From NCBI GenBank assembly GCA_002763895.1, contig NSLH01000020.1, forward strand, positions 1 to 48,401: 48,401 nucleotides of DNA, written 5' to 3'. The notes under the pieces were generated by a model. That model was not told the origin of the DNA. It was given only the letters and a program-made list of their open reading frames with translations, and searched no databases. This document shows, piece by piece, positions 1 to 48,401 of the stretch. How positions within the stretch are numbered: the stretch's first letter is position 1; every line of letters starts with the position of its first letter. Source of the stretch: [Chlorobium] sp. 445. Lineage in GTDB: Bacteria; Bacteroidota; Chlorobiia; Chlorobiales; Thermochlorobacteraceae. Made by a program: the position numbers and the translations under genes.

Positions 1-648
1 TTCTAAGTGCAGATGCGCATCGTGAAGATGAGGTTCCTTTATGTCGAGGGGTTGGCGTGGGTAGGCAACGCCGAAGACCAGGTCAAGGGCGATTTCTGAC
101 GATTTAAAGATTTGGCAATGCGTATTGCAGGCACGAATTTCGTGTCTGACTTGCTCAATTTCACTTTCATTTGCAAGGTCTGTTTTGGTCAGGAGAACAA
201 CATCTGCTGCTTCAATTTGCTCTTGCCACACCTCCACCTCATCTTTGATGCGCAGAAAGTTTTTGGCATCAACCGTTGTAATAACCGCATCGAGCACGAT
301 TTGTGGATTGAGCAAGGAGTAGATGATAGAGATAGGATTGGCAACACCTGTCGTTTCGATAACAAGCAGGTCAGGAGAGAGTTTGGAAACGATTTCATCA
401 AGTGCTTGAACAAAATTTTCATTGATACTGCAGCAAATGCATCCATCGTTGAGCTCAAACATCTCAACAGAGAAGCCTTCAAGTAACTTGGCATCAATAG
501 AGATTTCACCGATTTCATTCATCAAGATAGCGATCTTGTGTCGCCCTTGGTTTTTTGCTAACAGTTGCTTGAGCAGTGTGGTTTTGCCGCTGCCTAAAAA
601 TCCCGTCAGGATATTGATGGGGATTTTGCTTTGAGTAAGGTACGACAT
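1..648 (-). CDS. CobW/COG0523 family GTPase (P47K), 3' end cut by window edge
   Basis: The ATG at 648 opens a reading frame that runs without a stop to base 1, giving 216 codons of the N-terminal GTPase part. Visible motifs are the Walker A GFLGSGKTT (about residues 15-23), MNEIGEI, the family-specific metal-binding CICC (about 73-76), the Walker B-like ETTGVANP and the base-recognition TKTD. COG0523 proteins are G3E GTPases that deliver metals (Zn, Co or Ni) to target enzymes. The particular metal cannot be told from this part, and the C-terminal CobW domain lies outside the window. The upstream lipoprotein gene ends only 3 bp before this start, so the two are probably co-transcribed. No frameshift is visible. 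Confidence 0.93.
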   Translation of the reverse strand, partial: MSYLTQSKIPINILTGFLGSGKTTLLKQLLAKNQGRHKIAILMNEIGEISIDAKLLEGFSVEMFELNDGCICCSINENFVQALDEIVSKLSPDLLVIETTGVANPISIIYSLLNPQIVLDAVITTVDAKNFLRIKDEVEVWQEQIEAADVVLLTKTDLANESEIEQVRHEIRACNTHCQIFKSSEIALDLVFGVAYPRQPLDIKEPHLHDAHLHLE

Positions 649-651
649 GGG

Positions 652-1044
652 TTAGTTTCCCTTTACAGTAGAAGCAGCGGAAATTCCAGTCCTGTCATCA
701 TTTCCACCTTGTGGTCGGCTGCCGCTGCTCAAAATGCTGGATAGGATAATTGGTGTTGCAACAATCAGCACGACAGCACCGATTGCCAAAATTGTCAGTC
801 CCGTGCGGTTTGGTGCGTGCATCTCATCTGATTGTGCTGGTGCTGAAGTTTGCGCACTATCGCTCAAAGCAGAGAAATTTGAAACAGGGCGTGCTGGAAG
901 CGTTGAAGGTGCAGAGAGAGCCATTCTGTGCTCGAGTGCATCGTTCAGGATAACCGTGTGCTGGCAGCCTACAGTTGTATAGACGAAGAATGCAGCAGCA
1001 AGCACCATCGTGAGCAGTTTAGAGTAGGCGAATGTTGGAGTCAT
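652..1044 (-). CDS. Small lipoprotein with a C-terminal membrane segment, unknown function
   Basis: This 130-residue protein starts with a short basic-poor leader, a hydrophobic core and a lipobox ending TVGC at about residue 27, so it is predicted to be a lipoprotein. A Ser/Ala/Pro-rich middle follows. A second strongly hydrophobic stretch (about residues 82-106, ILAIGAVVLIVATPIIL) is followed by a Gly/Asn-rich tail. I do not recognise a family. It ends 3 bp before the CobW-type GTPase start, which suggests an operon and perhaps a link to metal handling, but that is inference. It diverges from ispF across a 69-bp gap that must hold both promoters. Confidence 0.75.
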   Translation of the reverse strand: MTPTFAYSKLLTMVLAAAFFVYTTVGCQHTVILNDALEHRMALSAPSTLPARPVSNFSALSDSAQTSAPAQSDEMHAPNRTGLTILAIGAVVLIVATPIILSSILSSGSRPQGGNDDRTGISAASTVKGN

Positions 1045-1113
1045 TGCTTTTCATTAATTTGCTTTAAGACTTAAAGATAAATTATCAAACGCCTTCAATC
1101 AAACACTTTGGTT

Positions 1114-1596
1114 ATGATGCGAATTGGTATTGGCATTGACATTCACCCGCTTGTTGAAGGGCGCAAGCTAATCATCGGCGGCGTTGAGATTCCATACGAC
1201 AAAGGTCTTGATGGACATAGCGATGCGGATGTGCTTTTGCATGCGATTTCAGATGCACTGTTGGGCGCTGCGGCGCTGGGAGATATTGGTAGACATTTTC
1301 CAAACACTGACCCTGCTTTCAAAGATGTCGATAGTCAATACTTGCTGAAAAAGGTGCGTCAACTTTTGGAGCGGCAAAATTACAAACCCGTCAATGTGGA
1401 TGCGATGCTGCTGTTGGAAAAGCCGAAAATTGCGCCGTTTATTCCGCAGATGCGAAAAAACATTGCACGCTGCCTGCAGATAGAGCTTGATTCTGTATCA
1501 ATCAAAGCGACAACCAGTGAAGGCTTAGGATTTGTGGGCAAAGGCGAAGGTGCCACAGCGCACGCCGTCTGCATGATTGAGAAAATCAAGGTCTAG
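1114..1596 (+). CDS. ispF: 2-C-methyl-D-erythritol 2,4-cyclodiphosphate synthase
   Basis: IspF converts CDP-methylerythritol 2-phosphate to the cyclodiphosphate, releasing CMP, in the non-mevalonate isoprenoid pathway. The metal-binding pair shows in GIDIHPL near the N terminus and in [14 protein letters not shown] (about residues 34-47). The family signature [14 protein letters not shown] sits near the C terminus. The length of about 160 residues is normal. Two adjacent ATGs (1114 and 1117) both fit, and there is no clear Shine-Dalgarno site to choose between them. An in-frame TTG at 1108 is less likely. The gene is complete and in frame. It is cytosolic and acts as a trimer in characterised relatives. 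Confidence 0.97.
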
Positions 1597-1694
1597 AGAT
1601 ACAAGAATGTGCTCGAGACTGTTGCGTAAAAAAGTTTTTTCTTAAATTCACTTGCCAAATAGTAATGCATTTTCGTAACTAAACATATTGAGTA

Positions 1695-2966
1695 TTGGAT
1701 ACAAAAGTTGCGCGCGAAAAAGCCGTGTTGGTCGGCGTGAGCCGTCCGCCCGAAGTCCTCAAATCCCAAGTACAAGATTACCTCAGTGAATTAGAAAGAC
1801 TTGCAGATACTGCAGGTGCCATTGTGCTACACAAATTCATCCAAGAACGCACACAGCTCGAGCCTGCCTTTTATGTGGGTAAAGGCAAAGTCAATGAGCT
1901 TGCAAATTTTGTCAAAGCGCAGGGTGTGGATGTAGTGATTTTCGATGAAGACCTCTCACCTGTGCAAGTGCGAAACTTGGAGAAAGGTTTAGAATGCAAA
2001 ATCATTGACCGAACAGCGCTCATCTTGCAAATTTTTGCAGTGCATGCAAAGTCGGCACAAGCGAAAATGCAAGTAGAGCTTGCACAATTAGAATACCTTC
2101 TGCCAAGGCTTACGCGCCAATGGACACACCTCTCTAAACAAAAAGGGGGAATTGGCACGAAGGGACCCGGAGAGACACAAATTGAAACCGACCGTCGTCT
2201 TGTTTGGCGACGTATTGCTACACTTAAACGTAAACTGAGCGAATACGATAAGCAGCATCACACGCAAACCAAGTGGCGTGGGAACGTGGTACGCATTGCG
2301 CTTGTGGGCTATACGAATGCAGGCAAGACCACTTTGATGAATGCACTCTGTCCTAACATGCGCACAAAGGGTGAAAATCAACTCTTTGCGACGCTCGACA
2401 CCACCACACGCAAAGTGATACTACAACACAACAAACGTGCGCTCATCTCTGATACGGTTGGATTTATTCGTAAGCTGCCGCATAAACTCGTCGAGAGTTT
2501 CAAATCCACGCTGCAAGAAGTGCGCGATGCTGATATTCTCTTGCATGTGGTCGATAGTGGTCATCCACACTACGAGGAGCAGATTCAGGTGGTGGAACAG
2601 ACGCTGGCAGAGATGAATACCAGAAGCAAGGTAATGATTACAGTGTTCAATAAAATTGACCTACTCCCTGCCGATTTTGACTTTGTGGCGGCAAAGAAGC
2701 GCTACGGGCATTGTGTCTTTGTCTCGGCAGAGCGTGGGATTGGGATTGAACAGCTTAAGGAGACAATTGCACGTGTGATGGACTCTGAATTTCAAGAGCG
2801 CACAGCACGCGTGCATATTTCCGAGTACAAGTTCATCAGTTTCCTGCACGACACCACCGAAGTGCTCGAAAAGAACTACGACGGGGAGTACATTGAAGTG
2901 CGTTTCCGCGCACCAAAGAACATGCTGGCTCGTATTGATGCTATGCTGCAAAAACTACATAACTAA
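1695..2966 (+). CDS. hflX: Ribosome-associated GTPase HflX
   Basis: HflX is a GTPase that binds the large ribosomal subunit and splits stalled ribosomes during stress. The 423-residue product has the HflX N-terminal domain with the glycine-rich signature GTKGPGETQIETDRR (about residues 153-167). The G domain follows, with Walker A GYTNAGKT (about 203-210), switch II DTVGFIRKLP and the base-recognition NKID. The start is a TTG at 1695, because an in-frame stop lies two codons upstream and no ATG precedes the conserved part. The gene is intact and lies 98 bp after ispF and 21 bp before the methyltransferase gene. Confidence 0.95.
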   Translation: MDTKVAREKAVLVGVSRPPEVLKSQVQDYLSELERLADTAGAIVLHKFIQERTQLEPAFYVGKGKVNELANFVKAQGVDVVIFDEDLSPVQVRNLEKGLECKIIDRTALILQIFAVHAKSAQAKMQVELAQLEYLLPRLTRQWTHLSKQKGGIGTKGPGETQIETDRRLVWRRIATLKRKLSEYDKQHHTQTKWRGNVVRIALVGYTNAGKTTLMNALCPNMRTKGENQLFATLDTTTRKVILQHNKRALISDTVGFIRKLPHKLVESFKSTLQEVRDADILLHVVDSGHPHYEEQIQVVEQTLAEMNTRSKVMITVFNKIDLLPADFDFVAAKKRYGHCVFVSAERGIGIEQLKETIARVMDSEFQERTARVHISEYKFISFLHDTTEVLEKNYDGEYIEVRFRAPKNMLARIDAMLQKLHN

Positions 2967-2987
2967 GTTTTCAGATTTGATGATGTT

Positions 2988-3866
2988 ATGGCTCTTGCCG
3001 ACAGAATTGATGGGCTAAAGGCACTTTGGAAATTTGACAATCGCTTGCAACTGCTGCTGTCGCGGCTCTGTTTTAGAGAGCACGGACTGAACGTGTATTA
3101 CCTCAACGGAATGCAAATTTTGGTAGACCACCAAGCTGGTGATGAAAGCGGTACACGTCATGTCCTGGTTTCCCCCATGTATCAGCAATTTCTGCCGCAG
3201 ATGAGCTTTAAAGCGCCGATTAACGTGTTGGATTTGGGTGCAAATGGCGGTGGATTTGCTTTAATGCTCAAAAATAATGGCATTGCACTCAGGAAAGTTG
3301 TGGCAGTAGAGTTCAATCCAAATACGTATGCACGCTTACATTTTAACTTGACGCAAAACTTAGACTGCCAGGTAATTGCACTCAATGCTGCAGCAGTAGG
3401 AGAGACCAAATCGCTCCAACTTCAGGTCGGACAAGGGGGGACATCAGACAACATTTACCAGCCGCTGACTTCTGGGAATGCAAAAACGGTAACGATTGAG
3501 GGCGTAACGATGGATGAGCTATACAGCCGATATTTTGATGGCGAAAAAATAGATATGTGCAAAATCGATATTGAAGGCGCAGAGCATGAAATCTTCTCAA
3601 TGCCGTATCACCATAGTTTGAAGCATGTGCGATACCTTATCATTGAAATTCACGGCAATGATGAGCAAAGAAAGGATGCGGTCTTACAAGCCTTGAAAAA
3701 ATTGGGGTTCAAGTCACAGCCAAGAGTAGCAGTAAATGAGCAGGATGTCTATTTTTTGCAAACGCTGGCGAAGCATAGCAACGACGGCATCACGCGAAAG
3801 TGTGTGCCCCAAAGTAACTCTTTTTGTCCCTGCAAATCATTAGTCACGCTCGTGCATCGCATTTAG
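2988..3866 (+). CDS. FkbM family S-adenosylmethionine-dependent methyltransferase
   Basis: This 292-residue protein has a class I methyltransferase core: motif I DLGANGGGFA (about residues 82-91), an acidic VAVEFNP strand for SAM binding, and the FkbM hallmark DIEGAEHEIF (about 190-199). FkbM proteins O-methylate small molecules or glycans, and the substrate cannot be predicted here. It sits alone between hflX and alaS with no glycan or polyketide genes nearby. The last 30 or so residues, which are Cys- and Ser-rich, look less conserved, so a minor shift near the 3' end cannot be excluded. Confidence 0.85.
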   Translation: MALADRIDGLKALWKFDNRLQLLLSRLCFREHGLNVYYLNGMQILVDHQAGDESGTRHVLVSPMYQQFLPQMSFKAPINVLDLGANGGGFALMLKNNGIALRKVVAVEFNPNTYARLHFNLTQNLDCQVIALNAAAVGETKSLQLQVGQGGTSDNIYQPLTSGNAKTVTIEGVTMDELYSRYFDGEKIDMCKIDIEGAEHEIFSMPYHHSLKHVRYLIIEIHGNDEQRKDAVLQALKKLGFKSQPRVAVNEQDVYFLQTLAKHSNDGITRKCVPQSNSFCPCKSLVTLVHRI

Positions 3867-3920
3867 CAAGACCGCGCCGTCCTTCGTATATTTCAAGTTC
3901 TAATCAACAAACTGATCTCT

Positions 3921-6581
3921 ATGACATCGCGCGAGATTCGTCAATCGTTTCTGGATTTCTTCAGGTCAAAAGGTCATGAAATTGTGCGTTCGGCGCCCGT
4001 TGTGCCCGCAGATGATCCAACACTGCTTTTCACCAATGCGGGGATGAACCAGTTCAAAGATGTTTTTCTTGGAACAGGAACGCGCCCTTACACCCGCGCC
4101 GCAAACACACAAAAATGCATCCGCGCCTCTGGCAAACACAACGACCTTGAAGATGTCGGCAAAGACACCTACCACCACACCTTTTTTGAAATGCTCGGCA
4201 ATTGGTCGTTTGGCGATTACTACAAAAAAGAAGCAATTGCTTGGGCGTGGGAATTGCTCACAGAGGTCTGGAGACTGCCAAAAGATCGACTTTACGCTAC
4301 CGTTTTTCAAGACGATGACGAAGCCTTTGAACTGTGGAGAACGGTGACGGACATTCACCCTTCGCATATTCAGCGGCACGGCAAAAAAGATAACTTCTGG
4401 GAAATGGGCGAGACAGGTCCATGCGGACCTTGCTCTGAAATTCACATTGACCTGACGCCCGACAAAAGCGGTGCGCAACTTGTCAATGCAGGCTCAGCGC
4501 AAGTTATCGAGATTTGGAACTTGGTGTTTATCCAATTCAACCGCACTAGCAAAGGCGAGTTAGAGCCACTGCCCGCAAAGCATGTGGATACTGGAATGGG
4601 CTTTGAGCGCATTACTGCAGTGCTGCAAGGCAAGACCTCAAACTATGATTCAGACATTTTTGCGCCGCTGCTTCAAAAGATCATGGACTTGACTGGTATA
4701 GCTTATACCGCGAAGTTGGAAAGCGAAACTGACATCGCTATGCGCGTGCTGGCAGATCATGTGCGCACGCTGTCGTTTGCCATTGCTGACGGCGCAACAC
4801 CATCTAACGAAGGACGTGGCTATGTGCTGCGCCGAATTTTGCGTCGCGCTGTACGCTATGCCAAGAAACTGGGGCAAGATGAAGCAACGCTTTACAAGCT
4901 GGTTGAGACGCTGGTGCAAACGATGGGCGATGTGTTTCCAGAACTCAAAGAGCGCCAAAAGGCTATTGAGCAAATCATTCGCGCTGAAGAAGAAAGTTTC
5001 CTTGCCACACTCGATAGAGGCATGGAAATTTTCAGCGAGATTGCTGAGCGCGCCAAATCCACAAAAGTGATTGCAGGCGAAGATGCTTTCAAACTCTATG
5101 ACACCTACGGCTTCCCGCTTGACCTCACGCGTCTAATGGCACAAGAAATTGGGCTAAGTGTCGATGAAAACGGTTTTGAAGCGCAGATGCAAGCACAAAA
5201 AGCACGCGCACGCGAGGATCGCAAAAAGAAAGTGCAATCCGTTGAAGCAGGTAGCGCAGCATGGATTCAACTCTCGGAAGGCAGCGACTCACAATTCAAA
5301 GGCTACACTACATTAACAACACGCTCAACGGTAAGACTGGTGCGAAAAACTGCTGACAGACTTTTTATCGTCTTAGACCAAACGCCGTTCTATGCAGAGT
5401 CAGGTGGGCAAGTGGGTGACACGGGCATGCTGCTATCTTCACAATACACGTTCTTTGTGTGTGATACACAAAAAGAAGGCGAGAAAATCGTGCACATCAT
5501 TGATCGTATTCTGAACAACGCCTCGCAACAGACCCTGAAGCCTAACGATTTTGACGTGTCGGAACTGCCAGATGAGCTTGAAGCGCAGGTTGATGCAGAG
5601 CGCCGATATGCTACGATGGTAAATCACACCGCAACGCATCTATTGCATGCAGCGCTGCGCAAAGTACTGGGAGAGCATGTCCAGCAAAAAGGGTCGCTGG
5701 TGACGCCAGAGCGCCTACGCTTTGACTTCAGTCATTTTGAGAAAGTCAGTGATGAACAGTTGGCACAAATTGAGCGCATGGTCAATGAGCAGATACGCAG
5801 CGCAAAAGAGACCATCAAGCATGAAGATGTGCCATTTGAAGAGGCAAAGCGAATGGGGGCGCTGGCATTCTTTGGCGATAAATACGGCGAGCGTGTGCGC
5901 GTTGTGGAAATACCTGCCTTCTCTATTGAGTTTTGCGGCGGCACACACTTAGATAACATCGGGCAAATTGGGCTCTTTAAAATCGTAAGTGAATCCTCAA
6001 TTGCCTCGGGAGTGCGGCGCGTGGAAGCGATTACTGGCAAAGCCGCTGAAGAGCTCTTCCGTGCAGAGTTTATGCAATTGCAATCGCTGCGGCAATTGCT
6101 CAATGCCTCATCAGATAGCGACACCGTAGAGCGAGTAAGAAAACTTTTAGAAGAAAAACGCGCGATGGAAAAGCAAGTAGAGAAACTTCGCTTAGAGACT
6201 GCTCGCTACAAACTCAACGATATTCTTGATGCACCTGAACACATCTCTGACATTGAAGTCGTTGCACGCGAGATTGATTGGGTACAAAGTGCCGATGAAC
6301 TGCAAGGCGTAGCAGAATTGGCGCGTCAGCAACTCAAAAGCGGTGCAGCGCTCTTAGGCAGTGTCATTGATGGAAAAGTCTCGCTTGTGGCGATCATTAC
6401 AGATGACCTTGTAGAAAAAAAGAAATTGCATGCAGGTAAACTCATCGGCGATGTGGCTAAGGTAGTCGAAGGCGGTGGCGGCGGTAGAGCACAACTAGCA
6501 ACGGCAGGCGGAAAAAATCCAGCTAAACTCCCCGATGCGATGACAAGATTCAAGGAGCTTATCGCCATGCAACTAAACTAA
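3921..6581 (+). CDS. alaS: Alanyl-tRNA synthetase
   Basis: AlaS charges tRNA-Ala and edits mischarged Ser/Gly. The 886-residue length is typical. The order is: class II catalytic core with motif [16 protein letters not shown] near residues 74-89 and [10 protein letters not shown] near 165-174; the tRNA-recognition region; an editing domain with zinc ligands HTATH (about 570-574) and CGGTH (about 671-675); a coiled-coil stretch; and a C-terminal DHHA1/C-Ala domain with a Gly-rich GGGGGR (about 851-856). The ATG at 3921 is followed by [13 protein letters not shown], the usual start. It is intact despite its length, which contrasts with many of its frameshifted neighbours. Confidence 0.98.
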
Positions 6582-6750
6582 ACTATCGCAAGGAAGCGAA
6601 TTTGGACATCACAAGATATAGTTTAGCACAGTCGTGTGGGCTAGCGTGTGCTTCTGCTCTGAAAGCATGGAAAGTATAAAGCAGAGCAGCGCAATCCAGT
6701 AACTTTTTTGTATTTTTAGCCTCAGAAACTTTGAAATAAATCTCCGCTGC

Positions 6751-7899
6751 GTGAAGCATACGCCTCTTTATCACATACACTGCAAGTTAGGTGCAAAACT
6801 TATTGAGTTCGGTGGGTATGAGATGCCTGTGCAGTACAGCAGTATCATTGAAGAGCATCACACGGTGCGGTGCGCCGTAGGACTCTTCGATGTCTCTCAT
6901 ATGGGTAAGTTTGAGCTAAAAGGCAGTGGTGCACAAGACTTTCTGCAAGAGATGCTCAGCAATGATGTTGCGGCACTCATACCCGAGCGTGCACAATATA
7001 ATGTGATGCTCTATGAAAATCATTCAGAGATTCCTGATGGTGGCATCATCGATGATCTCATCGTGTATTGTGTCTCGCCTGTGCATTACCTTTTAATTGT
7101 CAATGCGAGCAATACTCAAAAAGATTTTGCGTGGCTGAACGCACATCTCCCAAATAATCTTACGCTCACAGATTGTTCAGACGAGCTGACGCTGCTGGCA
7201 CTTCAAGGCAAACACGCTGAACAGACACTGCAAAAACTTACGCGTCTGAACCTCTCACAAGTGCGCTATTACGGGTTTGTATATGGTAAGGTCGCAGGTG
7301 TAGAGATGTATGTGGCACGAACTGGCTATACCGGCGAAGATGGTTTTGAGATATGCTGTCCCAACGAATTTGCTGAAGAGCTCTGGAATGGCTTGCTTGA
7401 AGCTGGCAAGGAGTTTGGGATAAAACCCATTGGGCTTGGGGCACGCGATACACTTCGTCTTGAAATGGGCTATGCGCTCTACGGGCACGAAATTGACGAA
7501 ACAACAAACCCGATTGAAGCAGGATTAGGCTGGATAACCAAACTAAACAAGCCATCGTTCAAAGGAAAAGAAGCGTGCCTTAAAGCAAAAGCAAACCCAA
7601 AACGCAAGCTAGTTGGCTTCGAGATGAGTGGCAGAGCCATAGCACGACAAGGGTTTGAAATCACCACACAAAGCGGAGAGAGAATCGGCAAAGTCTGCAG
7701 TGGAACGCTTTCACCGACACTGAACAAGCCGATTGGCACAGGATATGTTGCACTCGAGTACAGCGAGCCAAACTCGCTGATTTATATCACGGTAAGAGAG
7801 AAGCGCGAGGAGGCACGCGTGGCGGCGTTGCCTTTTCTTTCAAAAGAGCGGCGACAGGCTGCATACAACGCAGAAAAAATCTCAAAGACTTTTTCATGA
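6751..7899 (+). CDS. gcvT: Aminomethyltransferase, glycine cleavage system T protein
   Basis: GcvT takes the aminomethyl group from lipoylated H protein and passes the one-carbon unit to tetrahydrofolate, releasing ammonia. The 382-residue protein shows FGGYEMPVQYSS, SHMGKFEL, the ARTGYTGEDGFEI segment (about residues 188-200), LGARDTLRLEMGY and a C-terminal GTGYV beta-barrel segment. The start is a GTG at 6751, giving MKHTPLYHIHCKLGAKLIEFGG, which matches the family N terminus. The other glycine cleavage genes (gcvH, gcvP) are not in the window. comB follows 10 bp downstream on the same strand. Confidence 0.96.
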   Translation: MKHTPLYHIHCKLGAKLIEFGGYEMPVQYSSIIEEHHTVRCAVGLFDVSHMGKFELKGSGAQDFLQEMLSNDVAALIPERAQYNVMLYENHSEIPDGGIIDDLIVYCVSPVHYLLIVNASNTQKDFAWLNAHLPNNLTLTDCSDELTLLALQGKHAEQTLQKLTRLNLSQVRYYGFVYGKVAGVEMYVARTGYTGEDGFEICCPNEFAEELWNGLLEAGKEFGIKPIGLGARDTLRLEMGYALYGHEIDETTNPIEAGLGWITKLNKPSFKGKEACLKAKANPKRKLVGFEMSGRAIARQGFEITTQSGERIGKVCSGTLSPTLNKPIGTGYVALEYSEPNSLIYITVREKREEARVAALPFLSKERRQAAYNAEKISKTFS

Positions 7900-7909
7900 A
7901 AAACGGCTA

Positions 7910-8676
7910 ATGAAAATTGATGTTTTTTTACACCAGAAGGTTTTGATGATGACTACCTGCGCGAACGGCATGCCGTTGTAATAGATGTGCTGCGCGCAAG
8001 TACGACCATTATCACAGCGCTGCAGAACGGCGCAAAGGAAGTCATTGCCTTCTCAGACATTGCTCAAGCACGCGCGGCGATGGAGGAGCACAATGCCGAA
8101 AAACCCTTGCTCTGCGGAGAGCGATATGGAAAAATCATTGAAGGCTTTGACCTAGGTAATTCTCCTGAAGAATTTTCAGAAGAAGTCGTTTCTGGCAAGA
8201 CACTTTTCTTTTGCACCACGAATGGTACGCGCGCATTGCTTAAAGCAAAAGCTGCAAAAACTATACTACTTGCTGCCTTCATCAATCTTTCAATCGTAAA
8301 GGAATTTCTTGTCAAGCCAGAAAATATCGAGTACAATTTAGCAATCATCTGCTCTGGCAAAGAAAATCGTTTCTCGCTGGAAGATGCGCTCTGCGCTGGA
8401 TTGCTGGTCGATAAACTGCTTGCCGACAAAAAAGCGCAGGTGATGTCCATCTCGGATTCAGCACTAGCAGCGCGCATTCTCTACGAAAAATTTCGCGGCA
8501 ATGAACTGGCGGCGCTCAAAGAAAGCGATCATGGCAGATACTTGACGTCGATTGGATTTGCAAAGGATATCGAACTTGCCGCAAAGTTGGACATCACACA
8601 AGCCTTGCCGATTCTGGAAGAAAATGCGCTGCGTCTCTATAAACTTGAGACCAAAAAATTCAAGCGCGTTGATTAA
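7910..8676 (+). CDS. comB: 2-phosphosulfolactate phosphatase, 5' end frameshifted
   Basis: ComB hydrolyses 2-phosphosulfolactate to sulfolactate. It was defined in methanogen coenzyme M synthesis but also occurs in bacteria that make sulfolactate. The main frame carries VIDVLRASTTI, LCGERYGK, the GFDLGNSP segment and TTNGTRAL, all typical of the family. The N-terminal codons from the ATG at 7910 (MKIDVF) lie one frame off. They join the rest if the T7 run at 7923-7929 had eight Ts, which gives MKIDVFFTPEGFDDDY and a 255-residue protein of normal length. Without correction the longest intact frame begins at the GTG at 7987 and lacks about 26 residues. It may be co-transcribed with gcvT 10 bp upstream. 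Confidence 0.85.
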
Positions 8677-8769
8677 ATTGAGCCGCATTACAATTTGAGG
8701 GCTTATCTGCAGCAGGCGCACATGTCGTGTGTGCTTGCTGCATAGCTTTTAACCAAATTTCAAATTGTA

Positions 8770-11707
8770 ATGCCACAAACTGAAAAAAATACAGACACAC
8801 CAACTTCGTCAGCAACAAAGCCAAGGCGTAAACCCACAAAGAAAGCAAAGGGTGCACTACTGGCTGCACTCTCACAGCGTCAGCATGAAATTCTGGGTAC
8901 AAGTATTTTGATGCTCTCCCTGCTGCTGCTGATTGCAATTGTGGCTTACTCACCTGATGATGATTCCGTCATTGAAAACGTCTCACTCTTTGAGTTCTTC
9001 TCCGAAGTAGGCAAACTTGCTGCAGCACGCCTGCGCAACCCGCTCGGTTTTTTTGGCGCAAAACTCTCTGGTTTCCTCGTGCAATCCGTTTTAGGCTATC
9101 CTACTGCAATTTTAGTGTTGGTATCGGGCTACTGGGGCTGGACACTCTTTCGTCAAAATGGCTACGAGAAAGCGGCATTTGCTACAGTGTATGCCGTGCT
9201 CTTCTCAATCTTGGTGGCGTCGCTCTTTGGGCTCACGCACTTCTCATTTAGTCAAGTGATGTCGGGCACGATAGGGCGTTTCGTTGCAGCTTTTCTTACC
9301 GCTGCTATCGGCAAATTTGGAGCATGGGCAATTCTGCTGGCGCTGCTTGCTGCAACTATAGTACTCTTCATTGATCTCGACGTGCAGAAAACTGCTGACC
9401 GCGTTCTCTATCTCTTCCGCAACAAAGCAACAGAAGCTCAAGTGCGATTCAAAGAGTGGTATCAAGCCCGTCAGATGCGCCGTAAAGCCGAGCAAGATGC
9501 CAAGCAAGAAAATGACCGTGAAGAAATCGAAGAGCATGAACTTACACCACCACAGAGCAACACACCTGAAACGGAAAAAAGCAGGCTGAAGTCTGAGGCA
9601 AGTATAGCCGCTGAAAAGCATGAGCCAATTTTGCCAAAAACAGAACAAAGCATCATGCCGCCACGTGAGAAAGTGCCAACAGTCGTGATGTCAAGCCCGC
9701 TTGTAGCAGAGAGTGAAGCAAAGACGGGCAGAGCACTAAGCAGAGAAGAGCAACAAAGCAGCATGGTGGTGGAATTACCAATAAAGACAGAAAGTCAGTG
9801 TGCAGAATCGCAATTTGAGTGCAAGCCACAAGCAAAAGAGGCTACACACAGCACAGATGCACAAGGCAAAACAATCCGCATAGGGCAGAAAAGCGATGAG
9901 GAAGACAACCCCTTCAGCGATATCGATCTTGAAAAGAAACTCAGTGAAGCCGAAGCCCAAGCGTTTAACATGCTGGCAGTAAGAACCACAACTAACTGGG
10001 CAAAAGCATTCACAAAAGAATTTGACAACGAAATTGACGATGTTCTAAAAGAATTTTTGAGTAAAAAATCAAGCATCATAAGCACTCAACAAGAGGAAAT
10101 TGCAGGGGCAGCGGAGCAAAAAGCCGTGTTGGATGAACAAGAGCCTCAAATCACTATCATTGAACCTGTAAAAGATGTGGCGGCAGATTTAGACGATAGA
10201 ACACTGGAGGTTAAAACAAAAGAGAAATTTATTTATCAATTCCCTTCGGTAGATTTATTGATTGAGCCTGAACCTGAACAGGATACCGTGTCGCTGGAGG
10301 AACTTGAAGAAAACAAGCGCAAACTTTTAGAGAAATTGCGCATCTATAAAATTGAAATCACGCGCATTGAAGCGACGGTAGGACCAAGGGTTACGCTCTT
10401 TGAACTTGAACTTGCACCGGATGTGAAAGTTAGCCGCATTGTGGCACTGCAAGATGACCTTGCAATGGCGATGGCAGCACGCGGTATTCGCATCATTGCG
10501 CCAATTCCAGGCAAAAATGCAGTTGGCGTTGAGATTCCTAATGCCAAGTCGCATATCGTACGCATTAAGTCGTTACTCAATAGCGAGAAGTTCAAAAGCT
10601 CCAAATTCAAACTGCCAATTGCCTTTGGCAAAACGATAGCAAATGAAATTTTTATCGACGACCTTGCTAAGATGCCGCACCTGCTTGTAGCTGGTGCAAC
10701 AGGGTCAGGCAAATCGGTTGGCATCAATACCATACTGACCAGTCTACTCTATTTCTGCTCACCAGAGCAAGTCAAATTTTTGTTAATTGATCCTAAGCGT
10801 GTGGAGCTCTTTCCGTATCAACGTCTGAAGCATCATTTTCTTGTGAAGTTTCAGGACTTGGAGGAGCAGATTATCACCGATACCAGCAAAGCTGTATATG
10901 CGCTCAAATCCGTCGAGAAAGAAATGGATAATCGTTACGAGCGCTTGGCAAAAGCGGGGGTACGAAATCTGCAAGCCTTCAACGAAAAAATTTCCTGATG
11001 ATGCTCTGCCGTTTATTGTGGTTGTCATTGATGAACTTGCCGATATGATGATTACCGCTGGGCGTGAAGTGGAGGAGCCAATTGCACGGTTAGCGCAACT
11101 GGCACGTGCGGTTGGAATTCATTTAGTGGTTGCTACACAGCGTCCATCTGTGGATGTAATCACGGGAGTCATTAAAGCCAATTTCCCTGCGCGCATTGCC
11201 TATCAAGTCGCTAGCAAAGTAGACTCACGCACGATTTTAGATACAATGGGCGCAGAGCAACTCTTGGGCAATGGCGATATGCTCTACTTACCTGCAACAC
11301 AACCTAAGCCAATTCGCTTGCAAAATGCGTTTGTCTCAACAGAAGAAGTTGAAGCGGTTACGGATTTTATTTATGCGCAGAAAGGCGTCGATCTGTCGTA
11401 TCCCTTGCCCGCACCGGATGTGAAATCTGCAACTAAATCTGCCAGCGAGTTTGGCGATGATGAGGAGGAAAGCAGCGGGGAGCGCGATAAAATGTTTAAT
11501 GAAGCAGCGCGTTTGGTGGTAAGACATCAGCAGGGAAGTGTCTCGCTCTTGCAGCGGCGATTAAAGTTAGGTTTTGGACGCGCTGCACGCATCATGGACC
11601 AGTTAGAAGAACATGGAATTGTGGGACCGCCAGATGGTAGCAAGCCACGTCAAGTCTTGGTGCAGTCCGAAGAGGAATTAGAGATGCGCCTTGCTGATTT
11701 AAGCTGA
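8770..11707 (+). CDS. ftsK: DNA translocase FtsK/SpoIIIE, one frameshift
   Basis: FtsK pumps chromosome dimers and termini through the closing septum and activates XerCD. The N terminus is basic and is followed by about four membrane segments (residues about 37-59, 100-125, 130-155 and 180-200). Next comes a long acidic, Gln/Glu-rich linker (about 215-500), then the alpha/beta motor with Walker A GATGSGKS (about residue 643) and Walker B VVVIDELADM. A C-terminal winged-helix gamma domain (RRLKLGFGRAARIMDQLEEHGI) recognises polar DNA sequences in relatives. The frame breaks at 10991-10993: T3 after NEKI should be T2, and removing one T gives NEKIPDDALPFIVVVIDEL and a 978-residue protein. It faces clpC across a shared terminator. 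Confidence 0.93.
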
Positions 11708-11743
11708 TGCGATTTAAGTCAATGCTGTAACGCTGTGAAAACA

Positions 11744-11769
11744 AAGAGCCTGCAGTTGTGCAGGCTCTT
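11744..11769. terminator. Bidirectional hairpin terminator between ftsK and clpC
   Basis: A perfect 11-bp inverted repeat (11744-11754 with 11759-11769) has a 4-base GTTG loop and sits in the 90-bp gap between the convergent ftsK and clpC genes. On the minus strand the stem is followed by TTTGTTTTC, a T-rich tail suited to ending clpC. On the plus strand the tail is weaker (TTGTCGC). Confidence 0.85.
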
Positions 11770-11797
11770 GTCGCTATTGAGAAGCAAACCAGAGGGC

Positions 11798-14336
11798 TTA
11801 TTTCTCCTCTACCGTCTCATCGGTTTCCTTGTCAGCCGTTTCCTTGCTTGTGTCTACGAACACAAGACAGTCGTTTTTCTTGCTGTATTTGATTTTAATT
11901 GAGCTGCCTTCTGTAAATTTGCCTTTAAGGATTTCTTCAGCCATCGGGTCTTCGACATATTTTTGAAGTGCGCGACGAAGCGGACGCGCGCCGAATTGTT
12001 GGTCATAGCCTTTTGTAACAAGGAAATCTTTTGCGGCTTTAGTAAACTCAATGGAGATGCCCATATCGCGCACACGCTTGAAGAGTTTCTCGACTGAAAT
12101 ATCGATGATGCGATAGATGTGCTCTTTTTCGAGTTGATGGAAGACAATCACATCATCAATACGGTTGAGAAATTCTGGGTTGAAGACTTTTTTGAGCGCA
12201 TCTTCAATTGTGGATTTCATGTTGTCGTATTTACTCTTCTCGCTTGGTTGCGTGAAGCCCATGCCCATACCCATATTCTTGATGTCGCGCGCACCGATGT
12301 TGCTAGTCATGATGATAATGGTGTTGCGGAAGTCGACGCGTCGACCGAGTCCATCAGTAAGAATACCATCATCTAGGACTTGCAAAAGAATGTTGAAGAC
12401 ATCGGGATGTGCTTTTTCAATTTCGTCGAGCAGGACAACAGAGTAGGGTTTGCGGCGCACCTTCTCAGTGAGCTGACCGCCTTCTTCGTAGCCAACATAG
12501 CCGGGAGGCGCACCAACCAAGCGTGAGACCGAGAATTTCTCCATATACTCGCTCATATCAATGCGCACCAGGGATTCTTCGCTGTCAAAGAGGTAGCGTG
12601 TGAGCGCTTTAGCCAGTTCCGTTTTACCGACGCCTGTTGGACCTAAGAAGATAAAGGAGCCAATAGGACGATTTGGGTCTTTCAAGCCAGCTCGCGTGCG
12701 TTGAATGGCTTTCGAGATTTTCTCAATTGCTTCGTCTTGACCGATAACTTCAGCTTTGAGGGTCTCAGCCATTTTAAGCAGCTTTTCTGTTTCAGATTGA
12801 GCCACTTTCATGACAGGAATACCAGTCATCATGGCTACGACAGCGGCAACATTTTTCTTCGGTAACATCAAAAATTTTCTCGGCAGTCGACCTTTCCCAT
12901 TCGCTCTTGGCGCGTTCGAGTGACTCGATGAGGCGCTTTTCTTGATCGCGTAGGCGAGCGGCTTCTTCAAAGTTTTGTGACTTCACAACTTGATTTTTGA
13001 GCGCCTTGATGTCTTCGATTTTCTGCTCGAGTTCGAGAATTTCCTTTGGTACATGGATATTGGAAAGATGTACGCGCGCACCAGCTTCATCCATCACATC
13101 AATGGCTTTATCTGGAAGGTGACGGTCAGTGATATAACGGTCAGAAAGTTTTACTGCAGCTTCAATAGCTTCTTTGCTATATCGCACATTGTGATGCGCT
13201 TCATACTTTTCTTTGATATTCATCAAAATAGCGATGGTATCTTCCACAGTGGTTGGTTCAACCATAATTTTTTGGAAGCGGCGGTCGAGCGCACCATCTT
13301 TCTCAATATACTGTCGATATTCATCGAGTGTGGTGGCGCCAATGCATTGCAGGTCGCCACGCGCCAAAGCAGGCTTAAAGATATTTGAGGCATCAAGTGA
13401 GCCAGAGGCACCACCAGCACCAACAATGGTGTGCAGCTCATCAATGAAGAGAATCACGTCCTTAGATTTTTCAAGTTCATTCATCACTGCTTTCATGCGC
13501 TCTTCGAACTGACCACGATACTTTGTACCTGCCACAAGCGCAGCAAGATCGAGCGCAACGACACGCTTGTCATAGAGCACGCGGCTAACTTTCCGCTGCA
13601 CAATACGCAGAGCAAGACCTTCAGCAATGGCGGTTTTACCAACACCGGGCTCACCAATGAGCACAGGATTATTCTTTTTGCGGCGCGAGAGAACTTGGGC
13701 AACGCGCTCAATTTCTTTTTCACGACCAATGATTGGGTCGAGTTTATCTTCAAGGGCAAGCTTGGTAAGGTCGCGCCCGAAGTTGTCCAGAACAGGTGTC
13801 TTTGACTTTTCCATCTTTCGTGATTCGTATTGTTGTTGATATTGACCACTTCCACCGGAGGTTCCACTAGTGGCTGCAGCAGTAACAGCCCCACCAGTCT
13901 TACCGCTCATGATGTTTTCCAATTCCTCGCGCACGGTCGTGTAACTGACGCCAAACTGCGAAAGGATTTGCGCTGCAAGATTTTCTTCATCTTTGAGCAG
14001 AGAAAGCAGCAAATGTTCAGTTCCAATAATATCCGACTTGCAGATTTTGGCTTCGAGATAAGTGATTTTCAAAACTTTTTCGGCTTGCTTGGTAAGGGGG
14101 ACATTACCTAAAGTGAGTGTCCCGCCAGTAGAACGCACGGTTTCCTCAATAGCACGCTTAAGTTTGTAGAGGTCACACCCTAAGTTTTTGAGAATCCGTA
14201 CAGCAATACCTTCACCCTCACGAATGATACCTAAAAGCAGATGCTCCGTTCCGATGTAGTCATGTCCAAGTCGCAGCGCTTCTTCACGGCTGTACCGGAT
14301 AACATCTTGAACCCGATTAGAAAAATTCCCTTCCAT
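11798..14336 (-). CDS. clpC: ATP-dependent Clp protease ATP-binding subunit ClpC, one frameshift
   Basis: ClpC is a Hsp100 unfoldase that feeds ClpP. The order is: two Clp N-terminal repeats (about residues 1-140); a Gly/Ser linker; the first AAA+ domain with GEPGVGKTA (about 207-215); a UVR-type middle segment ([18 protein letters not shown]); the second AAA+ domain with GPTGVGKTE; and a D2 small domain with an acidic tail. The UVR motif separates it from ClpB. The frame breaks at 12852-12856: A5 in the coding strand should be A4, restoring [18 protein letters not shown] and a protein of 845 residues, normal for ClpC. No ClpP-loop check was made. A candidate operator lies upstream. Confidence 0.94.
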
Positions 14337-14412
14337 AAATTTTTTCGTTTCGTTTTATCCTCTGTGTCGCTTTAGAGAGTTAAAATTTTCAAAGTTTCAA
14401 AGTGTATTTATC

Positions 14413-14446
14413 TCAATCATGAAATTGATTGAACATGTTTGATTGA
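14413..14446 (-). promoter_or_regulatory. Operator-like TTGATTGA repeat cluster upstream of clpC
   Basis: A perfect 7-bp inverted repeat TCAATCA/TGATTGA (14413-14419 and 14426-14432, 6-bp spacer) is followed by a second direct copy of TTGATTGA at 14439-14446. It lies about 80-110 bp upstream of the clpC start. Its spacing fits a dimeric regulator site. It does not match the CIRCE element, and I cannot name a regulator. Confidence 0.3.
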
Positions 14447-14742
14447 TAATAAAATAGCGCCGCAAGAACACAGCGCACATTCTTTCTCTAACTAAACCGC
14501 GCTTTACCTTGCTTAATTTCATCTATTGAACTTGACTGTGCTGTGCTCGCACGCAATACAGCAAGACTTGGTCATTTTTACATTCTAAGATAATAAACAC
14601 AATCAAGGCGATTTGCAAAAGGTATTTTTTAGGAAAGCCTGAAATCAGAGCCGACAGACGCACTTCAAAACCGCTTTACTTGGCGCCAAAGCATAAGTCA
14701 AATGATAATAAACAATCCGTGAAAGTTAGAGCAAAAGACAAA

Positions 14743-14787
14743 GCGGCTTTCACAGCCACTCAAAAGGAGAAGGGAAGTGAAAGCCGC
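14743..14787 (-). terminator. Rho-independent terminator downstream of glnN
   Basis: A perfect 11-bp inverted repeat GCGGCTTTCAC/GTGAAAGCCGC (14743-14753 with 14777-14787) has a 23-base loop. Read on the minus strand it is followed by TTTGTCTTTTGC, so it should end the glnN transcript about 100 bp after the stop codon. The loop is longer than usual. Confidence 0.65.
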
Positions 14788-14890
14788 AAAATAACTAAGA
14801 CTCTGAACGGGCTTCGTCAGTATGAGTGACTCTGCTCAATAAGCACACAATCCTCAATTATTGTCAGCACGAGTGCATCTATGCTGAGCA

Positions 14891-17052
14891 TTAGTGCATA
14901 AAAAGCAGTTCCATGTAAGTCGGCATAGGATACAGCGTGCTATCAATCTCTCCCTCTAACTTATCGGCAATCTCACGCACATGGTTCATGGCAGGCATAA
15001 TGACCTCTGCGCAGTATTTTGCCTGGGCCTCAATGCCGCCTTTCTGGTGGTGAATCACGGCTGTAAGTTTTTCCAACTTCTCCGTGCGCGACATCAGTTC
15101 TCCAATATCCTCGGCAAGCATGGAAAGTAAGGCGGCTTGTTTTTTCTTAGTAGATGCGTTGAGCTTGAGCGATTTATCTAACTGCATAAGTTTGCCGACT
15201 GATTCAGCAACCTGACTTTGGAAGCGCAGGCATGCGGGCAGAATTTGCGTGCGAATCATCATGGCAAGTGTCTTGGCTTCGATATCAAGTGCTTTGATGT
15301 ATCGCTCCAAGCGCACTGTATATCGTGCATCAATTTCAGCTTCAGTCAAAACGCCGTATTTGACAAAGAGTTCGCGCACGCTTTTGTCCTGCCACACTTT
15401 CATTGCCTCAGCTAAGGTGCGATGGTTCGGCAAGCCACGTTTCTTAGCTTCTTTTTGCCAGGCTTCGCTGTAGCCATCGCCTTCAAAACGAATCGGTTTA
15501 GTAGCTTTGATTTCATGGCGTAAGACCTCGAAGACAGCTGCTTCCAAGTCTTTGCCTGATTGCATCTCTGCTTCAATTGCTTCTCGTATCTCGTCAATAG
15601 CTTCTGCCATGATGGTGTTCAGTACCATATTCGGAATGGCAACTGGCATAGACGATGGTACAGCACGAAACTCAAACTTATTGCCTGTGAAAGCAAATGG
15701 CGATGTGCGGTTGCGGTCGGTGTTATCTTTGTTCAGCGTGGGAATGTGCGAGATATCCAAATCAATGAACTGCTTTTCAGTTGTCTTTTTCATATCCCCG
15801 GTTTCAATAGCGTCAAGAATTGCGCTAAGTTGATCACCGAGGAACACAGACATAATGGCAGGCGGAGCTTCGTTTGCGCCCAAGCGGTGGTCGTTCCCGG
15901 CATTAGCAATGGAGGCGCGCAAGACAGCGGCGCGTTTGTGCACAGCCTTGAGAACTGCAACCAAAAAACCAAAAAATTGCAAGTTAGATTCTGGTGTCTC
16001 ACCTGGATCGAGCAAATTGCCACCGACATCAGCGCCTATCGACCAATTATTGTGTTTGCCTGAACCGTTGATGCCTGCAAATGGCTTTTCGTGAATGAGC
16101 AGTGCCAGATCTTTGCGCTCGGCGACACGTCGAAGCATTTCCATAATCAGGAGATTATGGTCGGCGGCAAGTGGAGTCTCTTCGTGAATAGGGGCGATTT
16201 CATACTGATGCGGCGCAACTTCGTTGTGGCGTGTTTTGGCAGGTACACCCAGTTGATAGAGCTCGCGCTCAAGTTCTTGCATGAATTCCAAAACACGGTC
16301 AGGAATGGAGCCGAAATAATGGTCTTCAAGCTGCTGATTCTTCGGCGGCAGTGCCCCAATGAGCGTGCGCCCTGTCATAATTAGGTCGGGACGCTGTTCA
16401 TAGAGCGATCTATCAATGAGGAAATACTCCTGCTCTGCGCCCAGATATGTTTTGACTTTAGTGACTTTGGTATTGCCCAACAGGTGTAGAAGTTTGACGG
16501 CAGCTTCGCTTAGGGCGCGTGCAGAGCGTAAGAGGGGCGTTTTTTTCGTCCAGCGCTTCACCATGATACGAAATAAAAACAGAGGGAATGCACAGCGTGG
16601 TGCCTTCGGCGCCTTTCATCAAAAACGCGGGAGTACTGGGGTCCCAAGCAGTGTAGCCACGTGCTTCGAAAGTCGTGCGCATACCGCCAGAGGGAAAACT
16701 CGAGGCGTCTGGCTCGCCTTGAATGAGCTGGCTACCAGAGAATTTTTCAATTAAGTTACCTTCTTTGTCGAAAGCAATGAAAGCGTCATGTTTTTCAGCT
16801 GTTGCGCCTGTCATGGGTTGAAACCAGTGGCAGTAGTGTGTTGCCCCGTTTTCAATTGCCCATTCCTTCATAGCTTGAGCGACACTTTCGGCAATGCTTT
16901 CATCAAGCTCTTCGCCCATCGTAAGTGTGCGCACCAGCGAGCTATACACATCAGCAGGCAAAACGCTCGCGCATCACATGATGGTTGAATGTAAGGCTAC
17001 CAAAGAGCGCTGCATTTTCAGATAGCGTAAATGTCCCGTTTTGAGTCGACAT
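14891..17052 (-). CDS. glnN: Glutamine synthetase type III, two frameshifts
   Basis: GlnN makes glutamine from glutamate, ammonia and ATP. The large GSIII form is identified by its N-terminal region ([16 protein letters not shown]), [21 protein letters not shown], the catalytic [10 protein letters not shown], the substrate-binding [13 protein letters not shown] and the C-terminal helical part. The reconstructed length is 719 residues, normal for GSIII and far longer than GSI. There are two single-base insertions: A7 for A6 at 16540-16546 (restoring [15 protein letters not shown]) and T4 for T3, seen as A4 at 16960-16963 (restoring [13 protein letters not shown]). The start at 17052 gives [18 protein letters not shown]. 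An Lrp-type regulator lies 65 bp upstream on the same strand. GSIII functions as a dodecamer in studied species. Confidence 0.95.
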
Positions 17053-17117
17053 TTTTCTTTTTTTGTTTAGCAGTGAATAAGTTGATTTTGTAATTCGTAG
17101 ATTGCGCTGCAAAGCCC

Positions 17118-17621
17118 TCATAGCCCGCTGGCACTTTTGCTGTGCTCCAAACTTTTCATGGCTTTCTGTGAGTTGATGCGGTTCGACTTCTTGATTTCAC
17201 TCAATACAATGCTGGTCTGCGTACCTGTAACACCTGTCCAAGATTGGATGCGAGCAAGAAGTTGTTCGAGGGCACCTGTGTCAGACACTACGGCTTTAAT
17301 CAGATGCGAACCTTCACCTGTGATGGAGTAGCATTCTGTAATTTCATCTTCTTTTTGAACGTGTTGAATCAGTGAAGCGTAGTGCTTTGAGGAATCCATT
17401 GTAATGCGAATGAACGCAATGATATCGTAGCCTAATTTTTTGAGGTCGACAATCGTTGTAAACCCTCTAATCACGCCACGTGCCTCGAGCTTTTCCAAAC
17501 GCTCACTCACCGAAGGAATTGAAAGCCCGACAGCTTCTGCAAGTTCGCTGCGCCGCATCCGACCATCCTCTGAGAGCATTTCAATGAGTTTTAGATCAAT
17601 CTTATCTAGATGCCAAGACAT
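17118..17621 (-). CDS. Lrp/AsnC family transcriptional regulator
   Basis: The 167-residue protein begins with an AsnC-type helix-turn-helix (LDKIDLKLIEMLSEDGRM through ELAEAVGLSIPSVSERLEKLEARGVIRGF, about residues 6-52). A RAM/ALBD ligand-binding and oligomerisation domain follows, with ECYSITGEGSHLIKAVV (about 95-112). The family senses amino acids and related ligands. Its position 65 bp upstream of glnN in the same direction suggests control of glutamine synthetase and possible co-transcription, which is inference. The last dozen residues (MKSLEHSKSASGL) are a variable tail. The gene is intact. Confidence 0.93.
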   Translation of the reverse strand: MSWHLDKIDLKLIEMLSEDGRMRRSELAEAVGLSIPSVSERLEKLEARGVIRGFTTIVDLKKLGYDIIAFIRITMDSSKHYASLIQHVQKEDEITECYSITGEGSHLIKAVVSDTGALEQLLARIQSWTGVTGTQTSIVLSEIKKSNRINSQKAMKSLEHSKSASGL

Positions 17622-17890
17622 AACTACACTTGGGAAAAAATTGATGCCAGACCAGAATATGCTGACGATAGAGTTAGAGTAAATTGCCTAAAAAACTTAG
17701 GTAAATCAGTCGCTTTTTCTGCAAAATTAAAACTTTCAAGCGTAATTACAAGCTTTTTAGCTAGAATACATGCTAAGTTTGAAATACACTGCGCTGGACG
17801 ATGGAAAAAATATCTTTTGAAAAGCTATCGCAGCGCACTAACTTTGTAACAGGAGTTTGGATTTGTCATGGCTGTAACACCAACCTTTGA

Positions 17891-17896
17891 AAGGAG
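17891..17896 (+). promoter_or_regulatory. Strong Shine-Dalgarno site deciding the 17904 start
   Basis: AAGGAG lies 7 bases before the ATG at 17904, the ideal spacing. A second AGGAG at 17851-17855 lies 12 bases before an in-frame ATG at 17868. The closer site makes 17904 the better start. Most genes in this window lack such a strong site. Confidence 0.6.
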
Positions 17897-17903
17897 AACA
17901 TCT

Positions 17904-18293
17904 ATGGCTGATGAACCGAAAAAACTTTCGCCGATGATGGCGAAAAAATTGGCGCAACAGCAAGCTGCTAAAGACGCAGCACCTGCAAGTGAAGCCAACC
18001 CTGCCACAGCACCTACAGAAATGCCCAAAGCCGAAGCAACTGCGCCTGAAGCGAAACCTGCTCAGAAGCCAGCCACTGTGCCAATTGCAAAATCGGTAAC
18101 TCCAGCGCCCAAAGCCGACAGTGCGCCGAAAAATCCAGATGGTACACGCTACGGCTACAGTGATGGTATGCCATCCGTGTTTGGCACGCCACCTGCTATT
18201 GATGAAGCCTATTTTGTGCTCAAAACTGTGTCATCCATTCCGGCAGCTATTGTGGAGGGGGTAATGAATTTCTTTAAGAAGGTAACGAGCTAA
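17904..18293 (+). CDS. Small Ala/Pro/Lys-rich protein, unknown function
   Basis: This 129-residue protein starts MADEPKKLSPMMAKKLAQQQ. The N-terminal 80 residues are rich in Ala, Pro, Lys and Glu with repeated PKAEA/PEAKPA-like segments, and are probably disordered. The C-terminal 45 residues look ordered: a GTRYGYSDGMPSVFGTPP turn-rich motif, then a helix (DEAYFVLKTVSSIPAAIVEG) and an amphipathic end (VMNFFKKVTS). There is no signal peptide or membrane segment. I recognise no family. Its strong Shine-Dalgarno site suggests good expression. It stands alone between lrp and the convergent esterase, with a terminator hairpin after it. Confidence 0.75.
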   Translation: MADEPKKLSPMMAKKLAQQQAAKDAAPASEANPATAPTEMPKAEATAPEAKPAQKPATVPIAKSVTPAPKADSAPKNPDGTRYGYSDGMPSVFGTPPAIDEAYFVLKTVSSIPAAIVEGVMNFFKKVTS

Positions 18294-18361
18294 TTGCAAA
18301 ATCGCAAAGTTAAGCTGCAAGGCGCAAGCGTAAATCAATCTTACAATCTCAGCTACAGGCG

Positions 18362-18397
18362 GCAAGTGCACATAAGCGCTCAGCACGGTGCACTTGC
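18362..18397 (+). terminator. Hairpin between the convergent small protein and esterase genes
   Basis: A perfect 10-bp inverted repeat GCAAGTGCAC/GTGCACTTGC (18362-18371 with 18388-18397) has a 16-base loop and is followed on the plus strand by TTTAAGGCTTTTT. It lies 68 bp after the small protein gene and just before the esterase stop, so it most likely ends the plus-strand transcript. Confidence 0.6.
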
Positions 18398-18398
18398 T

Positions 18399-20104
18399 TT
18401 AAGGCTTTTTCAGGCGGCGCTGAAAGACCTCAGAGTGAAAACGAAAAAGTTCAGCAAGATGCGCTGTCCAGAATGAAAAGCTATGCGTGCCTCTGCGGAT
18501 GAGAAAAGTATGTTTGATGTTTCGGCGCCTCAAGGTTTGAGCAGCAAGTTCATTGCCGGCTCGAAACATATCTTGTGCACCGATTAGCATGAAAAAGTCT
18601 GTGTTGTTAAGCGCTGAATCTGGCACCTGCCCCAAGAGTGTAGTGGTCATGTAGGGGCGCCAAAAAGTGCTATCGCCGCCATCGAGAGCAAGACGGGCGC
18701 TTGGTGTGTAATTCAGCATGCCCATCAGACTGCCGACAGCAGAAAAAAGTTTTTGTCCCCTTTCCTCTTTTAGGGCTAAGAACATGGCTGCAGTGCCGCC
18801 CCAAGAAACGCCAGCAATGCCGCGCGCTGCGCGCTTGCGAATCACTCGGTAGTCTTCTTCTACCAAATCAGGCAGTTCTTCCAAGAAAAAATTGGCGTAA
18901 GCACGTTTGCCATCGGCTGAATTGACATAGTAAGAGCTACATTCACTGGGCATGATAACAATCATCTCTACAATTTTTTTCTGATAGATGAGTGAGTCTA
19001 AAAAGCGATCAAGTTCAAGCTCTCGCCAAAGCATGTGGCTGCCGCCCTGTGGATGCAACAGATAAAGCACAGGATAGGCTCGGCGCGGACTGTTCAAGAA
19101 TGAAGGAGGCAAATAAACACTGACTGGAACTTTCTGCCGCATATATGCCGAGTTGATTTCCAAATCAAAGAAGCGCGATTGATTACCAATCTCAAGCCAT
19201 TTCCCGTGCTCTAACTGAAAATATCGCTCATCATGTCCGAGATAACTTGATTTGTTTTCCCATTTAAGTTCTGAATCATAATCGGCAATGACGAGAGTTG
19301 GTGAGACTTCATAGACTTGAAAGTCGTGGTAAGTGATAGAGGCACCAGCCAGGCGTGGGTGATGGTTTGCGCAAAAAGTTTTTGTTCAGCGTAGCGTGTG
19401 CCGTTGTTGAAATACCTCTCAGACACAAGGCTCATATACGCTTCAGGCTGACGTGAAATCAGCATGGTATCCATGACCTCAACGGTGCGGCGGATAATTT
19501 TAGCGATGCTGTCAGGAGCTGGTTTTGCTGGCTGACCCAGTGCGGCGCGCATGGCAGTTTTCGTAAAAACACCGATGAGATTTTTCTCTTTGCCCACACC
19601 AGCATAAATGCCGCCGTCAAGGTTGTTGCAAAAGACACGCACCGCTAAAGTGTTCAGTTTCCCGTATTCGAGCAGTGAATCTGGAAGAAGGTAAGCACGA
19701 AGTTCGCCATCGGCAGGAGCCTGCACCGTACCTGTTTTACCAATAAGTCTGCCGTTAAGATAGGTTTCATCGACGCTGTTGATGCGTCCAAGCAAAAGAT
19801 AGAGCGCTTTGGCGCGTGCTACTTCGGGAACAAAAAATGTTTTGCGGTAGAGTGCAAGTCCTGAAAAGCCACGCGCAAATTCATAATCATTCCAAAAAGC
19901 AGGAACGCTAGCTTCTATCCAATTAGAGTCGCTGTAATCAGGCAAAAGAGCATCTTTGTTAGACGCATAAATTCCAAAAGCAATACGCCACTTGCCATCA
20001 AGGCGCAAAGCGATTTCAGAGGCAGGCTGTGCCTTGCCCCGAAAAGGGAAGGCAAAGAGCATAAGCATGAGAGAAAAGTTCAGAAGCCTAACCAAGCAAT
20101 TCAT
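18399..20104 (-). CDS. Secreted three-domain esterase (Gal-binding-like + NTF2-like + alpha/beta hydrolase), one frameshift
   Basis: A signal peptide (about residues 1-26, LMLMLFAFPFRGKAQ) is followed by a jelly-roll domain resembling the sugar-binding domain of family 2 glycosidases (WIEASVPAFWNDY, GLALYRKTFFVP, VDETYLNGRLIGKTG; about 35-180). Next is a roughly 110-residue NTF2/SnoaL-like segment (TVEVMDTMLISRQPEAYMSL onward). The C-terminal part is a PF00756-type esterase with YLLHPQGG, nucleophile elbow GVSWGG and a late GTHSFSFW histidine. The frame breaks near 19345: CTGGTGCC should be CTGGGTGCC, which rejoins THAWLGASITYHDFQVYEV and gives 568 residues. The start overlaps the yihY stop by 4 bp (ATGA), so translation is coupled. 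The substrate is unknown; an acylated sugar ester is a guess. Confidence 0.8.
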
Positions 20105-21192
20105 GGCGTGTCAGGTCTTTGAGAAGACAATGGTGAAGAGGCTGGTGGCTGGGGCGGCACGTTTTGTATGCGTACTGAGGGTTTGGGTGGCGCCTCTGCT
20201 GAACTTGGTTTCGTGGGAGGAAGTGGCAAATCAATGCGGCTGAGCGGGAGCATTTCATCAAGTGCAATGACGCTCTCAGGTATAGCCTCAGTCTGGGACA
20301 AGTTGCGCTCTTGTGCTTTCATCGGAGTTGCTGTAGGGGCAGGCAGGGGCGCCTGTTTGGGCTTTGAGGGTGTGCCGCCAATGATGCCGCTATAAAACAA
20401 CCAATTAACTTCCGCCCCAATCAGAAAAATCAATGCATTGATGTAAAGCCATACGAGCGTTGCAAGACCTTTTGCAAGCACGGTATAGCCTTGTCCGTAG
20501 TACTGGTATTTGACGTAGTCACCATACAAGATGCAAACTACAATCCAAAGCAGAGCCATGAGCACTGCACCGGGCAAGACATGTGGAAGTTTTTGTCCGA
20601 CACGCAATGAAAACTTGTAGACGATAAGGGCAGAAAGTGTCATCACAAAAAAAGCTATCGGAAAGCGTGTCCACTGCAAGAATTGACCCAGCCGATACAT
20701 CTTGAGTTGCTTTTCCAAGATTTTTTCAAGCTCTGTGCCGAAAATGATGAGGCTAAAGACAATCCCTAAAGCCACGCTAACCAAAAGCATCAGCTCTACA
20801 GCGACCATTTGGCGACGAAAAAAACTGTAATTGAGCTGCATATTGTAGATGCGCTCCATGGCTTTCATGACAGTGGTGAAGACTGCAGCCGTCGAAAAAA
20901 ACGAGAAAATCAAGCTGAATGTGAAAATACCACCCCGTCGCTCCACCAAGATCTTTTCAATAGTTTGCCCAATAGGCTGGTAGACTTCTTGCGGTAACAC
21001 TGTGCCAATGAAACTCGAGATGAGTAAGGCTGTCTTTGGTGTTTGAATAAGGCTAAGAAAACTCACAAAAAGCAGCAGCGCAGGAAAAATGGCTAAAGCA
21101 AGGTTATATGCCATTTCGGCAGCTAAGCCCAGACAGTCATCACGATCGATTTTCTGAATTAAAGTTTTGGCAACAAAAATTATGCGTTTCAT
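20101..21192 (-). CDS. YihY/BrkB family inner-membrane protein with Pro-rich tail
   Basis: This 363-residue protein has the YihY/virulence factor BrkB core of about six membrane helices. Visible motifs are DDCLGLAAEMAYNLALAIFPALLLF (family AAxxaYyxllalfPlll pattern), SLIFSFFSTAAVFTTVMKAMERIYN, the KFSLRVGQKLPHVLPGAVLMALLW region and LATLVWLYINALIFLIGAEVNW. The family was once mislabelled RNase BN, and its transport role is not settled. After the core, about 80 residues of Pro/Ala/Ser-rich sequence (PKQAPLPAPTATP ... QPPASSPLSSQ) form an extra cytoplasmic tail. It overlaps the esterase gene by 4 bp and diverges from ppk1. Confidence 0.9.
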   Translation of the reverse strand: MKRIIFVAKTLIQKIDRDDCLGLAAEMAYNLALAIFPALLLFVSFLSLIQTPKTALLISSFIGTVLPQEVYQPIGQTIEKILVERRGGIFTFSLIFSFFSTAAVFTTVMKAMERIYNMQLNYSFFRRQMVAVELMLLVSVALGIVFSLIIFGTELEKILEKQLKMYRLGQFLQWTRFPIAFFVMTLSALIVYKFSLRVGQKLPHVLPGAVLMALLWIVVCILYGDYVKYQYYGQGYTVLAKGLATLVWLYINALIFLIGAEVNWLFYSGIIGGTPSKPKQAPLPAPTATPMKAQERNLSQTEAIPESVIALDEMLPLSRIDLPLPPTKPSSAEAPPKPSVRIQNVPPQPPASSPLSSQRPDTP

Positions 21193-21388
21193 TTGTGCAA
21201 AATAATGAGTCTGAAATAAGTCATCATAAAAAGTTAGGCTTTAAGCACGAAATGTGAAATGAAATGTGTCACAAAAAACTCATGAAAGCCAGACGTAGCA
21301 AATTACTAAACTATGAACGCCTTTTGTTTTTTTGTCTGAATGAGTATGTTCGTTATTTCTTTACGGATGCTTATACAAACAACTGCAA

Positions 21389-23494
21389 ATGGCAAGACCG
21401 AAAAAGACACTTCCCAAAATACCGACAGAGCCTTTGCGCGATAACATTTCACCGGAACTGTACATTAATCGAGAACTGAGTTGGATTGAGTTCAATAAGC
21501 GTGTACTCAACGAAGCGCGCAATTCCTCGCATCCGCTGCTGGAGCGTGTGAAATTTGTCGCAATTTTTAGCTCCAACCTCGACGAATTTTTCATGATTCG
21601 TGTTTCAGGTTTAGAAGAGCAGGTCAAGTCAGGCATCAACACGCTATCGTTTGATGGCATGTCCCCAATGCAGCAACTTTTGGAAATTCGGCAGCGCACA
21701 GCAGAAATGCTAGCTGAACGATCTCACTTGTTTTACGATGAACTTATGCCTCAACTTGCTGACGCAGGCATTTTTTTTTATGAAATATGCGGACTTGCAA
21801 GACTCCTACAAGCATGCGCTAAACACGTTCTTCGATGAGCAAGTTTTTCCAGTGCTTACCCCACTGGCTTTTGACCCAGGACATCCCTTCCCGTTTGTTT
21901 CGAATCTCTCGCTATCACTGGCGGTGCAACTGCGAAGTGATGTCGATGGGATGCTGCGATTTGCACGTGTCAAAGTACCCGATGGACTTTCAAGGTTAGT
22001 GCGACTCGATAAAATCAAAGGCATCAAATTGCCTAAAGGCAAAACGATCTTCGTGTGGCTTGAAGATATCATCGCAAGCAACATTCAGAAACTCTTTCCC
22101 AATGTGCCTGTCGTGTCAGTGCATCCGTTTCGTGTTACACGTGATGCTGACATTGAAATTGAAGAAGATGAGGCTGGCGATTTGCTCGAGTCCATTTCGC
22201 AAGGGCTACGTCAACGCCGATACGGCAGTGTGGTCAAAATGGATGTCAACCCAGGCATCCCAGACTACATCAAACAAGTCTTGATAGAAAATCTCGAAAT
22301 TGAAGAGCGAAAAGTCTATCAGATTCCCGGTGCGTTGGGGCTAAGCAGCTTGATGGAAGTGATGTCGATAGATCGTCCTGATCTCAAAGACATACCCTTT
22401 GTGCCACGCAATCCGTTTGCAGAGGAAGAGGATATGTTTGCGTTATTGCGCAGGCGCGATATGCTGTTGCATCATCCTTACGATTCCTTTCAGCCTGTCA
22501 TTGATTTTGTAAACTGTGCGGCGCACGATCCAAATGTGCTGGCAATAAAGCAAACCCTATACCGTGTCGGCAGTAAGTCGCCCATTGTGCAAGCTCTGAT
22601 TGAAGCCGCTGAGCGTGGAAAGCAGGTTGCGGTGTTGGTTGAGCTCAAAGCACGCTTCGATGAAGAAAACAACATCGGCTGGGCAAGAGCACTGGAAAAA
22701 TCGGGCGCGCACGTAATCTATGGACTTGTAGGCTTGAAGACGCACGCAAAAATGCTGCTGGTCGTACGCCGTGAAGAAGATGGCTTGCGCCGATACGTGC
22801 ATCTGAGCACAGGCAACTACAACGCGGCAACAGCGCGCATCTACACAGACTATAGCCTCTTTACCTCTGATCCTGACATTGCAGCCGATATGTCCGAGCT
22901 GTTTAATTATCTGACAGGCTACTCACGTCAGGAGACATACAGAAAACTGATTATTGCGCCGCTGAACATTCGCCGTTGGATACTTGAGATGATTGAGCGC
23001 GAAATTGCCTGTCACAAGCAACACGGCAATGGACATATCATACTCAAACTCAACGCACTCGTTGATCCACAGGTGATTTCGGCACTTTACCGTGCTTCGC
23101 AGGCTGGGGTCTCGATTGATTTAATCGTGCGCGGCATTTGCTCCCTGCGCCCAATGCTCAAGGGCGTAAGCGAAAACATTCGCGTCATTAGCATCATTGG
23201 ACGATTTTTAGAACACAGTCGCGTGTTTTACTTTTACAACAATGGCAATGAAGAAGTCTACCTTGCAGCGCCGATATGATGCAGCGTAACCTTGATAGAC
23301 GTGTGGAGACTATTTTTCCTGTTTTGGATAATTCCTTCAAAAAGAGTATCAAGCAGTGTTTAGAGACGATGCTTCAAGATAATGTGCAGTCGTGGATGCT
23401 TTACCCCGACGGAACGTATAAGAAAACAACGCGCGAAGGTGAGCCAGTAAACAGCCAGATGACATTTTTACAACAGCAGCATATTGAGTATTAA
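21389..23494 (+). CDS. ppk1: Polyphosphate kinase 1, two frameshifts
   Basis: PPK1 reversibly polymerises the gamma phosphate of ATP into polyphosphate. The domains in order are: N domain ([15 protein letters not shown]), head domain, and two phospholipase D-like C domains. These carry the phospho-acceptor histidine region ([17 protein letters not shown]), [10 protein letters not shown], the [10 protein letters not shown] motif and the end [16 protein letters not shown]. There are two shifts: T9 instead of T8 at 21771-21779 (restores [20 protein letters not shown]), and a lost base near 23270, probably GCGGCC to GCGCC (restores [16 protein letters not shown]). Corrected length is 701 residues, normal for PPK1. 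rpiB starts 3 bp after the stop. Confidence 0.94.
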
Positions 23495-23497
23495 AGC

Positions 23498-23958
23498 ATG
23501 AAAATTGCCGTTGGTAGCGACCATGCAGGCTTTGAAAAAAAGCGGTAGTTATCTCATGGCTTGAGCGACAGGGCAATGAGGTAACAGACTTTGGCACATA
23601 CTCCTCTGACTCGGTAGATTATCCTGATTACGCACGCCGTGTTGCAACAGCGGTAGCACAAGGTGAGTGTGCACAAGGAATTTTGCTGTGTGGCACAGGA
23701 GTAGGGGTTTCTATCGTAGCCAATAAAGTAAAGGGAATTCGTGCAGCGCTGGTGTTCAGACCTGAGATTGCTGCGCTGGCACGTCAGCACAACGATGCCA
23801 ACATAATGTGCTTGCCTGCGCGATGGATGAGCGATGAGGAGATGATGCTTTGCTTGGAAAAGTGGTTTTCGGCAGTGTTCGAGGGCGGACGGCATGCACG
23901 GCGCGTTGAGAAAATCGAACCCGACGTTGCTGCGGTCACAGTATCAATGCCACGTTGA
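23498..23958 (+). CDS. rpiB: Ribose 5-phosphate isomerase B, one frameshift
   Basis: RpiB interconverts ribose 5-phosphate and ribulose 5-phosphate. The N terminus MKIAVGSDHAGFE is in one frame and the rest is in another: ISWLERQGNEVTDFG, the active-site cysteine in GILLCGTGVGVSIVANKVKGIRAAL, and HNDANIMCLPARW. The two join if the A7 run at 23535-23541 were A8, giving FEKKAVVISWLERQ and 153 residues, normal length. As written, the frame stops 15 codons after the ATG. The gene lies 3 bp downstream of ppk1 and is probably co-transcribed with it. Confidence 0.93.
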
Positions 23959-24048
23959 AACTATGGATGCAAAAAAGCGTCCAAACAATCAATGTGCCTC
24001 ATCACTTTGCCTGTTGAAAGTATTGAATAACTAAACTGCTTGCGAAAA

Positions 24049-24720
24049 ATGAGCCAAATTAAATATCGCAAAGATGTCACTGCGCTTAAAGCGAGCGATA
24101 AAATTTCAGAGGCTTTGAAAGTGGTCAAATCAAGTGGCTATGGCGCCTTGCCCGTCGTAAAGCAGCGCAAACTGGTAGGGCTGCTTCATGAAAACGATGA
24201 AGCACTAATCAGGGCATCTGAACAAAACCCTTCACAAACGCTAGCCTCTGTAGAGTTTGCTGAACCGCTTGCTCTGAAGCATGATGCGCACCCACTTGAA
24301 GTGATAAAGGCATTTCGCCGAACACCAGCGGCACTGTTGCCCGTCGTCGGAAACGAGTCGGTCTATCTTGGCGTCCTGCTGCGCAGCGATGCAGAACATC
24401 AAGCCATGGAAATTTTCTCACTAAACGCTGACGGCGTGTTGATGGAACTGGAAACGCCGGTGTCGCTGCGTCTCTCGGAAGTGATTCGTCTTTTGGAGCA
24501 AAATGAGGCGCAGACATTAACGCTAGCGCTTCGACCTGCACCAGATAGTGTGGATACACAATTTGTCGTCTTACATCTACGGGTGCCCGATGCTTATCGC
24601 TTGCAGCGCACGCTCGAGCGCTATGGGTATGCGGTAACCTATAACTCGCAAGCAGGAGAGAGCTTGCTCAACGATTCGGCACTGAAAGCGCAAGAGTTTC
24701 TGCGCTACTTAGAGTTATAG
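24049..24720 (+). CDS. Tandem CBS-domain protein with C-terminal ACT-like region
   Basis: The 223-residue protein begins MSQIKYRKDVTALKASDKIS. The first CBS motif includes ISEALKVVKSSGYGALPVVKQRKLVGLL (about 15-45). A second copy includes HPLEVIKAFRRTPAALLPVVGNESVYLGVL (about 82-112). The C-terminal 90 residues contain LSEVIRLLEQNEAQTLTLAL and FVVLHLRVPDAYRLQRTLERYGYAV, resembling an ACT-like fold as in AcuB-type CBS proteins. CBS pairs bind adenosyl nucleotides and act as sensors, but no partner enzyme is evident. An in-frame TTG lies three codons upstream (24040), and the ATG at 24049 is preferred. A terminator hairpin follows the stop. Confidence 0.8.
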   Translation: MSQIKYRKDVTALKASDKISEALKVVKSSGYGALPVVKQRKLVGLLHENDEALIRASEQNPSQTLASVEFAEPLALKHDAHPLEVIKAFRRTPAALLPVVGNESVYLGVLLRSDAEHQAMEIFSLNADGVLMELETPVSLRLSEVIRLLEQNEAQTLTLALRPAPDSVDTQFVVLHLRVPDAYRLQRTLERYGYAVTYNSQAGESLLNDSALKAQEFLRYLEL

Positions 24721-24770
24721 TCTATGTCGATTTTGCAGCTTGAGACAAAGATTAAACACCTGTGATACAT

Positions 24771-24798
24771 GTGCTCATTATGAGCACTTTATTTTCTT
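24771..24798 (+). terminator. Rho-independent terminator after the CBS protein gene
   Basis: A perfect 7-bp stem GTGCTCA/TGAGCAC with a TTA loop (24771-24787) is followed by TTTATTTTCTT. It lies 50 bp after the CBS gene stop and 27 bp before the GroES-like start, so it separates the two transcription units. Confidence 0.75.
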
Positions 24799-24824
24799 AG
24801 ATTTAGACTCTAAACTGAAGTACT

Positions 24825-25190
24825 ATGCAGACAATTACGGATAAATTTATCATCATCGGCGATCGTGTGCTAATTAAGCCCAAAACGGATGAGCGCACAC
24901 GCGGAGGATTGTATTTGCCTCCAGGTGTACACGAAAAAGAAAAAATTCAAAGTGGGTATGTGCTGAAGACGGGACCAGGCTATGCGGTAGCACCGCCACA
25001 AGATGCTGATGAACCGTGGAAAGAGGTGGCCAGAAAGCCACAGTACATCCCGCTGCAAGCCATGGAAGGCGACCTTGCGATTTATCTGCAAAACCTCTCG
25101 CATGAAATTGAGTTTGAAGGTGAAAAATATGTCATTCTGCCGCATTCGGCTATTCTTCTGCTGATTCGTGAAGATTTTAACAACGACTAA
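24825..25190 (+). CDS. Orphan GroES-like (Cpn10 family) co-chaperonin
   Basis: This 121-residue protein has a Cpn10 fold signature: IIIGDRVLIKPKTDERTRGGLYLPPG, where the GroES mobile-loop hydrophobic tripeptide is LYL. VLKTGPGYAV follows, and the C-terminal half ends ILPHSAILLLIRED. It is longer than canonical GroES (about 97 residues) because of an insertion (APPQDADEPWKEVARKPQ, about residues 64-81) between the GPG turn and the second half. No groEL lies next to it. This points to a second GroES paralogue rather than the main one, and whether it works with GroEL is unknown. A lipoprotein gene follows 13 bp downstream. Confidence 0.85.
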   Translation: MQTITDKFIIIGDRVLIKPKTDERTRGGLYLPPGVHEKEKIQSGYVLKTGPGYAVAPPQDADEPWKEVARKPQYIPLQAMEGDLAIYLQNLSHEIEFEGEKYVILPHSAILLLIREDFNND

Positions 25191-25203
25191 ATCTCATCAC
25201 CGA

Positions 25204-25914
25204 ATGAAAAACCAACCTCTCTACCTTCTGATGCTGTTTTTGCTGCTAGTAGGATGTCAAGAAAAAAGCAACTTTGAAGACTTTGTGCGCGCTGAACAAC
25301 AAATTAACGAGCGTCAGCAGGATATTCTTAGACAGTCTGATGAACTCAACAAACTTATCCGAGAGGTCAATAAAAAATTCCCTGATAAGAAAATCACACT
25401 GGATACGGCACTTGGCTTTACAAAAGAGCAAGAGGAACTCTTGCTGACCATGATTCAGCAGGAAAAGGATGTCTCGACGAAAGGACTGCTGCAGAAAGTG
25501 ATTGATACCGAAAAGCAAATTGAAGATTTGCAGAAAAAAATTAAGGAGATTACAGACAAATTGCCTGCACCGCATGTCGTCAAAAAAGGTGAGACTCATC
25601 GACAGATTGCGATGGAATACCTAATGAACGTGCACAAGCTCGATGAGAAAAAAGCAAAAGAGTTAGTTGATAGAGTCGCACTCATTGATGCAATGGAAGT
25701 CGGCTACAATGTCTGGCTATACTATAACGACGGAGTATTTGGTACCTTCGTAACACAAGGTGAAGCAAAAATAAGCCCATACAAATTAAGCCGAATGATT
25801 CGTCGGCGTGAATTAGAGCGTGCACGTCAAGAAGGTGTGGAAGAAGGCATCAGACAAGCACAACAGCCTACATCGCCCTCACCAGCTTTCCCTGACACAG
25901 GCAAGCAACAATAG
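25204..25914 (+). CDS. Coiled-coil lipoprotein with a LysM-like segment
   Basis: The ATG at 25204 gives a 236-residue protein with a lipoprotein signal (MKNQPLYLLMLFLLLVGC, Cys 18). A long charged coiled coil follows (about residues 25-125, with repeated QQ/EK heptads). Next is VVKKGETHRQIAMEYLMN, which resembles the start of a LysM repeat (about 130-150), and then a region with NVWLYYNDGVFGTFVTQGEAKISP. The C-terminal tail is Arg/Glu- then Pro/Ser-rich. An upstream in-frame start at 25168 would overlap the GroES-like gene and bury the signal, so I reject it. The likely role is envelope or peptidoglycan binding (inference). Its 13-bp spacing suggests co-transcription with the GroES-like gene. 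Confidence 0.75.
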   Translation: MKNQPLYLLMLFLLLVGCQEKSNFEDFVRAEQQINERQQDILRQSDELNKLIREVNKKFPDKKITLDTALGFTKEQEELLLTMIQQEKDVSTKGLLQKVIDTEKQIEDLQKKIKEITDKLPAPHVVKKGETHRQIAMEYLMNVHKLDEKKAKELVDRVALIDAMEVGYNVWLYYNDGVFGTFVTQGEAKISPYKLSRMIRRRELERARQEGVEEGIRQAQQPTSPSPAFPDTGKQQ

Positions 25915-26062
25915 ACAGAAAATTGCGTAGGATACAGCATAGTGTTATTTTTACACGAAGGTTTTGCGCAACTATCTGTCAGATGATTCTTGCCAAAAAC
26001 TTCATGTGTCCGCTGAAAGATCTTTGTCAAAATTTACTCCATGCGCACAGGCGCTTCTTACT

Positions 26063-27046
26063 ATGAATGCAGTATCAATGGATGTTGCGTTAAGTGATGA
26101 GCTCAAGGTTTCAGCAAAGCAAGATTTGTTTGCAGAAATTGAGCGGCTCAAAAAAGAAATGAATGCTGTCATCTTAGCGCATTATTACCAAGAGCCAGAC
26201 ATTCAAGACGTGGCAGACTTCTTAGGCGATAGTCTGCAACTGGCTCAAGCTGCTAAGAAAACAAACGCCGAAGTTATTGTCTTTGCAGGTGTGCATTTCA
26301 TGGCAGAGACAGCTAAAATTCTCAATCCAGAGAAAACGGTACTGTTACCTGACCTGAATGCCAGCTGCTCACTTGCAGAGAGTTGCCCGCCTGCACTTTT
26401 TGCCAAGTTCAAAGCAATGCACCCCGATGCTGTAGTTGTAAGCTACATTAACTGCACGGCAGAAATTAAAGCCATGTCAGATATCATCTGCACCTCGTCA
26501 AATGCAGAAAAAATTGTGCAGAGCATTCCTGATGATAAGCCAATTATTTTTGCTCCCGATAAAAATCTGGGCGCTTACATAATGAAAAAGCTCAATCGCC
26601 CAATGATTCTTTGGCAAGGCACATGCTTTGTGCATGAATCATTTTCGGAGCGAAAATTAATTGGTCTGAAAACAGCCTACCCGAAAGCCAAAGTCATCGC
26701 CCACCCTGAATGTGAAGACTCAGTGCTGTCGCACGCAGATTTTATTGGCTCAACGCGCGCACTGCTTGACTACGCAGTCAAAAGTGAGGACGAGATATTT
26801 CTGGTGGCCACCGAAACTGGTATTCTGCACGAAATGAAAAAACGCGCGCCAAACAAACAATTTATTCCAGTGCTCTTCGAAGAAAAAAAAGGCTGCGCAT
26901 GCAACGAGTGTCCCTACATGAAACTCAACACGCTCGAGAAACTCTACCTCTGCATGAAAAATCGCGCACCTGAACTGACCATGCCTGAAGACTTGCGTCT
27001 GCGCGCCTTGAAGCCATTGGAACGAATGCTGGAAATCTCTGCTTGA
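26063..27046 (+). CDS. nadA: Quinolinate synthase
   Basis: NadA condenses iminoaspartate with dihydroxyacetone phosphate to quinolinate, using a [4Fe-4S] cluster, in de novo NAD synthesis. Visible motifs are [47 protein letters not shown] (first cluster Cys region), [11 protein letters not shown] (second), HPECEDSV and [18 protein letters not shown] (third). With the ATG at 26063 the protein has 327 residues. A TTG at 25964 would add 33 residues not expected in the family, and an ATG at 26078 is also possible. The partner genes nadB and nadC are not in the window. dedA follows 34 bp downstream. Confidence 0.95.
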
Positions 27047-27080
27047 TGTTGGCGATAAACACTTTTCGTCATCAAGGCAA

Positions 27081-27725
27081 ATGGAAGGGTTGCAACAGGT
27101 TACATCATTAGATGAACTCATTCGCTGGGGTGGCTATCTCATACTCTTTGCCATTGTATTTGCAGAAACAGGATTGTTCTTTGGCTTTCTACTGCCCGGT
27201 GATTCGCTGTTGATCACAGCAGGACTTGTTGCAGCAAGTGGCAAACTGGGTTTTGGGGAAGTCAATCTTACCATGATCACCGCTGCAATTTTAGGCGATA
27301 GCACAGGATATTTCATCGGTAAGGCGCTGGGTAGAAAGCTCTTTGAGCGGGAAGATTCACTGATTTTCCGTAGAGAGTATCTGCAGCGCACACAAACTTT
27401 TTATGACAGACACGGCGGAAAAACGATTTTCTTTGCGCGCTTTGTCCCCATCATCCGCAGTTTTGCAACGACCGTGGCAGGCATTGCAGGTATGGCTTAC
27501 CTGCGTTTCATTACTTTTAGTGTCTCAGGTGCAATAACTTGGATAGTCTCGCTCACCTCACTGGGCTACTTTCTTGGCTCTCAATTCCCTGAACTGGATA
27601 CCTATATCAATCTGATCATCAGTATAACCGTTGGCGCAATTATTCTGAGCATTATTTTCAAACTCATTCGTGCCAAAATCGAACTACAGCGCGCAAAGTC
27701 GGCTAAACTTCCTAACCCAGATTGA
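27081..27725 (+). CDS. DedA family membrane protein
   Basis: This 214-residue polytopic protein has the DedA/VTT pattern: an N-terminal reentrant FAETGLFFGFLLPGDSLLITAG (about residues 28-49), the ILGDSTGYFIGKALGRKLF segment, the conserved FFARFVPIIRSFATTVAGIAGM (about 117-138) and C-terminal membrane helices. DedA proteins are linked to undecaprenyl phosphate or phospholipid scrambling and to membrane homeostasis; the particular substrate is not predictable. The start codon is the ATG at 27081, 34 bp after nadA. It converges on the mlaD-type gene with only 5 bp between the stops and no room for a terminator. Confidence 0.92.
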   Translation: MEGLQQVTSLDELIRWGGYLILFAIVFAETGLFFGFLLPGDSLLITAGLVAASGKLGFGEVNLTMITAAILGDSTGYFIGKALGRKLFEREDSLIFRREYLQRTQTFYDRHGGKTIFFARFVPIIRSFATTVAGIAGMAYLRFITFSVSGAITWIVSLTSLGYFLGSQFPELDTYINLIISITVGAIILSIIFKLIRAKIELQRAKSAKLPNPD

Positions 27726-27730
27726 GCCAG

Positions 27731-28617
27731 TTAGAAAATGCGCAACTGAACTTTGATGCCTTCTTTTTGTCCTAACTTCAAGATAGAATCAAGGTTACTG
27801 ACCACGCTATCGAGTTTCATAACAAATTTTTCATCGTTGAGCACTTTACCCACCAGTGTAGAGCGGTCTGTTTTTAAGCGGTTTGTAAGCTCTTTAAGAG
27901 AAATAACCAGCGAATCAGCATCGCGAAGTGTGCCACGCGCATCACCCAGTGCACCTTTGAGTTCGGGCTGAATCTCATTGATGAGTTTTTCGACGGTGCC
28001 GATAGTGCGGTCAATGTTGTTGAGTAGGGTTTTGATGTTAGCGCTGCGTAAATCACGACTAAGCACAGCAAGGTCTGTGGTGGCATGGCGAAGGTTGCGC
28101 ACGGAAATTTTGAGATTTTCTTGCACTTCTTCATCACCGATGAATGCATCAGCATTACGTAAGACGCGGCGCACATCTGCAATTAAAATCTTGAGTGTAT
28201 CAATAGTGCCACCCGCGCCGCCAATAAGTTCGGGAATATCAGACAGAAAAACCCCACGAATGGTTTCACCTTGGGCAAGTTCGCCTGCATCTTTACTGCC
28301 TTGTGAGAGTTCAACTTTTTGCCCGTCATCAATTCGAGCATGGCAATGTATGCCGTTGCATTGCGATAAAGGGTAATATCTGGCGCAATGGAAATCAGCA
28401 CATTCACATGCCCATCACGCAATGTGATATTGTCGACTTTACCGACACGCAAGCCGCTAATCATGACGGGGTCGCCAGCTTGCAAGCCACTGACATTTTC
28501 AAAGCGAACATTGAATTGTTTGCTGCCAACCTGCACATCTTTTGCCCACCAAAGCACAAAGCCAAGCAAAGCGAGTGCAAACGAGACCGTAAGACCAACC
28601 TTAAGTTCCGGTTTCAT
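27731..28617 (-). CDS. MCE/MlaD family lipid-transport protein, one frameshift
   Basis: An N-terminal membrane anchor (VGLTVSFALALLGFVLWW) is followed by the MCE domain (FNVRFENVSGLQAGDPVMISGLRVGKVDNI, about residues 35-64, on to MTGKKVEL). A long helical region with coiled-coil character then runs to the end (LSRDLRSANIKTLLNNIDRTIG onward). MCE proteins carry lipids across the periplasm as the substrate-binding part of Mla-type ABC systems. The frame breaks at 28316-28320: A5 in the coding strand should be A6, which restores GKKVELSQGSKDAGELAQG and gives 295 residues. No permease or ATPase gene is in the window. The start overlaps the aroQ stop by 4 bp. Confidence 0.9.
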
Positions 28618-29090
28618 TGATTTGAAATTTCTCTACCTTGACGTACGGGGGTTTTAAGGTAACTTTGCAAAGCAAGAATACCTAAAGCATAACTTTCTTC
28701 TCCGAAGCCACTGATGACGCCGATACAAACTTCCGATAAGACCGATACGTGCCGAAAACGTTCTCGAGCATAGATGTTGGAGAGATGCACTTCCACAACT
28801 GGCAGACGAGTGGCGGCAATGGCATCGCGCAACGCCAGCGAGTAGTGCGTGTATGCACCAGCATTGAGTACAACACCATCGATCTTACCACTATCTTCAG
28901 CATCGTAAAGTTTTGTAATTAATTCGCCTTCGCAATCGGACTGAAAAAATTCAAAGTGCACATCTGGAAAGCGAGCGCAAAGCTGCGCATTAATCTCTTG
29001 AAGCGTGTGCGTGCCGTAGTGCTGAGGCTCACGCTTGCCTAAGCGCGACAGATTTGCTCCGTTGAGGATGAGAAGAGAAAGTGGCGGCAT
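28614..29090 (-). CDS. aroQ: 3-dehydroquinate dehydratase, type II
   Basis: AroQ removes water from 3-dehydroquinate to give 3-dehydroshikimate in the shikimate pathway. The type II signature is clear: LILNGANLSRLGKREPQHYG (catalytic Tyr), FFQSDCEGELI, VLNAGAYTHYSLALRDAI (catalytic His), VEVHLSNIYARERFRHVS and VISGFGEESYALGILAL. The ATG at 29090 gives MPPLSLLILNG, the usual N terminus; an ATG at 29114 would add eight residues. The length of 158 residues is normal. Its stop overlaps the mlaD-type start (ATGA), implying coupled translation. Confidence 0.96.
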   Translation of the reverse strand: MPPLSLLILNGANLSRLGKREPQHYGTHTLQEINAQLCARFPDVHFEFFQSDCEGELITKLYDAEDSGKIDGVVLNAGAYTHYSLALRDAIAATRLPVVEVHLSNIYARERFRHVSVLSEVCIGVISGFGEESYALGILALQSYLKTPVRQGREISNQ

Positions 29091-29140
29091 TGAATCTTGT
29101 TTATTGAGCAGCAAATAATCAACTTGAGTTAAAGCAAAAA

Positions 29141-29168
29141 TAAAAAAGGGCGGCTAATTTTGGGCCGC
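29141..29168 (-). terminator. Terminator after the Bax-inhibitor-1 gene
   Basis: Read on the minus strand, a GC-only 5-bp stem GCGGC/GCCGC with a 9-base loop (29150-29168) is followed by CCTTTTTTATTTTTG. It lies 22 bp after the Bax-inhibitor-1 stop and upstream of aroQ. Confidence 0.7.
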
Positions 29169-29189
29169 GTCCAAGAAACTTGCTTTGGC

Positions 29190-29903
29190 TTATTCTTCAT
29201 TGCGTCCGCCAAAAAGATTGAGCAGACTCAGGAAAAGGTTGATGAAGTTAAGATAGAGCGAGAGTGCGCCAATCACAGCGATCTTGCCTTCGCTTTCACC
29301 ATCCAGAGCAGAAGAAGCCATGGCTTTAATGCGCTGTGCATCGTAGGCAGTCAGACCCGTAAAGACCAGCACGCCGACAGCACTAATAATCATGCTCATC
29401 ACGGAACTTGCGATGAAAAGATTAACGAGGGCGGCAATCACAATACCGATAAGCGCCATGAAGAGCAAGTTACCAAAGCTGCTGAGATCGCGCTGCGTGG
29501 TCAGACCGTAGAGGCTCATGATGCCGAAGGTGCCTGCAGTGATAAGAAAAACACCTGCAATTGAGCCGAGATTGTAGATTAAAAAGACACTCGAGAGCGT
29601 GATGCCATTAAGTGCCGAATAAAGGAAAAAAAGCGAGGCGGCTGTGGCAGCAGAGAGGCGGTTAATCATGGCACTAATGCCAAAGACGAGACCTAATTCG
29701 GCGAAGATAAGTACCCACATGACCCAGCGATGCTGTGCCAGGAAGGTACGAATTTCAGCTGTGTCGGCGCAGTACCACGCAAGGGCAGCAGTAAGCGCAA
29801 GCCCAAGTGTCATCCAAGTATAGACTTGCTGCAAGACCCGTTTTTCGACCGCAGCAAGTGCTTGCGCAAAATTTGCGCGAGTTGAAACAAATGCGTTTGC
29901 CAT
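29190..29903 (-). CDS. Bax inhibitor-1/YccA family membrane protein
   Basis: This 237-residue protein has seven predicted membrane helices and the UPF0005/TMBIM pattern: VYTWMTLGLALTAALAWY near the N terminus, SALNGITLSSVFLIY, TFGIMSLYGLTTQRDLSS, LVFTGLTAYDAQRIKAM (about 190-206) and ALSLYLNFINLFLSLLNLFGGR at the end. The family forms Ca2+-leak channels in studied members and, in E. coli, YccA modulates FtsH. An ATG at 29903 gives MANAFVSTRANF; a GTG at 29915 is an alternative. It is followed by its own terminator. Confidence 0.93.
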   Translation of the reverse strand: MANAFVSTRANFAQALAAVEKRVLQQVYTWMTLGLALTAALAWYCADTAEIRTFLAQHRWVMWVLIFAELGLVFGISAMINRLSAATAASLFFLYSALNGITLSSVFLIYNLGSIAGVFLITAGTFGIMSLYGLTTQRDLSSFGNLLFMALIGIVIAALVNLFIASSVMSMIISAVGVLVFTGLTAYDAQRIKAMASSALDGESEGKIAVIGALSLYLNFINLFLSLLNLFGGRNEE

Positions 29904-30049
29904 ATAGCGATGCACCCCTTTAATGTTTGTGGTTAATGAAACTCAACAAAAACTTTCGGCTATTTATACGCTAACTAACGCAAATTGTTTGCAGAGCGTT
30001 TATGACGCTATGCTACTGGAACGAGAGATGAACATGCACTTAAAAGCCA

Positions 30050-31549
30050 TTAAAGAATATAGCGGCTCAAGTCACGGTCTTTAGCGATTTTGCTCAGTCG
30101 GCTTTCCACCATTTCTTTATTGACGACGATTTTCTTGTTTGGCAAGTGTTCTGGCACGTCGAACATCAAATCTTCTAAGAGCGTCGTCATAATCGTGTGC
30201 AGACGACGGGCACCAATGTTTTCAACGGACTCATTGACTTCGGCGGCGGTGCAGGCAATAGCGTGAATACCATCTTCAGAAAACTCAAGCTCGACACCTT
30301 CGGTTTTGAGTAGGGCGCTGTATTGCTTAATCAGCGCATTTTCAGGCTGCGTGAGAATTTTGACAAAATCGCTCTCTGTCAAACTTTTCAGTTCGACGCG
30401 AATCGGAAAACGACCTTGAAGTTCAGGAATTAAGTCTGAAGGCTTAGAGACATGAAACGCACCAGAGGCGATAAAAAGAATATGGTCAGTGCGTACCATG
30501 CCGTATTTGGTCATCACGTTAGAGCCTTCAACAATGGGGAGCAAGTCACGTTGAACGCCCTCACGGCTAACATCAGGACCTCTGCCGCTGGCGCCGCCTG
30601 CCGAGGCAATTTTATCGATTTCATCAATGAAGACGATGCCGGTTTCCTCAACGCGCTGAATTGCTTCTTTGACGACGGCGTCCATATCAATGAGCTTTTG
30701 GATTTCTTCTTGTTCCAAGAGTGTGCGCGCTTCGGCAATCGTAACGCGGCGTTTCTTGCGCTTTTTTGGAAGCCCGCCAATCAGATCTTGTACCATGCCG
30801 CCAAGGTCTTCCATCGGACCGAAGGGACCGAAAATCTGCATAGTGGGCATATTGTCAGAAGAAAGTTCGATTTCGACGGTGCGATCTTCGAGCTTGCCGG
30901 CGCGTAAGCGCTCACGCATTTTCTCACGACTGCGATTATTCAGACGAGCTTCTGACTCACTTTCCGCATCTATCTCATGTTCAGGCTCACCATCTTTCGT
31001 AAATCCGATTGGCTGATTGGATGCAGGAGGCAAAAGAATGTCGAGCAAACGCTCTTCGACAAGCTGAACTGCTTTTTCTTTGACCTCAATCGACTTTTCT
31101 TGTCGTACCATATTGACGGCAAGGTCAGTCAAATCACGAATCATGGATTCGACGTCGCGCCCGACGTAGCCGACCTCAGTAAATTTCGAGGCTTCGACTT
31201 TGATGAACGGTGCGCCTGCAAGTTTGGCTAAGCGACGTGAGATTTCAGTTTTGCCAACGCCTGTAGGACCAATCATGATAATGTTGTTGGGCATGATTTC
31301 ATCGCGCAGCGGTCCAGTTACCTTCTGGCGCCGGTAGCGATTGCGCAGTGCAATTGCCACCGAGCGTTTGGCTTCGTGTTGTCCGACAATATACTTGTCG
31401 AGTTCTCGGACAATTTGGTGTGGTGTCAGTTGCTCTAAATGCTGTGCCATACTAGAAGGCTTAGAAGGCTCATTGTGCTTGCCATTTTGCAAGGATTTCT
31501 CCTTGCTTTCTTCAGAAGAAGTGTCGGTGGTTACGGACTTTCTTGCCAT
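30050..31549 (-). CDS. hslU: ATP-dependent protease ATPase subunit HslU
   Basis: HslU is the AAA+ unfoldase that pairs with the HslV peptidase (ClpYQ). It shows [25 protein letters not shown], Walker [10 protein letters not shown] (about residues 93-101), [23 protein letters not shown], a long intermediate domain, Walker [11 protein letters not shown] and the conserved C-terminal end SRYIL, which inserts into HslV. At 499 residues it is longer than E. coli HslU (443), mainly because of a Ser/Lys-rich N-terminal extension of about 37 residues before the core. The start at 31549 has an AAGGAA element upstream. It lies 69 bp after hslV, forming an hslVU operon. Confidence 0.97.
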
Positions 31550-31618
31550 GTTTTGTGCAACTTTTCCTTAGATGTTAGTTAAAGTGTATTTCGTGAGTTG
31601 AGTGATTTCTTTATAGGT

Positions 31619-32164
31619 TCAGCAAATTTCCTCGACTTTGATGTTTGCGTTAGTATAAATGCAAATTTCCGATGCAATTTTAAGCGACTCTTCGACAATG
31701 CTGCGAGCATCTTTATCGGTTGAACGAAGCATAGCGCGCGCCGCTGCAAGTGCATACATGCCGCCGCTGCCAATGGCAACGATGCTATCTTCTGGCTCAA
31801 TCACATCACCTGTGCCAGAGATGATAAGCGCACGATCGCTGCTGAGCACGGCAAGCATGGCTTCCAGACGGCGCAAGTATTTGTCGGTGCGCCAATCTTT
31901 GGCAAGTTCGACAGCCGCGCGCTCAACTTTACCGCTATGAGCTTGAAGTTTTTCATCGAACCGCTCTAAGAGTGTGAGCGCATCGGCAGTTGCCCCAGCA
32001 AAGCCTGCCAAAATTTTACCGCCGAGCATGCGCCGAACTTTGGACGTCGACTGCTTGAGGATTGTATTGCCCAGCGTCATCTGTCCATCGCTGCCCAGAG
32101 CGGCTTTGCCATCTCGCAGCACGCCAATCACGGTCGTGGCGTGAAGTTGAAAATACTGTCTCAC
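31619..32164 (-). CDS. hslV: ATP-dependent protease subunit HslV
   Basis: HslV is the N-terminal threonine peptidase of the HslVU complex. The catalytic threonine lies in [13 protein letters not shown] after a short propeptide. [45 protein letters not shown]-like [16 protein letters not shown] and [16 protein letters not shown] are all family motifs. The 181-residue length is normal. The start is a GTG at 32164, 12 bases after AAAGGAG; the spacing is slightly long, but no better start precedes the catalytic Thr. It is the first gene of the hslVU operon and diverges from the adenylate-kinase-like gene over 241 bp. Confidence 0.96.
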
Positions 32165-32392
32165 GTGTGGAAATTACTCCTTTATGCTTAACTGTGAAGT
32201 TAAATTTTTGTTGCAATTAAGGCGGCAAATTTACACAAATCTCTGCATAGAGAAGTGCTAATTTGTTGTAAAAATTGTAAACAAACTCGCCACAGACACC
32301 CACGGACTTTTTTAACAACTGGTGTCGGAAGTCTCAAAAGGAAGTTGTAAATTCATAAAGCCATCGCTAAGGTTTAGCTGACCCTTAAAACA

Positions 32393-32398
32393 GAGGAG
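32393..32398 (+). promoter_or_regulatory. Strong Shine-Dalgarno site for the kinase-like gene
   Basis: GAGGAG lies 7 bases before the ATG at 32406. It is one of the few textbook sites in this window and fixes the start. Confidence 0.6.
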
Positions 32399-32405
32399 TT
32401 GTAAC

Positions 32406-33191
32406 ATGAATACCTACCGCTTTCCGCCAAAAGACTGGCTTGATTTACCTAACTTTCTTTCCGCTGAAGAATTCAAAAATTTACCACCAAACGCTAATAC
32501 CTGCATCATCATTGAAGGCATGACCTATGCTGGTCGACACACACAAGCCCAAGTGATGAGTGAAGAGTTAGGCTTGCCAAAGTTTGCCTTCTCCGAATGG
32601 GTTACAAAGTACCCACCTGAAAATGAAGAAGAGCGTCAGATCATTGCCGAGTGCTTGCGCAACAGTGTGTATTTGCCTGATGCGTTACGCAACAAAGTTG
32701 CAGACTGGGCACTGCACGAATTTTACGACAAACGCCATACCGACGATGAATACTACAGCCGACCGTTTATTATGGTAGGCTACCCGCGCACGCTCGAGCA
32801 AGCTAAACACTTCCAGAAGTTTTTGGAGCAGCGCAACATCTATGCGCTTGTAGCAATCATTGAAATCAATTCAAAAGAAGCGCGCAGGCGGATGAGTGAA
32901 AGTACCGTCAAGCGCATTGGACATGAGAGCGATAAACTGCCTGAAGTGCAAAAAATTCGAATAGGTGAATACTTCCTCAAAACGCATGGCTACCTCAAAT
33001 GGCTACTGCTGATGGAAAAGGCAGTAGGTTTCAAAACATGTCTCGATCGCTCTGAATACGAACAGCGCAAACATGAATTTTCCGAAGTCATTGATCGTGG
33101 CGACTATGTTGTGCTCTCACAGCAAGATGTCAGTCAAATGATTATGAAGTTCTTAGGCATGTTCCATTTTGTGCAATACAGCGGCGCGTAA
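32406..33191 (+). CDS. Adenylate-kinase-like protein with degenerate P-loop
   Basis: The 261-residue protein aligns by eye with adenylate kinases: a P-loop-like IIEGMTYAGRHTQAQ (about residues 36-50), a NMP-binding-like region ending VYLPDAL, the GYPRTLEQAKHF strand matching GFPRT in Adk (about 123-134), a IEINSKEARRRM segment matching the Adk LID entry, and RIGEYFLKTHGYLKWL matching the Adk C-terminal RLxxY helix. The P-loop differs from GxPGxGKGT: the invariant Lys is Arg, and two glycines are Tyr and His. Phosphotransfer is therefore doubtful, and a binding or regulatory role is possible. It lies 52 bp upstream of pbpC and may share its operon. Confidence 0.75.
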   Translation: MNTYRFPPKDWLDLPNFLSAEEFKNLPPNANTCIIIEGMTYAGRHTQAQVMSEELGLPKFAFSEWVTKYPPENEEERQIIAECLRNSVYLPDALRNKVADWALHEFYDKRHTDDEYYSRPFIMVGYPRTLEQAKHFQKFLEQRNIYALVAIIEINSKEARRRMSESTVKRIGHESDKLPEVQKIRIGEYFLKTHGYLKWLLLMEKAVGFKTCLDRSEYEQRKHEFSEVIDRGDYVVLSQQDVSQMIMKFLGMFHFVQYSGA

Positions 33192-33243
33192 TTACATCCC
33201 TGCTGACTGTAGAGCATTGCCATAATAGTTCTTCCAAATTTTT

Positions 33244-35679
33244 ATGAAGGCAGCAGCATTGACAACTCGACAAGCACTTGTGATGCTTGTGATAGCAGCA
33301 CTGCCTACACTTTACATTTTGCTACCAGTCTCAAAATCTGACATTGAGCAAACACGTCAGCATTCCTTGCGCATCTACGACCGCAATGGCTTGCTACTGC
33401 GCGAAGTTCTAAGCGATGAATATGCGCTCTTGCAGCGTGTTTCATTAAAAGACTTACCGCTCTATGTTCGCCAAGCCATGCTTGCCATTGAAGACAAAAA
33501 TTTTTACTCACACATTGGCATTGATATTGGCGCAGTGCTGCGCGCCGCGTGGCAGAACGTCAAAGCCATGCAGGTTGTCTCTGGCGCAAGCACTATCACG
33601 CAGCAGACAGCTCGATTGGTTTTGCATGCCGAGCGTGGCATTCTGCAAAAGGTTTGGACAATACTCTTTGCACTGCGCATGGAACTCTATCTTTCCAAAG
33701 ATGAAATCTTGGAAGAGTATTTCAATCGTGTGCCCTTCGGTAATCAAACTTTCGGCATTGCAGCGGCATCAGAGCGCTATTTTCAGAAATCGCCCTCGCA
33801 CCTGACGCTGGCAGAAGCTGCACTACTAGCAGGCTTGCCGCAATCGCCCTCACGCTATAATCCATTTCACTCACTTGCAAAAGCAAAGAAGCGACAAGAA
33901 GAAGTGCTGCGTCGGATGTTAGCCTTAGGATTCATCACAGAACATGAGTTGCTCGATGCGCTGGCACAACCAATTAACCTTTTGCCTGCAAAACAAGCCT
34001 TTCGTGCGCCACATTTCGTCGATGCGCTGCTTGCGCGTGAAGTGCAACGCTCTAAGACACAACCGCAAGCACTCTACACAACACTCGACTTGCCACTGCA
34101 AGAAGCCTGTGAGCGGTATGTGCGTGAGCATTTACGGCAATTGCGAGGACATCATGTAACGAACGCTGCGGTTGTGGTGATGGAAAATCGCACGGGGGAT
34201 ATTTTAGCGATGGTGGGCTCGGCTGATTACTTTAACGCAGAGATTGATGGGGCATATAACGCTGCACTTGCGGCGCGTCAGCCCGGTTCGGCGCTCAAAC
34301 CTTTTACCTATGCACTCGCACTCGAGAAAGGCATGAGCGGCTCTACAATTTTACCCGACTTGCCACTGTCTTTCCGCATCATCGACCGCCCGAACAGTGA
34401 AGGCATATCTGAAACCTTTTTCCCACAAAACTTTGACAAGAAATTTCATGGACCTGTGCGTCTGCGCCAAGCGCTGGCATGTTCCTACAACATCACCGCA
34501 GTAAAAGTTATGGAATATGTTGGCGTAGAAAATCTTTACAACTTGCTCCGCTCACTTGGTTTTACAACACTCACTAAAGAAGCCAGCCATTACGGTTTAG
34601 GACTCACGCTGGGCAGCAGCGACGTGCGGCTGTTAGAAATGGTGCGCGCCTATTCGATTTTCATGCGTGGCGGTCAGTGGCTGCCAGAGCGATGGATCGT
34701 GCGTCGCATCGAAGCAAATGGCGATACGACAGACTTAGCGCCTGCAAAGCCGAGCCAAAAGCGATATCTTTCGCCGGAGGTTGCGTATCTCATCGCAGAT
34801 ATTCTAAACGATAATGCGGCACGCCGACCAGCGTTCGGAGCAAACTCTGTCCTGCGATTTCCCTTTGCCACACTCTGTAAAACAGGTACCACGAAAGACT
34901 TCCGAGATAATTGGACATTTGGCGCAACAGAAGATTTCACCGTTGGCGTTTGGGTCGGTAATTTTGATGGCACACCGATGCAGAACATTTCTGGAGTCGA
35001 TGGTGCAGGTCCAATCCTACGCGATGTCTTCATGCACCTCTTCAAGACCTACCCTGACAAACAAGGCTTTCAGAAAAGCGAGTTTGATATGCCAGCTACG
35101 ATGAAAGTGCGCAAGGTGTGCCCGCTCTCTGGCGACCTTGTGTGCGAACACTGTCCAAGCGCCATTGAAGAAAAGTTTGTCTTGAATCATTTACCTAAAA
35201 AGCGATGCACTGTGCATCGACGCTTTAAGATTGATCAGCGAACAGGGACACTAGCGACAGCAAACACGCCACGAGAGTTTGTTCAAGAGACTTTGTTTGA
35301 AGACTATCCGCCCGAATATCGAGAATGGGCACTGGCACAGCATAAGCCCCTGCCACCGCAAGCATTTTCCACGCTTGACGATTCACTACGTCTGGCAGAA
35401 GAGCAATCGCCGCACGAACCCAAAATCACCTACCCGATTTCAGAGATGATATTTGCGTGCGATAAAGATTTGCGCACAGACTTTCAGGCAATTGTCTTCA
35501 AGGCACTTGTGCCAAGAAATGCAAAAAAAGTAGAGTGGATTCTCAATGATGAAAAGTTGGGCGAAAGCAGTGCTATGCAACCGCAGTGGCTCTGGCAAAT
35601 TCGCTCAGGGACGTTTCGACTGCAAACCGTTGTCGACGGACAGCGCAGTAAGCCCGTTGCCTTTACTGTAATCGAATAG
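33244..35679 (+). CDS. pbpC: Penicillin-binding protein 1C
   Basis: This bifunctional peptidoglycan synthase has 811 residues. A membrane anchor (about 10-30) precedes a GT51 transglycosylase domain with AIEDKNFYSHIGIDIGA (catalytic Glu) and GASTITQQTARL. The transpeptidase domain carries the SxxK motif in QPGSALKPFTYALALEKG, SYN, and KTG in LCKTGTTKDFRDNW. The C-terminal 100 or so residues match the extra PBP1C domain. A cysteine cluster (CPLSGDLVCEHC) before it is typical of PBP1C. The gene is intact. The alpha-2-macroglobulin gene follows 43 bp downstream, the same pairing as in E. coli (pbpC-yfhM). Confidence 0.95.
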   Translation: MKAAALTTRQALVMLVIAALPTLYILLPVSKSDIEQTRQHSLRIYDRNGLLLREVLSDEYALLQRVSLKDLPLYVRQAMLAIEDKNFYSHIGIDIGAVLRAAWQNVKAMQVVSGASTITQQTARLVLHAERGILQKVWTILFALRMELYLSKDEILEEYFNRVPFGNQTFGIAAASERYFQKSPSHLTLAEAALLAGLPQSPSRYNPFHSLAKAKKRQEEVLRRMLALGFITEHELLDALAQPINLLPAKQAFRAPHFVDALLAREVQRSKTQPQALYTTLDLPLQEACERYVREHLRQLRGHHVTNAAVVVMENRTGDILAMVGSADYFNAEIDGAYNAALAARQPGSALKPFTYALALEKGMSGSTILPDLPLSFRIIDRPNSEGISETFFPQNFDKKFHGPVRLRQALACSYNITAVKVMEYVGVENLYNLLRSLGFTTLTKEASHYGLGLTLGSSDVRLLEMVRAYSIFMRGGQWLPERWIVRRIEANGDTTDLAPAKPSQKRYLSPEVAYLIADILNDNAARRPAFGANSVLRFPFATLCKTGTTKDFRDNWTFGATEDFTVGVWVGNFDGTPMQNISGVDGAGPILRDVFMHLFKTYPDKQGFQKSEFDMPATMKVRKVCPLSGDLVCEHCPSAIEEKFVLNHLPKKRCTVHRRFKIDQRTGTLATANTPREFVQETLFEDYPPEYREWALAQHKPLPPQAFSTLDDSLRLAEEQSPHEPKITYPISEMIFACDKDLRTDFQAIVFKALVPRNAKKVEWILNDEKLGESSAMQPQWLWQIRSGTFRLQTVVDGQRSKPVAFTVIE

Positions 35680-35722
35680 GGTCTGACACGGTCTAATCCA
35701 ACTAATCCAAAAAAACAAAGTT

Positions 35723-38700
35723 ATGCTGAAGGGTATGCGTTCTGTAGTGGGACTTCTTTTGCTTTCGCTGCTTGTACTTTCATGCAAAAAAGAAGATGAA
35801 GGCTTTGCGCCATTTGAAGCAGGGCAACTTGGTGCGCTCACAACGGAAGAAAAACCGCTCCCGCCCTCTAGCGACGCGCTAACTGTGCTTTCAGCCACCC
35901 CAATCGGAGAACTGCAATCTTATTTGCAAGCACAGACCATAGCAGTTGTCTTCAATGAGTCAATGGTAGAAGTCAGCGATGAGACGCAGAACGAAGTGCC
36001 CAGTGGTCCCTTCAAAATTGAGCCGGCGCTCAAAGGCACTTATCGCTGGCTTGGGGCACGCACCATCATTTTCACGCCAAGCGATTCACTGCCGCTTGCG
36101 ACCACTTTCAAGGTAAGTGTGCCGAAAGGTATAAAAGCACTCTCAGGCAAGGCACTTGCAGAAGACTATACTTTCGAATTTACCACTTTGCGTGTAGGGA
36201 TTGAACAAATCGCGCCAGTATTTCAGGTGGCGCCGCAAGGGGAAATCATCGTCAGGTTTAATCAACCTGTAACGATGGAGATTGCAAAAAAATTGTGCTG
36301 CGAGACGAAAAAGGAGCAGAGATAAAATTCACTGCCTATCAGGTGTCGCCAAATGATGCGTTAAAAAAGCAAGAAGAGTTTCGCAAGAATCGCCAGTATA
36401 GTGAAGCGTATTTGCTCTCCCCAAGCAGCCTCAATAAGCTAGTGTTGCTTAAGCCTACAGGCTTGCAAGTTGGCAAAACTTACACGGTGGAGTTCAGGAA
36501 GTCACCAGCAGAACTGCAAACCTTTAACTTTTCGACCTACAACGAGTTCAAGTTTACAGGCAAGCTCGAAAATACGATTTCGCCAAACGAAGGGATTAAC
36601 TTCGAGTTTTCAAATCTTGTCTATCGCGCCGATTTAATGAAGCATCTGTCGTTGAGTTTTAAGGTCGATTCAGCTTACTTGCGTCTGGACGCCTCTGATG
36701 AGGACTACGCATCAAGTTCACACTATTTGCCCCTTGGCTTCAAGCCAGCGACGACGGAGAAAATTACCATCTCGAAGAATCTGACGGATAAATATGGCAA
36801 TAAGCTAGCAAACGATGTGGTCATCACGGTCAAAGTCAGTGATTATCCGGAAAGCGTAGCGATTCCAACGGGTGATGTGGTTATGGAGCATGATACACCG
36901 TTTCTTGAAGTGCGTGCAATGAACAAAACCAGCGTAGAACTTGAACTTGCATCACTCTCACCAAACGATGTGATGAGTAATTCGACAAGGTATTATTATG
37001 ACGGGGCAGAGCAGGCTGCTGCCGTCTCTGGACTTCGCACTTTTCCTATTTCATTCAAAAATCGAAAGAATCAATTAAGCATAGAGGCTGTGGATTTGCG
37101 AACTGTACTGGATGGCAAATCCTCGGGCTTCGTTTTTGCGCAAGTTAAGTCGCCATACTACGATAGCTATGCAAAAAAAACACGCTATACCTATCAGCGC
37201 GCTTTGATTCAAGTTACACCTTTTGCAGTTGCAGCTAAGCACGCCAAAGAGGGCGCACTTGTAATGGTTACGCAGCTCAAAGATGCTAGCCCTGTGGCAG
37301 GAGCGACGGTAAAAGTCTATGATAACAATCGCACCCTGCTGTGGAGCGGCACTACAAATGCACAGGGTGTGGCGAAACTTCCTAGTTTTAACACCTCACC
37401 TTTTTACTTCTTTGTTGAGCAAGGAGAAAATGTCGCCTACACAACTGCTGCGTTTAGAGAAGGCATTGAGCCGTATCGCTTCAGGCTATATGAAACAAGA
37501 GAGTATGAAGAAAATGAGTACAACACCGCCGATGCACTACGCGGCGTAATTTTCACGGAGCGCGGGCTGTATCGTGCAGGTGAGAGCATTTACTTCAAAG
37601 GCACGATGCGCGAATACAAGAATAGCAAATGGCAATTGCCAGCACGGCGCAATTACTACCTGCTTGTCAAAAATAGCCGCGATGAAACCTTGCTCAAACG
37701 TAAAGTTTCACTGAACAACTTCGGCTCGTTTGCTGACTCGGTGAAAACAGCTGCAACAGCGCCGCTGGGCTATTACTCGATTGTGCTCAAAGAAAATGAC
37801 GACGAGAGTTTGTATCCCTCGGTGGCAAGTACCAGATTTCGTGTGGAAGCCTATCGTCCAGCAACCTTCAGCGTTAAAATTATGCCAGAGCAGAATCACA
37901 TCTTTAACGGTGATGAACTTAAAGCGACAATTGAAGGACGTTATCTTTTCGGAGCGCCGATGACCGGTGATGCGGTCTCATGGTCGATTCAGCGTAGCCC
38001 ACTGGAGTTCATCACATTTGAAGGCTACGAGGGTTATGCCTTCACCAAGATGAAGCGATATGATGAGCGCAACGAGGATGAGACAGAATTTTTCATTGCG
38101 TCAGGATCAGGTACGGTCGATAACTTAGGTCAATACAAACTTGTGCAAAGAATTGCGCTAAAATCCTCACAGCCCGCCGTGCTCACCATTGAAGGCACAG
38201 TAACTTCGCCTTCACGTCAAGCCATTTCAGAGCGGGTTAGCGTACGATTCCACCCTGCAGAGTTTTACATTGGCTTGAAGCCAAAATCACTCTTTGCCAA
38301 AGAAAATGAAGCGTTGCCTATTGAAGTCGTTACGCTCTTGCACGATGGCAAAGCGCGCAGCGAGAAAGTAACCGTAGAGTTAGTGCATCGTCAGTGGGTT
38401 TCAGTAAAGCGTGTGGGCGTAAGTGGTCGTTTGGAATGGTCGTCTGAGCCTGTAGATTCTGTGGTCTTCAAGCAAGAGATGGCGACGAAAGAAAAAGAAG
38501 CTGTCACGCTCTCACTGCCTATCAAAGGGTCAGGGTTCTATGTGGTTCGAGCGATGGGCAAGGATGCAAAAGGTAATGTGGCACGCAGCGAGACAGCCAT
38601 CTATGCTTCTGGTATGGACTATGCCGCTTGGGAACGACGTGACGATGATCGCATTGAGATTTTGCTAGACAAAAAAACATACAAGCCGGGCGAAACCGCT

Positions 38701-41463
38701 ACGCTCTTCATTCAATCGCCTTACGAGAGTGCAACAGCATTGCTCACGATTGAGTGCGAAGGCGTTTTGGATTACCGTCAATTTGAGCTCAAAAACACAG
38801 CGCCCTCCATACAAATTCCAATTAAGCCTGAATACTTGCCGAATGCGTTTGTCTCAGTAATGCTGCTCAAAGGTAGAACCGCACCGCCGGGTAAGTTCAA
38901 AGAAGGGGATTTGGGTAAGCCATCTTTCAAAATTGGCTATACGAGAATGTCGGTGGATGCGTCCTCAAGGCGGCTTAGTGTAGAGATTAAGCCAAACAAA
39001 AAAGAATATCGTGTAGGTGAGACGGTCGAAGTGGAGTTGCAGGCTAAAGATGCGGAGGGACAAGGCTTGCAAACTGAAATTGCACTGGCGGCTGTCGATG
39101 CTGGGGTGCTCAATCTCATCGGTTACAAATTCCCGAATATGTTTGAGCGATTCTATGCGCAGCGGCTCCTGGAAGTAGAGACGTCTATCAATGTCATTCA
39201 CCTAATTGATCAGCGCAATTACGGCGAGAAAGGTGAAACACGCGGTGGCGATAAAGGCGGCGATGGCACAGGAGGCTTTTCATTCCGAAAGGATTTTCGA
39301 GTAACGCCCTACTGGAATCCGACTATTCTCACCGATGAAAGCGGCAGAGCTAAAATTAGCTTCAAACTGCCAGATAACCTCACCACATTCAGCTTGATGG
39401 CAGCGGCACAAACAATTGATCAATTCGGCAATGCGCAAACTCAGATTCTCACAACACAACCTCTGGTGATGACCGCAGCCTTGCCACGCTTTGTGCGCGT
39501 TGGCGATAAGTTTGAGGCAGGCGTTGTAGTAACGAACAACACTGACCAGAAAATCACGGTTACGGTTTCTGCAGCAGCACAAGGCGTGAAGTTTGTCGGT
39601 GAAGGCAAAGAAAAACTCTCTTTAGAACCGCGCACCTCCAAAGAAGCACGTTTCCGCTACGAAGCCGAAGCAGAAGGCACAGCGACCTTTGGCTTTACTG
39701 CAGAGAGCGATGCGGGTCAGCGCGATGCGCTGAAAGTCTCAATTCCCGTGCAAACTCCCTACATCAAAGAAACACTGGCGCTGGTTGGTGCAACAGAAGG
39801 GGCGCAAACTGAAATTGTCAAAATCCCGAAAGCGTATATCCCAACGTTGGTGAAGTCTCTGTGCAAACTGCCTCTACAGCACTGGTCGGCTTGCGTGAAG
39901 CCACAGCATATCTTTTTAACTATCCCTATGGCTGCTTGGAGCAGCGCGTGTCGAGCATCTTGCCCTACATCGTGGCAACTGATTTGATTGAGACCTTTGA
40001 GCTCAAAACCAAAGCTGATACCGCAAAGGGGGGCTACAAAACCGTTGTAGAAAAAACGCTTGCAGACCTCGAAAAATACCGCGTGCCCTCTGGCGGATTT
40101 GACTTCTGGCCACAGCCACGACAGGCAAGCGACTATGTCTCTGTCTATGCTACTTACGCTATGACATTAGCCAAACTCAATGGCTTCAGTGTCGAGAATA
40201 GTTTGCAACGACACGGTGTGGAGTATCTGCGTCGCGTCTTGCGTAAGAGTGATGAGGCTTACTTCGGCTACTACTCAACGCAAACACTCAAAGCATTTGC
40301 ACTCTACACACTGGCGCTAAATGGTGAGTTTGATAACTCCGCAATCGAAAAACTCTATCAAGAGCGCAGCAAACTGCCCTTGCAATCCAAAGCATATCTG
40401 CTGCGTGCAATGGCATTACAAGGCTCACCTCAACTTGCAGGCGTGGGCAATGTCGGCTCAAGTACAAACCGATTCCAGACACGCATCGCTGAACTTGCGC
40501 GTGAGATGATGAACCTTGCAAAGATTCAAAACGCCACCGCACACTTTGAGGATGGCACAAAAAGCGATTGGATATGGACCTTCAACTCTCCGGTGAAAAC
40601 CACAGCAACGGTCTTACAAGCACTCTTAGAATCTGACCAAGGTAAAGACCTTGCAGAGAAAGTGGTGGCTTGGCTCTTGCAATCGCAGCGCAACGGGCGT
40701 TGGGAGACAACTCAAGAAAATATCTTTGTGCTGCAAGCGCTAAACACCTATTTCCGCAAGTATGAGAGCGATGTGCCTGATTTCCGCGCAAAGGTGACCT
40801 TAGCTGCACAGACGCTGATTGATGAGACCTTCAAAGGTCGCTCCCTCAAAGCAAAAGTAACGACAGAGAGCCTCGATAAATTCGCAAAAGGTGATGCGCT
40901 TTCGCTGACAATAAGCAAAGAAGGACAAGGCAAACTCTACTATGGTGTGCGCCTCTCGTATTATCCAACCTACGCGCTGAAATCAAGAGATAACGGTATT
41001 TCGATTTTCAAAAAAATTGAGCCGCTCTCAAGCGCAAAGCGTAATAAAGGTGAAGTCGCTGCGGGCGATATTGTAAAAGTGACGTTGCAAATTGCTGTGC
41101 CAGAAGAACGCCATTTCGTGGCTATCAACGATCCCTTGGCAGCGGGACTTGAAGCCATCAATCCGACGCTGAACACTGCACCACGCTTACCTGAAGCAGG
41201 CAGATACGAAGGAGAAGAGAGCGGTTATGAAGAAGAAATAGACCCCGAAGCGCTTTACACCTTTGATTTCATTGAGCTACGAGACGACCGCGTTACACTT
41301 TTCGCACAGCGTTTGGGCGCAGGCGTGCATACTTACACTTACTATGCACGCGCTACAACTTACGGCAATTTTTGTGATGCCGCCCAGCTACGGTGAAGAA
41401 ATGTATGCGCCTGAAGTCTACGGCAGAACGGGCACATCCAGACTGCGCGTGGTAGCAAAGTAA
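35723..41463 (+). CDS. Bacterial alpha-2-macroglobulin lipoprotein, three frameshifts
   Basis: This trap-type protease inhibitor of the periplasm is anchored by a lipobox (LLLLSLLVLSC, Cys 21). The order is: an Ig-like N-terminal region; MG macroglobulin domains; the YRPATFSVKI and FTERGLYRAGESIYFKG segments (MG2/MG3); the central TYWNPTILTDESGRAKISFKLPDNLTTF-like region; the thioester site YGCLEQR (about residue 1402); an alpha-toroid; and a receptor-like C-terminal domain. There are three shifts: A7 for A8 at 36286-36292 (restores AKKIVLRDEKGAEIKF), AA for AAA at 39843-39844 (restores YIPNVGEVSVQTASTAL), and T5 for T4 at 41370-41374 (restores YGNFVMPPSYGEEMY). Corrected length is 1913 residues, normal for the family. 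The intact CLEQ motif supports a working thioester. Confidence 0.93.
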
Positions 41464-41596
41464 AAGAGATGAAGTATAACTTCAGATAATAAAGTGTTGC
41501 AACGAAGAACGAGACGCCTTGCTGTGATGCAGCAAAAGAAGTTAGATTTGCAAGTGCTACACACATACTTTGCCTAAAGCTTAAAGCCATACGCTG

Positions 41597-43572
41597 ATGA
41601 AACAAAGTCAAACCGTTCTGCTGCTGCTTGTAGTACTGAGCGCATTTGCGTTACCAGCGTTTGCCCAGCCGATTGGTTCAGGACAGGCGGCACTGCGCTT
41701 CTTTGGTAACGGCACAAATGATATCGACCGCGTCAAAATTCCACTGCTGAATCCGCCACCCAATGGCTCATCGCTGCCAATCAATGTAGGCAATAATTTC
41801 ACGATTGAATTTTGGATGCGTGCCTTTGCGTCTGAAAACACGGGCATTGTCCAGAGCACAAATGATGGCGATGGCTGGATTACTGGCAATGTCATTTTTG
41901 ATCGCGACATTATTGATAACCCCAACAACGGCGACTTTGGTGTGGCAATCGGGCGACCTACACTAACTTCCACAGAGCGCGTGGTAGCATTTGGTTGTGC
42001 TACTGGCAGTGTCGGCAGAACAATTATTGGAACAACAAACGTCGCAGATGGTAACTGGCATCATATCGCTGTAACGAAGAGCGGCAGCACAATTCGCATT
42101 TTTGTAGATGGCAATATCGATGCAACGGCTACCGATGCGCCCGCAGGCAGCATTGCGTACAATCCGGCGCGCTCACTCTCGACACGCACGCCTAACCCAC
42201 CTGTTTTCCCAACAAATACATGGGATAATGAGCCTTATATCGTCTTGGGAGCAGAAAAGCATGACTACGACCAGTATGTCAATAACTTCCCACCGCAATA
42301 TCTTTCATACAGTGGCTTTTTAGATGAACTGCGTATTTCGGACATTGTTCGCTACACTGCAGCCTTTACACCACCTACAGCGCCTTTCGCCCCCGATGCC
42401 AATACGGTTGGACTCTATCACTTTGATGAAGGGGCAGGCACAACACTGACGAACAGTATATCTTCGCTGAGCAACGGTGTCATTACGTCGGCGGCACTCC
42501 GTCAGGTCCAGTTTGGACAAGCGAATCGCCTTTTGGTGCAAATGGCGCAGCGGCTACCGTAGTGCGCAGCGTCAATAACACCACCACTACCGCTGACTTC
42601 AACGATGTTGGCAATACCACTGGCGTACGAATTGATTTTACGGGAGCAAGCGGGTCGGGCACAGTGCAAGTTCAGCGCTTTACAAATTCGCCACGCAGTC
42701 CAACAGGGATTGCTGGCAACGTTAGCCAATATCGATGGATTATTACAAGCCTTGGGTCATTTAGTTTTTCCTCGGCGACACTGCGTTTCCGAGTCAGTGA
42801 AATTCCAAATAGCGGTATTTTCAATGAAGCGACAGTACTGGTATATCGCCGTCCGACGCCCGACAACGGTAGCTTTGCTGGGCTGTCAATGCTCTCGCCA
42901 GTCGGTGGCGATCTGCGTGCAACCATCAACGCCTTCAGTGAATTTGCGCTCGGCTCAGGTGATAATCCACTGCCCGTTGAGCTCAGCGCATTTACAGCAC
43001 AAGCAACCGCACGTGGAATTGAACTGATGTGGCAAACGGCATCAGAGAAAAACAATGCTGGCTTTGAAGTGCGGCGCAGAAACCATGCAGAACATGGAGA
43101 CTGGCAAACCATTGCGTCGTATCAGTTTTCTGCAAACTTGCGCGGACAAGGCACAACCGCAAATCCAACCACCTACACATTTCTTGATGCGAATATCGAG
43201 ACAGGCAAAGTCTATCAATATGCATTGCGCTCAGTCGATTACAACGCTTCGCAGCATGACTACGCGCAAATCGTAACGGTAGAAGCGCGCGAAATAGAAC
43301 CGACTAAAGTTTATGATTATGCGCTGATGCAAAACTATCCCAATCCTTTCAATCCAAGCACCGTCATTCGCTTTACGATGAAAGAGCCGGGAGTGGCGAC
43401 ACTAACCATCACCGATGTCTTGGGACGCAAAGTGCATGCCATACAACTCAGAGCACAAGCAGGTGAAAATCGCTATTACTTCAATGCCGCAAATCTAGGC
43501 AGCGGGCTTTACTTCTATACACTCCAAGCAAATGGATTTTCACAAACACGCAAAATGATTCTTGCAAAGTAG
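41597..43572 (+). CDS. LamG-domain protein with type IX secretion C-terminal sorting signal, one frameshift
   Basis: A cleavable signal peptide (about residues 1-22, ending PAFAQ) is followed by a LamG/concanavalin-like jelly roll (NNFTIEFWMRAF, GNWHHIAVTKSGSTIRIFVDG, SGFLDELRISDIVRYTAAF, VGLYHFDEGAGTTL; about 50-300). A second beta-rich region and a fibronectin-like stretch (LMWQTASEKNNAGFEVRR) follow. A type A T9SS sorting domain at the C terminus carries NYPNPFNPSTVIRF, GVATLTITDVLGRKV and GLYFYTLQANGFSQTRKMIL. One shift at 42490-42491 (GG for GGG) restores VITSGGTPSGPVWTSESPFG and gives 658 residues. It is secreted across the outer membrane and probably displayed on the surface. The ligand is unknown. 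Confidence 0.88.
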
Positions 43573-43692
43573 CTAAACAATACTAACGGCGCGGGCACTT
43601 GCAGCACGAAAAAAGTAAAAAAGTGCTAACACTAATTCATAGACAAGCTATCTTTGCAGACGCTTCTTGCTAACAGTAACCTGTTCATTGCT

Positions 43693-46472
43693 ATGCAAAA
43701 AAAACAACTCTACTTGCTTTCCCTCTTACTGTTCTTTGTCTCAAGACTTTATGCACAAGGCACTGCACCACTGCCATTTTATCCCAATGCGAATTATGAT
43801 GCAACGATTCCAGCGCCCGACAGCGTCCTGGGCTACGCGCTAGGCTCGCAAGCCACAAGACATGCTGATGTGCTGCGTTATTTTCAGTCGCTTGCTGAAA
43901 AATCGCCGCTGCTAAGAGTAGAACCCTTCGGTGAGACGTTCGAGAAGCGAAAAATGATTTACGCCGTCATTTCTTCGCGCGAGAATCTCTCACGACTCAG
44001 TGAAATTCGCACTAACATGGAAAAACTTGCCTCTGGCAAACTCTCTGCTGCCGAGGCAGACGCACTGGCTGAACGTTTGCCAGCAATTGTATGGCTAGCT
44101 TACACGGTGCACGGCAATGAACTCTCAGGCTCTGAGGCTGCCATGCAGGTGGCGTATCATCTTGCGGCAGGCAAAGATGAAGCCACAGAAAAATTGCGCC
44201 GAGAACTTATTGTCATCATTGAGCCAGTTGAAAATCCTGATGGTAGGGAACGGGCAATTCAGCAGTTTGTGCAGTGGTCGGGCGCCGTGCCGAATCCTGA
44301 TGTGCAAAGTCTGAATCATACAGGGACATCTCCAAGCGGGCGCTTCAATCATTATCTTTTTGATATGAATCGTGATTGGCTGGCGCTTGTCTCGCCTGAA
44401 AGTCAAGCCCGCATCAAAGCCATTCAAGCCTGGCATCCGCAACTCATTGTCGATGCGCATGAAATGGGTTCATATCAAACTTACTACTTCAATCCGCCAG
44501 ATGAACCTATCAACCGCAACATTTCTGAGATTACAAAAAAGTGGTGGAAAATCTTTGGTAGTGATCAAGCCAAGGCCTTTGATCAATATGGCTGGAGCTA
44601 CTTTACACGAGAAACTTTTGACGAATGGTATGCTGGCTATGGCTCATCGTACCCGCTCTACATTGGTGCAGTCGGCATTCTCTATGAACAAGCCTCAACG
44701 CAAGGCTCAATCATCAAACGCCCTGATGGCTCAATTCTGACCTATCGTGAGGCAGTGCATCATCACTTTGTAAGTTCAATTGCAAATCTCACAACCGCCG
44801 CAAACAATCGTAAAGCCCTACTCAAAGATTTCTATACGCTGCGCAAAGAAGGAGGCGACTTAGGCAAAGCCGGCGACCCCAAAGTTTTTTCTTTATTGCT
44901 CCAAACGCACAAACCACACGCTTCGAGCGATTTTTAGAAAAGCTCCTGATGCACAAGATTGAAGTGGAAGTTGCTCAAAAAGAGTTTTCCATAAGTGCGG
45001 TCGATTACTGGACGGGCAAAGAAGTGCTGCGCAAATTGCCACAAGGCACACTGATTGTAAAACTTGCGCAGCCTAACGGACGATTAGCAAAGGTAATGAT
45101 GGAATTCGATCCGAGAATGCCACTCTCATTTCTACAACAGGAGCGGCGTGAGTTAGAAAAAAATGGCGAATCCAAAATCTATGATGTAACAGGCTGGTCA
45201 ATGCCGATTGCCTACGGTTTAGAGGCGTATTGGAGTCGCACCTTACCCAGCGTAAATACGGCGCCTGCCACGATGCCGACGAGGCCACAAGGCAAGCTCG
45301 AAAATCCTAATGCAAAATATGGATTCCTGCTTGATGCAACGGACGAACGCGCAATGCACGCACTCTCACTGATGCTGTCGAGAAATTGCAAAGTAGTAGC
45401 AGCAAAGAAGCCATTTGAAATCGAAGGACGTGCTTATACAAGAGGAAGTTTGCTACTGCGCAAAAATGAAAATGACCAAAATCTTGTCGCCACACTTTCA
45501 GAAATTGCAAAAGAAACTGGCGTGACGCTGTACGGCGTGAGCACTGCGCTTGCAAGCAAAGGACCCGATTTGGGCGGCGGCGAGTTTGTGTTGCTAGCGA
45601 TGCCAAGAATTGCGCTGGTGTTTGGCGATGGCGTCGATCCCACAAGCTTTGCACCGATTTGGCATCTTTTGGATGCGCGCTTTAGGCAGCGTGTCTCACT
45701 GCTCAACGCAAGCAACATCGGCGCGTATGACTTGCAGCGCTACAATATCATCATCTTGCCAAGTGGCAATTATCAAAGCACGCTTGGCACGCGTGGCATA
45801 AGTGTGCTGCGAACTTGGGTCGAACAAGGAGGCACACTCATTGCAATCGAGGAAGCTGCAGCATTTTTAGCCGATACCGCGCGTGCTTTCACAACTGTCA
45901 GGCTTCGCAGTCAGGCGCTCAAAGAGCTTAGCACGTATGAGACAGCATTAAAACTTGAAGAAAATATCACCAAGAAGTTAGATAGTTTGGAAATATGGGA
46001 ACCTCGGAAGAAAGAAGTAGAAAAGCCAGACACAAAGGACGAAAAATCAGCAGCAAAAAAAGATGATGAGATGCTCAAAATCGAAGATGAGCGTATCAAG
46101 CTCTTTATGCCGCGCGGGGCACTTTTAGCGGTCAAGCTCGATGAAGAACATTGGTTAGCGTTTGGCGCAGGAGAAAAAGTCGCTGCCACAATCTTCACAC
46201 CGCATATCTATCTCTCCAAATCGCCAGTGGAAACCGCAGGACGGTTTGCGGATGCAGAAAATCTGCGTGTATCAGGACTGCTCTGGCAAGAAGCCCGCTC
46301 AGGTTGGGCAAAATCAGCATACTTGATGCGAGAAGCCAAAGGGCGCGGGCAAGTCATTTTATTTGCAGGTGAGCCAAATTTCCGCGCCTATTACCACGCT
46401 ACCGAGCGGCTTTTACTAAATGCGATTTACTACGGAGTTGGATTTGGCACACGGCGCAGCGTAGAGTGGTAG
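43693..46472 (+). CDS. Secreted M14-family metallocarboxypeptidase-like protein with GATase1-like C-terminal domain, one frameshift
   Basis: The signal peptide (LLSLLLFFVSRLYAQ, about 6-20) fixes the ATG at 43693. The M14 domain shows the zinc motif HGNELSGSE (about 139-147), PVENPDGRER, FDMNRDWLAL, the third zinc ligand in DAHEMGSYQTYYF (about 254) and the catalytic Glu in ILYEQASTQGS (about 330). The C-terminal half contains a class I glutamine-amidotransferase-like fold (RIALVFGDGVDP, YNIIILPSGNY, GTLIAIEEAA), as in other large bacterial M14 proteins. The shift at 44885-44890 (T6 for T7) restores KVFFIAPNAQTTRFERFL and gives 926 residues. It ends 10 bp from the fmt stop on the other strand. 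Confidence 0.88.
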
Positions 46473-46482
46473 GTAAGTCGCC

Positions 46483-47415
46483 TTAAACGAAGCGCTCGTT
46501 GCCTTTGAGGTGATAGCCATGCAAAAAGTCGGAGGCACTCATGCGTTTTTTGCCTTCAAATTGCAAAGAAAGAATTTCAAGCAAGCCTTCGGCGCAACTG
46601 ACATAGAGCGAGTCGTTGCTGATATGCCATTGACCAGCATCACCTTGAGCGCGAGAGTCAACCAAGCGTGAGCGATAGATGCGCACAAGTTTATCGTCAA
46701 ATGTTGTCCATGCAGCCGGTCGCTCTGAGAGCCCGCACACGAATTGATGCACGGCACGCGCAGGCAAATGCCAATTGATTTTTGTGTTGTCTTTCGTGAG
46801 TTTAGGCGCTTTGGTAGCAAGCCTATCATCTTGTGGAATTGGCTGCACCGCGTTGTGGGCAATTAAATCCAGCGTTTCTACAACGGCTTCTGCACCAAGC
46901 ACAGACAAACGCGCCGCAAGTTCTGTGGCAACTTCGTCAGGAAAAATCTCCAAGCGCTTCTGTACAATCATTGCGCCCGTATCGACCTTTTCTTGTAAGA
47001 AAAATGTGGTTACGCCAGTCTCTTTTTCGCCATTGATAATCGCCCAGTTGATGGGCGCAGCACCACGATATTTTGGCAGCAGTGAGGCATGCAGATTGAA
47101 GGCGCCTTTGCATGGAATGGAAAAAATGTGCGGCGGTAAAATGCGAAAAGCAACGACAACAATCACATCAGGTTCAGCACGTCGCAGCGCAGTGGCAAAC
47201 TCTGCGCTATTGAGGTCTTCAACTTCAAGCGTAGGTAGACCAAGTTCTGTGGCTGTATGCTTGACTGGCGTAGGCTCAAGCTCACTGTGTGCACTGCGCC
47301 GCGGTTTGTCAGGACTTGTAACAACAAGAGTAATGTTGTAGCCAGAGGCTCTAACTTTGCGAAGCGATGGCACGGCAAATTCAGGCGTGCCCATAAACAC
47401 AGTGCGCAGACTCAT
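46483..47415 (-). CDS. fmt: Methionyl-tRNA formyltransferase
   Basis: Fmt formylates the initiator Met-tRNA with 10-formyl-THF. The N-terminal domain shows VFMGTPEFAVPSLRKV, VVTSPDKPRR, a VVVAFRILPP strand, FNLHASLLPKYRGAAPINWAIINGE (catalytic Asn-His-Asp region) and VTTFFLQEKVDTGAMI. The C-terminal OB-like domain has INWHLPARAVHQFVCGLSERPAAWT. At 310 residues the length is normal. The start at 47415 gives MSLRTVFMGTPEFA. It lies 29 bp after def on the same strand, the conserved def-fmt pair, and is intact. Confidence 0.97.
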   Translation of the reverse strand: MSLRTVFMGTPEFAVPSLRKVRASGYNITLVVTSPDKPRRSAHSELEPTPVKHTATELGLPTLEVEDLNSAEFATALRRAEPDVIVVVAFRILPPHIFSIPCKGAFNLHASLLPKYRGAAPINWAIINGEKETGVTTFFLQEKVDTGAMIVQKRLEIFPDEVATELAARLSVLGAEAVVETLDLIAHNAVQPIPQDDRLATKAPKLTKDNTKINWHLPARAVHQFVCGLSERPAAWTTFDDKLVRIYRSRLVDSRAQGDAGQWHISNDSLYVSCAEGLLEILSLQFEGKKRMSASDFLHGYHLKGNERFV

Positions 47416-47444
47416 AAACGCTGATTGAAGAAGGCATCAAAAAG

Positions 47445-47987
47445 CTACTTTGCCGCAAGCAAATACTCTGCTTCCACTTCACCGCGCCGAATGGCTTCAA
47501 GTTCAGCTCTGTGCTCGCGGCGCACACTGGGCTCAAGTTTCTCAACAAAAAGCTCACCATTGAGATGATCAAATTCATGCTGAATAACACGCGACATCAG
47601 ACCGCCAATGCGCTCAATGTGTTCTGCAAAATTTTCATCTCGATATTTGATCGTAATAAATTCAGGACGCACAACCACTTCACGCACACCAGGCATAGAA
47701 AGACAGCCTTCCTCCATCTCAATTTCACCTTCTGTCTGCAAAATTTGTGGATTGATGATGACCATGGGCTTGGTATGCTTATACTTTTCAATCATGGAAA
47801 TATCTGCCACAAGCAAACGAATGGATTTGCCAACCTGCGGCGCAGCAAGCCCAATGCCCTCAGCTTGGTACATGGTCTCAAACATATCTGCAATCAGTGT
47901 CCTAATCTCTTCAGTTACGCCTTTGAGCGGTTTAGCGACTTTCTTTAAGACTTCATGCCCGTAAGTGTAAATCGGTAAAATTGCCAT
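47445..47987 (-). CDS. def: Peptide deformylase
   Basis: Def removes the formyl group from nascent N-formyl-Met proteins, pairing with Fmt. The three metalloprotease motifs are present: GIGLAAPQVG (about residues 43-52), the metal-binding EEGCLSMPGV (Cys, about 97-106) and the QHEFDHLNG helix holding HExxH (about 138-146). The 180-residue length is normal. It starts MAILPIYTYGHEVLKKVAKP, as expected. It is intact, and fmt follows 29 bp downstream. Confidence 0.97.
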   Translation of the reverse strand: MAILPIYTYGHEVLKKVAKPLKGVTEEIRTLIADMFETMYQAEGIGLAAPQVGKSIRLLVADISMIEKYKHTKPMVIINPQILQTEGEIEMEEGCLSMPGVREVVVRPEFITIKYRDENFAEHIERIGGLMSRVIQHEFDHLNGELFVEKLEPSVRREHRAELEAIRRGEVEAEYLLAAK

Positions 47988-48072
47988 ATTCGTAATGCAC
48001 AGATAAGTGTTGTATAATATAGATTAAAGATAACAAAAACGCACGGCAAATTCGTTTTGAGAAGTAACAAAT

Positions 48073-48098
48073 AAGGGCAAGTGAGAGCACTCGCCCTT
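48073..48098 (-). terminator. Terminator downstream of the beta-propeller-like gene
   Basis: An 11-bp stem with one A-C mismatch (48073-48083 with 48088-48098) has an AGAG loop and is followed on the minus strand by TTATTTGTTAC. It lies 59 bp after the partial gene stop and before def, so it separates the two units. Confidence 0.7.
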
Positions 48099-48157
48099 TG
48101 CAGCGCAAGTGAATGTTGTTGCAGCTTATGTGCCTTGCTTAAATTGTTGCTATCCGC

Positions 48158-48401
48158 TTATTGCACCCGACGAATCCAGATTTGCGGGCTTGGTCCTGAG
48201 GTCGCCATAATCACCACATTGCCTACTGTGGCGAGCGCGCCTATATTGCTTCTTGTATCTTGAATACCTTGATTAAAATCGGTGAAATTAGTGCCATCGG
48301 TAGAACGCCAAACGCCTTCGTAGCGCATGCCGACAATGACCGATGTGCCGACGGTTGTCAGTGCACGTACATCATCTTCAAGGTCTTCAGGCGTATTTTT
48401 C
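48158..48401 (-). CDS. C-terminal end of a beta-propeller/BNR-like protein, cut by window edge
   Basis: An open frame enters from the right edge and stops at 48158. The 81 visible residues include DDVRALTTVGTSVIVGM, then RYEGVWRSTDGTNFTDFNQG, and end QIWIRRVQ. The VWRSTDGTNF element is typical of BNR/sialidase-like or YCF48-like propeller blades (GVFRSTDGGxxW). Without the N terminus no signal peptide or function can be judged. No T9SS sorting domain is visible at this end, because the protein ends directly after the last blade. A terminator hairpin follows. Confidence 0.65.
   Translation of the reverse strand, partial: KNTPEDLEDDVRALTTVGTSVIVGMRYEGVWRSTDGTNFTDFNQGIQDTRSNIGALATVGNVVIMATSGPSPQIWIRRVQ

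Follow-up and report, generated by a model that had tools for sequence, protein, structure and literature searches.

The window analysed here, a 48,401-nt stretch of DNA from [Chlorobium] sp. 445, contains a gene whose product resembles adenylate kinase (Adk) and carries a degenerate P-loop, which raises the question of whether this protein is still a kinase or serves another role. The gene (positions 32406-33191, forward strand) lies in contig C20 of a 2.8 Mb genome and is an intact ORF of 261 amino acids with an ATG start and a TAA stop. Direct reading of its ribosome-binding site region (32389-32405, forward strand; acagaggagttgtaac) revealed a strong Shine-Dalgarno sequence, AGAGGAG, about 9 nt 5' of the ATG. 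When this motif was compared across the orthologues found in 10 other genomes, a comparable AGGAG-type motif was present in genomes of the same genus and in G003, and it was weak or absent before the remaining ones. A canonical Adk is encoded separately in the same genome (contig C6, 197 bits).

The window protein matched the Pfam family ADK (PF00406) with 34.7 bits (E = 2.3e-8), passing the curated cut-off of 26.8 bits. This cut-off was exceeded by eight of the 11 genome copies, with those of G009 and G005 and the broken G003 copy falling below it. The match to TIGR01351 (45.5 bits, E = 6.9e-12) did not reach the functional cut-off of 168 bits, and the protein lies far under every Adk equivalog cut-off (TIGR01351 and the NF equivalogs). 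In a profile-profile comparison, the orthologue profile matched the canonical Adks of the order over residues 34-168 with a probability of 95.4% (E = 1.9e-8). Since all three matches are significant, the homology to Adk is not due to chance, and the initial annotation was right in recognising the fold markers of the enzyme, among them GYPRT at residues 125-129. The closest solved relatives are adenylate kinases as well. A structure prediction made from only two sequences (the window and L018) had a pLDDT of 37; the sequence profiles across residues 34-168 suggest that the Adk fold is retained. Weak Pfam matches of some members to KilA-N and Cupredoxin were judged to be chance, and a PHROGs search with the pseudokinase gave no match.

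Like bacterial Adk (PF00406, TIGR01351), the protein shows the motif order of the enzyme over residues 34-192, with GYPRT, the helix after the P-loop and the R...Y...T pattern closing the LID, whereas the catalytic Lys, two P-loop Gly, the Walker-B Asp, the AMP-site Thr and Arg and two LID/catalytic-loop Arg are replaced, the LID is short, and 32 N-terminal and additional C-terminal residues are present. These positions were compared between nine full-length orthologues and 14 canonical Adks of the same order, all 14 of which have the standard residues at the compared sites; all coordinates given below are on the forward strand. The translation confirmed the P-loop GMTYAGRHTQA (residues 38-48; 32517-32549) and the proposed loss of the lysine and of two glycines, K13 being replaced by R44, G10 by Y41 and G14 by H45. 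In all nine orthologues the lysine is Arg, as it also is in the partial G003 and G006 copies, G10 is Tyr or Arg and G14 is His or Tyr, with the loop following the pattern GM[TP][YR][AS]GR[HY]; the equivalents of G7, G12 and R119 are retained in all nine. In the altered AMP-site segment of the window protein (residues 60-69; 32583-32612), FAFSEWVTKY replaces STGDMLR, with T31 changed to Phe and R36 to Thr. T31 is Phe in every orthologue and R36 is always lost (Thr, Ser, Ala or Glu), while R88 is kept in eight and is His in one. Residues 124-129 (VGYPRT; 32775-32792) retain R128 (Adk R88) and have V124 in place of the Mg-coordinating Walker-B Asp (E. coli D84), which is Val in eight orthologues and Ala in one. 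The LID region (residues 156-189; 32871-32972) is short or missing in the alignments, with R162 retained and two LID Arg lost. Here, where the alignment is less certain, the R123 equivalent is Ser, Ala or Lys and the R156 equivalent Glu or Ser in all nine, and the equivalent of E. coli R167 is retained as Arg or Lys. The most divergent orthologue (L026 8310-9095, in G005) reads GYPHS for GYPRT and has also lost the last AMP-site Arg.

It has been reported that the K13Q exchange in E. coli Adk reduces kcat to 0.0002 of the wild type, leaving a protein 'catalytically dead but properly folded', and that R36A reduces it to 0.06 (PMC5028032); the lysine mutant measured was K13Q, and the orthologues carry a K13R-type change. 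Because the catalytic residues are replaced together, and in view of the effects of K13Q and R36A, adenylate kinase activity has very likely been lost in this family.

To describe where the family occurs, we distinguished the family of the window (f1, nine genomes), f2 (two genomes), f3 (one genome, G010) and f4 (86 genomes, evidently Chlorobiaceae). All nine f1 genomes searched, which belong to Ca. Thermochlorobacter and its relatives, have an orthologue, frameshifted in the case of G003. So do both f2 genomes; one of these, a complete genome of 3.29 Mb, is probably that of the cultured Chloroherpeton thalassium. No orthologue was detected in the 86 f4 genomes, in G010, the only f3 genome searched, or in the sampled remainder of the phylum (394 phylum genomes in all). 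The canonical Adk of G010 (L068) is without the long LID insert found in its relatives. Across the 394 genomes, the orthologues scored 460-515 bits, with lower values for the G003 and G006 fragments, and the next match reached 37.8 bits. As the 19 best matches below the orthologues all have GxPGxGKGT, the canonical Adk type, there is no intermediate between the family and canonical Adk in this sample of the phylum. No family member was found in the phages and viral contigs searched, and the plasmid search gave only two weak rhizobial matches, one of them annotated as adenylate kinase. Canonical Adk is present in every carrier genome except the draft G006. The degenerate loop is thus kept throughout the family, with no orthologue having GKGT; the range considered for it in the initial annotation, the Chlorobiota, was too wide, given its absence from all 86 f4 genomes.

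Two segments set the family apart. An N-terminal extension (residues 1-32; 32406-32501; LPNxLTAEEFKNLPPxA) was not found in canonical Adk in alignments of the orthologues and all Adks, and a family-specific C-terminal region (residues 211-261; 33036-33188; CLDRSEYEQRK...DRGDYVV...MIxKFLxMxHFVxxSGA) is conserved in all orthologues, with SGA as its last residues in seven of the nine members. Searching the 86 f4 genomes with this tail alone gave no match.

Orthologous proteins from different genera and families share 50-66% identity, and those of the same genus about 90%. The nearest named relative, Ca. Thermochlorobacter aerophilum (L018), shows 91%. The degenerate P-loop has a pairwise identity of 0.79 versus 0.64 for the whole protein, which argues for a new role of the loop and not for drift. 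Within the genus, dN/dS is 0.02-0.04, similar to the values of hslU (0.028) and hslV (0.026) and below that of pbpC (0.114), all of them being rough as dS is near saturation. The gene is under strong purifying selection. In the tree, a branch with 100/100 support and about 8 changes per column lies between the pseudo and the canonical proteins. On the sequence evidence, the family is an old, strongly diverged Adk paralogue, distinct in two related Chlorobiales families.

The protein thus combines the sequence hallmarks of a pseudoenzyme: homology to an enzyme, loss of catalytic residues, maintenance by selection and an active-type paralogue alongside. We consider it a putative non-catalytic, Adk-derived binding protein, a pseudoenzyme that has been maintained, with a probability of about 0.72. 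The initial annotation had proposed a nucleotide sensor or scaffold rather than a kinase. The part of this proposal that stands is that the protein is derived from Adk, is predicted to lack adenylate kinase activity and belongs to a distinct family; sensor or scaffold would be its best reading, and the sequence does not decide between the two. The Adk-type core may serve as a ligand-gated or a purely structural protein-binding module. The altered P-loop, with its invariant Gly-Met...Gly-Arg-His/Tyr, and a basic cluster (R44, R128, R162, R/K185) could hold a phosphorylated ligand with no Mg-dependent catalysis taking place or, alternatively, bind a protein partner, and the conserved C-terminal tail would transmit the state of the core to a partner.

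A divergent but active phosphotransferase, in which Arg stands in for the P-loop Lys and AMP has given way to another acceptor (nucleotide, sugar phosphate or protein), would account for part of the same data. Arg is a conservative substitute for Lys, and several basic residues of the active site (R128, R162, R/K185) are still present, so weak or altered phosphotransfer is possible; the altered loop is conserved and not drifting, with its Arg invariant, and a new enzyme, too, would be expected to evolve slowly after a very long stem branch. Nevertheless, both P-loop glycines have become bulky residues, the Walker-B/Mg Asp is Val or Ala, two LID/catalytic-loop Arg are lost, and no replacement suggests that a catalytic base or a metal site has been gained, which makes such an enzyme unlikely.

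It was also considered whether the protein might be a regulator or scaffold specific to peptidoglycan synthesis that works with PbpC. As the initial annotation stated, the gene ends 52 bp before a peptidoglycan synthase gene, pbpC (33244-35679, forward strand; ATG at 33244), which encodes penicillin-binding protein 1C (TIGR02073, 578.6 bits, above the cut-off). Throughout the genus (three genomes), only a short gap lies between the two adjoining genes, even in G001, where hslVU is not upstream, and in G003 they are 3.5 kb apart, separated by a TRAP-transporter-like set. Against a partnership, pbpC is on a different contig in G004, G005 and G007 (the G006 and G008 loci are interrupted by contig breaks), both f2 genomes carry the pseudokinase and gave no pbpC match at E <= 1e-120, and G010 has pbpC without the pseudokinase. 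A D-Ala-D-Ala dipeptidase gene (Peptidase_M15) close upstream in both f2 genomes would fit a peptidoglycan role, but it is divergently oriented, and an Ndk gene intervenes in G009. Near the pseudokinase of g3 there are a fatty-acid desaturase and a ferredoxin. No neighbour is common to all orthologue loci, and no conserved neighbour indicates a partner. A conserved pbpC operon was rejected, and the linkage expected across homologues turned out to be confined to the genus, loose in one more genus and missing elsewhere. Since the link is local, a role tied to the PbpC synthase is not supported, and we regard it as quite improbable; a connection of the pseudokinase with the envelope is a lead and not a finding.

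That the gene is decaying or reflects a sequencing artefact, as two 1-nt frameshifts in the G003 copy and indels in other window genes might suggest, can practically be dismissed, since the ORF is intact, the same loop recurs in independent genomes, eight other genomes have intact collinear copies, and purifying selection and the identity across genera and families refute decay for the family as a whole. The G003 orthologue (L020 8349-9136) is conserved apart from its frameshifts, which represent either an error or a recent loss. Several window genes other than the pseudokinase ORF carry indels. The alpha-2-macroglobulin-like gene 3' of pbpC (35723-41396) is split into three overlapping ORFs, likely by assembly indel errors or a recent break, and has a single stop-free frame in L018 (11388-16781). 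The FtsK/SpoIIIE-like gene (8770-11707) consists of two overlapping ORFs, with one 957-aa ORF in L019, and the MlaD-like gene (27731-28617) of two ORFs, with one open frame in L018.

Among known systems, UMP-CMP kinase and other NMP kinases (TIGR01359; AAA_17) belong to the same superfamily and use the same P-loop Lys, and their profiles match the pseudokinase more weakly than those of Adk. Human AK4 is said to retain an essentially normal P-loop and, unlike the pseudokinase, is a eukaryotic, mitochondrial protein, the two not being closely related. The likeness lies in an Adk-fold protein reported to act through partner binding and not catalysis: in a title cited in PMC10399197, AK4 appears as an 'enzymatically inactive' adenylate kinase with the ADP/ATP translocase as its binding partner. 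Inactive Adk relatives are thus already known in animals, and we found no description in the open-access literature of a conserved, catalytically dead bacterial pseudo-adenylate-kinase family.

A published Chloroherpetonaceae clade, described as gliding, includes Chloroherpeton and Thermochlorobacter (PMC9318685) and appears to correspond to f1 and f2. Among the relatives G000-G020, SprA, a protein of gliding and type IX secretion, was present in f1, f2 and f3, and a search of nine f4 genomes did not find it. The pseudokinase occurs in 11 of 12 SprA carriers, a match confounded by ancestry. Gliding as a strict correlate was rejected, as G010 has SprA without the pseudokinase. As a tentative extension of the pseudoenzyme reading, the protein might have specialised in sensing cell energy or a phosphorylated signal, in a family confined to gliding Chlorobiales; its Gly-Arg-His/Tyr loop would hold a ligand without turnover, and the tail would control a partner that acts in gliding or in envelope growth.

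The job of the pseudokinase is probably non-enzymatic and so far undescribed. Since its probable carrier Chloroherpeton thalassium has been cultured, activity, ligand binding and partners are experimentally accessible. The family would be an example of how bacteria turn an essential metabolic fold, that of the textbook enzyme Adk, into a binding or signalling protein.
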